From positions 1-64,000 of the forward strand of contig JAUNIS010000002.1 in NCBI GenBank assembly GCA_030523325.1: a stretch of 64,000 bases of DNA, read 5' to 3'. Position numbers and translations under genes: made by a program. The notes beneath the pieces are model-generated. The model made no database searches. It was not told where the DNA came from and was given only the letters and a program-made list of their open reading frames with translations. Numbering within the stretch: the stretch's first letter is position 1; each line of letters begins with the position of its first letter. The DNA is from Phascolarctobacterium sp. (GTDB taxonomy: Bacteria; Bacillota; Negativicutes; Acidaminococcales; Acidaminococcaceae). Below are positions 1 through 64,000 of this stretch, one piece after another.

Positions 1-165
1 AGGTTCAAGTGAGTTAATTAATGCAAGTGTTCAATTTGGACTTGCAATTTACCTAAAAATAAAAATAAAAATCAACAAAAAAATCAACAACAAATAAAAA
101 GATAAAAAGATATAAAATAACTCACAATTCAGACTAACCTCTGAACACCATACATATCATAACAA
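1..165. other. A-rich non-coding stretch at window edge
   Basis: The + strand here is strongly A-rich and T-poor between about 50 and 115, with A-run/ATA/ATC-AAC low-complexity sequence. Bases 2-97 form an open frame of 31 codons ending in TAA that could be the tail of a gene starting outside the window, but the residues are low complexity and I recognise nothing. The strong hairpin just downstream would fit the end of such a transcript. Confidence 0.3.
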
Positions 166-203
166 CAACAAAACAGCAGGCCGACAGGCCTGCTGTTTTG
201 TTG
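166..203. terminator. Strong, probably bidirectional terminator
   Basis: A perfect 17-bp stem (166-182 paired with 187-203) closes a GACA tetraloop. The GC core is CAGCAGGCC / GGCCTGCTG, flanked by A-rich left and T-rich right arms, so it could act on either strand. It separates the upstream, out-of-window transcript from the M20 peptidase gene. Confidence 0.85.
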
Positions 204-293
204 TCTTATTAAACCATTCAAAGTTTATTTGATCAAAAAAATGTGATAAAATAAAAATAATTTTAAAATGTTAGAACAAAAAGGATGGATATT

Positions 294-1475
294 ATGCATG
301 CACCAATTGACGAAATAAAGCAATTTGTGAACAGAAATCAATATGAAATGTTATTGTTTTGGGAAGCATTAGTAAATATGCAGGGCTCAGGAACAGATAT
401 TGCACAGATTAATCGTATTATGGAGTTTTTGAAGAAGCATTTCGAGGCAGAGGGATTTTCTTGCCGACTGATAGACAGTAAAGGAGGACCCGATGTCTTG
501 GTCGCTGAATATGGCAAAAATTTTCCTGGCAAGCCATTGATATTAGCCGGACATTGCGACACAGTGTTTTCTGATGGCGATTATCCACCGGACCCTTTCT
601 ATATAAAAGACGGCATTGCCTACGGACCTGGGGTTGTAGATATGAAGATGGGAATCATGCAAGCCTTTTACGTTATGATAGCTTTAAAACAATTTGGTTT
701 TAAGGATAGGCCTGTGAAGGTTATTTTTGTTGGCAACGAAGAGATTAGTCACATAGGAAGCATCGTGGATAAAATTGTCATGGATGAGGCTAAGGGGGCT
801 CTTTGTTGTTTCAACATGGAAACTGGGCGTATGGATAATTGTTTAACTGTTGGACGTAAAGGTGGCGTTGATTGTCATATTATTGTACGTGGTAAAAGCG
901 GTCACGCTGGTAATGAATACACTATTGGTCGTAACGCAATCGTTGAGATGGCGTACAAGATTCCTTTGCTGCAAAATTTATCCAAAGTGGACGAAGGACT
1001 TACGGTTAGTGTTGGCGTTATTAAAGGCGGTACCGTTTCTAATGCCATTCCCGATTATTGTTATGTTGAGCTTGACATACGATATAGTCAGGTGAAACAT
1101 ATGGAATATATTAAAGAAGAAATTCGTAAGATCGGCGAGATGACTTTCATCGAAGGTACCACTACAGAAATTCAATTTGTTTCTTCCATGCCTGCTTTTG
1201 AAGAAACTCAGGCTAATCACGAGCTCTTGGCACACATCAATAAATGTGCGGTTGCATGTGGTTATCCGGTCTTTGGTTCTATTTATGTTGGCGGAATGTC
1301 TGATGCAGCTTATTTTGGTTTAATGGGCGTTCCAACAGTTTGTTCTATGGGTGGTCAAGGTTCTGGCGCTCACACGCGGGAAGAAAAATGTATAGTTCAG
1401 TCCGTGTTTGATCGAACTGTCATCGCTATAGCTAGTGCTATGGAAATAGATGATTATGCACAAAAACAGATATAA
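294..1475 (+). CDS. M20 family metallopeptidase (carboxypeptidase/deacylase type)
   Basis: Cytoplasmic zinc peptidase of the M20/CPG2 group, about 393 residues, normal length. Metal-site motifs are visible: HCDTVF around residues 87-92, VVDMKMG near 116, and the catalytic NEE at about 148-150; a dimerisation domain follows (GKSGHAGNEY near 207) and a late His in GAHTREE. I chose ATG 294 because AAGGATGG sits just upstream at proper spacing; the longer frame from ATG 285 would begin inside that ribosome site. It is followed 18 bases later by a YfcC-type transporter, so the two probably import and split a peptide or N-acylated amino acid. The exact substrate cannot be read from sequence. Confidence 0.85.
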   Translation: MHAPIDEIKQFVNRNQYEMLLFWEALVNMQGSGTDIAQINRIMEFLKKHFEAEGFSCRLIDSKGGPDVLVAEYGKNFPGKPLILAGHCDTVFSDGDYPPDPFYIKDGIAYGPGVVDMKMGIMQAFYVMIALKQFGFKDRPVKVIFVGNEEISHIGSIVDKIVMDEAKGALCCFNMETGRMDNCLTVGRKGGVDCHIIVRGKSGHAGNEYTIGRNAIVEMAYKIPLLQNLSKVDEGLTVSVGVIKGGTVSNAIPDYCYVELDIRYSQVKHMEYIKEEIRKIGEMTFIEGTTTEIQFVSSMPAFEETQANHELLAHINKCAVACGYPVFGSIYVGGMSDAAYFGLMGVPTVCSMGGQGSGAHTREEKCIVQSVFDRTVIAIASAMEIDDYAQKQI

Positions 1476-1493
1476 AATTTAGGAGGATGTATT

Positions 1494-2912
1494 ATGTCAA
1501 AACAAAATGATATCGAACCCAGTGTAAAACAATTTAAACCTCCAAGTCCTGTTATGGTTCTAGCAGTGATTATTTTATTGGCTGCCTTAGCAAGCTATAT
1601 TATTCCTGCAGGCGTATACGACCGTGTTAAGGATGCGCATACAGGAAAAATGGTTGTAAATCCTACGACCTTCCATTATATAGCTCAAAAGCCCACTAGC
1701 TTCTTGCAATTGCTTACATCCGTTACAAAAGGCTTCCAGGGTGGCGGTAGCATTATTGCTTTCCTTTTTGTTGTAGGTGGTTCTTTAAATATTTATTCTA
1801 AAACTGGTGCAATTATTGCAGGTCTTGGCGCATTGGTTAAAAAGATGCGTAATCGAGGCATCCTTATGGTGCCGGTCATCATGGTTTTCTTCTCTATTTG
1901 CTCCACATTAGCTGGGTGTAACGAAGAATATTTGGCTTTCACGCCTCTTATCGTAACAGTCGCTCTAGCTCTTGGCTTCGATTCTATTACCGCACTCGGT
2001 ATTATTTTCTGTTCGGTAGCAGCAGGTTATGGTGCAGGTTGTACACAACCGTTTTCTGTTGGTGTTGCTCAAGGTATTGCAGGCGTGCCACTTTTTTCTG
2101 CTATTGAATATCGCATCGGACTTTTTATTGTACTCGTCCTCGTCAATGTTTGTTACGTAATGTATTACGCAAGAAAAGTTAAAAATAATCCTGAGTCAAG
2201 TTCTATGTACGAGCTTGATAAGACTAAGGACCTGGGTATTGATGTAGAAAATGTTCCTGAATTAACCGGTCGTCAAAAAATAGTTTTGTGTCTTTTGGCT
2301 TTCAACTTCATCGCCATTATCGTTGGTGTTATGAAATTTGATTTCTATATGCACGAAATTGCAGGCATTTTCCTTTTGACAGGATTAATTGCCGGTGTAC
2401 TTTGTAACTTAAAGGCTAACGATATCGCTGATGCTTTCGTAGAAGGCTGCAAGGGTATGATGCTGCCTTGCTTGATGGTTGGCTTATGTAAGGGAGCTAC
2501 CTTGCTCTTGGATCAAGCGAAGGTTATGGATACTATTGTGCATTTCTTAGCAAGTATGCTACAATCCTTCCCATCTTCCATTATTGCTTTTGGCATGTTT
2601 ATGATTCAAGACGTTTTCAATCTTTTGGTTCCTTCTAGCTCTGGACAAGCAGCTATTTCCATGCCTATCATGGCTCCTCTCGCAGATGTAGTAGGACTTA
2701 CTCGTCAAACTGCAGTATTTGCTTTTACTTTAGGAGATGCTTTTACCAATTGTATTACTCCGGCTAGTGGCGCAACCATGTCGTATTTAGCAATTGCTGG
2801 AGTTCCTTACAAAAAGTGGTTACGTTTTATTCTTCCTTTGATTGCTGTTTGGTGGATTATCGCATTCTGTTTCTTGACATATGCGGCAGCAATTAAATTG
2901 GGACCGGTATAA
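1494..2912 (+). CDS. YfcC-family (DcuC superfamily) transporter
   Basis: Polytopic inner-membrane carrier of 472 residues with about 12 hydrophobic segments. It carries family hallmarks: an early IIPAGVYDR after the first helix, a large periplasmic-side loop, NEEYLAFTPL near 140, GAGCTQPFSVGVAQGIAG near 180, and a second repeat with PSSSGQAAISMPIMAPL and GDAFTNCITPASGA. YfcC proteins are thought to carry amino acids, peptides or carboxylates; no substrate is proven for most. An AGGAGG ribosome site precedes ATG 1494. It is co-transcribed with the M20 peptidase, which suggests uptake of a substrate that is then hydrolysed. A rho-independent terminator follows at once. Confidence 0.85.
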   Translation: MSKQNDIEPSVKQFKPPSPVMVLAVIILLAALASYIIPAGVYDRVKDAHTGKMVVNPTTFHYIAQKPTSFLQLLTSVTKGFQGGGSIIAFLFVVGGSLNIYSKTGAIIAGLGALVKKMRNRGILMVPVIMVFFSICSTLAGCNEEYLAFTPLIVTVALALGFDSITALGIIFCSVAAGYGAGCTQPFSVGVAQGIAGVPLFSAIEYRIGLFIVLVLVNVCYVMYYARKVKNNPESSSMYELDKTKDLGIDVENVPELTGRQKIVLCLLAFNFIAIIVGVMKFDFYMHEIAGIFLLTGLIAGVLCNLKANDIADAFVEGCKGMMLPCLMVGLCKGATLLLDQAKVMDTIVHFLASMLQSFPSSIIAFGMFMIQDVFNLLVPSSSGQAAISMPIMAPLADVVGLTRQTAVFAFTLGDAFTNCITPASGATMSYLAIAGVPYKKWLRFILPLIAVWWIIAFCFLTYAAAIKLGPV

Positions 2913-2934
2913 ATTTAATTTTGAACTACGCATC

Positions 2935-2967
2935 AAAAAGGCGCTCTCTTTTGAGAGCGCTTTTTTT
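2935..2967 (+). terminator. Rho-independent terminator of the peptidase-yfcC unit
   Basis: An 8-bp GC-rich stem GCGCTCTC / GAGAGCGC (2941-2948 with 2953-2960) closes a TTTT loop and is followed by seven T residues. Flanking A5 can extend the stem into the T-tract. Confidence 0.9.
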
Positions 2968-3001
2968 CGTTCGGCGTTTTTACGTAAAACTTATTTTAAT
3001 T

Positions 3002-3180
3002 TGTAATGCGGAATTGAGGATAGATTTTGCGAAGCAAAATATTACGATTAAATTGACGGTTTAATAATTTAGATTGAATTTGCAAACATTAGATTATGGT
3101 CGATTGGTTTTAATTTACAAGCCGCAGGCTTGCTCCGCAATTATTAATTTTTAATTTGCAAGTCGAAGGCTTGCTTCTTC
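3002..3180. repeat. Intergenic palindromic repeat element (copy A)
   Basis: This non-coding stretch between the convergent yfcC and putP genes holds a copy of a dispersed element: GGAATTGAGGATA followed by the palindrome ATTTTGC-GAA-GCAAAAT (3024-3040) and ATTACGATTAAATT. Two further small hairpins of the form CAAGCCGCAGGCTTG (3119-3133) and GCAAGTCGAAGGCTTGC (3158-3174) follow as an imperfect direct repeat. Related copies lie near 48.6, 50.7 and 59.0 kb. No reading frame is supported here. Confidence 0.6.
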
Positions 3181-3194
3181 ATTACAAACGCATA

Positions 3195-3231
3195 ATTAAA
3201 AAAGGCGTCTCATATTTGATGAAACGCCTTT
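3195..3231 (-). terminator. Terminator of putP
   Basis: Stem AAAGGCGTCTCAT / ATGAAACGCCTTT (one mismatch) around an ATTTG loop. Read on the minus strand it ends in a seven-residue T-run, which fits termination of the leftward putP transcript. Confidence 0.8.
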
Positions 3232-3240
3232 ACAAAATTT

Positions 3241-4716
3241 TTATTTAATGATTGATGTTTCGTTTTCTTCTTCGTAGTTGACTGCTTTATCGAAGAGCTC
3301 CTCGACTTCTTTGGTCGGGGGTGTAGTCATAGTGGAAACGAGATAAGCGATGACGAAGGATCCGAAGAATGCAGGAACGATCTCGTACACGCCTGTTTGA
3401 CTCATTGTCATGAGCCAAGCGATGTCGATAACCGCACCAGAAACAATGCCTGCGATTGCACCTGAGAGATTAAAACGTTTCCAATACAAGCTGAGCATAA
3501 TAGTCGGACCAAAGGTTGCACCGAATACGGACCAAGCATTGGATACGAGACTCATAATAGAACCAGAGTTAGGATTGGAGGCAATTAACAAAGCAATGAA
3601 AGCAATGCCGAGTACAACGAAACGACCAGCCCAAAGCATTTCCTTATCGCTAGCCTTGTTGTCGCGAATAACTGGTTTATAAACGTCGGATGCAAAGGAA
3701 GAGGCTGCGCTTAAAAGCTGGGAATCAGCAGTGGACATAGAAGCTGCAAGAACTGCAGAAAGAAGAACACCAGAAATAAGTGCCGGGAAAATATTGCGGA
3801 CCATGGTAATGAAAACGAGAGAGTTCTTGTTGATGTTTTCATCAAGACCGAGATACATACGACCGATAATTCCGACCATTGCCGCAAAGATTAAGATAAG
3901 TCCAGTCCAGGAAATACCAATGATTGCAGATTTGCGCATTTCCTTTTGAGATTCAAGACTCATGAAACGGATGATGATGTGGGGCATACCGAAATATCCA
4001 AGGCCCCAACCAAAACCAGAAACAATATCTTGCCAATTCGCCATAGGATTCCAATATTCAACAGGAATTGCTTTGATATGTTCCGGATTAACAAAAGCAC
4101 TTGCAAAAATCGGCGCGATTAAAAGTGCTGCCAATATTAAAAGACCTTGGAAGAAGTCAGTCCAGCAAACGGCACTGAAGCCACCTAAGAAAGTATAGCT
4201 GACAATAATGATTGCGGATAGATACATAGCTAGCTGTGCGTCGATGCCAATAACTGTGTTGAAAAGAATGCCGCAAGCTTTGATAGAGGAAGCAGCATAA
4301 ACCGTATAAGCAACTAAGAAGACTATTGCGCAGATAATTTGCAGAGCCATGGTGTTAGTTTTAAAACGATTGGATAAATATTGTGGGATGGTAATGGAGT
4401 CATTAGCGACAATGGAGAAGCTGCGCAGCCTCGGAGCAGTGAAGAACCAGCTTAAGGTATAACCAAAAGCAAGACCAACGGAAATCCAAATTTGACCAAG
4501 GCCGAGAGCATAGATGGAAGTCGGCAGACCCATCAAAACCCAAGCACTCATATCGGATGCACCTGCGGATAACGCGGTAACCCAAGGACCCATAGCACGT
4601 CCGCCTAAGAAATAAGTTTTCTCGCCGCCATCCTTATCCTTCATAAAGAACCAAATGCCGATACCAAGCATAAAGACTAAATACAGCACAAAGACTGCCA
4701 CTTCAATAAAATTCAT
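3241..4716 (-). CDS. putP: Sodium/proline symporter
   Basis: SSS-family (SLC5) symporter, about 491 residues and 13 predicted helices, driving proline uptake with Na+. Recognisable PutP segments include YFLGGRAMGPWVTALSAGAS near the N-terminus (Na+ site region), SDMSAWVLMGLP, and SAVLAASMSTADSQLL around residue 330. On the minus strand GAGAGGGG lies seven bases before ATG at 4716, so I start there and not six codons upstream at 4734. It is monocistronic: its own promoter lies at 4785-4813 and its terminator at 3195-3231. It is the only clear leftward gene in the window. Proline import serves osmoprotection or amino-acid fermentation. Confidence 0.9.
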   Translation of the reverse strand: MNFIEVAVFVLYLVFMLGIGIWFFMKDKDGGEKTYFLGGRAMGPWVTALSAGASDMSAWVLMGLPTSIYALGLGQIWISVGLAFGYTLSWFFTAPRLRSFSIVANDSITIPQYLSNRFKTNTMALQIICAIVFLVAYTVYAASSIKACGILFNTVIGIDAQLAMYLSAIIIVSYTFLGGFSAVCWTDFFQGLLILAALLIAPIFASAFVNPEHIKAIPVEYWNPMANWQDIVSGFGWGLGYFGMPHIIIRFMSLESQKEMRKSAIIGISWTGLILIFAAMVGIIGRMYLGLDENINKNSLVFITMVRNIFPALISGVLLSAVLAASMSTADSQLLSAASSFASDVYKPVIRDNKASDKEMLWAGRFVVLGIAFIALLIASNPNSGSIMSLVSNAWSVFGATFGPTIMLSLYWKRFNLSGAIAGIVSGAVIDIAWLMTMSQTGVYEIVPAFFGSFVIAYLVSTMTTPPTKEVEELFDKAVNYEEENETSIIK

Positions 4717-4784
4717 AAACATTCCCCTCTCCATATTTTCTTCTATTATAAAATAAAGAAAATATCTATGATAATATAACTAAA

Positions 4785-4813
4785 ATTATACAATTTTTGT
4801 TTGTTCTAAGCAA
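4785..4813 (-). promoter_or_regulatory. putP promoter
   Basis: Read on the minus strand: TTGCTT, 17-base spacer, TATAAT. The -10 box is at 4785-4790 and the -35 box at 4808-4813, giving a leader of about 60 bases to the putP start. Confidence 0.7.
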
Positions 4814-4897
4814 GTAATTTCCTAAATGTATACAAAATGCCCAACGAATTGCTGGAATTTTTATCTTTGCTAAAGAGACCAAAAACAGGCGCATTCC

Positions 4898-4927
4898 TTG
4901 ACTCATAAACTAACTGTATTATATAAT
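4898..4927 (+). promoter_or_regulatory. Promoter of the ywiB-argS operon
   Basis: TTGACT at 4898-4903, an 18-base spacer and TATAAT at 4922-4927. The expected transcript start near 4934 leaves an untranslated leader of about 110 bases that contains two helices (see next entry). Confidence 0.8.
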
Positions 4928-4932
4928 GATAA

Positions 4933-5020
4933 GGTAAATACATATCAATTTGAGGGCGATGTCTCTCAGTTAATTTACCAGAGCGTGTTGCATGGCAATA
5001 GCCGTGAAAAAGCAGGCTCT
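4933..5020 (+). ncRNA. Structured 5' leader of ywiB-argS, class unknown
   Basis: Two adjacent helices can form at the very start of the transcript: GGTAAAT (4933-4939) with ATTTACC (4973-4979), immediately followed by AGAGC (4980-4984) with GCTCT (5016-5020), which could stack coaxially. A TTGC-ATG-GCAA hairpin (4988-4998) lies inside the second. There is no T-box sequence, no terminator-like T-run and no riboswitch consensus that I recognise. It may be a translational control element for ywiB-argS or chance pairing. Confidence 0.35.
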
Positions 5021-5044
5021 AATTTGTGTTTGGAGAAATAAATA

Positions 5045-5479
5045 ATGCAAAATGTACAAATCAGAGTTGTGAGTACTGTTACAGATGATGTAAATAATAC
5101 TTTAACTTCAGAAAATATTTACAAGGGTACGATGACGGAAAAGAACGGCAAGTATTATTGTATGTACGAAGAAGAAAAGGGGAGCGATCTCGAAGGTACA
5201 AAAACAACTATTAAATGGGATCAGGAGCACGTAATTTTATTAAGATGCGGGTCCTTAAATCATAGGCAAGAATTCTGTGAAGGATTAAGAGACGCTAGTA
5301 TTTATCAAACTCCTTACATGGAAATACCCATTGTTACCGATACAAAATTTTTACATACGTATTTTTTTAATGGTGCCTGGTGCTTAGAGATGGAATATGC
5401 CTTAGAGCACAGTGGAGCAAGATACGGAGATATGAAAATCTTCATTGAGATTAGGGAGGAAATTGTTCGTGGACATTAA
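5045..5479 (+). CDS. ywiB: DUF1934 / YwiB-family calycin-like beta-barrel protein
   Basis: A 144-residue cytoplasmic protein that fits the DUF1934 family: an N-terminal VRVVSTVTDD-like strand, a central LEGTKTTIKW, and a C-terminal GDMKIFIEIRE. The family adopts a small lipocalin/calycin-like barrel; its biochemical role is not established. In Bacillus the orthologue also sits directly before argS. GGAGA six bases ahead of ATG 5045 sets the start. Its end overlaps the argS start by 11 bases, so translation of the two is probably coupled. Confidence 0.8.
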   Translation: MQNVQIRVVSTVTDDVNNTLTSENIYKGTMTEKNGKYYCMYEEEKGSDLEGTKTTIKWDQEHVILLRCGSLNHRQEFCEGLRDASIYQTPYMEIPIVTDTKFLHTYFFNGAWCLEMEYALEHSGARYGDMKIFIEIREEIVRGH

Positions 5480-7193
5480 AGATATTTTAAGTGCAAGTAT
5501 TAAAGATGCAGCTCAAAGTGCTATGGCTAAAGGAGTACTCAAGGAAGGAAATCTTCCGGAGGTGCAATTGGAAGTGCCGCCACAAAAAGAATTTGGTGAT
5601 TTCGCAAGTAATTTTGCTATGCAAAGTGCTCGCTCTTTGAAATGCAATCCTCGCATGATTGCTCAAGCAGTTGTTGATAATATGGACTGTGCTTACATTG
5701 ACAAGATGGAAATTGCTGGACCAGGCTTTATCAATTTCTATTTAAAACAGGACTGGATGTACGATATGCTTGCGAAAATTTTAGCCGCAGGCGAAAATTA
5801 CGGCAATCTTACTCAAGACAATCCAGAAAAAATTCAAGTTGAATACGTTTCTGCTAATCCGACTGGTCCCTTGCACGTAGGACATGGTCGTGGGGCAGCA
5901 GTCGGTAGCTCTATGGCTAATTTACTTAAAGCAGCTGGCTACGATGTTACTCGTGAATATTATATTAATGATGCGGGCAATCAAATGAATAACTTGGCTG
6001 CGTCCGTCAATGCTCGTTATTTACAATTGCTTGCCTTAGAAGAAAAAGGCGGCGTGCCGGAAGATTTAACCGTGCAATCCTTGGACGAAATGGATTTAGG
6101 CATTACTTTCCCAGAAAATGGTTATCACGGTTACGATATCATTGAGACTGCTCAAAGAATCATTCGTATTTACGGAAAAGAATTTGTGGGTATGGATGAA
6201 AAAGAACGTTTAGAAAAATTCCGCACCATTGCTTATAAAGAAAAGCTCGCGGCTCTTAAAGAAGACTTGGCAGATTTTCGCGTAGAATTCGACACTTGGT
6301 TTAGCGAACAAACTCTGCACGATGCAGGCAAGATTAAAGAGTCCTGTCTCATGCTTAAGGAACAAGGATACGTTTACGAAAAAGACGGCGCTCTCTGGCT
6401 CAATTCAACCCAATATGGCGATGACAAGGACCGCGTAGTCATTCGTGACAATGGCATTCCGACTTATTTCGCGGCCGACATCGCTTACCACAGAAATAAA
6501 TTTGAACGCGGCTTTTCTCATGTTATCAACTTGTGGGGCGCCGATCATCACGGCTACATTGCTCGTATGAAGGCTGCCGTGAAAGCTCTTGGTTACGATC
6601 CCGAGCAATTGGAAGTTTTATTACTGCAAATGGTTCGTCTTTATCGTAACGGCAGTATGGTTAAGCTATCTAAGAGAACGGGCGAGACCGTTACTATTCG
6701 TGAGTTGATGGACGAGGTCGGTGTCGACGCGGCAAGATATTTCTTCTGCATGAGATCTCTTGACAGCCAGCTTGATTTTGACATGACGCTTGCTAGCGAA
6801 AAATCTAACGAAAATCCTGTTTATTACGTTCAATATGCTCACGCAAGAATTTGTTCCATCATGCGTCAATTAGCCGAGGCAAATATTGCTGTGGCTCCAA
6901 CAAGCGAACTTAAATTAAACAGTCTTGTTGAAGCAAGTGAGCTCGACCTCATTAAAAAATTAGGGGAATACCCCGAGATGATTGCAACCGCTGCTAAAGA
7001 GAGAGCAGTGCATCGTGTTGCGACTTATGTGTTTGAGCTGGCAGGTCTCTTCCACTCCTTCTATAATGCTTGCCGTATTATTGGTGTGGAGGCAGATGTT
7101 CAACAAGCACGTATCGCTTTAGCTAGCGCAACAAAAAATACCATTAAACATGCTCTTGGCATTCTTGGTGTATCTGCACCAGAGAGAATGTAA
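5469..7193 (+). CDS. argS: Arginyl-tRNA synthetase
   Basis: Class I aminoacyl-tRNA synthetase of 574 residues charging tRNA-Arg. The ArgRS N-terminal additional domain occupies about residues 1-110, the HIGH-type signature is HVGHG at 136-140, the KMSKS-type loop is KLSKRTGETV, and the C-terminal all-helical anticodon domain ends in LGVSAPERM, as usual for the family. The frame is open upstream to TTG 5445, but GGGAGGA (5454-5460) lies eight bases before GTG 5469, so I use GTG as the start. The gene overlaps the end of ywiB by 11 bases, and both probably depend on the promoter and leader before ywiB. Confidence 0.95.
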   Translation: MDIKDILSASIKDAAQSAMAKGVLKEGNLPEVQLEVPPQKEFGDFASNFAMQSARSLKCNPRMIAQAVVDNMDCAYIDKMEIAGPGFINFYLKQDWMYDMLAKILAAGENYGNLTQDNPEKIQVEYVSANPTGPLHVGHGRGAAVGSSMANLLKAAGYDVTREYYINDAGNQMNNLAASVNARYLQLLALEEKGGVPEDLTVQSLDEMDLGITFPENGYHGYDIIETAQRIIRIYGKEFVGMDEKERLEKFRTIAYKEKLAALKEDLADFRVEFDTWFSEQTLHDAGKIKESCLMLKEQGYVYEKDGALWLNSTQYGDDKDRVVIRDNGIPTYFAADIAYHRNKFERGFSHVINLWGADHHGYIARMKAAVKALGYDPEQLEVLLLQMVRLYRNGSMVKLSKRTGETVTIRELMDEVGVDAARYFFCMRSLDSQLDFDMTLASEKSNENPVYYVQYAHARICSIMRQLAEANIAVAPTSELKLNSLVEASELDLIKKLGEYPEMIATAAKERAVHRVATYVFELAGLFHSFYNACRIIGVEADVQQARIALASATKNTIKHALGILGVSAPERM

Positions 7194-7238
7194 TTCGTTT
7201 TGCGGTTTGCTTGCTTGGCTTAGCACAAGGAGGTTCTT

Positions 7239-8186
7239 ATGCTGAAAAAAATTTTTGTCAGTGCAGTCTTGCTTTTAGCAATACTTAGTTTCGTTGTTTC
7301 TCTTCTTAAGGGAAATAATAATGGAGAAAAAACTGTCACAATTCCCGACCGTGTTGCAGTTATAAATATTTCTGGCACTATTATAAGTGGTGACGCTCAA
7401 GAGGATGATATTTTTCATCAGCAACAAGGTATAACAAGTGGTACCATTATGCGTCAGATCCGTGACGCGACCAACGATAATTCTGTCAAAGCTGTGCTGC
7501 TTAAAATCGATAGTGGTGGAGGCAGTGCGACTGCAGCCGAAGAGGTAGGCCGCGAGTTAAAACGATTTAAGGAAAATGCCAAGAAACCAATCGTGGCTTG
7601 CATCGGGGACACTGGTGCATCCGCTGCTTATTGGATTGCTGCTTGCTCTTCTGATAAAATTTACGCCAATGCTACATCCTTAACGGGTAGCATCGGTGTT
7701 TACATGCCTTACATGAATGTAGAAGAGCTCTACAAAAAAATCGGCGTGACATCAAATAAAATTAAAAGCGGCCCTCATAAGGATATGATGAGCATGGACC
7801 GCGAGATGACTGACGAAGAAAAAGCCATGCTGCAAAATATCGTCAATGAAATTTACGAAGAATTCGTCACAACTATTGCAGAAGGTCGTAAAATGGATGA
7901 AAGCAAGGTTCGCACTCTTGCAGACGGTCGCGTTTATACAGGAGCCCAAGCAAAAAATCTTGGCCTCGTAGATGAAATCGGCAATTATTATGATGCTCTT
8001 GTAGCAGCTGGGGAGCTTGCCAAATTAAAACCAGAAAAGAACGGACTTCCCCATGTGAAGATTCGTCAACAAAAAACTGGTTGGGGTTATATTTTTGGCA
8101 GTGAAATGGCAAAAATTATTAAAAGCGAAATTATTAACCAATTTAAAGCTGAAACTATGCCCAGCATTGAGAATAACGTGAGGTGA
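7239..8186 (+). CDS. sppA: Signal peptide peptidase SppA (S49)
   Basis: Membrane-anchored serine peptidase that degrades released signal peptides. There is one N-terminal transmembrane segment (about residues 4-22), then a single S49 domain. The 315-residue length matches the short Bacillus-type enzyme. The probable nucleophile is Ser128 in GDTGASAAYW, and the probable general base is Lys176 in IKSGPHKD; both assignments are by family analogy. LTGSIGVYMPY near 148 is also typical. AGGAGG precedes ATG 7239. The next gene starts six bases after its stop, so the two are likely one transcript. Confidence 0.9.
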   Translation: MLKKIFVSAVLLLAILSFVVSLLKGNNNGEKTVTIPDRVAVINISGTIISGDAQEDDIFHQQQGITSGTIMRQIRDATNDNSVKAVLLKIDSGGGSATAAEEVGRELKRFKENAKKPIVACIGDTGASAAYWIAACSSDKIYANATSLTGSIGVYMPYMNVEELYKKIGVTSNKIKSGPHKDMMSMDREMTDEEKAMLQNIVNEIYEEFVTTIAEGRKMDESKVRTLADGRVYTGAQAKNLGLVDEIGNYYDALVAAGELAKLKPEKNGLPHVKIRQQKTGWGYIFGSEMAKIIKSEIINQFKAETMPSIENNVR

Positions 8187-8192
8187 AAATAA

Positions 8193-8759
8193 GTGAGACG
8201 CAAAACTTTTGACGTGCTTTTTGAAACTAGCACGGGTCTCACTGCATTAGTTAAGCAGCCTTGCTTATGGCGAAGCGGTTTTTACTTTACCTTAAGTGTG
8301 GGATTTTTTACTGGAGTTATTACTAATACTTGGTTCATACATCATTCGCTTGGCGAACGCTTCGCTATAATTTTAGCTACGGTAATAATTTTAGGAGCAG
8401 CCTTAAGCTTGTACGGCTTTTTATTACATGGTATTATGGAAACCTTTGGGGCTCTTGCAGGTGATCCGGTTGGTCTGATTTGCCTTCTTGGTTACACGAC
8501 TTTGCCTTTCCTTTTACTTACGCCAGCAGCCCTCTTAAGCGCTAAGCTTGGTGTGGGAGGGCTTCCCTTAATGTTTGTGACAGTCGGCATAGGACTCATT
8601 TGGATGCTTTATCTTTTGATAAAATCCTTGGAGGTCGTTTACCTGATTGATGTCCTGAGAGCGAGCGTGACTATTCTTTTTAGTCTTTTGCTTTTATACA
8701 TTGTCTTCTTGCTTCCCATTCAATTAGGTCTAACTATTTTAATTAATGCAGTCTTGTGA
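8193..8759 (+). CDS. Yip1-domain membrane protein
   Basis: A 188-residue protein with about five hydrophobic helices, resembling bacterial Yip1-domain proteins: an amphipathic N-terminal stretch LTALVKQPCLWRSG, then a helix, a central GALAGDPVGLICLLGYTTLPFLL motif typical of the family, and two closing helices. Biochemical role unknown; location inner membrane. It starts at GTG 8193, with GAGGTGAAAA overlapping the sppA stop, so it is probably translated from the same message as sppA. Confidence 0.65.
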   Translation: MRRKTFDVLFETSTGLTALVKQPCLWRSGFYFTLSVGFFTGVITNTWFIHHSLGERFAIILATVIILGAALSLYGFLLHGIMETFGALAGDPVGLICLLGYTTLPFLLLTPAALLSAKLGVGGLPLMFVTVGIGLIWMLYLLIKSLEVVYLIDVLRASVTILFSLLLLYIVFLLPIQLGLTILINAVL

Positions 8760-8859
8760 ATTTTCCCTTGCTAAATTTGAATTAAAGTGTCATAATTAAC
8801 GTAGTAGTATACAATATATTATGCTAATAATTTTAATAATATAATAAGGAGTTGAAGGT

Positions 8860-9825
8860 ATGAACAGAGAGCTCGCATTAGAATTCGTACGTGTTACTGA
8901 AGCAGCAGCTATTGCTTGTGGTCACTTAGTAGGTCGTGGCGACAAAAATGGTGCTGATGGTCTTGCTGTTGATGCTATGCGTGCAGCATTTGATACTGTA
9001 AATATTGCTGGCACCGTAGTAATTGGTGAAGGCGAAATGGATGAAGCACCAATGCTTTATATTGGTGAAGAAGTTGGTGCAGGTGGACCTCGCGTAGATA
9101 TCGCTGTTGATCCTGTTGAAGGCACTAACCTTGTTGCTAAAGGACAAAACGGTGCAATCGCAGTTATGGCTATTGCTCCACGTGGTTGTCTCTTACATGC
9201 TCCTGACATGTATATGGATAAAATTGCTGTAGGTCCTCGTGCAAAGGGCTGCATCAATATTGACGATCCTATCGAAGAAAATTTGAAACGTGTTGCTAAA
9301 GCTTTGGACCGCGAAGTATCCGACGTTAATGTCGTCATTCTCGACCGTCCTCGTCATAAAGATAAAATCGAAGCTATTCGTAAAGCTGGCGCACGCATTT
9401 CTTTAATTACTGACGGCGACGTTAATCCTATCGTAGAATGTTGCATTGAAGGTAGTGGCGTGCATATGTATGTTGGTTCGGGTGGTGCACCTGAAGGCGT
9501 ACTCGGTGCTGTTGCCGTTAAATGTCTTGGTGGCGATATGCAAGGTCGTCTTTTACCTGATGGTCCTGAACAAGTTGAGCGTTGCCATCAAATGGGCATT
9601 GCTGATGTTGACAAGGTTCTTAGTCTTGAGGATCTCGTTAAAGGCGATGACTGCATCTTTACTGCAACTGCAATTACTAACTGCAATATGTTAAATGGTC
9701 TTCGTTATTTTGGTGGCGGTGTACGTACTCATACAATCGTTGCTCGCTACAAAACTGGTACTGTTCGTTTCGTAGATGCTATCCACAGCATTGACAAGAA
9801 GGTTCTTCCTATTAAAATTAAATAA
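8860..9825 (+). CDS. glpX: Class II fructose-1,6-bisphosphatase (GlpX)
   Basis: Gluconeogenic phosphatase converting fructose-1,6-bisphosphate to fructose-6-phosphate, Li+-sensitive metal-dependent fold. The 321-residue length is normal. Diagnostic motifs are VIGEGEMDEAPMLYIGEEVG (near 50), the DPVEGTN metal motif near 87, KAGARISLITDGDV, and GSGGAPEGVLGAVA near 206. AAGGAG lies at proper distance from ATG 8860. The gene stands alone between sppA/Yip1 and mfd and has its own hairpin downstream. Use of GlpX is consistent with an organism that makes sugars from organic acids, but this is inference. Confidence 0.95.
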   Translation: MNRELALEFVRVTEAAAIACGHLVGRGDKNGADGLAVDAMRAAFDTVNIAGTVVIGEGEMDEAPMLYIGEEVGAGGPRVDIAVDPVEGTNLVAKGQNGAIAVMAIAPRGCLLHAPDMYMDKIAVGPRAKGCINIDDPIEENLKRVAKALDREVSDVNVVILDRPRHKDKIEAIRKAGARISLITDGDVNPIVECCIEGSGVHMYVGSGGAPEGVLGAVAVKCLGGDMQGRLLPDGPEQVERCHQMGIADVDKVLSLEDLVKGDDCIFTATAITNCNMLNGLRYFGGGVRTHTIVARYKTGTVRFVDAIHSIDKKVLPIKIK

Positions 9826-9843
9826 TTTTTAAAATAAAAAGTT

Positions 9844-9880
9844 AGTAGGGCGTGAGCACTCATGCCCTATTAATTTTGTT
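9844..9880 (+). terminator. Probable terminator after glpX
   Basis: Inverted repeat TAGGGC (9846-9851) / GCCCTA (9864-9869), with GAG/CTC pairing inside, followed by the weak T-rich tract TTAATTTTGTTT. Confidence 0.6.
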
Positions 9881-9913
9881 TAGCTATAAATCGCTCAAGA
9901 AAGTTAAGTCTTT

Positions 9914-12900
9914 ATGAATAATTTGCTCATTAACCGCCTTGTGGAGGTAAAAGAGCTTAAGCAGGCGGTAGAATCCTTTAAGAAAAAAACAACAACGATT
10001 TTAACCGGGTTGGGGGAAGCCTCTAAGTCGGTTTTTTGTGTTGCGATAAATGAAGCTCTTGCTTTAAATGGAAGTATCTGCATCATCACGGCGACTCGTG
10101 AAGAGATGAGAATTTATCGCAGGGAGCTTGCTTACCTTTATCCTGATTTACCAACGCAAGAATTATATCCAGAAAATTTGCCGCGCATTCAAGCAGAAAC
10201 CCAAAGTCTTGAGGTAACTGCAGGCCGCGTGCGTGCCTTAAAATTTTTACAAGGGGAAGAGCAAGGCATTGTTTTTGTGACAGCCGAAGCCTTAGAACAA
10301 AAACAGCTTCGACCCACGGAAGATATCTCTCAAAAAATTAAATTGTCATTAGGAGAAGAAATTGATCAACGAGCTTTTATGGAAAAACTTTTGGCTCTCG
10401 GTTACGAAAGAACAGAGCAGGTTGATGCTATCGGTCAGTTCTCTCAACGCGGCGATATTCTTGATGTTTATCCCATTAATATGAATAATCCGGTACGCGT
10501 GGAATGGTTCGATACAGAAATCGATGCGTTGCGTACTTTTGATATAGATAGTCAACGTAGCAAGGAAACTCTTGACGAATTAAGCATTGCTTCTATCGTC
10601 GTTTATGATACGGAAGAATATTCTGCTTCCATCTTCGATTATTGCGTGGAAAACACTCTCGTCATTGTTGATGAGCCGGTGAGACTTGTCTCCATGCTTG
10701 ACAAGTACGAGAAGGAGAACAAAGATTTCGCGCAAGATATTTTTACAAGCGCAGAGCTTACAGAATTTATGAAAAATTCTGGTGTCTTTTTAGTCTCGGC
10801 TTTAAGTCATAGCATTTTAAAAGAGCAGTTAGCCATAAATATTCCTGTGCGCAATGTTTCTCAGTACAATAAAAATATTGAGATGATTACGGAAGACTTA
10901 AAAAATTATTTGGCTGATGGTGTTACACCTATCCTCATGATGTCAAGCAGCATTAAAGCTCGCGGCTTTGCAGATAATTTACACAACTACGGACTCGAAG
11001 GAGTTTATGTGGACGAAGAGCTCCAACCAGGTTATGTTAATGTTATGTATGGGGATTTAGGTCATGGCTTTAGGTTTTGGAGCGAGAACTGGGTTTTCAT
11101 CACCGAAAACGATTTGTTTGGTCACCAAAAGAAAAAACGTTTACATTCCAAGCATCAAGGACAACAATTACAATATTTTTCCGACATTAAGGTCGGGGAC
11201 TATGTTGTCCATCGTGTGCACGGTATCGGTCGTTATGTGGGCGTAGAAAATGTTTTAGTCGGCGGTATGCATCGCGATTATTTACTGCTTCATTATGCAG
11301 GGGATGATAAATTATACGTTCCTGTTGAACAAGTAGGTATGCTTCATAAATATATCGGTAACGATGGCTCTGTGCCTCGCTTGTCTAAGATGGGCGGCAA
11401 GGATTGGAAGCGGACAACTGATAAAGCTGCCAAAGCGATTACAATCCTTGCGGAAGAACTACTGCGTCTCTATGCACAGAGACAAATTACTCCTGGTCAT
11501 GCTTTTAGCAAGGACACATCCTTTCAAAAAGAGTTCGAGGAAGCTTTTCCCTACGAGGAGACGGCTGACCAGCTTCAAGCCATTGCCGAAATTAAAGCGG
11601 ACATGGAAAAACCTCAGCCCATGGAAAGACTTTTGTGCGGAGATGTCGGCTACGGCAAGACGGAGGTGGCCCTCAGAGCTGCTTTTAAAGCAGTTATGGA
11701 TGGTAAGCAGGTTGCTGTTATGGTACCTACGACTGTGCTTGCTCAGCAGCATTTCTTAACCTTTAAGGAACGCATGCGTAATTTTGGCCCGAATGTTGCT
11801 ATGATCAATCGTTTCTGCTCAGCCAAAGAGCAAAAACAAATTCTCAGGGATTTAGCCGATAGCAGGATTGATATTTTAATTGGTACCCACCGTCTCTTAC
11901 AGGACGATGTTGTTTTTCCGAACCTTGGTCTTTTAATTATTGACGAAGAGCAACGCTTTGGCGTTGCCCAAAAAGAAAAAATAAAAAAATGGCGCACGGG
12001 CATTGACGTACTTTCTTTAAGCGCAACGCCCATTCCTCGTACTTTGCATATGGCTCTCGTTTCATCGAGAGATATGAGTGTCATCGAATATCCTCCCGAA
12101 GATCGCCTGCCCGTAGAAACTTATGTTACGGAATATGACGACGGTATGGTTAAGGAAGCCATCGAAAGAGAACTGAGACGGGGAGGCAGGGTTTACTATA
12201 TTCGTAACCGAGTAGACGGGCTCGAGGCTGTTTCTCGTAAATTAAAGAGCTTGATTCCCGGTCTCAACGTACGTATCGCTCATGGGCAAATGCAGGAGCA
12301 GCTTTTAGAAGACGCCATGATTGAATTTTACGAGGGTGATTGCGATGTCTTGCTTTGTACTACTATCGTCGAAAATGGTTTAGACGTACCCTTGGCTAAT
12401 ACAATTATTATTGATGGCGCTGATACCTTTGGGTTGAGTCAGCTTTATCAAATGCGCGGACGTGTGGGTAGAAGCTCCCGCCTTGCTTATGCTTATTTAC
12501 TTTATAAACCTAACAAAGCCTTGTCAGAGATTGCAGAAAAACGCTTGAGTGCTATCCGCGACTTTACGGAGCTTGGTTCCGGATTTAAGATTGCCATGCG
12601 CGACTTAGAAATTCGTGGAGCTGGTAATCTTTTAGGCAAGGAACAGCATGGTCATATCACAGGCATTGGTTTTGCAGCTTATTGCGAAATGCTTGAGGCT
12701 ACGATTAAACTCCTGAAAGAGGGTAAACGTTCTGCTCTTGAGCCTGACCCTATAGTGGAGGCTCCTCTCGATGCTTATATTCCTGACGATTATATTGATA
12801 ATCCTCGTTATAAGATGGAGCTTTATCGTCGCTGTGCTTCTATGGAGTTTGCTGAAAAAGACGATTTGTTAGATGAGATTGTCGATCGTTTTGGGAATCC

Positions 12901-13201
12901 ACCTGACGAAGTTGTCAATCTTTGGCGTGTGGCAGGCATCAGGGCTCTTTGTCGTTTGATAGGTATTCGCTCTCTGACGATTCGTCAGGGGATGATCCGC
13001 ATGGTTTTTGAGGAAAAGGCTCTTGTGAAGGTGGATATTCTTGGTAAAGAAATTGATAACTCACAAGGCCGGATGAGCTGCACCTGGGGTAAGGAACCTG
13101 TCTTCACTTATCGTACAACTAGTTTAAAACTGGATCAGGTGGATTGGGTAGAAAAATTTTTACCACGCATTGCTTTGGCTAATAAATATAAGATAAAATA
13201 A
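9914..13201 (+). CDS. mfd: Transcription-repair coupling factor Mfd
   Basis: DNA translocase that removes RNA polymerase stalled at lesions and recruits UvrA. The 1095-residue length fits the family. In order: UvrB-homology region (about 1-350), RNA-polymerase-interaction domain around VGDYVVHRVHGIGRYVG (about 435), RecG-like helicase with Walker A GDVGYGKTEVA (about 575), DEEQRFGV box, LSATPIPRT motif III, QMRGRVGRS motif VI, and the C-terminal TRCF domain. No strong Shine-Dalgarno sequence precedes ATG 9914, which hints at low translation. It leads the conserved block that continues with the flippase and mazG, as in Bacillus. Confidence 0.95.
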   Translation: MNNLLINRLVEVKELKQAVESFKKKTTTILTGLGEASKSVFCVAINEALALNGSICIITATREEMRIYRRELAYLYPDLPTQELYPENLPRIQAETQSLEVTAGRVRALKFLQGEEQGIVFVTAEALEQKQLRPTEDISQKIKLSLGEEIDQRAFMEKLLALGYERTEQVDAIGQFSQRGDILDVYPINMNNPVRVEWFDTEIDALRTFDIDSQRSKETLDELSIASIVVYDTEEYSASIFDYCVENTLVIVDEPVRLVSMLDKYEKENKDFAQDIFTSAELTEFMKNSGVFLVSALSHSILKEQLAINIPVRNVSQYNKNIEMITEDLKNYLADGVTPILMMSSSIKARGFADNLHNYGLEGVYVDEELQPGYVNVMYGDLGHGFRFWSENWVFITENDLFGHQKKKRLHSKHQGQQLQYFSDIKVGDYVVHRVHGIGRYVGVENVLVGGMHRDYLLLHYAGDDKLYVPVEQVGMLHKYIGNDGSVPRLSKMGGKDWKRTTDKAAKAITILAEELLRLYAQRQITPGHAFSKDTSFQKEFEEAFPYEETADQLQAIAEIKADMEKPQPMERLLCGDVGYGKTEVALRAAFKAVMDGKQVAVMVPTTVLAQQHFLTFKERMRNFGPNVAMINRFCSAKEQKQILRDLADSRIDILIGTHRLLQDDVVFPNLGLLIIDEEQRFGVAQKEKIKKWRTGIDVLSLSATPIPRTLHMALVSSRDMSVIEYPPEDRLPVETYVTEYDDGMVKEAIERELRRGGRVYYIRNRVDGLEAVSRKLKSLIPGLNVRIAHGQMQEQLLEDAMIEFYEGDCDVLLCTTIVENGLDVPLANTIIIDGADTFGLSQLYQMRGRVGRSSRLAYAYLLYKPNKALSEIAEKRLSAIRDFTELGSGFKIAMRDLEIRGAGNLLGKEQHGHITGIGFAAYCEMLEATIKLLKEGKRSALEPDPIVEAPLDAYIPDDYIDNPRYKMELYRRCASMEFAEKDDLLDEIVDRFGNPPDEVVNLWRVAGIRALCRLIGIRSLTIRQGMIRMVFEEKALVKVDILGKEIDNSQGRMSCTWGKEPVFTYRTTSLKLDQVDWVEKFLPRIALANKYKIK

Positions 13202-13236
13202 AATGATAGAAAATTTTTCGGAAAGGAGGCAGGCAT

Positions 13237-14787
13237 ATGTCCAAGGATAAGTTTTTGCGAGGCGCAATGATTCTCACGGCTGCCGGTTTCATGGTCAAAA
13301 TTATTGGCTCGGTTAACAGAATATTACTCTCAAGATTGCTCGGGGGCGAAGGCATTGGTCTCTACCAAATGGCTTATCCTGTTTATTTGCTCTTGCTTTC
13401 CATATCTTCAGCCGGTATACCCGTAGCCATTTCCTTGCTTGTTTCGGAACGAGTGGCTAAAAATGATTACAAAAGCGTGCGTCATGTTTTTAAAACTAGC
13501 ATTCGGATGATGGCTTGTGTAGGTTTAATACTAGCCGTGCTTTTATTTTTCGCAGCTGCCTGGCTCGTTAATTCGGGCATCGTCAGGGATGCTCGAGCCT
13601 ACTACGCACTGACGGCTCTTACACCTGCTATCTTTTTTGCAAGCATACTCGCTTGCTTTCGAGGTTTTTTCCAAGGCCTGCAGTTGATGACTCCTCCAGC
13701 CATCAGCCAAATCATGGAGCAGCTTGTTCGTGTTGTTACCATGGTAATTCTTGCGTATGTACTTTTACCCTACGGACTTGAATATGCTGCGGCTGGAGCC
13801 GCTTTTGGTGCTTTGCCAGGCTCCTTGACTGGTCTTGTTGTTCTAGGTTTTTTCTACAAAAAATATAACAAGGATTGGCAGGCCAAGGAAGCTTTGCTTT
13901 CTGGCGTAGAGACTCTAGAAAAAACTTCAACATTAATTAAACGGATGATACTTTTAGCCTTGCCCGTTTCCTTGGCTAATGTCATGGTGCCCGTGTCAAG
14001 TAGCGTGGATATGCTCATCGTTCCTAATCGTTTAGTTGAAGCAGGGTATTCCATTGCTGAAGCAACAACTCTCTTTGGTTATTTAGCTGGTATGGCGCAG
14101 CCGCTCATCATGATGGCTACCATTCCAACTCTTTCTCTTGCGGCAAGTCTTGTGCCAGCTATTAGTGAGGCTTTTACCTTAAAAGATTTTGCTACCGTGC
14201 GAGAAAAATCAAGCACAGCTATGAAACTCTGCTGTTTGATTACTGTTCCAGCTGCCTTGGGTATGACTTTTCTTGCTACGCCCATCTCCCTCTTACTTTA
14301 TGGAACTGCTAAATCTGGTTCAGCTATTTGTCACTCCGGTCTTGCTATTTGGCTCCTAGGTATGCAACAAATTACCGCAGGCATGCTGCAGGGCATCGGT
14401 AAAATTAATTTGCCGATGCTCCACATGGTATCTGGTATTCTCGTGAAAATTTTTGCCGTATATTTCTTGACAGATGCAACACTGAATATTATTGGTGCGG
14501 CTTGGGCTACAAATATTAATTTTGCGCTGACGGCCTTCTTAAATGTTTGGGCTCTTGCTAGGCTGGGCATTAAATTTAAATACGGCCCTATCATAAAAAT
14601 AATTTTGGCAGCCTTATGTATGGGTTCCTTCTGTTATTTAGCAGAACCTTTCGTGCTTGGTTCTAAAGCTTTAACGATTCTCGCAGTATTGGCTGCAGGT
14701 TTAATTTACACACTTTTGCTTTTCGCACTTGGCGTCTTAACTAAAGAAGAGGCGAAAAAGCTGCCTGTCATCAAAAAGTTTTTGTAA
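13237..14787 (+). CDS. MurJ/SpoVB-like polysaccharide flippase (YabM type)
   Basis: MOP-superfamily integral membrane protein of 516 residues with 14 predicted helices, of the SpoVB/YabM/MurJ group that flips lipid-linked envelope precursors. Typical segments are FLRGAMILTAAGFMVKIIGS at the N-terminus, GEGIGLYQMAYPVY, a central FRGFFQGLQ, and QQITAGMLQGIGKINLPM. AAGGAGG precedes ATG 13237. In Bacillus the same position between mfd and mazG (yabN) is occupied by yabM. A sporulation role is not implied, because the neighbouring sporulation genes are missing here. Confidence 0.8.
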   Translation: MSKDKFLRGAMILTAAGFMVKIIGSVNRILLSRLLGGEGIGLYQMAYPVYLLLLSISSAGIPVAISLLVSERVAKNDYKSVRHVFKTSIRMMACVGLILAVLLFFAAAWLVNSGIVRDARAYYALTALTPAIFFASILACFRGFFQGLQLMTPPAISQIMEQLVRVVTMVILAYVLLPYGLEYAAAGAAFGALPGSLTGLVVLGFFYKKYNKDWQAKEALLSGVETLEKTSTLIKRMILLALPVSLANVMVPVSSSVDMLIVPNRLVEAGYSIAEATTLFGYLAGMAQPLIMMATIPTLSLAASLVPAISEAFTLKDFATVREKSSTAMKLCCLITVPAALGMTFLATPISLLLYGTAKSGSAICHSGLAIWLLGMQQITAGMLQGIGKINLPMLHMVSGILVKIFAVYFLTDATLNIIGAAWATNINFALTAFLNVWALARLGIKFKYGPIIKIILAALCMGSFCYLAEPFVLGSKALTILAVLAAGLIYTLLLFALGVLTKEEAKKLPVIKKFL

Positions 14788-14804
14788 GAAAGAGAGGAAA
14801 TACA

Positions 14805-16385
14805 ATGGGTAAAATTGTTGTAGTTGGTCTCGGACCCGGTGCCGCAGGGCATCTGTCCTTAGAAACCATGGGCTTATTAAAAAATTCTCCTCAGGTAATT
14901 CTCCGTACCGCCGTTCATCCTACGGTAAGTGAATTAGAAAAAGAAAAGATTGCTTTCACTGCTTGTGATGATTTATACGAAAGCTCTGCTTCCTTTGAAG
15001 ACGTGTACAATGCTATCGTGGCTCGCGTTCTTGCAGCTGCTCAACAAAATGATGTGGTTTATGCTGTGCCCGGCTCACCCCTTGTAGCCGAAAAAACTGT
15101 TGTGTTCATGCGTGAAGCAGCTAAGGAGCAAAATATTGAGCTTGTCATTAAGCCTGCTATGAGCTTTCTTGATTTAGCCTATGTGGCCTTAGGCATCGAT
15201 CCTATTAGTGGGCTCAGGATAATTGATGCTCAAGATGAAAACGCAATTTTTGAGGCTGGTTCTTATCCTCTCATGATCACGCAGGTTTATAGTCGCATTC
15301 TCGCCAGCGATTTAAAAATTATGCTCATGGAAAGCTTGAGCGACGATTACGAAATTTATTTCTTGCGCAACTTAGGTTTGCCTGATGAAGAATGCAAAGC
15401 CATTCCTCTTTATGAATTGGATCGCCAAGAAAACATCGACCATCTGACTAGCGTCTATATTCCACCCATCCCGGAAAGCTCCAAGGGTGTTTTATTCTTT
15501 GGTGAAGATGAAGAGGACGAGGACAATGAAGTCCAAGTTATGAGTGGCGAAGAATTTGAAGAAGACTTTGACGATTTGGCTGAGGGAGAGGAATACACTG
15601 ACTCTCTTGCTGATGTAGATATTCAGCCTTTGGTCGATGTCATGCGTGTCCTGCGTGAGCCAGGTGGTTGTCCCTGGGATCAAGAACAAGACCACAAATC
15701 GATTCGCAGCAATTTCGTGGAAGAGGTTTACGAATTTCTTGAGGCTGTTAATCATGAAGATACTGCTTGTATGTGCGAGGAATTGGGCGACGTCCTAATG
15801 CAAGTTGTTTTCCATGCGCGTATGGCTGAAGAAGCTGGCAATTTTGATATGCAAGACGTAATCGACGGAGTCGTTGATAAATTAATTCGTCGACATCCTC
15901 ATGTCTTTGGTGATACAACCGTGAAGGACAGTGCTGAGGTTCTTGTTAATTGGGATGCCATTAAAAAAGAAGAGAAAAAAGAACGCAAGCATATTTTAGA
16001 TGGAGTTGCCGAAGGGCTGCCCGCTCTTTTGAAGGCTTATACCATTCAACGCAAGGTTGCTAAGGTGGGCTTTGACTGGGATAATGATGAAGATGTTTGG
16101 TCTAAGGTGGAAGAAGAACTTGGCGAATTCAAAGAAGCTCTTGCATCAAAGGATGAAGAGCAAGCAGAAAAAGAATTAGGCGATCTTCTTTTTGCTATCA
16201 CTAATTACGCAAGACATCAAGGCATTGAACCGGAGGTTGCCTTGACAGGAACTAACGACCGATTTGCGAAACGTTTTAGCTATGTTGAGGCAATGGTTAA
16301 TGCATCTGGCAAAGCATGGCAAGAATTTTCTCTTGGCGAATTGGACAAATTTTGGGACGAGGCAAAGCTTTTAGAGAAGAAATAG
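14805..16385 (+). CDS. mazG: Tetrapyrrole methylase / MazG NTP pyrophosphohydrolase fusion (YabN)
   Basis: Two-domain protein of 526 residues. Residues 1-225 form a SAM-dependent tetrapyrrole-methylase-like domain (VGLGPGAAGHLSL at the start, YAVPGSPLVAEKTV near 87). Residues about 268-526 form MazG, with GGCPWDQEQDHKSIR, the EExxE-type metal box EEVYEFLEA, EELGDVLMQVVFH, and a second MazG repeat ending in ELGDLLFAITNYARH. MazG hydrolyses non-canonical NTPs. The linker (about 230-268) is very acidic (DEEDEDNEV, EEFEEDFDD) and longer than usual. The fusion and position after the flippase match yabN of Bacillus. Confidence 0.9.
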   Translation: MGKIVVVGLGPGAAGHLSLETMGLLKNSPQVILRTAVHPTVSELEKEKIAFTACDDLYESSASFEDVYNAIVARVLAAAQQNDVVYAVPGSPLVAEKTVVFMREAAKEQNIELVIKPAMSFLDLAYVALGIDPISGLRIIDAQDENAIFEAGSYPLMITQVYSRILASDLKIMLMESLSDDYEIYFLRNLGLPDEECKAIPLYELDRQENIDHLTSVYIPPIPESSKGVLFFGEDEEDEDNEVQVMSGEEFEEDFDDLAEGEEYTDSLADVDIQPLVDVMRVLREPGGCPWDQEQDHKSIRSNFVEEVYEFLEAVNHEDTACMCEELGDVLMQVVFHARMAEEAGNFDMQDVIDGVVDKLIRRHPHVFGDTTVKDSAEVLVNWDAIKKEEKKERKHILDGVAEGLPALLKAYTIQRKVAKVGFDWDNDEDVWSKVEEELGEFKEALASKDEEQAEKELGDLLFAITNYARHQGIEPEVALTGTNDRFAKRFSYVEAMVNASGKAWQEFSLGELDKFWDEAKLLEKK

Positions 16386-16450
16386 TGTTACATTTTTGCT
16401 AATAAATAAAAAAAATAGCGAAAACTCCTTGTTTTTGTGCTGTTGCATAC

Positions 16451-16479
16451 TTGCAAGAAAAGTAAATCAAGTGTAGAAT
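16451..16479 (+). promoter_or_regulatory. hup promoter
   Basis: TTGCAA at 16451-16456, a 17-base spacer and TAGAAT at 16474-16479, about 60 bases ahead of the hup start. Confidence 0.7.
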
Positions 16480-16542
16480 AAATTGTGTAGATTTTGAGCT
16501 TAGGCTCTGGATGATAAAAAGTAAAATATGGAGGGTATTTAT

Positions 16543-16821
16543 ATGAACAAAACTGAATTAATTGCTGCTGTTGCAGAAAAAGCTGGCATGACCAAAAAAG
16601 ATGTTGAAAAAGCTATCTCCGCTACTTTAGAAACCGTTAAAGAAACTGTTGCTAAAGGTGATAAGGTTGCTGTTGTAGGTTTCGGTACCTTCGAACCTCG
16701 TCAACGTAAAGCTCGTACTGGTCTCAATCCGCAAACCAAAAAGAAAGTTAAAATTAAAGCGGCTACTGTTCCTGCTTTCAAAGCTGGTAAAGCATTCAAA
16801 GAAGCTGTTAACAAAAAATAA
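16543..16821 (+). CDS. hup: HU-family DNA-binding protein
   Basis: Nucleoid protein HU, 92 residues, the standard length. It shows MNKTELIAAVAEKAG, the body helix, the FGTFEPRQRKARTGLNPQT DNA-binding arm with its Pro at the kink, and a KAGKAFKEAVNK tail. ATG 16543 follows GGAGGG at good spacing; an upstream in-frame ATG at 16528 overlaps that ribosome site and was rejected. Lysine codons are nearly all AAA, as expected for a highly expressed gene. It has its own promoter and terminator. In Bacillus the equivalent slot holds yabO/yabP/yabQ. Confidence 0.95.
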   Translation: MNKTELIAAVAEKAGMTKKDVEKAISATLETVKETVAKGDKVAVVGFGTFEPRQRKARTGLNPQTKKKVKIKAATVPAFKAGKAFKEAVNKK

Positions 16822-16840
16822 GATTTTTAAAATGAACTTT

Positions 16841-16872
16841 GATGCCCGGCTTTTAAAAGTCGGGCATTATTT
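16841..16872 (+). terminator. hup terminator
   Basis: Stem ATGCCCGGC / GTCGGGCAT (16842-16867) around a TTTTAAAA loop, followed by TATTTAT. The T-tract is short but the stem is GC-rich. Confidence 0.75.
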
Positions 16873-16895
16873 ATCCAGGTCTTGTGGAGGCTTGC

Positions 16896-17201
16896 ATGAA
16901 AAGAAGAAAAAACTCTTTCTTCAAATGGGTAATGCTGTTTCTCATCGGGGTAGGTCTTGTTACTCTTGGCGTGAAGGAGTACAAAATTAACAAGATCAAA
17001 GAAGAGCAAGCTGCAACTCAAGCTCGTATTGAAGCATTAAAAAAAGAAGAAGCAGCTCTCAAGGAGGAACGCAAAAAGCTGGACGACCCTAAACATATCG
17101 AAAAGCTTGCCCGCGAGGAGTTCAACATGGTGGGCAAGAATGAGGTTCCTCTCTTCATCGTTGATAAGGACAAAGAAAAAAATGAAGCAGAAAAAAAATA
17201 A
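16896..17201 (+). CDS. divIC: Septum formation initiator DivIC/FtsB
   Basis: Small bitopic division protein of 101 residues: a basic N-terminus (MKRRKNSFF), one transmembrane helix (about 10-27), then a coiled coil (about 34-72) rich in Glu, Lys and Ala, and the HIEKLAREEFNMVGKNEVPLFIV motif typical of FtsB/DivIC. It should sit in the septal FtsL-FtsB-FtsQ-type complex. GGAGG (16886-16890) is five bases ahead of ATG 16896; a longer frame from GTG 16884 was rejected because it overlaps that site. In Bacillus, divIC also lies just before yabR. A terminator hairpin spans its stop codon. Confidence 0.85.
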   Translation: MKRRKNSFFKWVMLFLIGVGLVTLGVKEYKINKIKEEQAATQARIEALKKEEAALKEERKKLDDPKHIEKLAREEFNMVGKNEVPLFIVDKDKEKNEAEKK

Positions 17202-17217
17202 TTTTTTGCTTCATTTT
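17181..17217 (+). terminator. Terminator overlapping the divIC stop codon
   Basis: AATGAAGCA (17181-17189) pairs with TGCTTCATT (17207-17215), extended by A6/T6, then a T-run. The hairpin includes the last codons and TAA of divIC, so the coding tail and terminator share sequence. Confidence 0.75.
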
Positions 17218-17225
17218 TTGTCTTA

Positions 17226-17255
17226 TTGACACTATGTTTTATTTAAGAGTATAAT
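17226..17255 (+). promoter_or_regulatory. yabR promoter
   Basis: Consensus TTGACA at 17226-17231, 18-base spacer, TATAAT at 17250-17255; a second TATAAT lies at 17265-17270. Confidence 0.8.
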
Positions 17256-17293
17256 TGTTAAGACTATAATAATTAAGGGGGATTACCATCTCT

Positions 17294-17758
17294 ATGGCAA
17301 TTGAAGTTGGTGCTATTGTAGAAGGCGAGGTTACTGGGATTACAAAATTTGGTGCTTTCGTAGCTCTGCCCGAAAACAAAACCGGTCTTATTCACATTTC
17401 CGAAGTATCTAATGCTTATGTTAAAGATGTGCATGACTTTTTAAAAGAGCATGACAAGGTTAAGGTAAAGGTTGTTTCTGTTGATGCCAAGGGTAAAATT
17501 AATTTATCCATCAAGCAATCAGAGACTCCTGAGGAAAAAAAGATGGAGTCAAAAACCTTCCGCAATCAAAACGAAGACGGAGCCGTAAAACGTCCCTTCG
17601 ATAATAATCCTCGCCCTCAAGCAGCTAAGCCCATGGGTCCCGCATCCTTTGAAGACAAATTATCCAAATTTTTAAAAGATAGTGATAGTCGTATGCTTGA
17701 CTTAAAACGCAACACCGATTGCAAACGCGGTGGCCGTGGAGGACGACGCGAAAAATAA
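17294..17758 (+). CDS. yabR: S1-domain RNA-binding protein (YabR type)
   Basis: A 154-residue protein with one S1 RNA-binding domain in residues 3-75 (VGAIVEGEVTGITKFGAFVALPENKTGLIHISEVS, then VKVKVVSVDAKGKINLSIKQ). A low-complexity, charged tail follows, with a glycine/arginine-rich C-terminus (KRGGRGGRREK) that probably also contacts RNA. YabR/general stress protein 13-like proteins bind ribosomes or RNA; the precise role is unclear. GGGGGATTACC lies ahead of ATG 17294. It has its own strong promoter and follows divIC, as in Bacillus. Confidence 0.85.
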   Translation: MAIEVGAIVEGEVTGITKFGAFVALPENKTGLIHISEVSNAYVKDVHDFLKEHDKVKVKVVSVDAKGKINLSIKQSETPEEKKMESKTFRNQNEDGAVKRPFDNNPRPQAAKPMGPASFEDKLSKFLKDSDSRMLDLKRNTDCKRGGRGGRREK

Positions 17759-17771
17759 GCTGTAATTTAGT

Positions 17772-17799
17772 GGCACTCTTTGAGTGCCCATTACTTTTT
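17772..17799 (+). terminator. Hairpin between yabR and tilS
   Basis: GGCACTC (17772-17778), TTT loop, GAGTGCC (17782-17788), then CATTACTTTTTT. The T-run abuts the tilS ribosome site AGGAGA, so it may terminate yabR while allowing some read-through. Confidence 0.7.
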
Positions 17800-17810
17800 T
17801 AGGAGAGATT

Positions 17811-18797
17811 ATGAAAATCCCGAGGATTGTGCATGACTTAACAAAAAAAGTGCGCAATAATTTGACCGAATATAAGCATTATCTTCTTGCTGTCAGTGGT
17901 GGTGCCGATTCCCTTGTTCTTGCTGATATTTGTAGTGAACTCGATGTGCAAGGCTTCGCAAGCTTTACTATTTGTCACGTGGAACATGGGATTAGAGGAA
18001 AAGAGTCGCTTGAAGACATGGAGTTTGTCCGAGACTTTGCGCAAAAAAAAGGCTTGCCTTACGTAGGCGTGCATGTAGACGCCTTAGCTTGTGCTAAAGA
18101 AAACAAGCTCAGCCTGGAGGACGCTGCTAGAAGACTTCGGTACGAGGCATTGCGTAAGGTTAAAGAGAACGTAGGCGCAGAAAAAATTCTTACGGCTCAT
18201 CAAGCGGACGATCAGGCTGAGACTGTGCTCTGGAAATTTTTGCGTGGTGCAGGACTTGAAGGTTTATCCGGTATGACGAAGAAAAATGGTGACATTCTTC
18301 GTCCTATGCTTAACATAACGAGAAAAGAAATTCTAGAGTATCTTGCTGCGAAAAATTTGTCATATAAAATTGACAGTACCAATGCAAATTTAAATTATAC
18401 TCGGAACAAAATCAGGCAGGAACTTTTACCTCTTTTGGCAAATAATTATAACGAGAGCATTAACGAGACTTTGTCTCGCACAGCTTCTATTCTTAGCGAG
18501 GATGCTTTTTGTCTTGAGCAATTAGCCAAAAAAGAGTATAATCAAGCAGTCGAGAGTGTAAGTGAAAAAGAAATTATTTTCAAGGCGAAGTGTTTCAACA
18601 AAATTTATCCTGCAATTTGCAAAAGAATTTTGCGGCAAGCTTGTTTTAATCTTGGCGTTAAGGAACTGGACTTTGAAAGAACGGAAGCCATTTACCAGCT
18701 TCTGATGCGTAACACGGGTAATAAAGTAATCGAACTCCCGCAAGGCTTGTTCGTTGCTTTGCAAAATCATAAATTAATTTTTTCAAGAAGAATTTAA
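17811..18797 (+). CDS. tilS: tRNA(Ile)-lysidine synthase
   Basis: N-type ATP pyrophosphatase that converts C34 of the CAU-anticodon tRNA-Ile to lysidine, essential for AUA decoding. The PP-loop is SGGADS near residue 27, followed by CHVEHGIRGKES and AHQADDQAETVLWKFLRGAGLEGLSGM, all typical. The C-terminal substrate-binding region is shorter than in Bacillus (328 residues in total against about 470), so it is the compact TilS type. AGGAGA sets the start at ATG 17811. It precedes hpt and ftsH, the same order as in Bacillus. Confidence 0.9.
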   Translation: MKIPRIVHDLTKKVRNNLTEYKHYLLAVSGGADSLVLADICSELDVQGFASFTICHVEHGIRGKESLEDMEFVRDFAQKKGLPYVGVHVDALACAKENKLSLEDAARRLRYEALRKVKENVGAEKILTAHQADDQAETVLWKFLRGAGLEGLSGMTKKNGDILRPMLNITRKEILEYLAAKNLSYKIDSTNANLNYTRNKIRQELLPLLANNYNESINETLSRTASILSEDAFCLEQLAKKEYNQAVESVSEKEIIFKAKCFNKIYPAICKRILRQACFNLGVKELDFERTEAIYQLLMRNTGNKVIELPQGLFVALQNHKLIFSRRI

Positions 18798-18815
18798 ATC
18801 ATCAAGGAGAAGACT

Positions 18816-19370
18816 ATGAGAACTGTACATGATGACGTGAAAAAAGTATTATTAACTAAAGAACAAATCGACGAGCGCATTGCTGAATTAGGCGCGCAAA
18901 TCACTAAGGATTATGCTGGCAAGGAAATTGTCATGGTTTGTCTTTTAAGTGGTGCTGCTTGGTTTGCAACCGATCTTTCAAGAGCCATTGAAAATGATAT
19001 GCGTATGGATTTCATGGTTGCTTCTAGCTATGGCGATGGTACAACTACTTCTGGCAATGTTAAGGTTACTCTTGATTTAAGAACAAACATCGAAAATAAA
19101 CACGTGCTTTTAGTTGATGATATCATCGATACAGGTACTACCTTTAAAGCTATTACTGATATGCTAGCGACAAGAAATGTTGCCTCTATTAAAACAGTTG
19201 CTTTGTGTGACAAAAAAGAAAGACGCACGACCGGTATGGAAGCTGACTATGTTGGCTTTGTTATTCCTGACGAATTTGTCGTAGGTTTTGGTCTCGACTA
19301 TGCTGGTAATTATCGCAACCTGCCTTATATCGGCATTCTCAAACCAGAAGTTTATGCAAGGGCTCATTAA
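18816..19370 (+). CDS. hpt: Hypoxanthine phosphoribosyltransferase
   Basis: Purine salvage enzyme making IMP (and GMP) from hypoxanthine/guanine and PRPP. At 184 residues it is the normal length. The PRPP-binding motif VLLVDDIIDTGTTF lies near residue 93-106, preceded by the flexible catalytic loop SSYGDGTTTSG and followed by PDEFVVGFGLDYAGNYRNLPYIG, both characteristic of bacterial HPRT. AAGGAGAAG precedes ATG 18816. It sits between tilS and ftsH as in Bacillus, 18 bases after tilS, and is probably co-transcribed with it. Confidence 0.95.
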   Translation: MRTVHDDVKKVLLTKEQIDERIAELGAQITKDYAGKEIVMVCLLSGAAWFATDLSRAIENDMRMDFMVASSYGDGTTTSGNVKVTLDLRTNIENKHVLLVDDIIDTGTTFKAITDMLATRNVASIKTVALCDKKERRTTGMEADYVGFVIPDEFVVGFGLDYAGNYRNLPYIGILKPEVYARAH

Positions 19371-19398
19371 GTATACAAAATAGCTACTTAATTACTCC

Positions 19399-19427
19399 TT
19401 GTCTAAAACAAGAGACTGTTATATAAT
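19399..19427 (+). promoter_or_regulatory. ftsH promoter
   Basis: TTGTCT at 19399-19404, 17-base spacer, TATAAT at 19422-19427, giving a leader of about 30 bases. Confidence 0.7.
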
Positions 19428-19462
19428 TAAGTATTATCGAAAAATACAAGGAGGACACGTAC

Positions 19463-21367
19463 TTGAGTAAATTCTTTAAGAACGTTTTGTTTTACCTTGT
19501 TGGTATTACTGCTTTGATTTATATGTTTAACCATTATTCTGGAGACACTGTTAAATCCCAGGATATTTCTTACACAACCTTTATGGAGCATGTGCAAAAT
19601 GATGAGGTTAAACAGGTCAAAATCGTAGATAATATCATCAGTGGTAAGCTTTCCAATGGTAAAGAGTTTTCTACTATAGCACCTAACGATGCGAAGCTTG
19701 TAGAAAAACTCGAAGCGAAAAAAATTGACATTAAAGCTGAACTTCCTCCTCAACCTCCCTGGTGGATGAGTATTCTCACAGCAATTCTTCCCATGCTTAT
19801 CATCGTCGGCCTATGGTTTATGTTTATGAATCAAGGTGGCGGCGGCGGTAAGGTTATGAATTTTGGCAAGAGTCGTGCGCGTCGTTTTGACGATGATAAG
19901 AACCCTGTTAAATTTAGAGACGTTGCTGGTGCAGATGAAGCTAAGCAAGAATTAGAAGAGGTAGTTGAATTCTTGAGGTCTCCTAAGAAATATAACGACT
20001 TGGGTGCGAAGATTCCTAAGGGCGTGCTTCTTTATGGACCTCCTGGTACTGGTAAAACCCTTCTCGCAAAAGCTGTTGCTGGTGAAGCAGGGGTTCCTTT
20101 CTTTTCTATCTCCGGTTCTGACTTCGTAGAAATGTTCGTAGGCGTCGGCGCAAGTCGTGTTCGTGATTTGTTTGACCAAGCAAAAAAATCTGCGCCTTGC
20201 ATCATTTTTATCGACGAAATCGATGCAGTTGGTCGTCAACGTGGTGCAGGACTTGGCGGCGGTCATGATGAACGCGAACAAACCCTGAACCAATTATTAG
20301 TAGAGATGGACGGCTTTAGTGCCAATGAAGGCATCATCATGATCGCCGCAACTAATAGACCGGACATTCTCGACCCAGCTCTCTTAAGACCTGGTCGTTT
20401 CGACAGACAAATCGTGGTAGACCGTCCCGACTTAAAGGGTCGTGAAGCCATCCTCAAGGTTCATGTGAAAGGCAAACCCTTGGGAGAAGATATTGATCTT
20501 GGAGTTATTGCTAAACGTACGCCTGGTTTCACCGGTGCAGATCTTTCTAACCTTGTTAACGAGGCAGCTCTTCTTACTGCTCGTAAGGATAAAAAGATCA
20601 TAAACATGCCGGAGATGGAAGAGGCTGCTGAGCGTGTTATCATGGGTCCTGAAAGAAAGTCTCGTGTAATTTCCGATAAGGAAAAGAGACTCACTGCTTA
20701 TCATGAGGGTGGTCACACTATTGTCGGCATGTTGTTGCCTACAACCGACCCTGTTCACAAGGTGACAATTATTCCAAGAGGTCGTGCAGGTGGCTATACC
20801 TTGAGTTTGCCCGAAGAAGACAAGTTTTACGCGACCCGCACCGAGATGCTGGATGAGCTTAAGGTTCTGCTTGGCGGTCGCGTTGCTGAAGCAATTGTTT
20901 TGGAAGATATTTCTAGCGGTGCATCTAACGATTTACAAAGAGCAACTCAGTTGGCTCGCAGTATGATTTGTGAATATGGCATGAGTGAAAATATCGGTCC
21001 CGTAACCTTTGGCCATCGTCAAGACCAAGTTTTCTTGGGTCGCGATATCGCTCGTGATAAGGATTATTCCGAAGAGGTTGCTGCTGAAATCGATAAGGAA
21101 GTACGTGCTTTCCTTGAGAATGCTTACTCCGAAACAGAAGAGCTCATCAAAAATAATCTTGATAAGCTTCATGCCATTGCTAAAGCTCTCATGGAATATG
21201 AAACCCTGGAAGAAAATCAAATCAAGGAAATCATTGAGCACGGTCACATCTTAACTCCTGAAGAAAAAGATGCATTAGCTAGGACCAATGTTGAAGAAAA
21301 TGTTGAAGCCATTCAAGAATTTTCTGAACCTGTAGAAGTTATTTCTGCTCCTACTGACGAGGCTTAA
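19463..21367 (+). CDS. ftsH: ATP-dependent zinc metalloprotease FtsH
   Basis: Membrane-bound AAA+ protease (634 residues) for quality control of membrane and regulatory proteins. Two transmembrane segments (about 6-22 and 98-116) flank an extracytoplasmic domain; the AAA module has [23 protein letters not shown] and the second region of homology ending in RPGRFDR; the M41 protease domain has the zinc motif HEGGH and the later [15 protein letters not shown] replaces the commoner HEAGH, still HExxH. The start is TTG 19463, well placed after AAGGAGG. An acidic tail follows residue 595. Confidence 0.95.
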
Positions 21368-21381
21368 GCCAAATTTAATCT

Positions 21382-21415
21382 AACTGCTGCGTAATTTTAC
21401 GCAGCAGTTTTTTAT
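21382..21415 (+). terminator. ftsH terminator
   Basis: Perfect stem AACTGCTGCGT / ACGCAGCAGTT (21382-21409) with an AATTTT loop and a following T-rich tail. Confidence 0.9.
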
Positions 21416-21419
21416 TTGC

Positions 21420-21448
21420 TTGACTTGTAGTTAACCAAGTGGTACGAT
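21420..21448 (+). promoter_or_regulatory. birA promoter
   Basis: TTGACT at 21420-21425, 17-base spacer, TACGAT at 21443-21448. No convincing biotin-operator palindrome was found over it. Confidence 0.6.
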
Positions 21449-21484
21449 AACATTAACTTAGTATGTACTATTGGAGGTTTAAAG

Positions 21485-22483
21485 ATGCGCAAACGTATTT
21501 TGGAACTTTTAAGAAATAATCAAGAAGCACCTCTATCGGGAGAAGAAATTTCTCGTCAGCTGGAGGTTTCTCGCACAGCTATTTGGAAACACATCCAAGC
21601 TTTGAAGGACGAGGGCTACGAGATTGAGTCCGTGGCAAAAAAAGGCTACGTGTTAAAGAAATTCCCGGACCGTCTTTATCCTGCGGAAATCAATGCTCAT
21701 TTGCAAACAAAATGGTTGGGACGAAGCATTTGCTACGAGGATAGCATTGATTCATCTAACAATGTAGCAAAAATTATTGCTAATCAAGGCTGCGAGAACG
21801 GTCTCTTAGTTGTTTGCGAAGAACAAACTGGTGGTAAGGGGAGACTGCAAAGAGGTTGGATTAGCCCTCATCATCATGGCATTTGGTACTCCGTAGTTTT
21901 AAAACCACCCTTTCTTCCTGAGGAGGCTCCTAAGTTTACTTTGCTTGCGGCTGTTGCCGTAGTTAAAGCAATTAATAAAATTAAAGGCGTCGAGGCAGCT
22001 ATTAAATGGCCTAACGATATTCTCTTGCTTGGCCGTAAGATGGTAGGCATCTTAACGGAGATGAGCGCTGAGTTCGGTCATATTAATTACGTTGTCATTG
22101 GTATTGGCGTCAATACAAACGGTGTGCCCGAGGATTATCCGTCCGAGGTTCGTGATCTGGCCGTATCTGTTTGCGACGCGGCCAAAGAACCCTTTACTCG
22201 TGTTGAACTTTTGTGCGATATGCTTAAGAACATGGAAGAATTGTACGAACTTGCTGTTGAACAAGGCTTTGACGTTGTCTTAAAAGAATGGCGTAAATAT
22301 TCTTGTACCCTTGGTCAAGCAGTCAAGGTTATCGCTCCAGACAAAACTTATTATGGTAAAGCAATTGACATTGATTCAGAAGGTCTTTTGATCGTCGAAA
22401 AAGATGAAGGCGGGACCGAAAAAGTTGTTGCAGGAGACGTAAGCATTCGCCCGGCAAACGCGAAGGATGGAGCGTACGCCTAA
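21485..22483 (+). CDS. birA: Biotin-protein ligase / biotin operon repressor
   Basis: Bifunctional BirA of 332 residues. The N-terminal winged helix (about 1-60) carries PLSGEEISRQLEVSRTAIWKH, so it should bind DNA as a repressor. The ligase core holds the biotinyl-AMP loop GGKGRLQRGW near 117-126, then KWPNDILL near 178, and a C-terminal SH3-like domain with DSEGLLIVEK. It attaches biotin to carboxylases and decarboxylases, important in organisms with sodium-pumping decarboxylases. GGAGG precedes ATG 21485. Biotin biosynthesis genes it might repress are not in the window. Confidence 0.9.
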   Translation: MRKRILELLRNNQEAPLSGEEISRQLEVSRTAIWKHIQALKDEGYEIESVAKKGYVLKKFPDRLYPAEINAHLQTKWLGRSICYEDSIDSSNNVAKIIANQGCENGLLVVCEEQTGGKGRLQRGWISPHHHGIWYSVVLKPPFLPEEAPKFTLLAAVAVVKAINKIKGVEAAIKWPNDILLLGRKMVGILTEMSAEFGHINYVVIGIGVNTNGVPEDYPSEVRDLAVSVCDAAKEPFTRVELLCDMLKNMEELYELAVEQGFDVVLKEWRKYSCTLGQAVKVIAPDKTYYGKAIDIDSEGLLIVEKDEGGTEKVVAGDVSIRPANAKDGAYA

Positions 22484-22544
22484 ATTAATTATCCATTATC
22501 AATTATAAATTTAATAAGCTCTAAACATCGGAGGAGAATTCACT

Positions 22545-23318
22545 ATGTTACTCGTACTTGACGTTGGTAATACAAATATTGTTGCAGGCGTATTTGATGG
22601 AAAGGAATTGTTGACTCATTGGCGCTTTTCTACTGATCGTGGCAAGACCGCGGATGAATTTGGAATCACTTTACGTAGTATGTTCATGTATAACGATGTT
22701 AACATGCGCATGATTGATGCAGTTATCATTTCTTCTGTTGTTCCGCCAGTTGTTGTACCTCTTTGTCATATGGTTGAACGTTATTTTGGCTTAAAGCCTC
22801 TTGTTGTTGGTCCTGGAACTAAATCCGGCATTCATATTCGTTATGACAATCCTAAAGAAGTTGGTGCCGACCGTGTAGTAAATGCAGCAGCTGCTATGGC
22901 TAAGTATGCTCATTTAAATAAGCCTATGATTATTCTTGACTTTGGTACTGCAAATACTTACTGCGCACTTCTTCCTAACGGCGATTATTTAGGCGGTGCG
23001 ATTTCTCCTGGTATCGGCATCTCGGCTGAAGCTCTTTATAATCGTGCCGCTAAGCTGCCTCGCATTGAACTTGCGATGCCAAATCAAGTCATTAATAAAA
23101 ATACAGTTAATAGCATGCAAGCGGGTATTATGTATGGCTTCGTAGGGCAAATGGAATACATCGTTAACAAGATGAAGGAAGAATTCGGCAAGGACGCAAT
23201 CGTTATTGCAACTGGTGGCTTTGCTAATACTATGGGACAGGCTTCGAAATGCATCGACTACATCGAGCCTTTCTTGACTTTAGAAGGCTTAAGAATTCTT
23301 TATGAGAAGAATTCTTAA
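22545..23318 (+). CDS. coaX: Type III pantothenate kinase
   Basis: First step of coenzyme A synthesis: phosphorylates pantothenate, acetate/sugar kinase fold, usually needs a monovalent cation. At 257 residues it matches family length. Key motifs are DVGNTNIVAGVF at the N-terminus (phosphate-1 motif), PKEVGADRVVNAAAA near 105, DFGTANTYC near 129, and GGAISPGIGISAEAL near 152. GGAGGAGA lies before ATG 22545. It follows birA and precedes dusB, an order common in clostridia and negativicutes. Downstream lie a repeat element and a terminator. Confidence 0.95.
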   Translation: MLLVLDVGNTNIVAGVFDGKELLTHWRFSTDRGKTADEFGITLRSMFMYNDVNMRMIDAVIISSVVPPVVVPLCHMVERYFGLKPLVVGPGTKSGIHIRYDNPKEVGADRVVNAAAAMAKYAHLNKPMIILDFGTANTYCALLPNGDYLGGAISPGIGISAEALYNRAAKLPRIELAMPNQVINKNTVNSMQAGIMYGFVGQMEYIVNKMKEEFGKDAIVIATGGFANTMGQASKCIDYIEPFLTLEGLRILYEKNS

Positions 23319-23324
23319 CCTTAC

Positions 23325-23440
23325 ATTTAGAAAATGTCCATAGCAGTTTATCTGCTTGGTTGGCTTTGAGTCGACGCATCCTTTCGTCAGACTTCTTTGG
23401 TCGTCTCGCAGCTGAACCACTTGAACGATTTTAGTAAAAG
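23325..23440. repeat. Hairpin repeat element downstream of coaX
   Basis: Begins with a 21-nt sequence (23325-23345, ATTTAGAAAATGTCC then ATAGCA) that occurs identically at 29236-29256 after lysS. The head leads into a local hairpin AGCAG-TTTAT-CTGCT; the far end CACTTGAACGATTTT is an imperfect inverted copy of the head. Non-coding; probably a small interspersed element. Confidence 0.5.
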
Positions 23441-23475
23441 AAGTTTGCAATTGTTTTGCGAAAAAACTTAAATTT

Positions 23476-23508
23476 AAAAGCCCGCCTACTTGCGGGCTTT
23501 GTTTTTGA
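23476..23508 (+). terminator. Terminator between coaX and dusB
   Basis: AAAGCCCGC (23477-23485) pairs with GCGGGCTTT (23492-23500), followed by GTTTTTG. It lies 8-10 bases before the dusB ribosome site. Confidence 0.85.
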
Positions 23509-23515
23509 GGTATTG

Positions 23516-24538
23516 ATGAAGATAGGAAACATTGAGCTTTCGTCTCCTCTCGCTTTAGCTCCCATGGCTGGAATTACTGACCTGCCTTTTCGCTTGATCT
23601 CAAGGCGTATGGGTGCAGGTATGACTGTTAGCGAGATGGTGAGCGCGAAGGGTTTGCTTTATAAAAATGTAAAAACAACCGAGATGCTTAAGATAGATGA
23701 CGGTGAAAGACCGACAGCTATTCAACTCTTTGGCTCGGTGCCAGAAGAACTTGCCGAGGCTTCGCGCATTGTTGAAGCAAGCGGGGCTGACATGATTGAT
23801 TTTAATATGGGCTGTCCAGTGCCAAAGATTGTTAATAATGGCGAGGGCTCGGCTCTTATGAAAAATCCTAAGCTTGCTCACGATATTCTTTCTTCAATGG
23901 TTAAGGCTGTGAAGATTCCTGTGACCGTAAAGTTTCGTGCGGGCTGGGACAACGAACACCTAAACGCTGTTGAAATTGCTCGGGCTGTAGAGGCTGCCGG
24001 AGTCAGTGCACTTGCTGTACACGGTCGCACCCGCGTGCAATTTTACGAAGGCAAGGCGAATTGGTCGATCATTGGCGAAGTAAAAAGAGCCGTGCGCATT
24101 CCCGTTTTTGGTAATGGCGATATCACATCGGTTGAGTCGGGCAGTCGCATGCTAGAAGAGACGAACGTGGACGGACTTATGGTTGGAAGAGGAGCTGATG
24201 GTAATCCTTGGCTCTTTCGCGAGCTGGCAGCTTATTTAAAAGGCGAGGCGATACCTGAAGCGCCAAGCCTTGAAGAACGTCTTGCTTTAGCTCGCGAGCA
24301 TTTACAAATGCTTATTGATTTCAAAGGCGAATACATTTCCGTAAAGGAAATGCGCAGGCATATATCTGCTTATCTAAAGGGCATGCCCCACGCTGCTGAG
24401 TTTCGCGCTCGCTTTCATAAAATGAATACGCAGGTTGAATTTTTAAATTTGCTTGACGAATATCAGACGGTAGCTCAACAATATTACGAAAACGAGGACA
24501 AATACACAAAGGTTCATAAAGAAGAAACAATTACTTGA
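23516..24538 (+). CDS. dusB: tRNA-dihydrouridine synthase (DusB type)
   Basis: FMN-dependent reductase of uridines in the tRNA D-loop, 340 residues. It shows LAPMAGITDLPFR at the N-terminus, the catalytic cysteine motif NMGCPVPKIVNNGEGSALM near 100, KFRAGWD, VHGRTRVQFYEG, FGNGDI and MVGRGADGNPW, followed by the helical C-terminal domain with KEMRRHISAYLKGMP. TTGAGG precedes ATG 23516; the longer frame from 23456 runs through the terminator hairpin and was rejected. It lies between coaX and the greA-lysS pair in the order usual for these bacteria. Confidence 0.93.
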   Translation: MKIGNIELSSPLALAPMAGITDLPFRLISRRMGAGMTVSEMVSAKGLLYKNVKTTEMLKIDDGERPTAIQLFGSVPEELAEASRIVEASGADMIDFNMGCPVPKIVNNGEGSALMKNPKLAHDILSSMVKAVKIPVTVKFRAGWDNEHLNAVEIARAVEAAGVSALAVHGRTRVQFYEGKANWSIIGEVKRAVRIPVFGNGDITSVESGSRMLEETNVDGLMVGRGADGNPWLFRELAAYLKGEAIPEAPSLEERLALAREHLQMLIDFKGEYISVKEMRRHISAYLKGMPHAAEFRARFHKMNTQVEFLNLLDEYQTVAQQYYENEDKYTKVHKEETIT

Positions 24539-24559
24539 AAAATTAACAGAAACAACGAT

Positions 24560-24608
24560 AATTAAATCCTGTCGTCGAAAATCGAGGGCAGGATTTAATT
24601 TTTTTATT
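24560..24608 (+). terminator. dusB terminator
   Basis: Long stem ATTAAATCCTG (24561-24571) with CAGGATTTAAT (24589-24599) and a T-rich tail of seven residues. Confidence 0.85.
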
Positions 24609-24650
24609 AAAAATTTCTGAAGTAATGAGATAAATGGATTAGTTTTCGTC

Positions 24651-24678
24651 TTGACAATCGTTTAAGATATGTTAAAAT
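24651..24678 (+). promoter_or_regulatory. Promoter of the acyl-ACP-reductase-like pair
   Basis: TTGACA at 24651-24656, 16-base spacer, TAAAAT at 24673-24678, placing the start of transcription about 28 bases ahead of the first gene. Confidence 0.7.
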
Positions 24679-24712
24679 AGCACTTTGTAATAGAAGGATT
24701 AGGAGTAGTCAC

Positions 24713-25630
24713 ATGACGACAGAACAAAACTTAAAGCATGTAGTCAGCATTAGTCTGGGCTCATCCAAAAGAGATGCTCAAGTAACGTTTGACATAGGTG
24801 AACAGAAAATTGTTGTGGAGCGTCGTGGTACTGACGGCGACCTTGCTAAAGCCAAAGCTATGCTGAAGGAATTGGATGGCAAGGTAGATGCTATTGGTTT
24901 AGGAGGTACCGATTTGTACGTATGCGCAGGGGAGAAGCGTTATATGTTCAAGGAAAGTGCTGACTTGATCAAGGATGTAAAACATACTCCTGTTTTGGAT
25001 GGCAGCGGTTTAAAAAATTCTTTAGAACGCAGGCTCATTCAAAAATTAGCAGCTGCCCAAACCATTAACTTTCGAGGAACTAAGGTGCTTTTAGTTTGTG
25101 GTGTGGATCGTTTCGGTATGGCAAGTGCTTTAGATGAAGCGGGTGCGGATGTTACCTTCGGTGATATAATTTTTGGCTTGGGCATCAATAAGCCCTTGCG
25201 TTCTTTAGAATCTTTAAGTTTTTGGACTGGAATCTTAGCACCTGTGCTCACAAGACTTCCCGTTAGCTGGTTTTATCCCATGGGAGAAGAGCAGGAAAAA
25301 AGAATCCTGTGTCATCCAGAATATTTTTTAGAGAACGACATCATCGCCGGAGATTTTCACTACATAAAAAAATTTATGCCGGATAATTTACCTGGCAAAA
25401 TTATTATTACAAATACAGTGACTGCAATAGATAGGGAGTTTTTAAAAGCTGCAGGAGTAAAGACGCTCATCACAACCACGCCCTGTCTTGAAGGTCGCAG
25501 TTTTGGGACCAATGTCATGGAAGCAATGCTGGTAGCCTTAAAGGGTGCTCGTGGTCCTCTTAAGGCCGAGCAATATTTAGAGCTCTTGGACCGCTTCGCT
25601 ATTGAATCGTCTCAGACTGATCTCAATTAA
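24713..25630 (+). CDS. Two-domain Rossmann-like protein paired with an acyl-ACP-reductase homologue
   Basis: A 305-residue soluble protein I cannot assign to a characterised enzyme. Residues 1-115 look like an alpha/beta domain (VVSISLGSSKRD, AIGLGGTDLYVCAG); a Rossmann-type strand-turn-helix follows at 122-140 (TKVLLVCGVDRFGMASAL); the C-terminal third has IIITNTVTAIDREFLKAAGVKTLITTTPCLEGRSFGTN, with Cys258 in a TTPCLEG motif. From memory, relatives carry automatic names such as quinate/shikimate dehydrogenase, which I regard as unproven. It begins the same transcript as the next gene (17-base gap), so they probably act in one pathway. AGGAG lies ahead of ATG 24713. Confidence 0.6.
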   Translation: MTTEQNLKHVVSISLGSSKRDAQVTFDIGEQKIVVERRGTDGDLAKAKAMLKELDGKVDAIGLGGTDLYVCAGEKRYMFKESADLIKDVKHTPVLDGSGLKNSLERRLIQKLAAAQTINFRGTKVLLVCGVDRFGMASALDEAGADVTFGDIIFGLGINKPLRSLESLSFWTGILAPVLTRLPVSWFYPMGEEQEKRILCHPEYFLENDIIAGDFHYIKKFMPDNLPGKIIITNTVTAIDREFLKAAGVKTLITTTPCLEGRSFGTNVMEAMLVALKGARGPLKAEQYLELLDRFAIESSQTDLN

Positions 25631-25647
25631 AGGAGTCAGAACTTCAA

Positions 25648-26733
25648 ATGGAAAAATTCGGTTTTATTTTCCATCCCTTGAGCATCAAGGATATGGAACA
25701 TGTATCGCCGATAATGAAATTCATACCGGATAGTTGGATTGAAGCAGGACTTAAAATGAAGAAGCCCTTTAAGGTTTCTCATATTACAGGTGTAAAAAGT
25801 CCCTATGCTGAAGCCGAAGGTTGGTTCCTTGGTTGCACTCTCACGGCTAAACAAATGGTTACCTTACCAGAAGAGTTCGTTGTGGATCGGATTATTGAAA
25901 CTGGTAAAATCGGACAAGAGCTGGGCGCAAAGATTGTCGGTCTAGGTGCTTTCAGTTCTATTGTGGGTGACGCAGGTATAACCATCGCAAAAAATCTTGA
26001 CATAGCAGTAACCACAGGTAATTCTTATACAGTTGCTACTGCGCTTGAAGGAACCAAGGAAGCAGCACGACTCATGGGCAAGGACTTTAGTAAATGTCAT
26101 GCTCTTGTAGTTGGAGCTACTGGTTCTATTGGCAGTGCCGTCGTTCGCATTCTTGCTGATGAGGTGTCCAAGATTACCATGGTAGCTAGGCGAATGGGCC
26201 CTCTTGAAGAATTAGCTCAAAAGGTTCTTAAAGAAGGCAAATGTGAAGTTGAGGTATCAAATGATATTCGTTCTGCTCTTAAGGATGCGGATATCGTACT
26301 CACTGTTACGAGTGCACTTGATTTCATTGTCGAGCCGGAATATTTAAAGCCAGGCGCAGTTGTATGTGATGTGGCAAGACCGCGCAATGTTTCTCGCGAG
26401 GTCGCAGAAAAACGCAACGATGTTTTAGTCATCGAAGGAGGCGTTATCAATGTCCCTGGCGATGTTGATTTTGGTTTTAATTTCGGTTTTCCTCCGAAGA
26501 CATCTTATGCTTGCATGGCTGAGACCATGATTCTTGCACTTGATGGTCGTTATGAAAACTTTTCCATGGGACGTACCCTGGAATTAGAAAAAATTAAATT
26601 GATTTCTGAGCTTGCAAAAAAGCATGGCTTTTCCTTGGCCGGCTTCCGTAATTTCGAAAGGGCTGTTGACATGAATCGCATTTTGGAAAAGAAAGCTGCT
26701 GCCGAAAAAAATTTAGCCGTGCATGGTAAATAA
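25648..26733 (+). CDS. Homologue of cyanobacterial long-chain acyl-ACP reductase (AAR)
   Basis: A 361-residue protein that aligns over its full length with my memory of the cyanobacterial acyl-ACP reductase of alkane synthesis: FGFIFHPLS at the N-terminus, GLGAFSSIVGDAG near 98-110, TTGNSYTVATALEG near 122-135, the NADPH-binding GATGSIGSAV at 156-165, IEGGVINVPGDVDF near 262, and SYACMAETM followed by NFSMGR and KKHGFSLAGF. Cys289 matches the acyl-thioester cysteine of the cyanobacterial enzyme, and Cys63 matches a second conserved cysteine. It should therefore be an NAD(P)H-dependent acyl thioester reductase or relative; the substrate is unknown. Automatic naming as shikimate dehydrogenase would rest only on the Rossmann fold. 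Confidence 0.75.
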   Translation: MEKFGFIFHPLSIKDMEHVSPIMKFIPDSWIEAGLKMKKPFKVSHITGVKSPYAEAEGWFLGCTLTAKQMVTLPEEFVVDRIIETGKIGQELGAKIVGLGAFSSIVGDAGITIAKNLDIAVTTGNSYTVATALEGTKEAARLMGKDFSKCHALVVGATGSIGSAVVRILADEVSKITMVARRMGPLEELAQKVLKEGKCEVEVSNDIRSALKDADIVLTVTSALDFIVEPEYLKPGAVVCDVARPRNVSREVAEKRNDVLVIEGGVINVPGDVDFGFNFGFPPKTSYACMAETMILALDGRYENFSMGRTLELEKIKLISELAKKHGFSLAGFRNFERAVDMNRILEKKAAAEKNLAVHGK

Positions 26734-26795
26734 AATTTTCCCGAAGGCAAGCTGCAAATAAATGAAAAAATATTTTATTATAAAGGAGTAAAAAA

Positions 26796-27263
26796 ATGGC
26801 TGCAAAGAAAGTTATTCTTACCCAAGAAGGTTTGGAAAATTTAAAACAAGAACTTGACTACTTGGTGAAAACTAAACGTGAAGAAATCCTCGCACGCTTA
26901 GCTGAAGCTCGTGCTCAAGGCGACTTAAGTGAAAACGCTGAATACGAACAAGCAAGAGAAGACCAAGCTAAAAACGAAGGCCGTATTCTTGAATTAAAAG
27001 CCGAAATTGAAAACGCACAAATCATCGAAAAAACTGAAGGCGGCAAAATCGATATTGGCTCTACCGTAATTCTTTTAGACACTGAATTCGAAGAAGAAGA
27101 AACTTATTCCATCGTTGGTACTACTGAAGCCGACCCCTTTAATAATAAAATTTCTAACGAGTCTCCTGTTGGTGCAGCAATTATCGGTCATTCTGTTGGC
27201 GATGAAGTTGTTGTAACCACTCCTGGTGGAGATGTTGTTTATAAAATTATCGACGTTCAATAA
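26796..27263 (+). CDS. greA: Transcription elongation factor GreA
   Basis: 155 residues. The N-terminal coiled coil that enters the RNA polymerase secondary channel spans about 1-75 (KVILTQEGLENLKQELDYL, ARAQGDLSENAEYEQAREDQ with the acidic tip residues in DLSENAEY), and the C-terminal FKBP-like domain has SPVGAAIIGHSVGDEVVV. GreA stimulates cleavage of backtracked RNA. AAAGGAG lies before ATG 26796. lysS starts 12 bases downstream, so greA-lysS form one operon, as in many Firmicutes. Confidence 0.95.
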   Translation: MAAKKVILTQEGLENLKQELDYLVKTKREEILARLAEARAQGDLSENAEYEQAREDQAKNEGRILELKAEIENAQIIEKTEGGKIDIGSTVILLDTEFEEEETYSIVGTTEADPFNNKISNESPVGAAIIGHSVGDEVVVTTPGGDVVYKIIDVQ

Positions 27264-27275
27264 GGAGAATTAGTA

Positions 27276-29231
27276 ATGGCTGAAGTTAAAAATAATGCTC
27301 CGCAAACAGAAATGTCTGATCAAATGCAAGTCCGCATTGATAAAATGCACAAAATCGAAGAAGCTGGTCTGCTTCCTTTTGGTCATAAATTTTTGTGGAC
27401 TCATCATGCTCAAGATATCTCTGACAAGTTTGATGAGCTGAACGAAAAAGAAGTTAAGCTGGCTGGTCGTGTAATGGCAATTCGTGGTCATGGCAAAACC
27501 TGCTTTATGGATATGCGTGACATTAGCGGACGCATTCAACTTTATGTTCGTAAGGACGTACTTGGTGAAGAAGCTTATAAAATTATTAAGATGATGGATA
27601 TCGGTGATATTGTTGGTGTAACCGGCAGTGTTTTCCGCACTCATATGGGCGAAGTATCTATTAAGGTTACCGCACTTGAGGTTCTTTCTAAATCCCTCCG
27701 TCCCCTGCCAGAAAAATGGCATGGTTTAAAGGATGTAGAAATGCGTTATCGTCAACGCTATGTTGATCTCATTATGAACCCAGATGTTATGCAAACCTTC
27801 ATTAAACGCACTCAAATCATTAAGAGCTTGCGTGACGTTTTAGATAGCCATAATTTCTTAGAGGTTGAAACTCCTGTTCTCAACACCATTCCTGGTGGTG
27901 CAGCAGCTCGTCCTTTCATTAGCTACCATAATGCTCTTGATATGCATGTTTACATGCGTATCGCAACCGAGCTCCACTTAAAACGTTTAATCGTTGGTGG
28001 TATGGAACGCGTTTATGAAATTGGACGTATTTTCCGTAACGAAGGCATCGATAATCGTCACAATCCTGAATTCACCTCCGTGGAAATTTACCAAGCCTTT
28101 GGTGACTACGAAGATATGATGGATCTTACCGAAGAAATCGTTATCAAAACCGCTCAAAAAGTTCTCGGTACAACTAAGATTACTTACGAAGGCACCGAAA
28201 TTGAGCTTGGCGGTCCTTGGAAACGCATGAGCATGACCGATGCAGTTAAAGAATATTCTGGCAAGGATTTCTCTAACGTAACTGATATCGAAGAAGCTCG
28301 CGCTATGGCAAAAGAATTAAACGTTCCTATCGAACCGTCCTTTGGTATTGGCAAAATCATTAATGCATGCTTTGAAGAATATGTTGAAGATAAGCTCATT
28401 CAACCCACATTCATCACTCATCATCCGAAGGAAATTTCTCCGCTGGCAAAATCTAATCCGATTAACCCGGATATCACCGACCGTTTCGAAGGTTATATTT
28501 ATGGCCGTGAGATTTGCAATGGCTTCACCGAATTAAATGATCCTATTGATCAACGCGAACGTTTCCAAAAGCAAGTTGAAGAACGTGCAGCTGGTGACGA
28601 AGAAGCCAATATGATGGACGAAGATTTCTGTGTAGCTCTTGAGCATGGCCTGCCTCCTACGGGTGGCCTCGGTATTGGTATCGATCGTCTAGTAATGTTC
28701 CTTACCGATTCATCTTCTATTCGCGATGTCTTGCTCTTCCCGACCATGAAACCGGAAAAAGCTAGTGGCAGTCAGGAAACTCAAGCTGAAGCAGCAAATA
28801 TTCCTTGTGAAGCACAAGCTCCCTGCGAAGCTCAAACTAAGCAAGAAGAGGTTATCGACTTCTCTAAAGTTGAAATCGAACCTCTCTTTGAAGAATTTGT
28901 CGATTTCGACACCTTCTGTAAATCCGACTTCCGCGCAGTCAAGGTTCTAGAATGCGAAGCAGTTAAGAAATCCAAAAAGCTGCTCAAATTTACTCTGAAC
29001 GATGGCACTGGTACTAACCGCACAATTCTTTCTGGCATTCATGCTTTCTATGAACCAGAAGAACTCATCGGCAAAACCTTGGTTGCTATTACTAACCTGC
29101 CTCCTCGCCCCATGATGGGCTTGGAATCCTGTGGTATGCTTTTGTCCGCTGTTCATACTGAAGAGGGCGAAGAAAAGCTTCATCTGATTATGATTGACAA
29201 TCACATCCCGGCCGGCGCTAAGTTGAGATAA
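27276..29231 (+). CDS. lysS: Lysyl-tRNA synthetase fused to a C-terminal tRNA-binding domain
   Basis: Class II LysRS with an unusual extension, 651 residues against about 500 for the normal enzyme. Residues about 20-490 are complete: the OB-fold anticodon domain, motif 2 (IGRIFRNEGIDNRHNPEFTS) and motif 3 (GGLGIGIDRLVMF). A linker of about 35 residues follows, rich in Ala/Glu/Gln with a doubled PCEAQ unit, then residues 529-651 form an EMAPII/Trbp111-type tRNA-binding OB fold (DFRAVKVLECEAVKKSKKLLKF, SGIHAFYEPEELIGK, PRPMMGLESCGMLLSA). Such domains are common on bacterial MetRS, not LysRS. No stop or frameshift interrupts the join. Confidence 0.93.
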   Translation: MAEVKNNAPQTEMSDQMQVRIDKMHKIEEAGLLPFGHKFLWTHHAQDISDKFDELNEKEVKLAGRVMAIRGHGKTCFMDMRDISGRIQLYVRKDVLGEEAYKIIKMMDIGDIVGVTGSVFRTHMGEVSIKVTALEVLSKSLRPLPEKWHGLKDVEMRYRQRYVDLIMNPDVMQTFIKRTQIIKSLRDVLDSHNFLEVETPVLNTIPGGAAARPFISYHNALDMHVYMRIATELHLKRLIVGGMERVYEIGRIFRNEGIDNRHNPEFTSVEIYQAFGDYEDMMDLTEEIVIKTAQKVLGTTKITYEGTEIELGGPWKRMSMTDAVKEYSGKDFSNVTDIEEARAMAKELNVPIEPSFGIGKIINACFEEYVEDKLIQPTFITHHPKEISPLAKSNPINPDITDRFEGYIYGREICNGFTELNDPIDQRERFQKQVEERAAGDEEANMMDEDFCVALEHGLPPTGGLGIGIDRLVMFLTDSSSIRDVLLFPTMKPEKASGSQETQAEAANIPCEAQAPCEAQTKQEEVIDFSKVEIEPLFEEFVDFDTFCKSDFRAVKVLECEAVKKSKKLLKFTLNDGTGTNRTILSGIHAFYEPEELIGKTLVAITNLPPRPMMGLESCGMLLSAVHTEEGEEKLHLIMIDNHIPAGAKLR

Positions 29232-29235
29232 TAAA

Positions 29236-29352
29236 ATTTAGAAAATGTCCATAGCACATGCTATGCGTTGTCGGCCCTCCTAGACGTACACGAATCTTAG
29301 TACGCCGTCGTCGGGCCTCCTAGCCTAGCATGCACTCTGAACATTTTGTGTA
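29236..29352. repeat. Hairpin repeat element downstream of lysS
   Basis: Starts four bases after the lysS stop with the same 21-nt head found after coaX. The two ends are imperfect inverted repeats (AAAATGTCCATAG...CATGCTA at the left, TAGCATGCACTCTGAACATTTT at 29327-29348 read inverted), and the interior carries two copies of GTCGG-C/G-CCTCCTAG. Total about 115 bases; no coding potential. Confidence 0.55.
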
Positions 29353-29417
29353 AATCTAAGTTTGGATGTTTTGCAACTAATATAGTCTGAATGTTTTGGA
29401 AAACATTAAAGTGTTTA

Positions 29418-29452
29418 AATGCCTCTGAATTTTTTCGGAGGCATTTTTAATG
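29418..29452 (+). terminator. Terminator after greA-lysS
   Basis: AAATGCCTCTGAA / TTCGGAGGCATTT (29418-29430 with 29435-29447, one mismatch) around a TTTT loop, followed by TTA. Confidence 0.75.
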
Positions 29453-29469
29453 TCAGCGTTGCCTAGTTG

Positions 29470-29478
29470 TGATATAAT
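29470..29478 (+). promoter_or_regulatory. Extended -10 promoter of mscS-like gene
   Basis: TGATATAAT is an extended -10 element without a good -35 box, about 40 bases ahead of the channel gene. Confidence 0.45.
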
Positions 29479-29518
29479 AATCTCTCAAGAATGATTTAAC
29501 TTTTCCCCTGGAGGTTTT

Positions 29519-30592
29519 ATGGAAAAATTTTTGACCCCTGAGCTGCAGACAATTTTGTTGCCCTGGTATCCCACAATTGCAACTGTCTGGGCTTGTATTT
29601 TAGTATTTTTTTGTTACAAAAAAATCTTGCTGATGTTACTGCGTAACATCAGTGATTATTTCGATTTTGAACTTGGCGTCAATATTTTAAACGCTTGCGA
29701 AAAACACATCGACCAACTAATTTTTTTAATCGGTTTCTATTATACCATTAAGCAATTGCCTTATGATTGGACTAAAGATTTGAGTTTTATCAGAGGTGTT
29801 TTTGGGTCTCTTAGTTGGGTTTGTGTATTCTGCTGTGTTTTTAAAGCAGTAAACGTAGCTAAGCCATTTCTTGCTAAGTTAATGAAAAATGCTGGTATAA
29901 CTGCTAGTGATACCCTCGCGAATATTTTGGGCGGAATCATTCGCATCGTTTTCGGCATGATGTGTATTGGCCTTATAGCTAAGGAATGGAATTTTGATAT
30001 CGTTGGCTTTATGGCTTCCGTTAGTTTTATTTCTGTTGCTCTGGCCTATGCAGGCAAGGATGCATTAGCGAATATTTTTGGTGGCTTCATTATTCTCGTA
30101 GATAAATCGTTCCTGCAAGGGGATTGGGTGAGTATCAACGGTGTTGAAGGCATCGTAGAAAAAATTTCTTTTCGTAGTACCTATATACGTTCCTTTCCTC
30201 AAGAGGTAGTCGTAGTTCCTAACAATTTGTTGATCAATACGCCTATCACGAACTATTCTAAGCGTGGCAAACGTCGCGTGTATATGGTTATGGGCTTGAC
30301 ATATGATACAACTAAAGAACAAATGCAAGATTTTATTGCTTCTGTGAAAGTATTTCTTAAAACTAATCCTAAAATTGACAAGGAAGATATTCGCGTTAAT
30401 TTTGTCAATTATAACGACTCTAGTTTAGATGTTGAGATTGTCTGCTTTGTAAATAAAAATTATGTGGGGACGCCTCAATATTTAGAAGCTGTCAGTGAAA
30501 TCAACCTTGCTCTTATGGATATTGTTGACGAATGTGGTGTATCCTGTGCTTTTCCGACAAGAAGTGTTTATTTGGAGAATGCTCAAAAATAA
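29519..30592 (+). CDS. MscS-family mechanosensitive channel
   Basis: A 357-residue membrane protein: N-terminal extra helices (about 18-35, 60-75, 95-112), a pore-region helix and then the MscS beta domain. Family markers are VGFMASVSFISVALAYAGKDALANIFGGFIILVDKSFLQGDWV, where the Ala/Gly-rich TM3 leads into the beta domain, then GIVEKISFRSTYIRSFPQEVVVVPN and the C-terminal alpha/beta portion. It should open on membrane tension to release solutes in hypo-osmotic shock. GGAGG precedes ATG 29519. It lies between the lysS terminator and the redox pair, and shares the direction of both. Confidence 0.9.
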   Translation: MEKFLTPELQTILLPWYPTIATVWACILVFFCYKKILLMLLRNISDYFDFELGVNILNACEKHIDQLIFLIGFYYTIKQLPYDWTKDLSFIRGVFGSLSWVCVFCCVFKAVNVAKPFLAKLMKNAGITASDTLANILGGIIRIVFGMMCIGLIAKEWNFDIVGFMASVSFISVALAYAGKDALANIFGGFIILVDKSFLQGDWVSINGVEGIVEKISFRSTYIRSFPQEVVVVPNNLLINTPITNYSKRGKRRVYMVMGLTYDTTKEQMQDFIASVKVFLKTNPKIDKEDIRVNFVNYNDSSLDVEIVCFVNKNYVGTPQYLEAVSEINLALMDIVDECGVSCAFPTRSVYLENAQK

Positions 30593-30607
30593 TTTGGGAG
30601 GACTATT

Positions 30608-31453
30608 ATGTATGACGTAATTATCATCGGCGGAGGTCCAGCAGGAATCAGCGCGGGCCTGTACGCATTTCGTGCTGGTATGAAGACCCTTATTATTGAA
30701 AATGGGCACGGAGCATTAAAGAAAGCCCATCTCATTCAAAATTATTACGGACAAACTTTGTCGGGCGTAGCTTTATACGAGCAAGGTCTCGAGCAGGCCC
30801 GCGCTCTCGGAATAGAGATTCTTCATGACGAGGTTGTTGGTGCCGAATGGCTGCTGACATTTAACGTGCAGGTTGCCTCACGAGAAGAAGCTTTGACTGC
30901 GAAGTCCCTCGTTCTTGCAACAGGCACACAGCAAGCGAGCGTAAATATTCCAGGACTCAAAGCTTACGAGGGTAAGGGTGTAAGCTATTGCGCGGTTTGT
31001 GATGGTTTTTTCTTTCGTGAAAAAAATGTTGCCGTCTTAGGCAACGGAGCATATGCTTTGCATGAGGCAAATTATTTGAAAAATTTGGCTAATGTAACCA
31101 TCTTAACTAATGGAGAAGAGCTTGAATCTGCTTTGCCGACAATCACGCAAAAAATTGTTGGGCTGCGTGGAGACAATTCTTTACAAGCCATTGATTTTGC
31201 AGATGGTTCGAGTATAAATGTCGCTGGTCTTTTCGTAGCTTTTGGCAGTGCGGGCTCATCCAGTTTCGCACTAAAGCTTGGCGCAGTGCAAGAAGGCCCG
31301 CATATCAAGGTTGATGAACACGCCTCGACAAACGTGCCGGGCCTTTTTGCAGCTGGCGATTGTACGGGCGGCTTGCTTCAAGTTGCGAAAGCCGTACATG
31401 AAGGCGCGGAGGCTGGACTCGCTGCCGTGAAATTTGTAAAAGCCAAAAATTGA
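30608..31453 (+). CDS. Thioredoxin-reductase-like flavoprotein lacking the NADPH arginine motif
   Basis: A 281-residue flavoenzyme of the thioredoxin reductase fold: FAD site GGGPAGISAGLYAFRAG at 8-24, redox-active CAVC at 128-131 followed by DGFFF, and a C-terminal FAD motif LFAAGDCTG at 247-254. In the pyridine-nucleotide domain GNGAYA (145-150) takes the place of the usual GGGDSA, and the stretch aligned to HRRxxxR reads ILTNGEE (165-171), so the arginines that hold the NADPH 2'-phosphate are absent. Clostridial ferredoxin-dependent thioredoxin reductases (FFTR) show this pattern. The thioredoxin gene follows 14 bases downstream. Confidence 0.85.
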   Translation: MYDVIIIGGGPAGISAGLYAFRAGMKTLIIENGHGALKKAHLIQNYYGQTLSGVALYEQGLEQARALGIEILHDEVVGAEWLLTFNVQVASREEALTAKSLVLATGTQQASVNIPGLKAYEGKGVSYCAVCDGFFFREKNVAVLGNGAYALHEANYLKNLANVTILTNGEELESALPTITQKIVGLRGDNSLQAIDFADGSSINVAGLFVAFGSAGSSSFALKLGAVQEGPHIKVDEHASTNVPGLFAAGDCTGGLLQVAKAVHEGAEAGLAAVKFVKAKN

Positions 31454-31467
31454 AAGGAGAAAGAAAA

Positions 31468-31770
31468 ATGTTAGAAATTACACAAGAAAATTTTGCTAGT
31501 GAAGTTTTAGAAGCAAAGGTGCCTGTACTAGTTGACTTCTGGGCTCCCTGGTGTGGTCCTTGTCGCATGCAAGGACCAATCGTCGAAGCATTTGCCGAAA
31601 ATCATAGCGAGGTCAAAGCTGTTAAATGCAATGTGGACGAGAACATGGAGCTGGCTCAACAATTTCGTATCATGAACATTCCTACACTTATGGTCTTTAA
31701 AGATGGCAAGCTTGTTAATACGGCAATTGGCCTTCACGATGAGAGCGGACTGGAACAATTAGTTAGATGA
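31468..31770 (+). CDS. trxA: Thioredoxin
   Basis: A 100-residue thioredoxin with WAPWCGPCRMQGPI around residues 25-38 (active site WCGPC), a cis-proline context MNIPTLMVFKDGK near 68, and a truncated C-terminal helix. It should be the electron acceptor of the reductase encoded just upstream. AAAGGAGAAAG sits before ATG 31468; a longer frame that begins inside the reductase stop was rejected. The gene is followed by a strong terminator, so the pair is a two-gene unit. Confidence 0.95.
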   Translation: MLEITQENFASEVLEAKVPVLVDFWAPWCGPCRMQGPIVEAFAENHSEVKAVKCNVDENMELAQQFRIMNIPTLMVFKDGKLVNTAIGLHDESGLEQLVR

Positions 31771-31811
31771 TTTTATCGACGCGAAGTCTCGATTCCTTCG
31801 CTCAGCACTTA

Positions 31812-31850
31812 AAAAAATTTCCACACTTTAGTCAAGTGTGGAAATTTTTT
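31812..31850 (+). terminator. Terminator of the reductase-trxA unit
   Basis: AAATTTCCACACTT / AAGTGTGGAAATTT with a five-base loop (TAGTC) and six terminal T residues; the A-rich left arm could make it bidirectional. Confidence 0.9.
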
Positions 31851-31887
31851 GCTTGAGATGTCTTGATTCTGAAAATTATCTGAAAAA

Positions 31888-31917
31888 TTGACATATTTTT
31901 TGTTTCAGACATAAAAT
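31888..31917 (+). promoter_or_regulatory. Distal promoter of the MacAB-type operon
   Basis: TTGACA at 31888-31893, 18-base spacer, TAAAAT at 31912-31917; about 115 bases of leader would precede the first gene. Confidence 0.65.
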
Positions 31918-31942
31918 AGACAAAAGTAAGTGGTACAATGAC

Positions 31943-31971
31943 TTTACCATAAGGCGTTGGTAGTATATAAT
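31943..31971 (+). promoter_or_regulatory. Proximal promoter of the MacAB-type operon
   Basis: TTTACC at 31943-31948, 17-base spacer, TATAAT at 31966-31971. The tandem arrangement suggests two start sites. Confidence 0.55.
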
Positions 31972-32037
31972 ATTCGTTGTGTGACTATCAATTTGGTTAA
32001 GTTACGAATAAATTTTTAATAAAAGAGGGATGCAATT

Positions 32038-33126
32038 ATGATGGATTTTGTCAAGAAAAACAAATATGTCATTGCTTTCTGCGTTCTGCTTTTAGCAGGT
32101 GGTGTGGGCGGATATAAGTATTATCAAAGTACTAAAACTAAAAATACTGCAACCGTACGTACAGGCACTGTGGATTACGGGACCATAAAAGATTCTGTTT
32201 CTGCAACCGGCAGTCTAAAAGCAATTGACAACGTAGATATCAGCTCCAAAATTACTGGACGTATCGTGGAGGTTAACGTAAAAGAAAACGATCACGTTAC
32301 CGCAGGTCAATTATTGCTTAGGTTGGACGATTCTGCACTCTTAGCTACGGAAAATCAACGTAAGGCAACCTTTGACGAATCTGCGAAAACCTTGAATCGT
32401 TATACCGAATTGTTAAACCGCGGAGCTATTGCTCAATCTACTTATGATACAGCTTTGATGAATTATCAAGTGGCTCTTGCTAACTACGAGCAGGCTGTGT
32501 CCAACCGCGAGGATACTTTAATTTATTCTCCTATCGACGGTTACGTTATTGGTAAACCGACTCCTGTTGGTCAAACCATTAGCTCTGGTATTTCTACTCC
32601 ACAAGTAATCATGTCCATCGCTAATCTCGACAAGATGCAAATCGAAGCTCTCGTCGATGAATCCGATATCGGCAATGTTAGGCTTGGTCAAAAGGTAGAG
32701 TTCACTGTTGATGCTTATCCTGAAGAAACCTTTACCGGTGTCGTAAGCCTTATCTCTAGAAGTGCAACAACTACTAACAATGTAATTTATTACAAAACTT
32801 ATGTTGATGTTGACGACTCCAAGAATAAACTTTTCCCGACCATGACTGCTCGTTCTGAAATCATCATTAATCAAACTGACGATACTTTGATGATTCCTTC
32901 TAACTGCGTACAACGTGACGAAAACAAAAAAGTTTACGTACAAAAATACGACGCTAAGAAAAAAGCTGCTGGCGAAAAGATTTATGTTGAACTGGGCATG
33001 ACTGGTGATGACATGGTTCAAGTTAAGAGCGGCGACATTAAAAAAGGCGACACACTCGTTGTTAAATCTAGTTCAAAGACTGCTACCACTTCCAATAAAG
33101 GTATGTTTGGCGGACCTCCCCACTAA
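32038..33126 (+). CDS. HlyD/MacA-type membrane fusion protein
   Basis: Periplasmic adaptor of an ABC efflux system, 362 residues. One N-terminal membrane anchor (about 9-25), a barrel-sandwich (lipoyl-like) half near DNVDISSKITGRIVEVNVKENDHVTAGQLLLRLD, a short helical hairpin (about 105-155), the second lipoyl half IYSPIDGYVIGKPTPVGQTI, then beta-barrel and membrane-proximal domains (PEETFTGVVSLI). AGAGGGATGC precedes ATG 32038; ATG 32041 is an alternative. The ATPase and permease follow. An adaptor of this kind implies export across a periplasm or thick wall; substrate unknown. Confidence 0.9.
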   Translation: MMDFVKKNKYVIAFCVLLLAGGVGGYKYYQSTKTKNTATVRTGTVDYGTIKDSVSATGSLKAIDNVDISSKITGRIVEVNVKENDHVTAGQLLLRLDDSALLATENQRKATFDESAKTLNRYTELLNRGAIAQSTYDTALMNYQVALANYEQAVSNREDTLIYSPIDGYVIGKPTPVGQTISSGISTPQVIMSIANLDKMQIEALVDESDIGNVRLGQKVEFTVDAYPEETFTGVVSLISRSATTTNNVIYYKTYVDVDDSKNKLFPTMTARSEIIINQTDDTLMIPSNCVQRDENKKVYVQKYDAKKKAAGEKIYVELGMTGDDMVQVKSGDIKKGDTLVVKSSSKTATTSNKGMFGGPPH

Positions 33127-33175
33127 GAAAGTCTCAAGCAAGATACTAGGAAACAAAAGTTAGAAGGAGCGAAAA

Positions 33176-33871
33176 ATGGCAGAAGTTATTCGCTTAGAGG
33201 ATATTATGAAAACATATATCATGGGTGATAGCACGGTGCATGCCTTGAACCATGTGGATGTTCGCATCGACGTGGGCGAGTTTGTTGCTATCATGGGACC
33301 GTCTGGTTCCGGTAAATCCACCATGATGAATATTTTAGGTTGTCTTGACCGTCCTACAAGTGGCAAATATTTTTTGGATGGTAAAGAGGTTGCGGGCTTA
33401 GACGACGACGAACTCGCCCATACTCGCAATGCAAAAATTGGTTTCGTTTTCCAAAACTTTAACCTGCTTCCTAAATTAACCGCACAGGTTAACGTGGCTT
33501 TGCCCTTAGTTTATGCAGGTATAAGTGAAGAAGAACGTATGGAAAGAGCAAAGAAAGCTTTAGAAGCTGTAGGACTTGGCGCGAGAATCGATCATAAACC
33601 GAACGAAATGTCCGGTGGTCAACGTCAACGTGTTGCCATTGCCCGTGCTCTTGTAAATAATCCGGCAATTGTTATGGCCGATGAACCTACTGGTAACTTG
33701 GATACTAAATCTAGCTACGAGATTATGGACATCTTTAAGGCTTTGAACGCCGAGGGCAAAACGATTGTTATGGTTACGCATGAACCCGATATTGGTGAGC
33801 AAACTAAACGCATCCTCGTTATGCGTGATGGCAAGCTCACAAGTGATGAGGCGGTAGTGAAAAATGCTTAA
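33176..33871 (+). CDS. MacB/LolD-type ABC transporter ATPase
   Basis: A 231-residue ATPase of the MacB/LolD group: Walker A GPSGSGKST near 40, Q-loop FVFQNFNLLPKLTAQVNVALPL, signature MSGGQRQRVAIARAL, Walker B IVMADEPTGNLD and switch histidine in MVTHEPD. It powers conformational change in the following permease and is not a pore-type exporter. AAGGAGCG lies ahead of the start. Its last codons overlap the permease start by eight bases, which indicates translational coupling. Confidence 0.95.
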   Translation: MAEVIRLEDIMKTYIMGDSTVHALNHVDVRIDVGEFVAIMGPSGSGKSTMMNILGCLDRPTSGKYFLDGKEVAGLDDDELAHTRNAKIGFVFQNFNLLPKLTAQVNVALPLVYAGISEEERMERAKKALEAVGLGARIDHKPNEMSGGQRQRVAIARALVNNPAIVMADEPTGNLDTKSSYEIMDIFKALNAEGKTIVMVTHEPDIGEQTKRILVMRDGKLTSDEAVVKNA

Positions 33872-35081
33872 TGAATCTATAAAAATGGCAATCGATGGTA
33901 TGGTCAGCAATAAAATGCGTACCATCTTGACACTGCTTGGTATTATCATTGGCGTTGGGGCCGTAATCGCTATGGTTAGCTTGGGCTTTGGCGTGAAAGA
34001 ACAAGTTAAAAATAATATCTCCCGTCTTGGTTCCAATTTATTAATTGTAACCTCGGGCGGTCGTACATCAACTGGTCAAAGAATTCAAGCAGGCGAGGGT
34101 GCAAGGCTCACTTATGAAGATGCCCAAGCCATCGAAAAGAACGTAGATAATATTCTTCACGTAGCTCCCTTGGTACAAAGAACTTATCAAGTAGTTAATG
34201 GCAATCAAAATTGGACTACTTCTATCCAAGGCTCTACTCCCAATATTATCGAAATTCAAGATTATTCCGTAGAGAATGGTCGTAATATTAGCGACCGTGA
34301 CATGAATACTCGCGATCGTGTTTGCGTGGTTGGTAAGACTATCGTAGATAATCTGTTCCCCGATGGTTCTTCTCCTATCGGTCAATCCATTCGTATTAAC
34401 AAGGCTCCCTTTAAGATTGTTGGTACATTAAAAGAAAAAGGTCAGTCAGCTAACGGTCAAGACCAGGATGACGTTGTCTTCGTACCCTTGACTACAGCTC
34501 AAACACGTATGATGGGTATCACCTATGTACAACGTATTAACATTCAAGCGAAGAACGAAAATGTTATTGATGCTGTACAAGAAGAAGTTGAAGAACTTTT
34601 AAGAGTTCGTCATAAAATTAAAGCAGGTGGAGACGATGACTTTACCGTTCGAAACCTGTCAGCTTTGATGGATACTATGATGGAAACAGCTAATACCATT
34701 ACCATGTTGCTCGGTTGTATCGCAGCAATTTCTCTGGTAGTTGGTGGTATCGGTATCATGAATATCATGCTTGTATCCGTTACAGAAAGAACGAGAGAGA
34801 TTGGTATTCGTAAAGCACTTGGTGCAACCTACGACAATATCCTTTTACAATTCTTAATCGAGTCAATGGTAATCGGTGTTGTAGGTGGCTTCGTTGGTGT
34901 AGTCTTAGGCGTCGGCGCATCCTATGCAATTAGCATTTTTGCTGGTTGGAATACAGTTATCTCCATCCCCACGATTGTTATCGCAGTTGTTTTCTCCGTA
35001 GGCATCGGTTTGTTCTTCGGTATTTATCCGGCTCGTAAGGCAGCACTTCTCGATCCTATTGAAGCATTACGCTACGAATAA
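33864..35081 (+). CDS. MacB-type ABC transporter permease
   Basis: A 405-residue type VII ABC permease: an N-terminal helix (about 20-45, TILTLLGIIIGVGAVIAMVSLG), a large extracytoplasmic domain (about 50-275), then three C-terminal helices with VVGGIGIMNIMLVSVTERTREIGIRKALGA and the final IGLFFGIYPARKAALLDPIEALRYE. This topology is characteristic of MacB and its relatives, which expel peptides, lipids or macrolides from the outer face of the membrane. Start overlaps the ATPase gene. A small membrane protein gene follows 10 bases downstream. Confidence 0.93.
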   Translation: MLNESIKMAIDGMVSNKMRTILTLLGIIIGVGAVIAMVSLGFGVKEQVKNNISRLGSNLLIVTSGGRTSTGQRIQAGEGARLTYEDAQAIEKNVDNILHVAPLVQRTYQVVNGNQNWTTSIQGSTPNIIEIQDYSVENGRNISDRDMNTRDRVCVVGKTIVDNLFPDGSSPIGQSIRINKAPFKIVGTLKEKGQSANGQDQDDVVFVPLTTAQTRMMGITYVQRINIQAKNENVIDAVQEEVEELLRVRHKIKAGGDDDFTVRNLSALMDTMMETANTITMLLGCIAAISLVVGGIGIMNIMLVSVTERTREIGIRKALGATYDNILLQFLIESMVIGVVGGFVGVVLGVGASYAISIFAGWNTVISIPTIVIAVVFSVGIGLFFGIYPARKAALLDPIEALRYE

Positions 35082-35091
35082 AGGAAAATTT

Positions 35092-35265
35092 ATGAGCGAA
35101 AGACAAAATAATCAATCTTTATTAGCTCAATATGTTGAGGCCTTCTTAGATTATCTGAGGAGGCCTAAAACTGTTTTTGATTTGAAGGATAGAACAAAAG
35201 CCTTAATTATCTTAGTATTTATAATTATTCTTTTACAAAAGGTTGTAGAATTCTTCTTGGATTGA
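35092..35265 (+). CDS. Small single-helix membrane protein in the MacAB operon
   Basis: A 57-residue protein: a polar, charged N-terminus (MSERQNNQSLLAQYVEAFL, then LRRPKTVFDLKDR) and one hydrophobic helix at about 38-56 (ALIILVFIIILLQKVVEFF). AAAGGAAAA precedes ATG 35092, 10 bases after the permease stop, so it is probably on the efflux transcript. I recognise no family. It might be an accessory subunit of the transporter or an independent small protein; the ribosome site and composition make it a likely real gene. Confidence 0.6.
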   Translation: MSERQNNQSLLAQYVEAFLDYLRRPKTVFDLKDRTKALIILVFIIILLQKVVEFFLD

Positions 35266-35312
35266 TATAATATATTGATACATTGTCTATATGCGTTAAT
35301 TTTTAGGGAGAA

Positions 35313-35329
35313 CTCGAAAAAAATTCGAG
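35313..35329 (+). promoter_or_regulatory. Small hairpin ahead of the nadD ribosome site
   Basis: CTCGAA / TTCGAG around an A5 loop, ending three bases before GGAG of nadD. It might modulate initiation; no T-run follows, so it is not a standard terminator. Confidence 0.3.
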
Positions 35330-35342
35330 GTTGGAGTAAGTG

Positions 35343-35969
35343 ATGAAGAGATTAGGGATTTTTGGCGGCACCTTTGATCCAATTCATATTGGGCATTTGG
35401 AAATTGCAAAATCCATCTACGAGCAAATGGACCTGGAACAAATTATTTTTATTCCGGCCTATGTTGCTCCGCATAAGGTTGGACAGGACTTTGCCCCGGC
35501 TATGGATCGTTATAAAATGACGAAGCTGGCTGTGCAGCCCTACCCGTATTTCTCTGTTTCCTATTTAGAACTGATGCGTACAGGAGTGTCTTATACCTAC
35601 GATACTCTGCAGGAGCTTAAAAAGATTTATCCTGAGCACGAACTCTTTTTTATCATTGGCGCGGATTCAGTTACGACTCTTCATACGTGGCATCGCATTC
35701 AAGAAATGTTCGAGCTCGCAACCTTTGTTGGTGCAGAGCGACCTGGCTACGACAATTCTGACGTGCTTCAAGCTATCGATAATTTGGGAGCCAGAGCTAA
35801 AGAAAAAATTATTTTACTCGATACCCCGGAAAATCATATCTCTTCTACCATCATTCGCCAAAGAATTCGTGCGGGCAAGAATTTGCATGATTTAGTTCCC
35901 GAGGTTGTAGAAAAATATATTTACGATCATAAGTTATATTTAGAAGGCAAGCAAAATGAAAATAAATGA
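35343..35969 (+). CDS. nadD: Nicotinate-nucleotide adenylyltransferase
   Basis: NAD synthesis enzyme joining nicotinate mononucleotide and ATP, 208 residues. The nucleotidyltransferase signature GGTFDPIHIGHL lies at residues 7-18 and the ISSTIIRQRIRAG motif near 168. GGAG sits six bases ahead of ATG 35343; GTG 35340 is possible but poorer. It overlaps yqeK by 14 bases, the same pair as in Bacillus, so the two are translationally linked. It begins a run nadD-yqeK-LCP-rsfS-cvfB. Confidence 0.95.
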   Translation: MKRLGIFGGTFDPIHIGHLEIAKSIYEQMDLEQIIFIPAYVAPHKVGQDFAPAMDRYKMTKLAVQPYPYFSVSYLELMRTGVSYTYDTLQELKKIYPEHELFFIIGADSVTTLHTWHRIQEMFELATFVGAERPGYDNSDVLQAIDNLGARAKEKIILLDTPENHISSTIIRQRIRAGKNLHDLVPEVVEKYIYDHKLYLEGKQNENK

Positions 35970-36528
35970 AATGAAAGACTTGCTGGAAGCAAGCATTCCT
36001 GGTAAACGTTTTAAACATTCTGTTGCTGTATACGAAACCGCCCTTAAGATGGCAGAGCATTTTAACTGTGACATGGAGAAGGTGGGCATCGCTTCTTTAT
36101 TGCATGATTGCGGCCGCGAGGTTGCGACAAAAGAAAGTGTTGCCTGGGCTCAGGCTCACGACTTGCCCGTCGACGAAATCGAAGCTAATCAACCCATACT
36201 CTTGCATTCTAAAATTGGCATGGTCATCGCCAAAGAAAAATACGGCGTCAGTGATTTAGAAATTCTCGACGCTATTCGCTATCATACAACGGGCACTAGT
36301 GGTATGACTGACATTGCTAAAATTGTTTTCTTAGCGGATATTATTGAACCTAACAGAGATTATCCCGGTGTTGATGATTTGCGTAAGGCAAGCTTTAAAA
36401 ATCTCGACAAGGCTATGTTGATGGCTTACTCCAACACGACGACATATTTATTTGAAAGCGAACTACTCGTACATCCAAATTGCATCAAGGGCTACAATGA
36501 GCTCGTGCTGCAAGCCAAGAAGAAATAA
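35956..36528 (+). CDS. yqeK: HD-domain phosphohydrolase YqeK
   Basis: 190-residue metal-dependent HD-domain enzyme. The ligands are visible in KHSVAVYETALKMAEHF (His), LLHDCGRE (His-Asp) and RYHTTGTSGMT with IVFLADIIEPNRDY. Characterised members cleave diadenosine tetraphosphate symmetrically into two ADP. It overlaps nadD and is followed by a LytR-CpsA-Psr gene 14 bases on. In Bacillus rsfS follows directly; here the LCP gene is interposed. Confidence 0.92.
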   Translation: MKINEMKDLLEASIPGKRFKHSVAVYETALKMAEHFNCDMEKVGIASLLHDCGREVATKESVAWAQAHDLPVDEIEANQPILLHSKIGMVIAKEKYGVSDLEILDAIRYHTTGTSGMTDIAKIVFLADIIEPNRDYPGVDDLRKASFKNLDKAMLMAYSNTTTYLFESELLVHPNCIKGYNELVLQAKKK

Positions 36529-36542
36529 TTGGGAGTTAAAGT

Positions 36543-37658
36543 ATGGGAAATTATGATGACCTAGAGTGGAAACGGCCACATCGTACGCGCAAAAAATTGC
36601 GCTGGGGCAGGTTAATTCTTTTGCTTTTGCTTTTTGTTATCGTCGGAGGGGCTTTCTTTTGGGGAAGTGTGTGGGTGTATGACACCTTCATTAATCCGCC
36701 TCAGGCTAAGGTTGCTGTTGCAACAGATAAAAAGGAATCAACAGAAGAACTTTCGTCTCGCATCAATATTTTACTTTTAGGTATTGACGACGGCGATAGC
36801 GAAGCGGCAAAGGACGAGCCCAAGCGTACGGACGCCATGCTGCTTTTATCCGTGGACCCAGAAAAGAATAAGGTTGCTGTCCTCTCCTTGCCTCGAGATA
36901 CCAAGGTAATTTTACCAGGACATAGCGACTACCAAAAATTAAATTCCGCCTACACCTTTGGTGGAACTGTTATGGCTAAGCAAGCCATCGCTAATTTGCT
37001 CAAGGTACCCATTCATTATTATGCTTTGGCTAATTGGCAGGGCTTTATTGATATTGTCGATTTAATTGGCGGCGTCGATATTTATGTCGACAAGGACATG
37101 CATTATGAGGATCCTTGGGCTGATCTTGTTATCGACATTAAGCATGGTTTCCAACATATGGATGGTAAAACTGCTGGCAAGTACGTGCGTTTCCGTAGTG
37201 ACGAGCTAGGTGATATTGGTCGCGTACAACGTCAACAAAAATTCGTTAAGGCTGCTGCCGAGCAAATGTTTTCCATTCAAAATATTACCAAGGTGCCGCA
37301 GCTCATGCGTACTCTTGATAAATATATTGAAACCGACTTAAATGCACCGACTATGATTAAGGCTGCCAATAGCTTTAAGATTTTCGGCGAAGAAAAAGTT
37401 AAAACTGGTATGCTCTATGGTCACTTTGATGATACGTCAGGTGTTAGCTATTGGGGTGTAACTCAGGAGGATATTCATAGGTCTTTAGATGAGCTGGAAA
37501 TTCCTCGCGAAAAGACGGAAAAAGAAAAGAAGGCTCAAGCAGAAGAAAATAAAAAACATTTGCAACCCATAGACCATGAAGAGCAGTTGAGAAAAGAAAA
37601 AGTTGATAGGGAAGCCAAGGAAAAGGCTGCTAAAGAGCAAGCCGAAAAGAAAAATTAA
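36543..37658 (+). CDS. LytR-CpsA-Psr (LCP) family transferase
   Basis: Single-pass membrane enzyme of 371 residues that transfers lipid-linked glycopolymers to peptidoglycan or related acceptors. A basic cytoplasmic N-terminus (WKRPHRTRKKLRWGR), one helix (about 23-45), then the LCP domain with LLLGIDDGDSE, RTDAMLLLSVDPEKNKVAVLSLPRDTKV, NSAYTFGG, and RFRSDELGDIGRVQRQQ. The C-terminal 50 residues are highly charged (Lys/Glu-rich, probable coiled coil). GGGAG precedes ATG 36543. Its acceptor in this organism cannot be told; in a diderm it could be a cell-wall carbohydrate. Confidence 0.88.
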   Translation: MGNYDDLEWKRPHRTRKKLRWGRLILLLLLFVIVGGAFFWGSVWVYDTFINPPQAKVAVATDKKESTEELSSRINILLLGIDDGDSEAAKDEPKRTDAMLLLSVDPEKNKVAVLSLPRDTKVILPGHSDYQKLNSAYTFGGTVMAKQAIANLLKVPIHYYALANWQGFIDIVDLIGGVDIYVDKDMHYEDPWADLVIDIKHGFQHMDGKTAGKYVRFRSDELGDIGRVQRQQKFVKAAAEQMFSIQNITKVPQLMRTLDKYIETDLNAPTMIKAANSFKIFGEEKVKTGMLYGHFDDTSGVSYWGVTQEDIHRSLDELEIPREKTEKEKKAQAEENKKHLQPIDHEEQLRKEKVDREAKEKAAKEQAEKKN

Positions 37659-37672
37659 TTTGGAGGAATGTT

Positions 37673-38029
37673 ATGACTAGTAAAGAATTAGCAATGAAAA
37701 TCGCACAATTTGCAAGTGACAAAAAAGCTAAAGATATTTTGCTCTTGAACATGCAAGAGCTGAGCCCTGTAACCGACTATTATGTGATCGCTAGCGCATC
37801 TAACACCACTCAGGTTCGTGCTATTGCTGACAACGTGGAAGATGAAATCGCTAAAAATTTCGAAGTACTGCCCAACCATAAGGAAGGCTACCAAGAAAGT
37901 CAATGGGTGCTCATGGATTACGGCGATGTAGTTGCGCACATTTTCTTAGAAGAAGAGCGTGACTTCTACAACCTAGAACAACTCTGGGCTGATGCTCCGT
38001 CTGAAGCCTATGTGGAGACTGAAGAATGA
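37673..38029 (+). CDS. rsfS: Ribosomal silencing factor RsfS
   Basis: 118 residues, binds ribosomal protein uL14 and blocks subunit joining when nutrients are scarce. Family signature: AKDILLLNMQELSPVTDYYVIASASNTTQVRAIADNVED, then WVLMDYGDVVAHIFLEEERDFYNLEQLWADAP at the C-terminus. GGAGG precedes ATG 37673. Its TGA stop overlaps the ATG of the next gene (ATGA), so the two are coupled. Confidence 0.95.
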   Translation: MTSKELAMKIAQFASDKKAKDILLLNMQELSPVTDYYVIASASNTTQVRAIADNVEDEIAKNFEVLPNHKEGYQESQWVLMDYGDVVAHIFLEEERDFYNLEQLWADAPSEAYVETEE

Positions 38030-38979
38030 TTGATAAAAAACCAAATGCAGGTGGCAGGCCGGCTGGTAAATTTTCTGGCAAAGGCAAGAAGTTTTCTGCG
38101 CCACCCGTGAATAATACTAAATACAAGGCAGGCGATGTGGTAACTCTCAAGGTTGCAAGACTTGCCGAGATGGGTGCTTTCCTCGATGGGGGCACTGGTA
38201 ACACAAGTGATGATATTTTACTCCACAAACAACAAATGGAAGGCATGGAGGTAAAAGCCGGTGATGAGATTAAGGTTTATCTTTATCTCGATCCCGCGAA
38301 AAGACTCACTGCCTCCACCAAGCTTCCGAAGATGCGCGAGGGTCAGCTGGGTTACGTAAAAGTTTTAAGCGTAACTCGTGATGGTGGCTTCGTCGATATC
38401 GGCGCAGAACGTGGCGTCTTCTTGCCCTATAGCGAGATGCATGGTCACGTTAATGCTGAGCAAATGGTTTGGGTTAAGCTTTATCGCGACAAGTCTGATC
38501 GTCCTTGCGTGACCATGCGCGTAGAAGATGACATCCAACGTATCGCGAAGCAGGCTGAAGGCGTGAAGGTGGGGGACCAAGTTGTGGGCACCATCTACAA
38601 CATTTTGCCTGAAGGCTTCTTCATTTTTACTAAGGAACACTTCATCGCCTTCTTGCCGCGTAACGAGGTGCCGCCATCCTACGGGCGTTTAGACTTCGGT
38701 CAACGTTTAGAGTTACGCGTAACTTATTTGCGTGAGGATGGACGACTAAACGTTTCTCTGCGTCTTGTTAAAGAAAAAGCACTCCTTGCGGATGCAGAAG
38801 AGCTGTATGCTTTTATGCAGCAACGTGGTGGTCGCATGCCTTACTGTGATTCCACGCCTACCGAAATTATCAAATCCAAGTTCGGAATTAGTAAAGCTGC
38901 CTTCAAGCGTGCTCTTGGTCACTTGATGAAGGAAGGCAAGGTTCACCAAGAAAACGGATGGACCATTGTTAACGAGTAA
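38026..38979 (+). CDS. cvfB: CvfB-type S1-domain RNA-binding protein
   Basis: 317 residues. After a short basic, low-complexity N-terminus (GGRPAGKFSGKGKKF) come S1-like OB folds: VVTLKVARLAEMGAFLDGG...DILLHKQQMEG, VLSVTRDGGFVDIGAERGVFLPYSEM, and a third VVGTIYNILPEGFFIFTKEH, then a winged helix (STPTEIIKSKFGISKAAFKRALGHLMKEGKV). This layout is the CvfB/YitL family, which affects virulence and gene expression in cocci by an unsettled mechanism. It shares an ATGA overlap with rsfS. Confidence 0.88.
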   Translation: MIDKKPNAGGRPAGKFSGKGKKFSAPPVNNTKYKAGDVVTLKVARLAEMGAFLDGGTGNTSDDILLHKQQMEGMEVKAGDEIKVYLYLDPAKRLTASTKLPKMREGQLGYVKVLSVTRDGGFVDIGAERGVFLPYSEMHGHVNAEQMVWVKLYRDKSDRPCVTMRVEDDIQRIAKQAEGVKVGDQVVGTIYNILPEGFFIFTKEHFIAFLPRNEVPPSYGRLDFGQRLELRVTYLREDGRLNVSLRLVKEKALLADAEELYAFMQQRGGRMPYCDSTPTEIIKSKFGISKAAFKRALGHLMKEGKVHQENGWTIVNE

Positions 38980-39025
38980 TTTTTGCGCTGAGCTTTTGCT
39001 TGGCGCATTATCTTTCGAGGGGAAA

Positions 39026-39778
39026 ATGGAATTACTTTCATTATTAATTGGTTCCGTTGCTGTTTTTACAGCTTCTTTTTTTGCAACAGTATCGGGTTTT
39101 GGCTACGCACTCATTGCTACTCCGCTTATGTCCAGCGTGCTGCCGCTAAAAAGCGTTATCATTTTTGTTCTCTTTCTAACGATGATGATGCGTGTCTTTA
39201 CAATGTATACTACGTTTAAAGACGTGGAATGGAAGACAGTGACCGTTGTAAGTCTTGGTTGTTTAATTGGCATTCAACCGGGTAGCTGGGTTTTAAAAAT
39301 TTTGTCTGTACCATCCCTAGGTTTATTTTTGAGCTGCGCCTTGCTTACAGCTGTTTTTTTGATGAGCCGCAAATATAAAATCCAGGTGGAAAATAAAACC
39401 GCTGGTCGCTTTGGCATCGGTATTGTCTCGGGATTTTTTGGGGCGTCCACGTCTGTGAGTGGTCCACCCATCGTTTTATACTTTTTGAACGAGGATATGC
39501 CAAAAGTTAAGATGCGTGCGAACATGACGTGGATCTTTGGCCTTACGCTTGTCAGTACAGCTGCAACTTATTTGTTCACCAACGCTTATGCTGTGGTCGA
39601 GACGTGGACGCCCTTTTATTATTTAGTTCCTGCGAATATGCTTGGTGTTTTTCTCGGCGAACGCTGTGCAAAATTTTTGAGTCAAGAACTTTTCAGAAAG
39701 CTTGCCCTCGTCATCGTCTGCTTAGGGGCAGTGATGATGCTCGTTTCTTCCTTAAAAAGATTGGGGCTTTTAGGTTAA
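39026..39778 (+). CDS. TSUP (TauE/SafE) family transporter
   Basis: A 250-residue membrane protein with about eight helices and the family's internal repeat: GSVAVFTASFFATVSGFGYALIATPLMSSVLPL and FGIGIVSGFFGASTSVSGPPIVLYFLN. The TSUP family exports or imports sulfonates, sulfite or other small organic anions; the substrate here is unknown. GAGGGG sits before ATG 39026. A longer frame from 38966 overlaps cvfB and lacks a ribosome site, so it was rejected. It is the last gene of this rightward run; a 420-base gap follows. Confidence 0.88.
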   Translation: MELLSLLIGSVAVFTASFFATVSGFGYALIATPLMSSVLPLKSVIIFVLFLTMMMRVFTMYTTFKDVEWKTVTVVSLGCLIGIQPGSWVLKILSVPSLGLFLSCALLTAVFLMSRKYKIQVENKTAGRFGIGIVSGFFGASTSVSGPPIVLYFLNEDMPKVKMRANMTWIFGLTLVSTAATYLFTNAYAVVETWTPFYYLVPANMLGVFLGERCAKFLSQELFRKLALVIVCLGAVMMLVSSLKRLGLLG

Positions 39779-40199
39779 GCTTTAACTAAAAAATATTTTC
39801 CGCGAGTTGGCTTTTGAAAAAAGTTTTTTGCATCAAGCTTGACTTGTGAAATAATTTCATTAAATCGTAAATATTGTCATAAAATAAACACAGAGTGAAT
39901 TTTAAAAATTAAAAAATTTTTAAAAGAATATTTAAAATGTGCACCAATTGTTTAACAAATACTATAAATGTTTGTTAGATAAGTACAATGCTTACACATA
40001 AATCATTGATTACATTTAAAAAGTACTTTAAAAAATTTTATTTTGTGTTATAATATTAATGGATTATTTCCTATGGTTATCTATTAGTGTTTCCGTTTTC
40101 AGGAAATATCCGTCTCGTTCTTTGAAAAAGTTCCTAAATTCATCTCGGTATATTGTGTCTCGACACTCTATATAAATTTTTAAAAGGAGGAACATTAAA
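39779..40199 (+). promoter_or_regulatory. Long AT-rich control region of the DASS transporter
   Basis: No gene is seen in these 421 bases. A -10 box TATAAT at 40049-40054 predicts a start near 40061, leaving a leader of about 140 bases. The leader opens with GGATTATTTCCT (40061-40072) that can pair with AGGAAATATCC (40101-40111, one bulge). No good -35 box is present, so an activator may be needed. AAAAGGAGG ends the leader. Confidence 0.55.
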
Positions 40200-41480
40200 A
40201 TGTCCCAAGCAACAAAATGTCTCATTTTGTTAGCAGTAATCGCATTCTTCTTCGTAACCGAACTTATTCCCCTTGCAATTACTGCTATGTCCGGCGCTAT
40301 CGCTTGCGGCCTGTTAGGTTTCATTCCCCTGAAACAAGTATTCTCTGGTCTTTCTAACTCCACCGTAGTACTTTTCGCAGGTATGTTCGTAGTTGGCGCT
40401 TCCATGTTCTACACTGGCCTTGCTCAAGCAATTGGTAACAAAGTAGTTGGCCTTGTAGGTACCGCAGAAAACTCCCTTATGTTTGGTCTCATGACCGTAG
40501 GTACCGTTCTTTCTGCATTCCTTTCTAACACCGGTACTGCTGCATGCTTACTTCCTGTAGCACTCGGTATCTGTGCATCCGCTAAAATCCCCGCATCCCG
40601 TCAATTAATGCCTTTGGCATTTGCTTGCGGTTGGGGCGGCATCTGCACCCTCGTAGGTACTCCTCCTAACATCCTTGCTAACGGCGCTCTCCAAGCTGCT
40701 GGCATGGCTGACAAACAATTTGGCTTCTTCGAATGGGGCCTCATTGGTGTACCTCTTTCTATTGCTGGTATGCTCTACATGATGTTCGTAGGCAAATATC
40801 TCCTTCCTGCTGCTCAACTTGATGCTGATCAAGAAATTGAACAAGAAGTTGAAGCTAACGAACCTAACTCCACCAAGATGGCAGTTTCTGGTATCATCCT
40901 TCTCGTAGTAGTTGCAGTTATGGGCTCCGGCACCAAACTCATCACTCTTGAAATGACCGCTATCATTGGCGCAATGGTTTGCGTACTTACCAAATGCTTA
41001 ACTGAAAAACAAGCTTATGCATCCATCGACTGGGTAACCATTTTCCTGTTCGCTGGCATGATGCCTGTATCTTCTGCTATGGCTAAAACTGGCGCTGGCA
41101 AAATGATCGCTGACTGGACCGTAGGTCTGATGGGTTCTTCTCCTTCTCCGATGGTTCTGACTGCAGTACTCTTCATTCTGTCCTGCACTCTGACCCAATT
41201 CATGTCCAACACTGCATCCGCAGCTCTGCTTTGCCCGATCGGTATCGCTATCGCACAATCTTTGGGCGCTGACCCGAAACCTGTACTGGTAGCTATCGCT
41301 ACTGCAGCATCTTGCGCATTCGCATCTCCTGTTGGTACTCCTCCGAATACCCTGGTACTTGGCCCTGGCAACTACAAATTCATGGACTATGTTAAAGCTG
41401 GTACTGGCTTGATCATCGTTTGCTTCGTAGTAACCTTGGTTATTTGCCCGATGATGTGGCCGTTCTTCCCTGGCAAATAA
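40200..41480 (+). CDS. Divalent-anion:Na+ symporter (SLC13/DASS), probable dicarboxylate transporter
   Basis: A 426-residue carrier with two inverted repeats and the two SNT signatures of the SLC13 family, FLSNTGTAACLLPVA (near 103) and FMSNTASAALLCPIG (near 341), each followed by a GTPPN loop. These bind substrate carboxylates and Na+. Succinate, malate or fumarate are the likely substrates. Codon use differs sharply from neighbouring genes: 15 of 16 lysine codons or so are AAA, and ATC, GTA, TCC and CTG are frequent. This is the pattern of a very highly expressed gene. An ideal AAAAGGAGG precedes the start, and a strong terminator follows. Confidence 0.88.
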   Translation: MSQATKCLILLAVIAFFFVTELIPLAITAMSGAIACGLLGFIPLKQVFSGLSNSTVVLFAGMFVVGASMFYTGLAQAIGNKVVGLVGTAENSLMFGLMTVGTVLSAFLSNTGTAACLLPVALGICASAKIPASRQLMPLAFACGWGGICTLVGTPPNILANGALQAAGMADKQFGFFEWGLIGVPLSIAGMLYMMFVGKYLLPAAQLDADQEIEQEVEANEPNSTKMAVSGIILLVVVAVMGSGTKLITLEMTAIIGAMVCVLTKCLTEKQAYASIDWVTIFLFAGMMPVSSAMAKTGAGKMIADWTVGLMGSSPSPMVLTAVLFILSCTLTQFMSNTASAALLCPIGIAIAQSLGADPKPVLVAIATAASCAFASPVGTPPNTLVLGPGNYKFMDYVKAGTGLIIVCFVVTLVICPMMWPFFPGK

Positions 41481-41516
41481 TTCTTATTCGCTAGTGTGAA
41501 CTCCATGTTCTGAAAT

Positions 41517-41553
41517 TAAAAAGTCAATTCTCTTTCGGGAGAATTGACTTTTT
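41517..41553 (+). terminator. Terminator of the DASS transporter gene
   Basis: AAAAGTCAATTCTC / GAGAATTGACTTTT (41519-41532 with 41539-41552) around a TTTCGG loop and a T7 tail. Confidence 0.92.
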
Positions 41554-41555
41554 TT

Positions 41556-41740
41556 ATTGCAAAAAAAAATTTTTTGCTGCGTCGTTGCCGTCGAAAATTT
41601 TTTATTACAAAAAATATTTTTCTGCTGCGTAGTTGTCTAAAGTTTTTTGATTGGAACAAATTTTTTCGAGAAATTATTGTTGTTGAAAATATTTTTTCGA
41701 AAAAATTCTTTCGGGATGATTTGCAATACGTGGGAAATTT
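41556..41740. repeat. Degenerate AT-rich tandem repeat
   Basis: Loose direct copies of ATTGCAAAAAATTTTTTGCTGCGT(C/A)GTTG occur at about 41556-41606 and 41607-41650, with a more diverged third near 41655-41700. Each contains a poly-A/poly-T palindrome. An open frame on the minus strand across it reads as Lys/Phe/Arg low complexity and is not a gene. Confidence 0.4.
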
Positions 41741-41743
41741 TGT

Positions 41744-41797
41744 GTTGATTTCCTCCAGTAAATGCATTATACTGTGTATTAACAGGAGGAAATCAAC
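41744..41797 (+). promoter_or_regulatory. abiE promoter embedded in a 13-bp inverted repeat (operator)
   Basis: TTGATT (41745-41750), 17-base spacer, TATACT (41768-41773). A perfect 13-base inverted repeat surrounds it: GTTGATTTCCTCC at 41744-41756 covers the -35 box, and GGAGGAAATCAAC at 41785-41797 covers the ribosome site and abuts the ATG. AbiEi antitoxins are known to repress their own promoter by binding inverted repeats, so this is very likely the AbiEi operator. Confidence 0.75.
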
Positions 41798-42385
41798 ATG
41801 ATAATTTCTTCGGAACAATTGTTGTTTGAAAATAGAGATTATGCAAATCCTCAAGCTCGTGTTCAAGCCATGATAAAAAAGAAAGAGCTCGTACCTTTAA
41901 AGCGAGGATTATTTGAAACCGATACGCATGCTCCTGGCTTAGTCATTGCCAATAGTTTGCTTGGTCCATCGTATTTATCTTTCGAATATGCTCTGTCCTT
42001 TTATGGTATGATTCCTGAGCGGGTTTCAACTTATACATCAGCTGTCTTTGGCCGTAACAAATTCATAGAATATAAAAATTTTTTTGGAGTCTTTACTTAT
42101 AGGGATATTCCCGAGGCGGCATTTCCTTATTTTTATAAGAGGGAACTTGTTGGCGAGCGTCCTTATTTGATAGCTACAAGGGAGAAGGCGCTTTGCGATC
42201 AGTTGAGTACACTTTCTCCTATTCGCGGGATAAACGACTTTCGTGAATATCTTTTTGACGGCATGCGCTTGGACGAAGATATTTTTGCAGAACTTGATTT
42301 TGCCAAGATAAGACGCATCGCGCCTTTGTATCACAGGACGAATCTTAACCAGTTGGTTCGTTTGCTGAGTAAGGAGAGAGAATGA
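41798..42385 (+). CDS. AbiEi-type antitoxin (type IV toxin-antitoxin system)
   Basis: A 195-residue protein resembling AbiEi antitoxins: an N-terminal winged helix ending in KKKELVPLKRGLFET (about residues 8-46), where a regulatory HTH is expected, then YLSFEYALSFYGMIPERVSTYTSAV and the C-terminal half with REKALCDQLSTL. It should both neutralise the toxin and repress the operon. GGAGG (41785-41789) gives the start at ATG 41798. Its stop overlaps the toxin start (ATGA). The locus lies between two terminator-flanked regions, consistent with an acquired cassette. Confidence 0.8.
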   Translation: MIISSEQLLFENRDYANPQARVQAMIKKKELVPLKRGLFETDTHAPGLVIANSLLGPSYLSFEYALSFYGMIPERVSTYTSAVFGRNKFIEYKNFFGVFTYRDIPEAAFPYFYKRELVGERPYLIATREKALCDQLSTLSPIRGINDFREYLFDGMRLDEDIFAELDFAKIRRIAPLYHRTNLNQLVRLLSKERE

Positions 42386-43251
42386 ACGACGCAATTTTAT
42401 CTATGATGCAGCGTTACAATTGCCAAAATAGTGAGGATTACGAAAATGCTTTGAAGGAAATCGTGCAAGAGGTTACGCTGATGGGACTTTCTCGCAGTGA
42501 TTTTTTTACGAAGGCTGCTTTTTATGGTGGCACTGCTTTAAGAATTTTTTACGGATTGCCAAGATATAGTGAGGACCTAGACTTTTCTCTAGAAGCACCG
42601 GATTCCGCTTTTAATCTGGCAGCTTATCTTTCCTATGTAGAAAAAGAATTAAAGGCTTATAATTTTAGTATGAGCGTACAAAAGAAAGAGAAAGAAAAAA
42701 AGACTGCTGTGCAGTCGGCGTTCGTTAAAGGTAATACGGTGCAAAATATTCTTGTCGTAACTTCTAATGACGCTAGTGTGTACGGAATTAATCCTAGAGC
42801 CTTGCTAAAAATTAAATTCGAGGTTGACACTAATCCGCCGGAAGGAGCTCGCTTTCAATATCTGAATGCATTAAATCCTGCCAACTATAAGGTGCGGCTT
42901 TATGATATGCCGTCTCTTTTCGCAGGAAAACTTCATGCCGTATTATGTCGTGATTACAAGCACAGGGTGAAAGGCAGAGATTTTTTCGATTTCACCTGGT
43001 ATCTGAAGCGAGGATGCTTGGTGAATCTGTATCATTTACAAAAAAGAATGGAGCAATCAGGAAAATGGAATCCTCGCGAAGAACTGACAATGCAACGACT
43101 CAAGGATTTGCTTAGACAGAGATTTCAAGTGGTCGATTTCGCCAGTGCGCGATCTGACGTAGCACCTTTCTTGTCCCAAGCGGAGCAAGAAGGAATAAAA
43201 CTTTGGTCTGCAGAATTTTTCAACGATATTACCGACAGATATATGATATAA
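42382..43251 (+). CDS. AbiEii-type nucleotidyltransferase toxin
   Basis: A 289-residue nucleotidyltransferase-like toxin of the AbiEii/DUF1814 family. The catalytic signature is FYGGTALRIFYGLPRYSEDLDFSL (residues 47-70), with GG 49-50 and the metal-binding Asp65 and Asp67; a later LLKIKFEVD and LFAGKLHAVLCRDYKHRVKGRDFFDFTWYL are also family features. Related toxins block growth by adding nucleotides to tRNA or other targets, and some AbiE loci abort phage infection. It overlaps the antitoxin gene by four bases (ATGA). All motif residues are present, so the toxin is probably functional. Confidence 0.85.
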   Translation: MNDAILSMMQRYNCQNSEDYENALKEIVQEVTLMGLSRSDFFTKAAFYGGTALRIFYGLPRYSEDLDFSLEAPDSAFNLAAYLSYVEKELKAYNFSMSVQKKEKEKKTAVQSAFVKGNTVQNILVVTSNDASVYGINPRALLKIKFEVDTNPPEGARFQYLNALNPANYKVRLYDMPSLFAGKLHAVLCRDYKHRVKGRDFFDFTWYLKRGCLVNLYHLQKRMEQSGKWNPREELTMQRLKDLLRQRFQVVDFASARSDVAPFLSQAEQEGIKLWSAEFFNDITDRYMI

Positions 43252-43411
43252 TTTTCGTGCACAAGATTATTTTTTACATCATAATAAAAACACAAATGCT
43301 TTTTATAATGGTTTTGCAAAAGCTTTGACTTTAAGCAAAAAATTTTTTCATTCGTCCGAATTATGCGTTAATAATTTTATGTTGTGCATTGATTTGCAGG
43401 AGGATAATAAT

Positions 43412-43915
43412 TTGGAATACATTTTACAAAAAATTTTTGCACTTTTTGTTATTGTTTTGGGACCATTCCTAGCTCTTTTTGATTTGCCTGGTAATACTAT
43501 TGTTTTACTAACGGCAATTGGGCTAGGCATTTATTACGATCCGTTCTGGCAGCCGGAGTTATTCTGCTTGATGCTGATTATTTACGCATTGGGAGAGATG
43601 TGGGAGTTTATCATTAGCCTCTTTGGTATTCGCAAGGAAAAAGCATCTTGGTTTGCATGCTTCGTGATTGGTATTGGTGGTTTTTGTGGTGCAGTCTGTG
43701 GCACTATGGTTTTACCCGTGCTTGGTTCGTTCATCGGTGGTGTAATTGGTGCTTTTATAACTGCTTTTTGCTATGAATATATTAATGGCAAAAGTAATGA
43801 TGATGCGCTTCATCTTGCTTGGGCAAGTGCTAAGATGCGTTTCCTCGCTATACTCGGCAAATTCTGCGCAGGCATCGCCTTAGGGTGCTGCTTGTTTAAA
43901 CTAGTTTTTTTATAA
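43412..43915 (+). CDS. DUF456 membrane protein
   Basis: A 167-residue integral membrane protein with about five helices: LFVIVLGPFLALFDLPGNTIVLLTAIGLGIYYD at the N-terminus, a short polar loop, GIGGFCGAVCGTMVLPVLGSFIGGVIGAFITAF with glycine-zipper character, and a closing helix. This layout fits DUF456; function unknown. AGGAGGA (43400-43406) lies before TTG 43412, which I take as the start; the open frame extends upstream but without a ribosome site. The 160 bases before it are AT-rich and hold no other gene. Confidence 0.7.
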   Translation: MEYILQKIFALFVIVLGPFLALFDLPGNTIVLLTAIGLGIYYDPFWQPELFCLMLIIYALGEMWEFIISLFGIRKEKASWFACFVIGIGGFCGAVCGTMVLPVLGSFIGGVIGAFITAFCYEYINGKSNDDALHLAWASAKMRFLAILGKFCAGIALGCCLFKLVFL

Positions 43916-43998
43916 TTGTGTTACAGCAATAAGCTTGCATAGGACGTTCATATTTAACCCGTGCTAAAATTTTTCACGTTTTTGGAGGTGGTTTAAAA

Positions 43999-44370
43999 AT
44001 GGAGTTTCGTTTTGCTCACAACAATTTTAATGTGCTTGATTTAGAAAAAAGCATTAAGTTTTATGAAGAGGCTTTAGGACTCAAAGAGGTTCGGCGTAAA
44101 GAAGCAGCGGATGGCAGCTTCATTCTTGTTTATATGAGCGACGGCAAGACGACCCATACCTTGGAACTGACCTGGCTCAGAGATCGCAAGTAGCCATACA
44201 ATCTTGGTGAAAACGAATTTCATCTTGCCTTCGTTGTTGACGATTACGCAGCAGCTCATGCTAAACACAAAGAGATGGGTTGCATTTGCTACGAAAATGA
44301 AGCCATGGGAATTTATTTTATCATTGACCCAGATAATTATTGGTTGGAAATTATTCCGAATCGAGGCTGA
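43999..44370 (+). pseudogene. gloA: Glyoxalase I-type (VOC) gene interrupted by an in-frame TAG
   Basis: Lactoylglutathione-lyase-like protein whose frame is broken by one TAG at 44191-44193 (codon 65). The frame continues without further defects to TGA 44368-44370, and both halves are recognisable: FAHNNFNVLDLEKSIKFYEEALGL, LELTWLRDRK, [stop] PYNLGENEFHLAFVVDDY and WLEII. All four metal ligands expected in the family are present (His7, Glu56 before the stop; His75, Glu117 after). A single base change from CAG, AAG or GAG would explain it. TAG ends other genes here (mazG, exoA), so it is a normal stop. A good ribosome site (GGAGGTGG) is kept. Confidence 0.75.
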
Positions 44371-44372
44371 TT

Positions 44373-45344
44373 ATGGATTTAAAAAATTTTAAGGTTGTCG
44401 CAAATCAAAAAATTCGTGACTGTGCTTTTGCCAAATTAAATGCTGAGGTTAATTTCGTTAATTGGCAGGATAAGAAAGGTCGTATGCCCAAGGAACAGCT
44501 TTACGCGGAGCTTGAAACGGCCGATGCATTCTTTTCTTCCGGCAATGTTAAGATTGACGAAGAATTACTTTCTCATTGTCCCCGTGTTAAGGTTATTGCT
44601 CAAGCAAGTGTTGGCTATGATAACATCGACCTTGCAGCTTGCTCCTCTCATAATATTCCTGTAACAAATACTCCTGGAGTTTTAGTTGATGCAGTTGCGG
44701 ACCACACCATGGCTTTAATTTTAGAATGTGCACGCAACATTGCTGGCGCAGACCTGCATGTTAAATCAGGCACCTGGGGTCAAAGAAAACCCTTCCGTAT
44801 GGGTGTGGACCTGGCTGGTAAAACCTTGGGTATTGTTGGATTTGGCGATATCGGTAGCGAGGTTGCGCTGCGTGCACAAGCTAGCAAGATGAACGTCATT
44901 TACCATAATCGTCATCAAAGAAGTGACGACGCTGAGCGCAAGGTTCGTTACGTAAGCTTTGATGAGCTGCTTAAGGAAAGTGATTTTATTGCCATCTGCG
45001 TAACACTTAATCCTTCTACAAGAGGCTTGTTTAACCAAGAAGCCTTTGCGAAGATGAAGCAAGGCGCAAGACTTGTGAATATCAGCCGTGGTCCTGTTAT
45101 CGACAGCGAGGCTTTGTACGATGCTTTAGCAAGCGGTAAGCTTGCCTGGGCGGCAGCAGATGTTTTTGACCCGGAACCAATTCCCGGAGATCACAAAATT
45201 TTAACTTTGCCAAATATTACTCTTACTCCCCATATGGCAAGTTCCACCAAGGAAACACGTGATGCCATGGCCATGTTAACAGTTGATAATATTTTGGCAG
45301 CACTCAAAGGAGAAAACCTTTTAACCGAGGTTAAGACTAGATAA
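44373..45344 (+). CDS. D-2-hydroxyacid dehydrogenase
   Basis: NAD(P)-dependent reductase of 2-keto acids, 323 residues, probably glyoxylate/hydroxypyruvate or D-lactate type. Nucleotide site GFGDIGSEVALRAQA near 152-166; substrate and catalytic elements ASVGYDNIDLAACSSHNIPVTNTPGVLVDAVADHTMALIL, NISRGPVID (Arg), DVFDPEPIPGDHKI (Glu) and LTPHMAS (His). ATG 44373 follows GAGG two bases after the glyoxalase stop, so the two genes were one operon. Glyoxalase I and D-hydroxyacid enzymes both touch the methylglyoxal/D-lactate route, but that link is inference. Confidence 0.88.
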   Translation: MDLKNFKVVANQKIRDCAFAKLNAEVNFVNWQDKKGRMPKEQLYAELETADAFFSSGNVKIDEELLSHCPRVKVIAQASVGYDNIDLAACSSHNIPVTNTPGVLVDAVADHTMALILECARNIAGADLHVKSGTWGQRKPFRMGVDLAGKTLGIVGFGDIGSEVALRAQASKMNVIYHNRHQRSDDAERKVRYVSFDELLKESDFIAICVTLNPSTRGLFNQEAFAKMKQGARLVNISRGPVIDSEALYDALASGKLAWAAADVFDPEPIPGDHKILTLPNITLTPHMASSTKETRDAMAMLTVDNILAALKGENLLTEVKTR

Positions 45345-45346
45345 GG

Positions 45347-46630
45347 ATGAAAAGAAAAATTTGCTTGCATGCTCTTAGTGTGAAGCATCAAAATCTTCTT
45401 TTAGGTTTGGTAAGAAGACTTTTGCCCGCATGCTTAAGTAAATATAAGGTTAAAGATAAATATTTAGAGAGTGGCGATTTTTATAAGTATCGCGAGGCTC
45501 GCTTTAAACCGAAATTTGTTCCCGGTGTTGTAATTAGCTGCACTTATGGTTCTATGTCTGTGAATGACAGAATTTTTCCTGTTGCAGATGTTGTAGTAGA
45601 TTTCGAAAACAGTATGGACGGGGCTAAAGCATTTGCCAAAGAATTTATCGCTAAGCTTTTGTCTGGAAAAAATCAGTTTGTAGCAGTCGAGCCTAGCCTT
45701 AAGAATCGAGCTGCTATGCTCCGAGGTTCTTTAAATGTAGAACAGCTCGACTATTATGACGCAAATCGTGCGGCTTCTTTAATTTACACTCACGTGCCTT
45801 GGCAAATTTACGAAATCAATCGCCTTTGGCAAGATGTGTTGACTAACGAAGAAGACAAGCCTGTCATTCGTCAGCTGCGGGTAAAGATTCGTCGTTTGCG
45901 TTCCTTGCTAGCACTTTTGACTCCTTTGTTTAAGGAGGAGGAAATAAATGCTTGGCTCAAAGTTTGGAAGGCAGCCTTCGACAGCTTAGCCATCGTACGC
46001 GAGCTTGATGTTGCCCTGCTTAATTGTGAGCGCATTGCTAGAAGACATGAGGAAAACAGGGGCGTACCAATTTTAGAAAAAATTTTAACAGCAAAAAGAC
46101 AAGCAGCAGTACAAGTTTATTTAAATAATGTGCAGCTTAATGTTATTACGCATAAAAATGTGGATTTTCTTTTTTGGCTTTATAGTACAGAGCTGACTGA
46201 ACTTGGAACAGCATCTAGCCTACAAGATTTTCTCAACCTACGCTTTACGAAATGGACCGGCAAGCTGCTTGTGCTGCGAGAAAAATATCCTGATGCTACG
46301 GATATGACGAGCCTTCATAAGATTCGCATTAAAATTAAACGCTTCCGTTATGCATTGCTTTCTATTCCCGAACTAAAAAAATCTTTAGAGCTTTTGCGAG
46401 CCTTGAAAAATTTGCAAGACTCATTGGGTTTCTTGCATGACGATTTTGTTGGCGAGGCTTTGCTTGATAATTTGCTGGAAGAATTCCCGGGAAATAAAGA
46501 ATTGCATCTCGAGGTTGCTCTCTTTAAAGGCTGGGACAAAGGGAAGGCTGAGTCTACTCTAGAAAATTTTCCCATTCTCTGGGATAATTTTTGCAGCCTT
46601 TTACGTGTATGGCAAAAAGAAAATTTGTAA
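45347..46630 (+). CDS. CHAD-domain protein
   Basis: A 427-residue protein. Residues about 1-150 have no recognised domain. The rest is a CHAD domain, an all-helical fold with conserved basic patches: VIRQLRVKIRRLRSLLALL near 185, LAIVRELDVALLNCERI, and LHKIRIKIKRFRYALLSIPELKKSLELLRALKNLQDSLGFLHD at the C-terminal half. CHAD domains bind polyphosphate and often localise to polyphosphate granules. It starts two bases after the hydroxyacid dehydrogenase stop, so it is on the same message. Confidence 0.78.
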   Translation: MKRKICLHALSVKHQNLLLGLVRRLLPACLSKYKVKDKYLESGDFYKYREARFKPKFVPGVVISCTYGSMSVNDRIFPVADVVVDFENSMDGAKAFAKEFIAKLLSGKNQFVAVEPSLKNRAAMLRGSLNVEQLDYYDANRAASLIYTHVPWQIYEINRLWQDVLTNEEDKPVIRQLRVKIRRLRSLLALLTPLFKEEEINAWLKVWKAAFDSLAIVRELDVALLNCERIARRHEENRGVPILEKILTAKRQAAVQVYLNNVQLNVITHKNVDFLFWLYSTELTELGTASSLQDFLNLRFTKWTGKLLVLREKYPDATDMTSLHKIRIKIKRFRYALLSIPELKKSLELLRALKNLQDSLGFLHDDFVGEALLDNLLEEFPGNKELHLEVALFKGWDKGKAESTLENFPILWDNFCSLLRVWQKENL

Positions 46631-46647
46631 TTAATAGGTGATTGCTA

Positions 46648-47769
46648 ATGGTTAATAAAGAAAGAATGGTGCAAGAATTCATTGAGCTTGTGAGCATTCC
46701 TTGTCCTAGTAAGGATGAGAAGGCTGAGGCTGAGCTCATCATGAAAAAAATGCGTGAGCTTGGTCTTGAACCCGAGCTAGATAATGCTAATGCAAAAACT
46801 GGGGGAACCTGTGGTAACGTTTGGGCAATGCTTAAGGGTAACAAGGCGAATGCTCCGAAAATTTTCTTTGAGGCACATATGGATCAAGTAGCTCCCGCAA
46901 CTGGTACAAAGGTTGTGCGCAAGGACGGGGTTTTATATAGTGACGGCACTACGACTTTAGGTGGTGACGACAAGGTCGGTATCGAGACGATGTTAGAACT
47001 CGTGCGCGTACTTAAGGAAGAAAATATTCCTCATGGGGACGTGCAACTATGCTGCACCATTAGTGAAGAAATAGGTTGCCTGGGTGCAGTTAATATGGAC
47101 AAAGGTAAAATTGTTGCCGATTTCGGTTATTCTCTCGATATGGGCGGTAAAACTGGAGCCATTGTTTATGGGGCACCTATGCTTTTAGATATTTATGTAA
47201 CCGTCAAGGGTAAAGCGGCTCACGCAGGTCTTTGTCCGGAACAAGGCATTAATGCTATTAATTTAGCGGCTCAAGCGATTGCTAGCTTGCCTGCTTATGG
47301 TCGTCTTGATGATGAAACAACTTTGAATATTGGCATGTTTAATGGTGGTGAAGGACTCAACATCGTATGTCCCGAGGTAAAATTTACCATTGACATGCGT
47401 TCATTGAACGTTCCTAAATTAGAAAAGCTGCGTGACGACACGCTCGCTCACATTAAAAATGTTTGTGAAGCAGGTGGTGCATCCGTAGAATTTGTGGTAG
47501 AAGTCGGCTGCCCGGCTGTCTCACTTACTGCGGATCATCCTTGTTGCCAACTAGCAGCAAGAGCCGCAGCCGATTTAGGATTCACGCCCAGTCTTGAAAC
47601 TGCAGGTGGTTGTTCCGATGCGAATTTCATTTGCGGTTATGGACTCCCAACAGTCGTTTTAGCTACTGGTATGTCCAACATTCACACCTGTGAAGAATAT
47701 TTAGCTGAAGAAGATTTATATAATACTGCTCGCTGGGCGGTAGAAATTGTGCGTTTAGCTGCAGAATGA
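46648..47769 (+). CDS. M20 family peptidase, PepT-like
   Basis: A 373-residue di-zinc aminopeptidase related to tripeptidase PepT. Metal and catalytic motifs are FEAHMDQVAPATG (about 73-85), LGGDDKVGIETML near 112, the general base in CTISEEIGCLG near 138, the dimerisation lid with HAGLCPEQGINAI, and a final AGGCSDANFICGYGLP. AGGTG lies seven bases ahead of ATG 46648; TTG 46642 upstream is a weaker choice. It starts 17 bases after the CHAD gene and is followed closely by exoA. Confidence 0.88.
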   Translation: MVNKERMVQEFIELVSIPCPSKDEKAEAELIMKKMRELGLEPELDNANAKTGGTCGNVWAMLKGNKANAPKIFFEAHMDQVAPATGTKVVRKDGVLYSDGTTTLGGDDKVGIETMLELVRVLKEENIPHGDVQLCCTISEEIGCLGAVNMDKGKIVADFGYSLDMGGKTGAIVYGAPMLLDIYVTVKGKAAHAGLCPEQGINAINLAAQAIASLPAYGRLDDETTLNIGMFNGGEGLNIVCPEVKFTIDMRSLNVPKLEKLRDDTLAHIKNVCEAGGASVEFVVEVGCPAVSLTADHPCCQLAARAAADLGFTPSLETAGGCSDANFICGYGLPTVVLATGMSNIHTCEEYLAEEDLYNTARWAVEIVRLAAE

Positions 47770-47776
47770 GGATAAG

Positions 47777-48529
47777 ATGAAATTAATTTCTTGGAATGTT
47801 AATGGTCTTAGGGCTTGTATGAATAAGGGCTTTGAAGATTTTTTACGTGTAAGCAATGCAGATATTTTCTGTGTGCAGGAAACAAAAATGCAAAGAGAAC
47901 AAGCTACCTTTGATTTTCCTGGCTATGAAGAATATTGGTGCAGTGCAGAAAAGAAAGGTTATTCAGGCACGGCACTCTTTAGCAAAAAGAAGCCGCTGAA
48001 CGTAACCTATGGTCTAGGTATTGAAGAACACGATCACGAAGGTCGCGTTATCTGTGCGGAATTTGAAAATTATTTTATTGTAACATGTTACACTCCCAAC
48101 TCCCAAAGAGAATTGGCTCGTCTTGATTATCGCATGACCTGGGAGGATGCTTTCTTAAATTATTTAAAGGAATTGGATGCGAAAAAGCCCGTGCTTATTT
48201 GCGGCGACTTAAATGTTGCGGCTGAAGAAATTGATTTGAAAAATCCTAAGACGAATCATTTTAACGCAGGCTTTTCTGACGAAGAGCGCGCCAAGTTTCG
48301 CACTTTAAAGGCTGCAGGCTTTACGGATACCTTCCGCTTTCTGCATCCTGAAGAAGTAAAATATTCTTGGTGGAGCTACATGTTTAAGGCTAGAGAAAAG
48401 AACGTAGGATGGAGAATTGACTATTGGCTAGTCTCCGACCGTCTTGTTGATAAAATTCAAGCTGCAGAAATTCATAACGAAATTTTTGGCAGCGACCACT
48501 GCCCGGTGAGTTTGGAAATTAATCTGTAG
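47777..48529 (+). CDS. exoA: Exodeoxyribonuclease III / AP endonuclease
   Basis: Base-excision repair nuclease of the EEP fold, 250 residues, acting at abasic sites. Motifs: SWNVNGLRAC (Asn), CVQETKMQ (catalytic Glu), CYTPNSQRELARLDYRMTWE, ICGDLNVAAEEIDLKNP (Asp-Asn), RIDYWLVS and GSDHCPVSLEI (final Asp-His). It is encoded seven bases after the peptidase gene, and precedes uvrB by a 147-base gap that is filled by an intergenic repeat. The stop codon is TAG. Confidence 0.95.
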   Translation: MKLISWNVNGLRACMNKGFEDFLRVSNADIFCVQETKMQREQATFDFPGYEEYWCSAEKKGYSGTALFSKKKPLNVTYGLGIEEHDHEGRVICAEFENYFIVTCYTPNSQRELARLDYRMTWEDAFLNYLKELDAKKPVLICGDLNVAAEEIDLKNPKTNHFNAGFSDEERAKFRTLKAAGFTDTFRFLHPEEVKYSWWSYMFKAREKNVGWRIDYWLVSDRLVDKIQAAEIHNEIFGSDHCPVSLEINL

Positions 48530-48560
48530 TTGAAAGATAAATCGAAGTATTGTCGTAATC

Positions 48561-48660
48561 AAATGCGGAATTCGGAATGCGTAATGCGGAATTGAGCCTG
48601 CGGCTCGATAGATTAAGGATTTGCGAAGCGAATCCAACCACAATTCCGAATTCCGAATTA
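48561..48660. repeat. Intergenic palindromic repeat element (copy B)
   Basis: Outer arms AATGCGGAATTCGGAATGCG and CAATTCCGAATTCCGAATT are inverted copies; the centre holds two hairpins, GAGCC-TGC-GGCTC (48594-48606) and GGATTTGC-GAA-GCGAATCC (48617-48635). The GGAATTGAG head is shared with the copy at 3011-3018. It lies between exoA and uvrB. Confidence 0.65.
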
Positions 48661-48676
48661 AAATTTTGGAGTCACA

Positions 48677-50680
48677 ATGGAATTTAAAGTATCTGCACCC
48701 TTTGAGCCTGCTGGGGACCAGCCACAAGCTATTGAAAAGCTAGCGGCGGGAATCGAGGCAGGGCTTAGAACACAAGTGCTCCTTGGCGCAACTGGTACGG
48801 GTAAAACCTACACCATTGCTCAAGTAATTCAAAAAGTAAAAAAACCGACCCTCGTCATTGCTCACAATAAAACCTTGGCGGCTCAGCTTGCTAGTGAGCT
48901 CAAGGCTTTCTTCCCTGAGAATGCTGTAGAATATTTTGTATCCTATTACGATTATTATCAACCTGAGGCCTATATTCCCCAATCCGATACATATATCGAA
49001 AAGGACGCGTCCATCAACGATGAGATTGATAAATTGCGCCACTCGGCAACATCTGCCCTTTTTGAACGCAAGGACGTCATTATTGTCGCGTCCGTATCCT
49101 GCATTTATGGTTTAGGTGCACCGCAGGATTACTACGATATGGTGCTAAGCTTACGTTTAGGACAAATCGTGGACCGTCAAAAAATTTTGCACAAATTAGT
49201 GGAGATTCAGTACGACCGTAACGATATTGATTTTAAACGTGGTACATTCCGTGTGCGTGGCGATGTTATTGAAGTTATTCCAGCTGGCTATGGAGAGAAG
49301 GCTGTGCGCATTGAACTTTTTGATGATGAGGTAGATAGGATTTGCGAGGTTGATATTCTTACAGGCGAGATTCTGGCTCAAAGGAATCACGTAGCAATTT
49401 TTCCTGCGTCTCACTATGTCACGAGCCGAGAAAATCTTGAGCGTGCTATGGGTGATATCAAAATCGAATTGGCTGAGCGTCTTGAATTTTTAAAGAAAAA
49501 CTATAAGCTGTTAGAAGCAGAACGTTTAGAGCAAAGAACGAATTACGATTTGGAAATGATGAACGAGATGGGTTATTGCTCCGGCATTGAAAATTATTCT
49601 CGTCATTTAGCTGGTCGTAAGCCCGGGGAGCCTCCTTTTACACTGGTTAACTATTTTCCGAAAGATTTTCTTTTAGTTATAGACGAGTCCCACGTAACCT
49701 TGCCTCAAATAAGAGCAATGTATGCAGGGGACCGTTCTCGAAAGGAAATGCTTGTTGAATATGGTTTTCGTCTGCCTTCTGCCTTTGATAATCGTCCTTT
49801 GACCTTTGACGAATTCCAAGAGCAGGTGAACCAAGTCATTTATGTTTCCGCGACTCCTGCGAAATACGAGATGGAGCAGACGCAAAACACAGTCGAACAA
49901 ATTATTCGCCCTACGGGCCTTTTAGATCCTGGGGTTGAGATTCGTCCTATCAAGGGACAAATTGATGATTTACTTGGTGAGATAAATAAAACTGCTGCGA
50001 AAAACGAAAGAGTTCTTGTGACAACGCTTACGAAACGCATGGCTGAAGATTTAACGGAATACTTAAAGCAAGCAGGTGTGCGTGTACGTTACTTGCACAG
50101 CGAAATTGTTACCATCGAGCGTGCGCAAATTATCGATGAGCTGCGCTCGGGAAAATTCGATGTGCTCGTGGGTATTAACCTTTTGCGAGAGGGCCTTGAT
50201 TTACCCGAGGTTTCTTTGATTGCGATCTTAGACGCGGATAAGGAAGGTTTCCTGCGCAGCGATACGGCTATGATTCAAACCATTGGTCGCGCGGCTCGCA
50301 ACGCCAACGGACATGTTATTATGTACGCAGACCGTATTACCGATTCTATGCAACGAGCAATCGACGAAACGAACAGACGTCGCGAGAAGCAAGCAGCTTA
50401 TAATAAAGAACACAATATTATTCCGAAAACAATTTACAAGGAACAACGTCAACTTATTAAACTGACTAAGGTTGATGGAGAGACATCTACATCTACAAAG
50501 GATTTGAAAAAGAAATCTACGAAAGAACTCAACGCTATCGCACGTGAGCTTGAAAAACGCATGCACGAAGCAGCTAAGGCTCTCGACTTCGAGGCTGCCG
50601 CCGAGCTTCGCGACCAGCTCATACTGGTCAAGGGGTCGCTGGGGCAGACGTTGAAACCGAAAGGGAAGAAGCAAAACTAA
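48677..50680 (+). CDS. uvrB: UvrABC system protein B
   Basis: Damage-verifying helicase-like subunit of nucleotide excision repair, 667 residues. Walker [13 protein letters not shown] near 36-47, the beta-hairpin [23 protein letters not shown] near 92, helicase motifs including [49 protein letters not shown] and QTIGRAARN, and the C-terminal UVR motif [23 protein letters not shown] that contacts UvrC. It precedes uvrA. No LexA-type operator is obvious in the upstream gap. Confidence 0.97.
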
Positions 50681-50750
50681 TTAGCAAAGAGCAATTGAGG
50701 AAAAATTTGCTTCGCAAATTCTATTGATTTAATTATTAATTGAGCTAATC
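50678..50750. repeat. Intergenic palindromic repeat element (copy C)
   Basis: Begins at the uvrB stop with AATTAGCAAAGAGCAATTGAGG, followed by the palindrome AATTTGC-TTC-GCAAATT (50703-50719) and TTAATTATTAATTGAG. It matches the head and hairpin of the copies at 3.0 and 59.0 kb with an inverted central loop. Confidence 0.6.
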
Positions 50751-50792
50751 TTCCTTGCTACAATTATATCTACATTCAAAAAGAGGGCGTCT

Positions 50793-53642
50793 ATGAAAGA
50801 CAAACTTATCATCAAGGGTGCGCGTCAGCACAATTTAAAAAATATTACAGTTGAAATACCGAGAAATCAATTGGTAGTTATTACTGGTTTATCAGGTAGT
50901 GGTAAATCGTCCTTGGCCTTCGATACAATTTATGCAGAAGGTCAAAGACGTTACGTAGAATCCTTGTCCGCCTATGCTCGTCAATTTTTAGGGCAAATGG
51001 ACAAACCTGATGTGGATTACATCGAGGGCTTGAGTCCGGCAATTTCCATCGACCAGAAGACTACTAGTCGTAATCCTCGCTCTACAGTGGGCACCGTTAC
51101 CGAGGTCTACGACTATTTGCGTTTACTTTTCGCCCGGGCAGGTGAGCCTCATTGTCCTAGATGTGGCAAGCTCATCGAACAACAGGACGTGCAGCAAATC
51201 GTCGATAAGGTGCTCGCCCTACCCGAGGGCACTCGTTTTATGGTTATGGCTCCGCTTATTCGTGGGCGCAAGGGCGAGCACTTGAAGGTTCTTGACGGGG
51301 CTCGCAGAGGTGGCTACGTGCGTGTGCGTGTGGACGGAGAGATTCATACGCTCGACGAAGATATTCGTCTCGAGAAAAATAAAAAGCACAGCATTTCCAT
51401 TGTCATCGACCGACTAGCCATTCGCGATGGTATTCGCCAACGCTTGGCTGATTCTGTTGAGACTGCTTTAAAATTAGCCGATGGTTTCGTAGAAGTCCTG
51501 ACTATGGGAGATAAGGAAGAGATTTCATTATTTAGCGAGCACTTCGCTTGTAAGGATTGTGGCATTAGCTTGCCTGCCATCGAACCAAGATTATTTTCTT
51601 TTAACAATCCTTATGGTGCTTGCCCTACCTGTATGGGTCTTGGCATGTATCAAGAATTTGATAAGGAGCTCATCGTTCCCGACGTAGAAAAAACTTTTGC
51701 CGAGAGGGCAATTGCTTCCTTTAGCAGTAATCAAAGCTCCTACTTTATGTGTCAGCTTTCATCCGTCCTCAATACTTTTGGTTACAATTTAAATAATAAA
51801 TGGCAGGATATTGATGCTGTTACCGAAGATATTCTTTGGAATGGTGGCGGCGAAAGAAAGTTTCAGTTCTATTACGAGAATCTTCAAGGGGAAACGCGCG
51901 TGCATGAAACTTATTTCGATGGCATCATGAATGTTTTGAAGCGTCGCTACAAGGAAAGCTTTAGCGATGCTATGCGTCAGGACCTGGAAGAATTTATGAC
52001 TTCTCATCCTTGCCCGGACTGCCTAGGTCGCCGCTTAAAAGTAGAAGCACTTGCCATTCATATTGGTGGGAAAAATATTAATCAAGTAGCGAGCATGACC
52101 GTGCGTGACTGCATGGAATTTTTCAAACAGCTCAAGCTTGCTCCTAAGCAAGCAATTATCGCACGGCAGGTTTTAAAAGAAATTTTAGCTCGCTTACAAT
52201 TTTTAAATGACGTTGGTCTTGAATATTTGACTCTTGATCGTAGTGCGGGTACCTTGTCAGGAGGCGAAGCTCAACGCATTCGTCTTGCTACTCAAATCGG
52301 CAGTGGTTTAACAGGCGTGTTGTATATTCTTGACGAGCCCTCCATTGGTCTTCATCAACGCGACAATGCTAAGCTTTTAGAAACATTGAAGCATTTGCGT
52401 GACCTAGGTAATACCTTGCTAGTTGTTGAACATGACGAAGACACTATGTACGCAGCGGATCAAATTATCGATATCGGTCCGGGAGCAGGTGAACACGGTG
52501 GCGAGATTGTAGCTCAAGGCGACGTGGAAGAGATTAAGCTTGTAGAGAATTCTGCGACAGGCAATTATCTTTCGGGCAGAAAATTTGTGCCAGTGCCCAA
52601 GAAACGTCGCGAGAAGGACGGACGCTATCTTACTATTCGCGGGGCACGTGCTAATAATTTAAAAAATATAGATGTGCAAATTCCCTTAGGAGTTTTTACA
52701 GTTATTACCGGTGTTAGTGGCAGCGGCAAGTCCACGCTTATTAACGATATTTTATATAATTCCTTAGCTGTAAAATTGTACGGCTCAAGATTAAAGCCAG
52801 GTGCTCACGATAAAATCGAAGGTTTAGAAGAAATTGACAAGGTCATCGACATTGATCAAAGTCCTATTGGTCGAACTCCTCGCTCTAACCCGGCAACTTA
52901 CACAGGACTTTTCGATTTCATCCGCGAGCTTTTCGCAAGTACTAACGAAGCAAAGCTGCGGGGCTACAAAACTGGTCGCTTTAGCTTTAACGTCAAGGGT
53001 GGTCGCTGCGAAGCTTGTAAGGGTGACGGGATGAATAAGATTGAAATGAATTTCTTGCCCGATGTTTACGTGCCCTGTGACGTATGTCATGGAGCTCGTT
53101 ACAATCGTGATACGCTAGAGGTTCATTACAAGGGCAAATCCATCGCTGATGTGCTGGATATGACTGTCAGTGAAGCCTGTGAGTTTTTCAAAAATTTGCC
53201 GAAGATTTATCGCAAGTTAGAAGTTTTGCAAGACGTAGGACTTGGTTACATTCATCTAGGGCAAGCAGCAACGACATTGTCAGGTGGCGAGGCTCAAAGG
53301 GTGAAGCTTGCTACTGAGCTTTCTCGTCGCAGTACGGGTCGCACAGTTTATATTTTGGACGAGCCCACGACTGGTCTACATATTGCGGACGTGCATAAAT
53401 TGCTTGACGTTTTGCAAAGATTAGTCGAAGCAGGGGATAGTGTCATTGTCATTGAACATAATCTTGATGTCATCAAGGTTGCAGACCATATCATCGATCT
53501 TGGACCCGAGGGCGGTGATATGGGAGGCACTGTTGTGGCTGCTGGCACACCGGAAGAGGTTGCCAAGGTCAAGGAATCTTACACAGGCCAATATATTAAA
53601 CATATCTTGGCTAATGCGAAAAAGAACGGATGGTACAAATGA
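50793..53642 (+). CDS. uvrA: UvrABC system protein A
   Basis: Damage-sensing ATPase of excision repair, 949 residues, dimeric ABC protein. Two ABC modules: Walker [29 protein letters not shown] near 31, signature [36 protein letters not shown], second Walker [14 protein letters not shown], second signature [17 protein letters not shown]. Zinc-binding CxxC pairs are present, among them [24 protein letters not shown] and CDVCHG. A purine-rich AAAAGAGGG precedes ATG 50793. uvrC overlaps its stop, so uvrA-uvrC is an operon. Confidence 0.97.
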
Positions 53643-55477
53643 CGGAGCGTGTTTTTAGTGAACGCATACAACATGATTTAAAGGTTTTGCCGGATAATCC
53701 GGGTGTGTATTTGATGCACGACAATACTGGTCGGGTAATTTATGTTGGCAAGGCTGTTGTTTTGAAAAATAGAGTGCGTTCCTATTTTCGTAATCTCGCA
53801 AGTCATACGCCCAAGGTTAAGGCCATGGTTGAGAAGGTTGAATATTTTGAAACCATCATCACGTCAAGTGAAGTGGAGGCTTTAATCCTCGAATGTAATT
53901 TAATAAAAAAATATCGTCCTCGTTACAACATCAGTTTAAAGGACGACAAGACTTATCCGTATTTAAAGGTGACCATGCAGGAAGATTTTCCCAGGCTTTT
54001 TGTTACCCGCAGGCAAATGCGTGATGGAGCAAAATATTACGGGCCCTATGCGGATGCGTCAGCTATGCATGCGACAGTCAAGCTTTTGCGTTCCATGTTT
54101 CCTTTGCGAACCTGTCGGAAAATGAATCTCGATAGACCATGTTTAAATTATCATATTAAACGTTGCCTAGCACCTTGTGCCGGACTTTGTTCGAAGAGCG
54201 AGTATGGCAACATGATTAAATCTGTTTGTATGGTACTGGAAGGCAAGACTGGTGAACTCGAAAAAGATTTAAAAAATCGTATGGAAGAAGCTGCTGAAAA
54301 TTATGCTTTCGAAGAAGCTGCTAGACTTCGTGATCAACTCAAGGCAGTGCGTAAGCTTGATGAAGAACAAAAAGCAGTTACATCGGGCGGGGATATGGAT
54401 GTCCTCGGTTTTGCTCAAGATATGACGGGCTTTTGCGTGCAAATATTTTTTGTGCGTAAGGGCAAGTTAATTGGTCGCGACAATTTTTTCTTACATGAGC
54501 AGGGCGAAAGTGAAGAAGAAATTCTTACTGCTTTTGTGAAGCAATACTATAATGAAGCGACCTTCATTCCCAAAGAAATAATTTTGCCACAGCTTCCTTG
54601 TGACGAAGAACGAACATTAATCGAACTGTGGCTCACTGAAAAAGCTGCCCGTAAGACAGAGCTATTTCTCCCGCAACGAGGCGTGAAAAAAGATTTACTG
54701 AAGCTTGCCTGCGAAAACGCGAAAAAACTTCTCGACGAAAGATTGCGTACGGGCAGCTTATCACTAAAGAACGACGAGGAAGCTGCAGAAGAATTGCAGC
54801 TAGCCCTGGGAATGGACGTACCCCTTGTACGTATGGATTGCTTTGACATTTCGCACACACAAGGAAGCGAAACAGTCGCGTCCATGGTCGTGTTTAGAAA
54901 CGGCAGCATTTCTAAAAAAGATTATCGCAAATACAAAATTCAATCTGCGGAGGGCAAGCCTGATGATTTTAAATCCATGCAAGAGGTTGTATATCGTCGC
55001 TATAAGGATTACGAAGATCTGCCCACACTTGTTGTCATTGATGGTGGCAAGGGACAGCTGAGCAGTGCCCTTGAGATTATTCGCGGACTTGGACTTAACG
55101 ATTTGGCTGTTGTGGGACTTGCCAAGCGTGAAGAAGAAATTTTTATTCCAGGACAAAGTGAAAGCATTCTCTTAGAGCGAGATAGTGCTGCACTTCATCT
55201 CATCCAACGTATTCGTGATGAGGCTCATAGGTTCGCCATTACCTTCCACAGAAAACTCAGGACGAAGCGCAATCTTGTTTCCATCTTAGATCATGTGGGC
55301 GGTATTGGACCTAAAAGACGGCAAGCTCTTTGGAAAGAATTCAAGACACTTGACGCTATGAAAAAAGCAAGTGTGGAAGAGCTCGCCAACGTTGATGGTA
55401 TGAACATTAAGGCTGCGGAAACTCTCTACGAATTTTTCCGACTGGATTTGCCGGATAAGGCTGAAGCAATAAAATAA
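53639..55477 (+). CDS. uvrC: UvrABC system protein C
   Basis: Dual-incision endonuclease of excision repair, 612 residues from this start. The GIY-YIG domain is near the N-terminus ([31 protein letters not shown]), the cysteine cluster FPLRTCR...[13 protein letters not shown] follows, then the UVR motif ([15 protein letters not shown]), the RNase H-like domain ([32 protein letters not shown]) and C-terminal helix-hairpin-helix repeats. I take ATG 53639 (ATGA overlap with the uvrA stop); ATG 53630 would add three residues. Confidence 0.96.
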
Positions 55478-55487
55478 AGCTTGCAAG

Positions 55488-55514
55488 AAAGGACCGCCCG
55501 TCGGTCCTTTTTTC
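55488..55514 (+). terminator. Terminator of uvrA-uvrC
   Basis: AAAGGACCG / CGGTCCTTT (55488-55496 with 55502-55510) around CCCGT and followed by TTTC. Confidence 0.9.
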
Positions 55515-55521
55515 TTTAAAT

Positions 55522-55548
55522 TTGTCTTTAAAAATGATATAATATAAT
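55522..55548 (+). promoter_or_regulatory. Possible promoter of the gtrA operon
   Basis: TTGTCT at 55522-55527 and overlapping TATAAT boxes at 55538-55543 and 55543-55548. Spacing (10 or 15 bases) is short, so the -35 box may be different. Confidence 0.4.
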
Positions 55549-55583
55549 ATCTATGACTATGTGTAAAAGGAGCGGGGAATTTA

Positions 55584-56027
55584 ATGAAAAGAAAAGTTAT
55601 TTTCGGCTATGATTATACTAACAACGAACTAGTTAAATTACTTCTCTATCTTTTTGTTGGCGGAACGGCGGCAGTTGTCGAATGGATTCTTTTTTTCATT
55701 CTCTACATGGAAATTTTACCGCGTTTTCGCGTAAGTATGACGCAAACAGTTTTACTTGCGACTACTATTGCCTTTTGTCTTTCCACCTTGTATCATTATT
55801 TTCTAGGCAACGTGCTTGTTTTTGAGAGCGGAAGTAAATACGACCGAGGCAAGGAGTTAAGTTTAGTCTTCTTGGTAAGTATTGTGGGACTCATTCTTAA
55901 TTTAATCCTGATGTATTTTTTCGCTTCTCTTTTGAAAATGAACGCTATGCTCGCAAAAATTCTTACTAGCTTTATCGTCGTCGCTTGGAACTATCTTTCT
56001 CGAAAAAAATGGATCTTTAGGAGTTAA
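55584..56027 (+). CDS. GtrA-family membrane protein
   Basis: A 147-residue protein with four helices of the GtrA type: LLLYLFVGGTAAVVEWILFFILY, then a helix with LLATTIAFCLSTLYHYFLGNVLVF, and a C-terminal ILTSFIVVAWNYLSRKKWIFR. GtrA proteins are thought to move lipid-linked sugars across the membrane, or support teichoic acid and exopolysaccharide glycosylation. AAAGGAGCGGGG precedes ATG 55584. The lipid kinase gene starts two bases after its stop. Confidence 0.85.
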   Translation: MKRKVIFGYDYTNNELVKLLLYLFVGGTAAVVEWILFFILYMEILPRFRVSMTQTVLLATTIAFCLSTLYHYFLGNVLVFESGSKYDRGKELSLVFLVSIVGLILNLILMYFFASLLKMNAMLAKILTSFIVVAWNYLSRKKWIFRS

Positions 56028-56029
56028 TC

Positions 56030-56971
56030 GTGCCGAATAAACATATTGATATTCATGAATTTCATAAAGTTGTTTTAATTTATAATCGTAATAGCGGTAA
56101 GCAGATTTTTTCCAGCATGTTTGCGAGAATCAATGAGGTTTTTCGTTTGTTGAAACTAGAACTAGGAACAAAAGTTGTGACCATGCTGCAAATCACTCGC
56201 TTCGATGAATTGGACGGAACTGTAGACCATATTGTAGATGTGAAAGCTGACTGGGTAATTATTGCTGGTGGAGACGGGACAATTCGTGCAGCTATCGAAA
56301 AAATTTACGCACGGGGATGCAAGCCTTACATTAGTGTCTTCCCTGCTGGTACTGTTAATCTCGTAGCCAAAGAATTAAATATGAATATCGAGCCTCACAG
56401 ATGGTTCTTTCGGGTTATAAAGGGATTGGTAATTCCTGTTTATATGGGTCGGGCTAATGGTAATAGTTTTATTACCGTTGCAAGTATGGGCTTTGATTCG
56501 CTAGTTGTTGACAATGTTAACGAGCACACGAAAAAGATTTTGAATAAATTAGCCTATGTTCTCAAAGGTGGAGCATTAATTCGCAAGGAAATGCTTTTAA
56601 AAAATTGGCAGTATGAATTTAAAATTCGCTTTGATGACGAAGAAAAGACATATACTGCTGCTAGTATTATTGTCGGAAAATCTCGCTACTATGCTGGACG
56701 CTATAATTTGTTCCGCGGAGCTAATCTGTCCGAGCCGGTTTTTCATATAGCATTATTTGAGGGCAACACCAAGGTTCAATTCGCTCGCTATGCAAGCTTA
56801 ATTGCTCTCGAGGCTATTAATACAGACCCGAGCATTACCATTAAGCAGGCACATAAATTAGAAATAACCTGCAATGAGGAAAACTTCCCTGTGGAGCTCG
56901 ACGGTGACTCTATCACTGCTACTCCATTGGTAATTGAAATGGACAGTGAGCCTATTAAATTTCTTGGCTAA
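56030..56971 (+). CDS. Diacylglycerol/lipid kinase (DagK/YegS family)
   Basis: A 313-residue kinase of the diacylglycerol kinase catalytic fold. IIAGGDGTIRAAIEKI near 79-94 is the GGDGT nucleotide motif, followed by SVFPAGTVNLVAKELNM (FPxGTxN) near 104; the C-terminal beta-sandwich holds the LDGD-type motif as VELDGDSI near 287. It should phosphorylate diacylglycerol, perhaps that released by the phosphoglycerol transferase encoded next. The start is GTG 56030 after TAGGAG. Confidence 0.85.
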   Translation: MPNKHIDIHEFHKVVLIYNRNSGKQIFSSMFARINEVFRLLKLELGTKVVTMLQITRFDELDGTVDHIVDVKADWVIIAGGDGTIRAAIEKIYARGCKPYISVFPAGTVNLVAKELNMNIEPHRWFFRVIKGLVIPVYMGRANGNSFITVASMGFDSLVVDNVNEHTKKILNKLAYVLKGGALIRKEMLLKNWQYEFKIRFDDEEKTYTAASIIVGKSRYYAGRYNLFRGANLSEPVFHIALFEGNTKVQFARYASLIALEAINTDPSITIKQAHKLEITCNEENFPVELDGDSITATPLVIEMDSEPIKFLG

Positions 56972-56984
56972 GGTTTGAGGGGAA

Positions 56985-59015
56985 ATGAAAGATTTTCTAA
57001 AAAAATATTACGGACTAATTTTTATAATTTTAGTGCTATGTATTGAAGCTTATATCGCAAGTCTTTATTATATTGATGCTGACCCGTACCCCTTCGAGGA
57101 TTTTTATTTTCGTATGATTAATTGTTCCTTGAGAGATATGCTCTTTGGTGCAGTTGCCTGGGTACTTTATTATAGACGTAAACGCGTGCCCGATAGAACG
57201 CGTCGATATTTTCCTGTTGTAGTCATCGGTTTTATGCATATCGCCGCTTGTATCTTTATGATTAAGCAACTCAGCTTGGATTGGAGCGTACAGACGGGTC
57301 TCGCAATTCTTGCCGGCATTAACAACAATATTCTCGTAGTTTTGCTCGCTGCTATTTGTTATCACAAATGGCCGACAAAAATTATGAAGCTGGTTTACTT
57401 TGTTGCGTATTTATTTTCCGCTGTGACGATTATTTTCGACATGTTTTACTTTTGGCAAACAGGTATGCATGTCGAGTCAGTGCTTTTCCAAAACTTAAAT
57501 ATTTACGCAATCGAGGGTGTGCTGGCAACAACCTCGAATACAATCATCGCTTCTGTTGGCGTAGCTCTTCTTGTAATTATTCTTTTATTCAGAGTTGATT
57601 CGCCGCAAAGACGTAAACCAAATTTTGCTTGGAGTCTTATGTGCGTGGCTGCCTTTACCATTGGTATGAATTTGGCCGATAGAGTGCTTGGGGCTCTGGG
57701 AATGTATGCAGTAGAAAATGTTATCGGCGCTTATATCGAAATCGAAAACGAAAAGACGAGAGTACTTTATCGCAATAGCTTGTCCATTCCTATTAATTTA
57801 AATTTTATCGGCAAGGCTCTCTTCGATACAGATAAAATGGCAAGTCGCTCTCATGTCGAGCAAAGAGAGTTAACTGAGAAGGATAAAAAATCTTTGGCTG
57901 AGCTAGGCATTAAATTGCCTAAGCCAGAAGTGAAAAAAATTCCTGCACAATATGACAAGGTTGTCATGCTTATTCTTGAATCGGTGCACAGGGATTACAT
58001 AAATTATTTCAACAAAAATATTCCTGAGAAGGCAACTCCCTATCTTAATTCCTTAATCATCAAGCAGCCTCATATGGACCGCTTCTATTCTTCCGCCATT
58101 CCCACGACCCAAGGCTTAAATGCAATTTTTCGTTCACATTTAATCATGGATAAGGATGTGCCTGGTCGTGTCAATCCTTCTTTATTTAAATCCGTGCAAG
58201 CTGCGGGTTATCGAGGCGTTTTTATGAATGCGTCCAGCCATTATTATGCTAATGAGCTGCGTGAATATCCGGATCAATTTGGAATGAAGGAATATTATGC
58301 TCGCGAGCATTTAGAAAAGCTTGGTTACACAGGCGCGTCCGGTTGGGGCTTTCATAACGATGTTATGTATGAGCAAACTCTTAAGCTTCTCGAAGAAGGC
58401 AAGAATGATAAAATGTTTCTTGTTACAAAAACCTTGGATATGCATCAGCCCTATCCTTACGAAGGTGTTGCTTGGGAAAATATGCCCGAGGGAGTGCGAG
58501 ATAATCCAAACTTTACTGTGCGTGGGATGTATTGGGTCGATAAAACTCTTAAGTATTTTTTTGACGAAGTTGCAAAGCGTGGGCTCGATGATGGCAGAAC
58601 ACTTTTCATCATTACCGCCGATCATAATCCGCATAGCGGCGGTGAGTATACGCGGCTTGTCGACAAGGCCGAAGACAAGCTGCCCATTGCTCCCCTGCCT
58701 TTGATTTTCCTCGGCAAAAATTTACAGCCTCTTAACAATTTACATACTCACGAGTACGCGTCGCAAATTGATTTGGCTCCGACCATTCTTTATCTTTTAG
58801 GCATTGATGTTCCAGAAAAATTTATGGGACGCAATCTTTTGCAAAATACGGACACGCCCTTTGCTGTCGGATATTTTGGTGGTAAAGCTTATTACTGGTC
58901 CGACAAGATGCATTTCGTTGACCAAATGGATAAGCCTGTTCCTGACAGTGACTACGAGGACGCGCTTAGCAATTACTTAATTCATCAATATGGAAGATGG
59001 CACAAGGAAAATTAG
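56985..59015 (+). CDS. LtaS/OpgB-like sulfatase-fold phosphoglycerol or phosphoethanolamine transferase
   Basis: A 676-residue enzyme with five N-terminal helices (about 12-30, 47-63, 77-93, 107-130, 160-205 region) and a large extracytoplasmic alkaline-phosphatase/sulfatase domain. Domain marks: VMLILESVHRDYINYF, SSAIPTTQGLNAIFRSHL (probable Thr nucleophile), LVTKTLDMHQPYPYEG, FIITADHNPH (metal ligands) and HEYASQIDLAPTILYLLGI. LtaS-type enzymes polymerise glycerol phosphate from phosphatidylglycerol; OpgB/EptA-type ones decorate glycans or lipid A. Which applies cannot be told. It is on one transcript with gtrA and the lipid kinase, 13 bases after the latter. Confidence 0.82.
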   Translation: MKDFLKKYYGLIFIILVLCIEAYIASLYYIDADPYPFEDFYFRMINCSLRDMLFGAVAWVLYYRRKRVPDRTRRYFPVVVIGFMHIAACIFMIKQLSLDWSVQTGLAILAGINNNILVVLLAAICYHKWPTKIMKLVYFVAYLFSAVTIIFDMFYFWQTGMHVESVLFQNLNIYAIEGVLATTSNTIIASVGVALLVIILLFRVDSPQRRKPNFAWSLMCVAAFTIGMNLADRVLGALGMYAVENVIGAYIEIENEKTRVLYRNSLSIPINLNFIGKALFDTDKMASRSHVEQRELTEKDKKSLAELGIKLPKPEVKKIPAQYDKVVMLILESVHRDYINYFNKNIPEKATPYLNSLIIKQPHMDRFYSSAIPTTQGLNAIFRSHLIMDKDVPGRVNPSLFKSVQAAGYRGVFMNASSHYYANELREYPDQFGMKEYYAREHLEKLGYTGASGWGFHNDVMYEQTLKLLEEGKNDKMFLVTKTLDMHQPYPYEGVAWENMPEGVRDNPNFTVRGMYWVDKTLKYFFDEVAKRGLDDGRTLFIITADHNPHSGGEYTRLVDKAEDKLPIAPLPLIFLGKNLQPLNNLHTHEYASQIDLAPTILYLLGIDVPEKFMGRNLLQNTDTPFAVGYFGGKAYYWSDKMHFVDQMDKPVPDSDYEDALSNYLIHQYGRWHKEN

Positions 59016-59082
59016 CAATTAGCAATGTGCAATGAGCAATTGAGGATGGATTTTGCGGAGCAAAATCCCATGATTAATTTAG
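59010..59082. repeat. Intergenic palindromic repeat element (copy D)
   Basis: Starts at the end of the LtaS-like gene: two ATTAGCA units, GCAATTGAGGATGG, then the palindrome GATTTTGC-GGA-GCAAAATC (59049-59067) and CATGATTAATT. It abuts the ribosome site of the next gene and closely matches copy A. Confidence 0.65.
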
Positions 59083-59091
59083 GAGATTAGC

Positions 59092-59775
59092 ATGACTATC
59101 GTTCAATTCATAAAAAAGTTACAAGGTTTTCATGGGGAGAACGTGTTCAATCCATGGAGCGAGTTCGATACCTCTTGTGATATTGGTGAGAAGGCACCGG
59201 TGATAAGGAGCGAAAATTTACAAAGATATTTTGAGCTGAGACCCCGCCCTAAATATCTTTTTATTGCGGAAGCTCTCGGTTATCAAGGAGGACACTTCTC
59301 GGGTATTGCCATCACTAGCGAAAGAATTCTTTTGGGAGAGCATCCCGATGTGAATCCTCAATCTGTTTTAGGCCAATGGAATTACCAAAGAACTAGCGAC
59401 GTAAATAGTCCTCTTTTAAATAAAACTCAAAAAGCAAAAGGTTTTAACGAACCAACCGACACAGTCGTTTGGAATGCCATTGCAAGCCACGGCCTTGCCA
59501 ATTTCGATTGCGTGCTCTGGAATATTTTCCCCTTCCACCCTCATCAGGCAGGAAATTTATTAAGCAATCGTACACCTAATGGTGAAGAGCTTGACATCGG
59601 CGTGGAATTTGCCAAGGACTTACTAAGCATGTTCCCGGGCATGAAAATTATCGCCATTGGAGCTAACGCAGCTAAGACTTTGAAAAAATATGGTCTTGAT
59701 TGTGAAGAGGTTCGCCATCCGTCCATGGGTGGTGCCAATAAATTTAGAGAACAAGTCAACGCAATTTTAAAATAA
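59092..59775 (+). CDS. Uracil-DNA-glycosylase-superfamily protein
   Basis: A 227-residue protein that fits the uracil-DNA glycosylase superfamily: YLFIAEALGYQGGHFSGIAITSERIL near 56-80 in place of the usual GQDPY/GEAPG motif, NIFPFHPHQAGN near 143, and the closing VRHPSMGGANKFREQV, which matches the HPS motif of the fold. Substrate specificity cannot be predicted and the catalytic residue is not certain. It might act in base excision together with exoA. AGGAG lies ahead of ATG 59092. It does not belong to the classical Ung family. Confidence 0.65.
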   Translation: MTIVQFIKKLQGFHGENVFNPWSEFDTSCDIGEKAPVIRSENLQRYFELRPRPKYLFIAEALGYQGGHFSGIAITSERILLGEHPDVNPQSVLGQWNYQRTSDVNSPLLNKTQKAKGFNEPTDTVVWNAIASHGLANFDCVLWNIFPFHPHQAGNLLSNRTPNGEELDIGVEFAKDLLSMFPGMKIIAIGANAAKTLKKYGLDCEEVRHPSMGGANKFREQVNAILK

Positions 59776-59812
59776 TTTGTAAAAATTTATAATTCACAGT
59801 TTGGAGAAGAAT

Positions 59813-60370
59813 ATGAGCATAATTGAATTATTTATTTTATCCGTTGGCCTTGCTATGGACGCATTTGCTGTAAGCATTTGCGCAAGTCTCGTGCTTGCTC
59901 CTGAGCAAAGGATGAAGGGAGCCATGAAATTTGGCGGTTGGTTTGGCTTATTTCAGTTCTTGATGCCTGTCATTGGTTATTTTGCGGCAACACTTTTTGC
60001 GGAACATATTATGAACTATGACCATTGGATTGCTTTTACTCTTTTACTGTATTTAGGCAGCAGCATGATTAAGGAAGCGAATGAAGAGTGTGAGGTCCAA
60101 AAATCTTACACGATCAAGGAGATGGTAGTCTTTGCGATTGCCACAAGTATTGACGCCTTAGCCGTAGGTATTTCTTTTGCTTTTTTAAACGTAAATATCT
60201 GGACTTCTTCTATTATGATTGGCGTCATTACCTTTATCATCTCGGCTATAGGTTGTCTGATGGGCTTTAAACTGGGCGCAGCCTTTGGTTCTAAAGCAAA
60301 TATTTTTGGTGGACTTGTTTTAATCGGCATTGGCGTAAAAATTTTATTAGAGCATACAATCTTTGCTTAA
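59813..60370 (+). CDS. mntP: Manganese efflux pump MntP
   Basis: A 185-residue membrane protein with six helices and the MntP repeats: VGLAMDAFAVSICASL near 9-24 with the metal-site Asp, MKFGGWFGLFQFLMPVIGYF, and ATSIDALAVGISFAFL near 105. It exports excess Mn2+. No yybP-ykoY manganese riboswitch is seen in the 37-base gap upstream, unlike many mntP genes. GGAGAAG sits before ATG 59813; TTG 59801 would overlap the ribosome site. Confidence 0.9.
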   Translation: MSIIELFILSVGLAMDAFAVSICASLVLAPEQRMKGAMKFGGWFGLFQFLMPVIGYFAATLFAEHIMNYDHWIAFTLLLYLGSSMIKEANEECEVQKSYTIKEMVVFAIATSIDALAVGISFAFLNVNIWTSSIMIGVITFIISAIGCLMGFKLGAAFGSKANIFGGLVLIGIGVKILLEHTIFA

Positions 60371-60406
60371 GCAAAGCAAAATATATTTTCGAAAGGAGAA
60401 AACTTC

Positions 60407-60940
60407 ATGAGAAAAATTATTGTTCTTCTTTTAACTCTGGCTTTGTCCGTAATCGTAGTAACTGGTTGCGCAAAAAATAAAAGTAACGGACAAAAGCAAC
60501 AAGCTAGTACTCAAACAACTCAAACAACTCAAACTCCTAATCAAAAACAAACGCAGGCTAATATCAACACTACTGGTAATGCTAGTAAAATTAAAATTGA
60601 TAAGAATGCTGCGTACACTGACAAGGAGCATGTAGCCGCCTACATCAATGAATTTGCGAAGCTGCCTCATAATTACATAACTAAAGGTGAAGCGCAAAAA
60701 TTGGGCTGGCAAACTAAAGGAACCTTGGACAAGGTTGCTCCTGGTAAATCTATCGGTGGCGATCGTTACGGCAATTATGAAGGACGCGTTCCATCAAAGA
60801 ATGGTCGCACCTGGAAGGAATGCGATATTGATTACGTAAAAGGCAGCCGTAATGCTAAACGCATCGTTTATTCTAACGACGGTTTAATTTATTATACTAA
60901 CGATCATTACAAAACTTTTACAAAGTTATATGGTAAATAA
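60407..60940 (+). CDS. Barnase-type ribonuclease with a lipoprotein signal
   Basis: A 177-residue guanyl-specific RNase. Residues 1-20 are a signal peptide ending in a lipobox (VVTG-Cys21), then a Gln/Thr-rich spacer (about 22-60), then a complete barnase domain (about 68-177) closely resembling Bacillus barnase: NYITKGEAQKLGW, VAPGKSIGGDRYGN, GRTWKECDIDY, SNDGLIYYTNDHYKTFTKLYG. The catalytic Glu138, Arg148, Arg152 and His167 correspond to barnase Glu73, Arg83, Arg87 and His102. It is predicted to be anchored at the outer membrane face or in the periplasm. The inhibitor gene follows 12 bases on. Confidence 0.9.
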   Translation: MRKIIVLLLTLALSVIVVTGCAKNKSNGQKQQASTQTTQTTQTPNQKQTQANINTTGNASKIKIDKNAAYTDKEHVAAYINEFAKLPHNYITKGEAQKLGWQTKGTLDKVAPGKSIGGDRYGNYEGRVPSKNGRTWKECDIDYVKGSRNAKRIVYSNDGLIYYTNDHYKTFTKLYGK

Positions 60941-60952
60941 GGAGGTAGGAAG

Positions 60953-61225
60953 ATGAGAACAATTACTTTAGAATTAGAAAAGATGTCCTCCCTGCCTGCA
61001 TTGCATAATTACTTGCATCAGGCTTTAGAGCTGCCTGAATATTATGGTGCCAATTTAGACGCTCTTTACGATTGCCTGACTGAAATTGCAGAGCCTACGA
61101 AGCTCATCATTTCCAAAAAAGTTGGTGACGCAGAGCAGCTTGGTTGGTACGGTCAACAGCTTTTGTGCGTGTTAAATGATGCTGCTAGCGATAACGAGGC
61201 TCTCCAAGTAGAAATTACCGAATGA
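60953..61225 (+). CDS. Barstar-type ribonuclease inhibitor
   Basis: A 90-residue cytoplasmic inhibitor. The barnase-contacting segment LPEYYGANLDALYDCLTE (residues 27-44) matches barstar almost residue by residue, with Tyr30/Tyr31, Asp36 and Asp40 equivalent to barstar Tyr29/Tyr30, Asp35 and Asp39. It should protect the cell from RNase that is not exported. GGAGG lies ahead of ATG 60953. Its TGA overlaps the ATG of the ABC permease gene, so translation of the importer is coupled to barstar. Confidence 0.93.
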   Translation: MRTITLELEKMSSLPALHNYLHQALELPEYYGANLDALYDCLTEIAEPTKLIISKKVGDAEQLGWYGQQLLCVLNDAASDNEALQVEITE

Positions 61226-61989
61226 AAAAATTTGCCAGAGGGCTCTTAGTCCCTGTGCTTTTGCTGTGTGCTTGGCAACTCGTCAGTGCTAAAGAAATTT
61301 TTAGTCCGTATCTGTTGCCAAGCCCTAGTAAGGTTTTCGAAGCTTTTCTTGAGATTAGTGCAAGCGGTGCATTGGCTCAGCATCTTTTGGTTAGTTTAAA
61401 GCGAGTCATCTCAGGCTTCGCCATATCAGTTTGTCTTGCAATTCCCTTAGGCATTCTTTGTGGTCAAAGCAAATTATTCAAAAATTATTTTTGGCCTAGC
61501 TTAGAATTTTTACGACATGTGCCGCCCCTTGCTTGCGTGCCCTTAATTATTCTTTGGGCAGGCATTGGTGAAGCAAGCAAGCTAACCATCATTGTCCTAG
61601 CAAGCTTCTTCCCTTTGTTTTTGAATACGTATAGCGGCATTGCTAATGTGGATACAAAACTTTTGGAAGTGGGCCAAAGCTTAAACTTTACAAAGCAGGA
61701 AATAATCAGGCAAATAAGAATCCCCGCGGCCCTTGAAGCAATTACTGTGGGTATGCAGCTTTCTTTAGGTTATAGCTGGCGTGCTCTCATTGGCGCCGAA
61801 TTAATTGCGGCAAGCGCTGGTATTGGCTATTTAATTTTAGATGCGGAAGAAATGAGTCGGCCGGACATCGTCCTCGTTGGCATGCTTGCCATTGGTATCA
61901 TCGGTTCTGTTATCGATTACATTTTCTTAGCTGTCATCAAAAAAACTTTTCCTTGGCAACAAGGACTTCAAGAAGGGAGCCAAAGATAA
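61222..61989 (+). CDS. ABC importer permease, SsuC/TauC type
   Basis: A 255-residue BPD_transp permease with about six helices; the EAA loop reads VDTKLLEVGQSLNFTKQEIIRQIRIPAALEAITVGMQLSLGYSWRALIGAEL, typical of nitrate/sulfonate/taurine importers. Signature LWAGIGEASKLTIIVLASFFPLFLNT is also common to SsuC. The start overlaps the barstar stop by four bases and the stop overlaps the ATPase start by one (TAATG), so the operon is tightly coupled. Substrate unknown; sulfonate, thiamine precursor or another small anion are possible. Confidence 0.88.
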   Translation: MKKFARGLLVPVLLLCAWQLVSAKEIFSPYLLPSPSKVFEAFLEISASGALAQHLLVSLKRVISGFAISVCLAIPLGILCGQSKLFKNYFWPSLEFLRHVPPLACVPLIILWAGIGEASKLTIIVLASFFPLFLNTYSGIANVDTKLLEVGQSLNFTKQEIIRQIRIPAALEAITVGMQLSLGYSWRALIGAELIAASAGIGYLILDAEEMSRPDIVLVGMLAIGIIGSVIDYIFLAVIKKTFPWQQGLQEGSQR

Positions 61990-62687
61990 TGAAAAATGCG
62001 GAGCTCTCTTTGAAAAATATTTCCAAGTCTTTTGGAACAATGGAAGTTGTGAAAGAGCTGAGCTTAAATTTTCCAAGTGGTAGCTTTACCTCCATCGTCG
62101 GAAAATCTGGATGCGGCAAAACAACTTTACTTAGACTTATGGCAGGCCTCGAGACTTGTGATAGCGGAGAAATTATTCTTCCTCAAGGAAAAATTGCCCC
62201 TGTCTTTCAAGAGCCAAGACTCATGCCTTGGCTTAACGTAGCAGACAATATTACATTTGCTGCCATTCATGATAAAAATCTCGACAAAAAGCGTCTCGAC
62301 GAAATTCTTCAGCTTTTAGAATTAACCGAGGCAAGAAATTTATATCCTCACCAGTTATCTGGTGGTATGGCTCAAAGAGTTTCTCTTGGTCGTACGCTTT
62401 TTTATAATCCGGATGTAATTTTGATGGATGAGCCCTTTAGCGCTCTCGATTATTTTACCCGGCACAGCCTTCAGGAAACTCTCCTGCTTTTATACGAGCA
62501 TGAGAAGAAGACAATTATTTTTGTTACCCATGACGTTGAGGAAGCCCTGCTTTTAGGCGACCGCATTTTAATTATGGATAAAGGTGCTATCAAAGAAAGC
62601 ATCTGCATTGACCTGCCCCGCCCGCGAGAGGTAGCTCAAGAAGAATTTCAAATCTTGCGGAAAAAAATTTTAAACGCACTGTATTAA
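61989..62687 (+). CDS. ABC importer ATPase, SsuB/TauB type
   Basis: A 232-residue ATPase with Walker A GKSGCGKTTLL near 38, Q-loop PVFQEPRLMPWLNVADNITF, signature QLSGGMAQRVSLGR, Walker B VILMDEPFSALD, and IIFVTHDVEEALLLGDRI. The W in LMPWLNV is characteristic of the sulfonate/nitrate group. ATG 61989 is chosen from the TAATG overlap with the permease; a longer frame from 61953 lies inside the permease gene and was rejected. Confidence 0.9.
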   Translation: MKNAELSLKNISKSFGTMEVVKELSLNFPSGSFTSIVGKSGCGKTTLLRLMAGLETCDSGEIILPQGKIAPVFQEPRLMPWLNVADNITFAAIHDKNLDKKRLDEILQLLELTEARNLYPHQLSGGMAQRVSLGRTLFYNPDVILMDEPFSALDYFTRHSLQETLLLLYEHEKKTIIFVTHDVEEALLLGDRILIMDKGAIKESICIDLPRPREVAQEEFQILRKKILNALY

Positions 62688-62718
62688 CAGCTGCAGCTAC
62701 AGGAAAGGAGTTCATACT

Positions 62719-63687
62719 ATGAACAAAAAAATCTTAACCTTAGGCTTAAGCCTGGTAACAGCAATGATTCTCGCTACAGGTTGTGGCGGAGAAAAGAAAG
62801 CGGCTCCGACCGCACCTCCTATTAAAGATTTAAAGGTGACATATGTTAAGTCTCCTCTCAATATTCCTAGTATCGTTGATAAGAATAATCAAACCTTGGT
62901 GAAAGGTTTTTCAAAAGACAATATTAAGGTTACCTTCCCGGAAATTAATTCCGGTGCAAAACAAACAGAAGCTTTAGCAAGTGGTAGTTTGGATGTTTGC
63001 TCGGCACTTGGCGGAACATCGGCTATCTTGGCTGCATCAAATGGCGTGGACGTAAAAGTTGTTGGTATTTATAGCCGTGCACCGAAAGCTTTTAATGTTA
63101 TGGTAAAGGATCCTGCAATTAAATCCGCTGCCGATTTAAAAGGCAAAAAGGTTGCAGGTCCTAAGGGTACCATTCTCCATCAAATTTTAGTGGCTGCTCT
63201 TGATAAAGCAAAGCTCACTCAAAAAGATGTTAATTTTGTTTCCCTGGGCATTCCGGCTGGTGTAAACGCATTACTTTCTGGCGAAGTTGACGCGGCTCTT
63301 GTAGCTGGTGCCGACGTTTTGCGTGCTCAAAAGGCTGGCGCACGTGTTTTGGTAAATGGTGAAGGCTTAGTTGATGCGACCATCGTTATTGGTGTAAGTG
63401 GTAAGCTTTTAAAAGAACATCCAGAAGTTGTTAAGAAATATTTGGCTCTGCATCAAGAAAACATCGACTTTATGAAGAAGGAACAAGCTAAAGCCTACGA
63501 CTTTACTGCTAAGGAAACTGGTCTGAAGGTTGATGAAGTAAAAATCATGGCTCCTTGGTACGACTTCACTACCAAAATTACCGATGTTGACATCAAAGAC
63601 TTGGAAGCAACTCAAGACTTCTTGATGAAGATGGATATGCAAAAGAAAAAAATCGATATCAAATCCATCTTGGCTGAAGTAAAATAA
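62719..63687 (+). CDS. ABC importer substrate-binding lipoprotein, SsuA/NMT1 type
   Basis: A 322-residue periplasmic binding protein. The signal peptide ends at a lipobox (ILATG-Cys22), then a class II fold: TYVKSPLNIPSIVDKNNQTLVKGFSKDNIKVTFPEINSGAKQTEALASGSLDVCSALGGTSAILAASNGVDVKVVGIYSRAPKAFNVMVKD, and AADLKGKKVAGPKGTILHQIL near 136. AAAGGAG precedes ATG 62719. It completes the permease-ATPase-binding protein operon and is followed by a terminator. The ligand is not identifiable from sequence. Confidence 0.88.
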   Translation: MNKKILTLGLSLVTAMILATGCGGEKKAAPTAPPIKDLKVTYVKSPLNIPSIVDKNNQTLVKGFSKDNIKVTFPEINSGAKQTEALASGSLDVCSALGGTSAILAASNGVDVKVVGIYSRAPKAFNVMVKDPAIKSAADLKGKKVAGPKGTILHQILVAALDKAKLTQKDVNFVSLGIPAGVNALLSGEVDAALVAGADVLRAQKAGARVLVNGEGLVDATIVIGVSGKLLKEHPEVVKKYLALHQENIDFMKKEQAKAYDFTAKETGLKVDEVKIMAPWYDFTTKITDVDIKDLEATQDFLMKMDMQKKKIDIKSILAEVK

Positions 63688-63708
63688 TTTTAATTAAATT
63701 TTATAAGA

Positions 63709-63745
63709 TAAACCGGGCTCATCTTGAGCTCGGTTTAATTTTTTA
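63709..63745 (+). terminator. Terminator of the SsuABC-type operon
   Basis: TAAACCGGGCTCA / TGAGCTCGGTTTA (63709-63721 with 63725-63737, one mismatch) around TCT, followed by ATTTTTTA. Confidence 0.9.
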
Positions 63746-63919
63746 TGCTATAATATATACTATCGAATTTTAGCCTCAAATTAATTTACGTTAAATTTAT
63801 CCGAAATGTTTAGAATAGGATGAAATAATTTTAGAATCTGCAAATATTTTTTAACCTTTACTTTGCAAAATTTTCAGATGACCTAATGAAAACATTTTCG
63901 AAATATAGGAGAAGAACTG
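63746..63919 (+). promoter_or_regulatory. Extended -10 promoter and long leader of an ABC-F gene
   Basis: TG-C-TATAAT at 63746-63754 is an extended -10 box. If transcription starts near 63760, a leader of about 160 bases precedes the ABC-F start. It contains inverted repeats such as CGAAATGTTT near 63803 with AAAACATTTTCG near 63889, and GCAAAT/TTTGC pairs. No gene is seen in it. Confidence 0.4.
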
Positions 63920-64000
63920 ATGATATTATCGGCGGAGAATTTAAGCTTTAGTTACGGAGCGAGAACTCTTTTTGAGGGTGTTACCTTTAATGTAGAAGAG
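63920..64000 (+). CDS. ABC-F family ATPase (partial, N-terminus only)
   Basis: Only 27 codons lie in the window. They read MILSAENLSFSYGARTLFEG then VTFNVEE, the opening strand of an ABC-F ATPase (Uup/EttA/YdiF-like ribosome-associated or resistance protein). AGGAGAAG precedes ATG 63920. Which ABC-F subfamily it belongs to cannot be judged. Confidence 0.7.
   Translation, partial: MILSAENLSFSYGARTLFEGVTFNVEE

Follow-up and report, generated by a model that had tools for sequence, protein, structure and literature searches.

AAR-type enzymes (acyl-ACP reductases) are known from alkane-making cyanobacteria and from a few natural-product clusters. The locus described here, which lies in a stretch of 64,000 nucleotides of Phascolarctobacterium DNA (the window), raises the question of what a homologue of these enzymes does in this gut anaerobe, and what the gene in front of it contributes. 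To answer it, we computed the folds of the two products, their motif and cysteine conservation, their co-occurrence, their synteny and their fusions. The reading that we favour, and hold to be fairly probable, is that the second gene (gene 2) provides a fatty aldehyde from which membrane lipids are built, with the first gene (gene 1) as its partner.

The two-gene locus and its neighbours

The features of the locus are as follows.
23456..24538, + strand: dusB, the conserved upstream neighbour of the pair
24560..24600, + strand: predicted intrinsic terminator after dusB, with the hairpin AATTAAATCCTGTC...GGCAGGATTTAATT and then a T-run (-23.7 kcal/mol, z -7.1)
24651..24678, + strand: sigma-70-like promoter of the gene 1/gene 2 pair, TTGACA-16-TAAAAT with extended TG
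24713..25630, + strand: gene 1, 305 aa, a predicted AAR-fold protein with Asn267 at the Cys position and without GxxGxxG
25648..26733, + strand: gene 2, 361 aa, by homology an acyl-thioester reductase of the AAR superfamily, with GATGSIG at 156-162, catalytic Cys289 and Glu292
26796..27263, + strand: greA, a conserved downstream neighbour of the pair
27276..29231, + strand: lysS, a conserved downstream neighbour of the pair

Gene 2 follows gene 1 on the same strand after a gap of 17 nt, and the predicted terminator separates dusB from the pair. The promoter-like site matches 11 of 12 consensus positions, but such matches arise by chance, and the main argument for it is its place, 35 nt before the ATG of gene 1. 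Given the dusB hairpin and this site, gene 1 and gene 2 probably start their own transcription unit, which agrees with the two-gene operon proposed in the initial annotation.

The nearest named loci belong to Phascolarctobacterium MAGs, with 67% identity for gene 1 and 75% for gene 2. The order birA-coaX-dusB-(HTH)-gene1-gene2-greA-lysS recurs widely in the loci of relatives, with gene 2 directly downstream of gene 1 in 102 of 136 loci and an HTH gene, whose product has about 180 aa, immediately before gene 1 in 87 of 116. This HTH gene is absent at the locus in the Phascolarctobacterium lineage and had no match in the window's genome; a more distant Acidaminococcaceae MAG (L101) has it. The HTH protein carries a C-terminal domain of unassigned kind (for example L079:4367-4924 and L096:3665-4207, together with 85 other loci). 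A fusion of gene 1 to the HTH protein was rejected, since a gene 1 ORF that looks long simply runs on, out of frame, into the HTH gene before it. The conserved neighbourhood held no recognisable PKS/NRPS or carrier-protein gene, and the neighbours of gene 1/gene 2 loci elsewhere in genomes were all unrelated (MFS, AMMECR1/LigB, transporter, YkuD) and gave no functional hint. At two loci (L076 and L077, in genomes G048 and G122), gene 1 is no longer next to gene 2 and lies beside a PAS histidine kinase gene and a YkuD transpeptidase gene; in the family of these genomes, gene 2 is still at the dusB-greA locus (L002, L003).

The downstream neighbours showed features of their own. The window greA (26796-27263) shares only 52% identity with its Phascolarctobacterium counterparts in the corresponding position, against 75-80% for the neighbouring genes, and replacement or fast evolution is a possible cause. 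The window LysS (27276-29231) carries a C-terminal tRNA_bind domain (PF01588, residues 553-649), and lysS at this locus is shorter in most relatives (about 490-510 aa). At L086:7575-10997, which ends at the locus edge, the lysS ORF is at least 1141 aa long, with no Pfam match in its last 660 or so residues; L090 and L160 hold similarly long lysS ORFs.

Gene 2 as a predicted acyl-thioester reductase

The initial annotation had described gene 2 as similar to cyanobacterial AAR along its length, with GATGSIG at 156-162, Cys63, and Cys289 in the motif SYACMAETM. The open reading frames and all of these motifs are present as claimed, and similarity to AAR (PDB 6JZQ) does extend over the full length (phmmer E 1.5e-25, profile search E 7e-41); the best PDB sequence matches were PigE (4PPM) and AAR (6JZQ). 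In Pfam, gene 2 matched only the Rossmann-type Shikimate_DH domain and, more weakly, dinucleotide-binding domains. In NCBIfam, PigE ranked first with 213 bits, followed by long-chain acyl-ACP reductase (equivalog TIGR04058) with 125.1 bits, which is below the curated cut-off of 449.7 bits. The AlphaFold model (pLDDT 90) superposed on 6JZQ with Z 34.9 over 325 residues (2.8 Å, 28% identity), and the three-domain AAR fold spans the whole chain, as in the COG5322-like AAR superfamily. The reductase-like domain of carmabin (TAD) matched with Z 34.5, and the next structural class scored about 14 (GluTR 13.9, YdiB 13.5). Cys289 stands at the start of helix 288-299 and aligns with C294 of AAR (motif ACFAE), the residue that forms the acyl-enzyme (PMC7089970), so its assignment to the acyl-thioester position was sound.

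By homology, gene 2 is a predicted NAD(P)H-dependent acyl-thioester reductase of the AAR superfamily. Because its score stays below the AAR equivalog cut-off of NCBIfam and there is no aldehyde-deformylating oxygenase (ADO) gene, it is best placed as a sister branch without AAR equivalog status, nearest in sequence to the PigE-type thioester reductases. The superfamily named in the initial annotation thus stood, and the closest sequence relative became the PigE reductase domain instead of cyanobacterial AAR. Aldehyde formation, which had been suggested before, remains the likely chemistry from the AAR-type family and the conserved Cys, and we consider aldehyde-forming thioester reduction very probable.

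Other functions fit less well. Alkane synthesis was rejected, since ADO (PF11266) was found neither beside gene 2, as already noted in the initial annotation, nor in the 92.6%-complete genome, with a positive Synechococcus control. The labels shikimate and quinate dehydrogenase are indeed misleading: PF08501, the AroE substrate-binding domain, had no match in gene 1 or gene 2, a distinct AroE with PF08501 is encoded elsewhere in the genome (contig C14), and gene 2 is nearer to AAR by structure (Z 34.9 vs only 13.5 for YdiB). We also found no match to the class III aminotransferase domain PF00202 in gene 2, none to DUF2229 of the PlsA/PlsR multidomain reductase in either product, and no N-terminal PlsY domain (PF02660) in gene 2, which begins at the AAR domain.

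Conservation of the catalytic cysteine

Cys289 is kept in 97 of 111 gene 2 homologues, nearly all close ones included, and Glu292 in 111 of 111; the core residues, the Cys and GxxGxxG among them, do not vary in most gene 2 proteins. The replacements are Trp, Ser, Ala, Gly and Asp, mostly on long branches and in several unconnected parts of the tree, such as a Peptococcaceae clade with Trp, L037, and one genome of family f35 with Ser whose sister bears Cys; the tree was a quick one with long branches, and the number of losses is approximate. Several divergent lineages have lost the cysteine, and others have at the gene 2 position a very divergent protein without BLAST match, or nothing. Highly divergent proteins of 296-357 aa lie between gene 1 and greA at L066:3636-4559, L067, L068, L074, L075, L098 and L059, with no Cys motif in those whose sequence was read; these may be decayed gene 2 copies or replacements.

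Gene 1 is modelled with the AAR fold

The partner had been described as an uncharacterised Rossmann-like protein, and its model revises this description. Gene 1 had no match in Pfam or NCBIfam and no convincing PDB match by sequence, and a weak similarity to a pterin-binding protein was gone when a profile was used. The best structural match of the model (pLDDT 91) was AAR 6JZQ (VIA), with Z 14.9 over 250 residues, and glutamate dehydrogenases scored about 10. Comparison of profiles alone (hhalign) detected no homology between gene 1 and gene 2. When predicted secondary structure was combined with the profiles, the alignment placed Asn267 on Cys289, Glu270 on Glu292, G62/G64 on G98/G100 and D132/G135 on G159/G162, with the same residue pairings in 9/9 parameter settings and a score of 258 vs 161 ± 10 for column-permuted profiles, a somewhat lenient null. 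Gene 1 has CGVDRFG where gene 2 has the dinucleotide loop, and its Asn267, which lies in GRSFGTNV, is invariant. According to the model, gene 1 has the AAR fold without the catalytic-Cys and GxxGxxG features of AAR, and the two genes would share ancestry, judging from fold, secondary-structure order and motif alignment.

We rejected the idea that gene 1 is a decaying copy, because it has 46 invariant positions in a 46-sequence alignment, many of them polar, and a wider spread than gene 2. All 47 conserved residues that were checked (47/47) were identical in 14/14 sequences from Bacillota and Deinococcota.

Occurrence in Bacillota

In a sample of 249 Bacillota genomes, gene 1 was present in 186 and full gene 2 in 124. 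Gene 1 accompanied gene 2 in 123 of these 124, the lone exception being a 78%-complete genome, and 63 genomes had gene 1 without strict gene 2. Therefore, gene 2 depends on gene 1, and the reverse does not hold. In about half of the Bacillota genomes sampled, the gene 2 chemistry is part of a conserved module at a housekeeping locus, practically always with a Cys-less AAR-fold partner.

Of the 124 genomes with gene 2, 18 had PlsA-type genes, vs 56 of the 125 without it (p 2e-7, uncorrected for phylogeny), and 7 of 7 sampled genomes of the same class had PlsA-type genes and lacked the pair. The window organism's genome has a PlsA-type ORF elsewhere (contig C29). We rejected a sporulation role: almost all genomes of the sample have Spo0A, yet the window's genome, without a Spo0A match, has the pair.

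Fused relatives in Bacillota and Deinococcota

Bacillota have proteins that join a gene 2-like domain to a class III aminotransferase, with either domain first, and the aminotransferase/reductase fusions of Thermaerobacter and Thermincola have been published (PMC10829540). At L044:2928-5675, an aminotransferase-AAR fusion lies between dusB and gene 1, and the adjoining gene 2 has Gly at Cys289; here the fused AAR domain may have taken over catalysis.

A fusion of a PlsY-like domain to an AAR domain was found in one Bacillota MAG (G128, L036:6217-7986) and also in Meiothermus granaticius (L196:751-2451). It is not a MAG artefact, since it is present throughout Deinococcota, where about 95 of 101 genomes hold PlsY-like and AAR domains in one open frame, four have partial matches and two lack the AAR part. 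A separate PlsY of ordinary length is usually present in these genomes too. The canonical PlsY loop is GSGNxGATN. The PlsY part of the fusions has no such loop, so its acceptor may be a different one. The catalytic Cys is kept in 22/22 fusions compared, and 20 Deinococcota loci had no aminotransferase gene less than about 8 kb from the fusion. Gene 1 occurs in 98 of the 101 genomes, but its co-occurrence with the fusion inside Deinococcota is uninformative, as both are near universal; in Meiothermus the two are non-adjacent.

This fusion is the strongest clue to the pathway: AAR-type chemistry recurs near universally in Deinococcota in PlsY-like form and points to an unsolved membrane-lipid branch. 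By their domain make-up, the aminotransferase and PlsY-like fusions would tie the gene 2 family to acyl and amine chemistry.

Proposed role of the pair and alternatives

AAR reduces a thioester to an aldehyde (PMC7089970), and so do PigE (PMC8341465) and TamH (PMC9594044), for which the route runs from thioester through aldehyde to amine. By analogy, we infer catalysis by gene 2, a physical partnership with gene 1 and a lipid product as follows. Cys289 would take the acyl group from a carrier, either ACP or CoA, with acyl-phosphate also possible by homology. The carrier would depart, NAD(P)H would then bind at GATGSIG, and hydride transfer would free the fatty aldehyde from gene 2. Since gene 2 depends on gene 1, the latter is most likely a partner rather than a decayed copy, and it most likely handles the next or the preceding step, whether by binding the carrier or acceptor or by converting the aldehyde onward. 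The aldehyde would most likely enter membrane-lipid synthesis, and neither alkanes (no ADO) nor plasmalogens, which are the task of PlsA.

It is unlikely, to our judgement, that gene 2 instead reduces a thioester that is not long-chain (short-chain, branched, aminoacyl or polyketide-type) to a small aldehyde or alcohol, like PigE or carmabin TAD. Its nearest sequence relatives are PigE-type and the TAD matches it as well structurally (Z 34.5), but the conserved neighbourhood holds no recognised PKS/NRPS or carrier-protein gene, and the fusions to a PlsY-like domain speak for fatty acyl groups.

The pair could also be regulatory, with gene 1 and gene 2 binding acyl-ACP, acyl-CoA or another metabolite and signalling via the adjacent HTH protein, and with catalysis secondary or lost. 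Although the HTH gene often stands directly upstream (87/116 loci), the window lineage has none and has kept both genes. Similarly, Cys289 has been lost repeatedly while gene 2 stayed in place, and gene 1 exceeds gene 2 in both conservation and spread; however, most gene 2 proteins share unchanged core residues that include the Cys and GxxGxxG, and 22/22 compared Deinococcota fused enzymes retain the Cys. We therefore regard a regulatory role as quite improbable.

Finally, use of the aldehyde in plasmalogen or other ether-lipid synthesis, as the initial annotation had speculated, can be dismissed as very improbable: the PlsA-type gene of the window organism's genome and early feeding studies, in which long-chain aldehydes were used for plasmalogen synthesis (PMC9702350), speak for it, but the pair is anti-associated with PlsA-type genes, same-class genomes with PlsA have no pair, and bacterial plasmalogens are made directly by reduction of diacyl lipids (PMC9702350).

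Alkylamine lipids as a candidate destination

For the preferred reading, in which gene 2 supplies a fatty aldehyde to membrane-lipid synthesis, the best candidate product class would be long-chain alkylamines such as those of the N-glyceroyl-alkylamine phosphoglycolipids. Since 1985, glyceroyl-alkylamine lipids have counted as a chemical hallmark of Deinococcus, Thermus and Meiothermus. The phosphoglycolipids of these genera are built on N-glyceroyl alkylamine and are unambiguous markers of the lineage (PMC3035268, PMC3398001). N-glyceroyl alkylamines also occur in Moorella thermoacetica and, according to a 2025 paper, dominate several Bacillota lipidomes (both cited in PMC13274423). For Thermus, attachment of the fatty amine has only been postulated (PMC9636437), and our literature search found no paper naming a gene for the synthesis of N-glyceroyl-alkylamine lipids.

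An alkylamine needs an acyl chain to be reduced and aminated, and an AAR together with an aminotransferase fits that chemistry. The occurrence of gene 1 in two phyla alongside an AAR enzyme suggests agreement with an alkylamine-lipid role, the match being a coarse one. We tentatively propose that gene 1 and the AAR-type reductase carry out the so far unassigned first steps of N-glyceroyl-alkylamine phosphoglycolipid synthesis, the reductase being standalone in Bacillota and PlsY-fused in Deinococcota, and gene 1 being a new AAR-fold enzyme (Cys to Asn) that acts on a polar carrier or glyceroyl substrate. The assignment of the lipid as N-glyceroyl alkylamine is itself speculative. If true, it would give two specific candidate genes for the glyceroyl-alkylamine lipids of Deinococcus, Thermus and Meiothermus.

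Comparison with known systems

The reading of gene 1 and gene 2 given here would replace misleading labels, quinate 5-dehydrogenase and shikimate dehydrogenase, on hundreds of proteins. With AroE/YdiB, gene 2 shares the Rossmann domain only; it differs by having no PF08501, by a Z of 13.5 that is the same as for many other dehydrogenases, and by the genome's own AroE. The Deinococcota family deino9.00587, which is labelled quinate 5-dehydrogenase, resembles the gene 1 family in that it evolves slowly, occurs throughout the Deinococcota set of that survey and is also found in other bacteria (PMC9425974); it is probably the gene 1 family, a link made by name and distribution and not by comparing sequences.

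The PlsY-like/AAR fusion of Deinococcota shares a PACLAET-type Cys motif and the dinucleotide loop with gene 2 and co-occurs with gene 1, whereas it has an N-terminal PlsY-like membrane domain and is not adjacent to gene 1. The PigE/TamH aminotransferase/thioester reductase fusions, including those of Thermaerobacter and Thermincola (PMC10829540), contain the closest reductase domain (213 bits) and the Cys-x-x-Glu-Thr motif, and in Bacillota such a fusion stands once beside gene 1 and gene 2 (L044). In contrast, gene 2 is standalone, with no aminotransferase domain and no natural-product cluster. Cyanobacterial AAR (TIGR04058; PDB 6JZQ, 6JZU and 6JZY) has in common with gene 2 the whole fold (Z 34.9), the GATGxIG loop, the catalytic Cys that opens the C-terminal helix and the Glu at +3. 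Unlike it, gene 2, which is about 26-28% identical and reaches 125 of the 449.7 bits of the equivalog cut-off, has no ADO and is tied to gene 1 and to the dusB-greA-lysS locus, in anaerobes.
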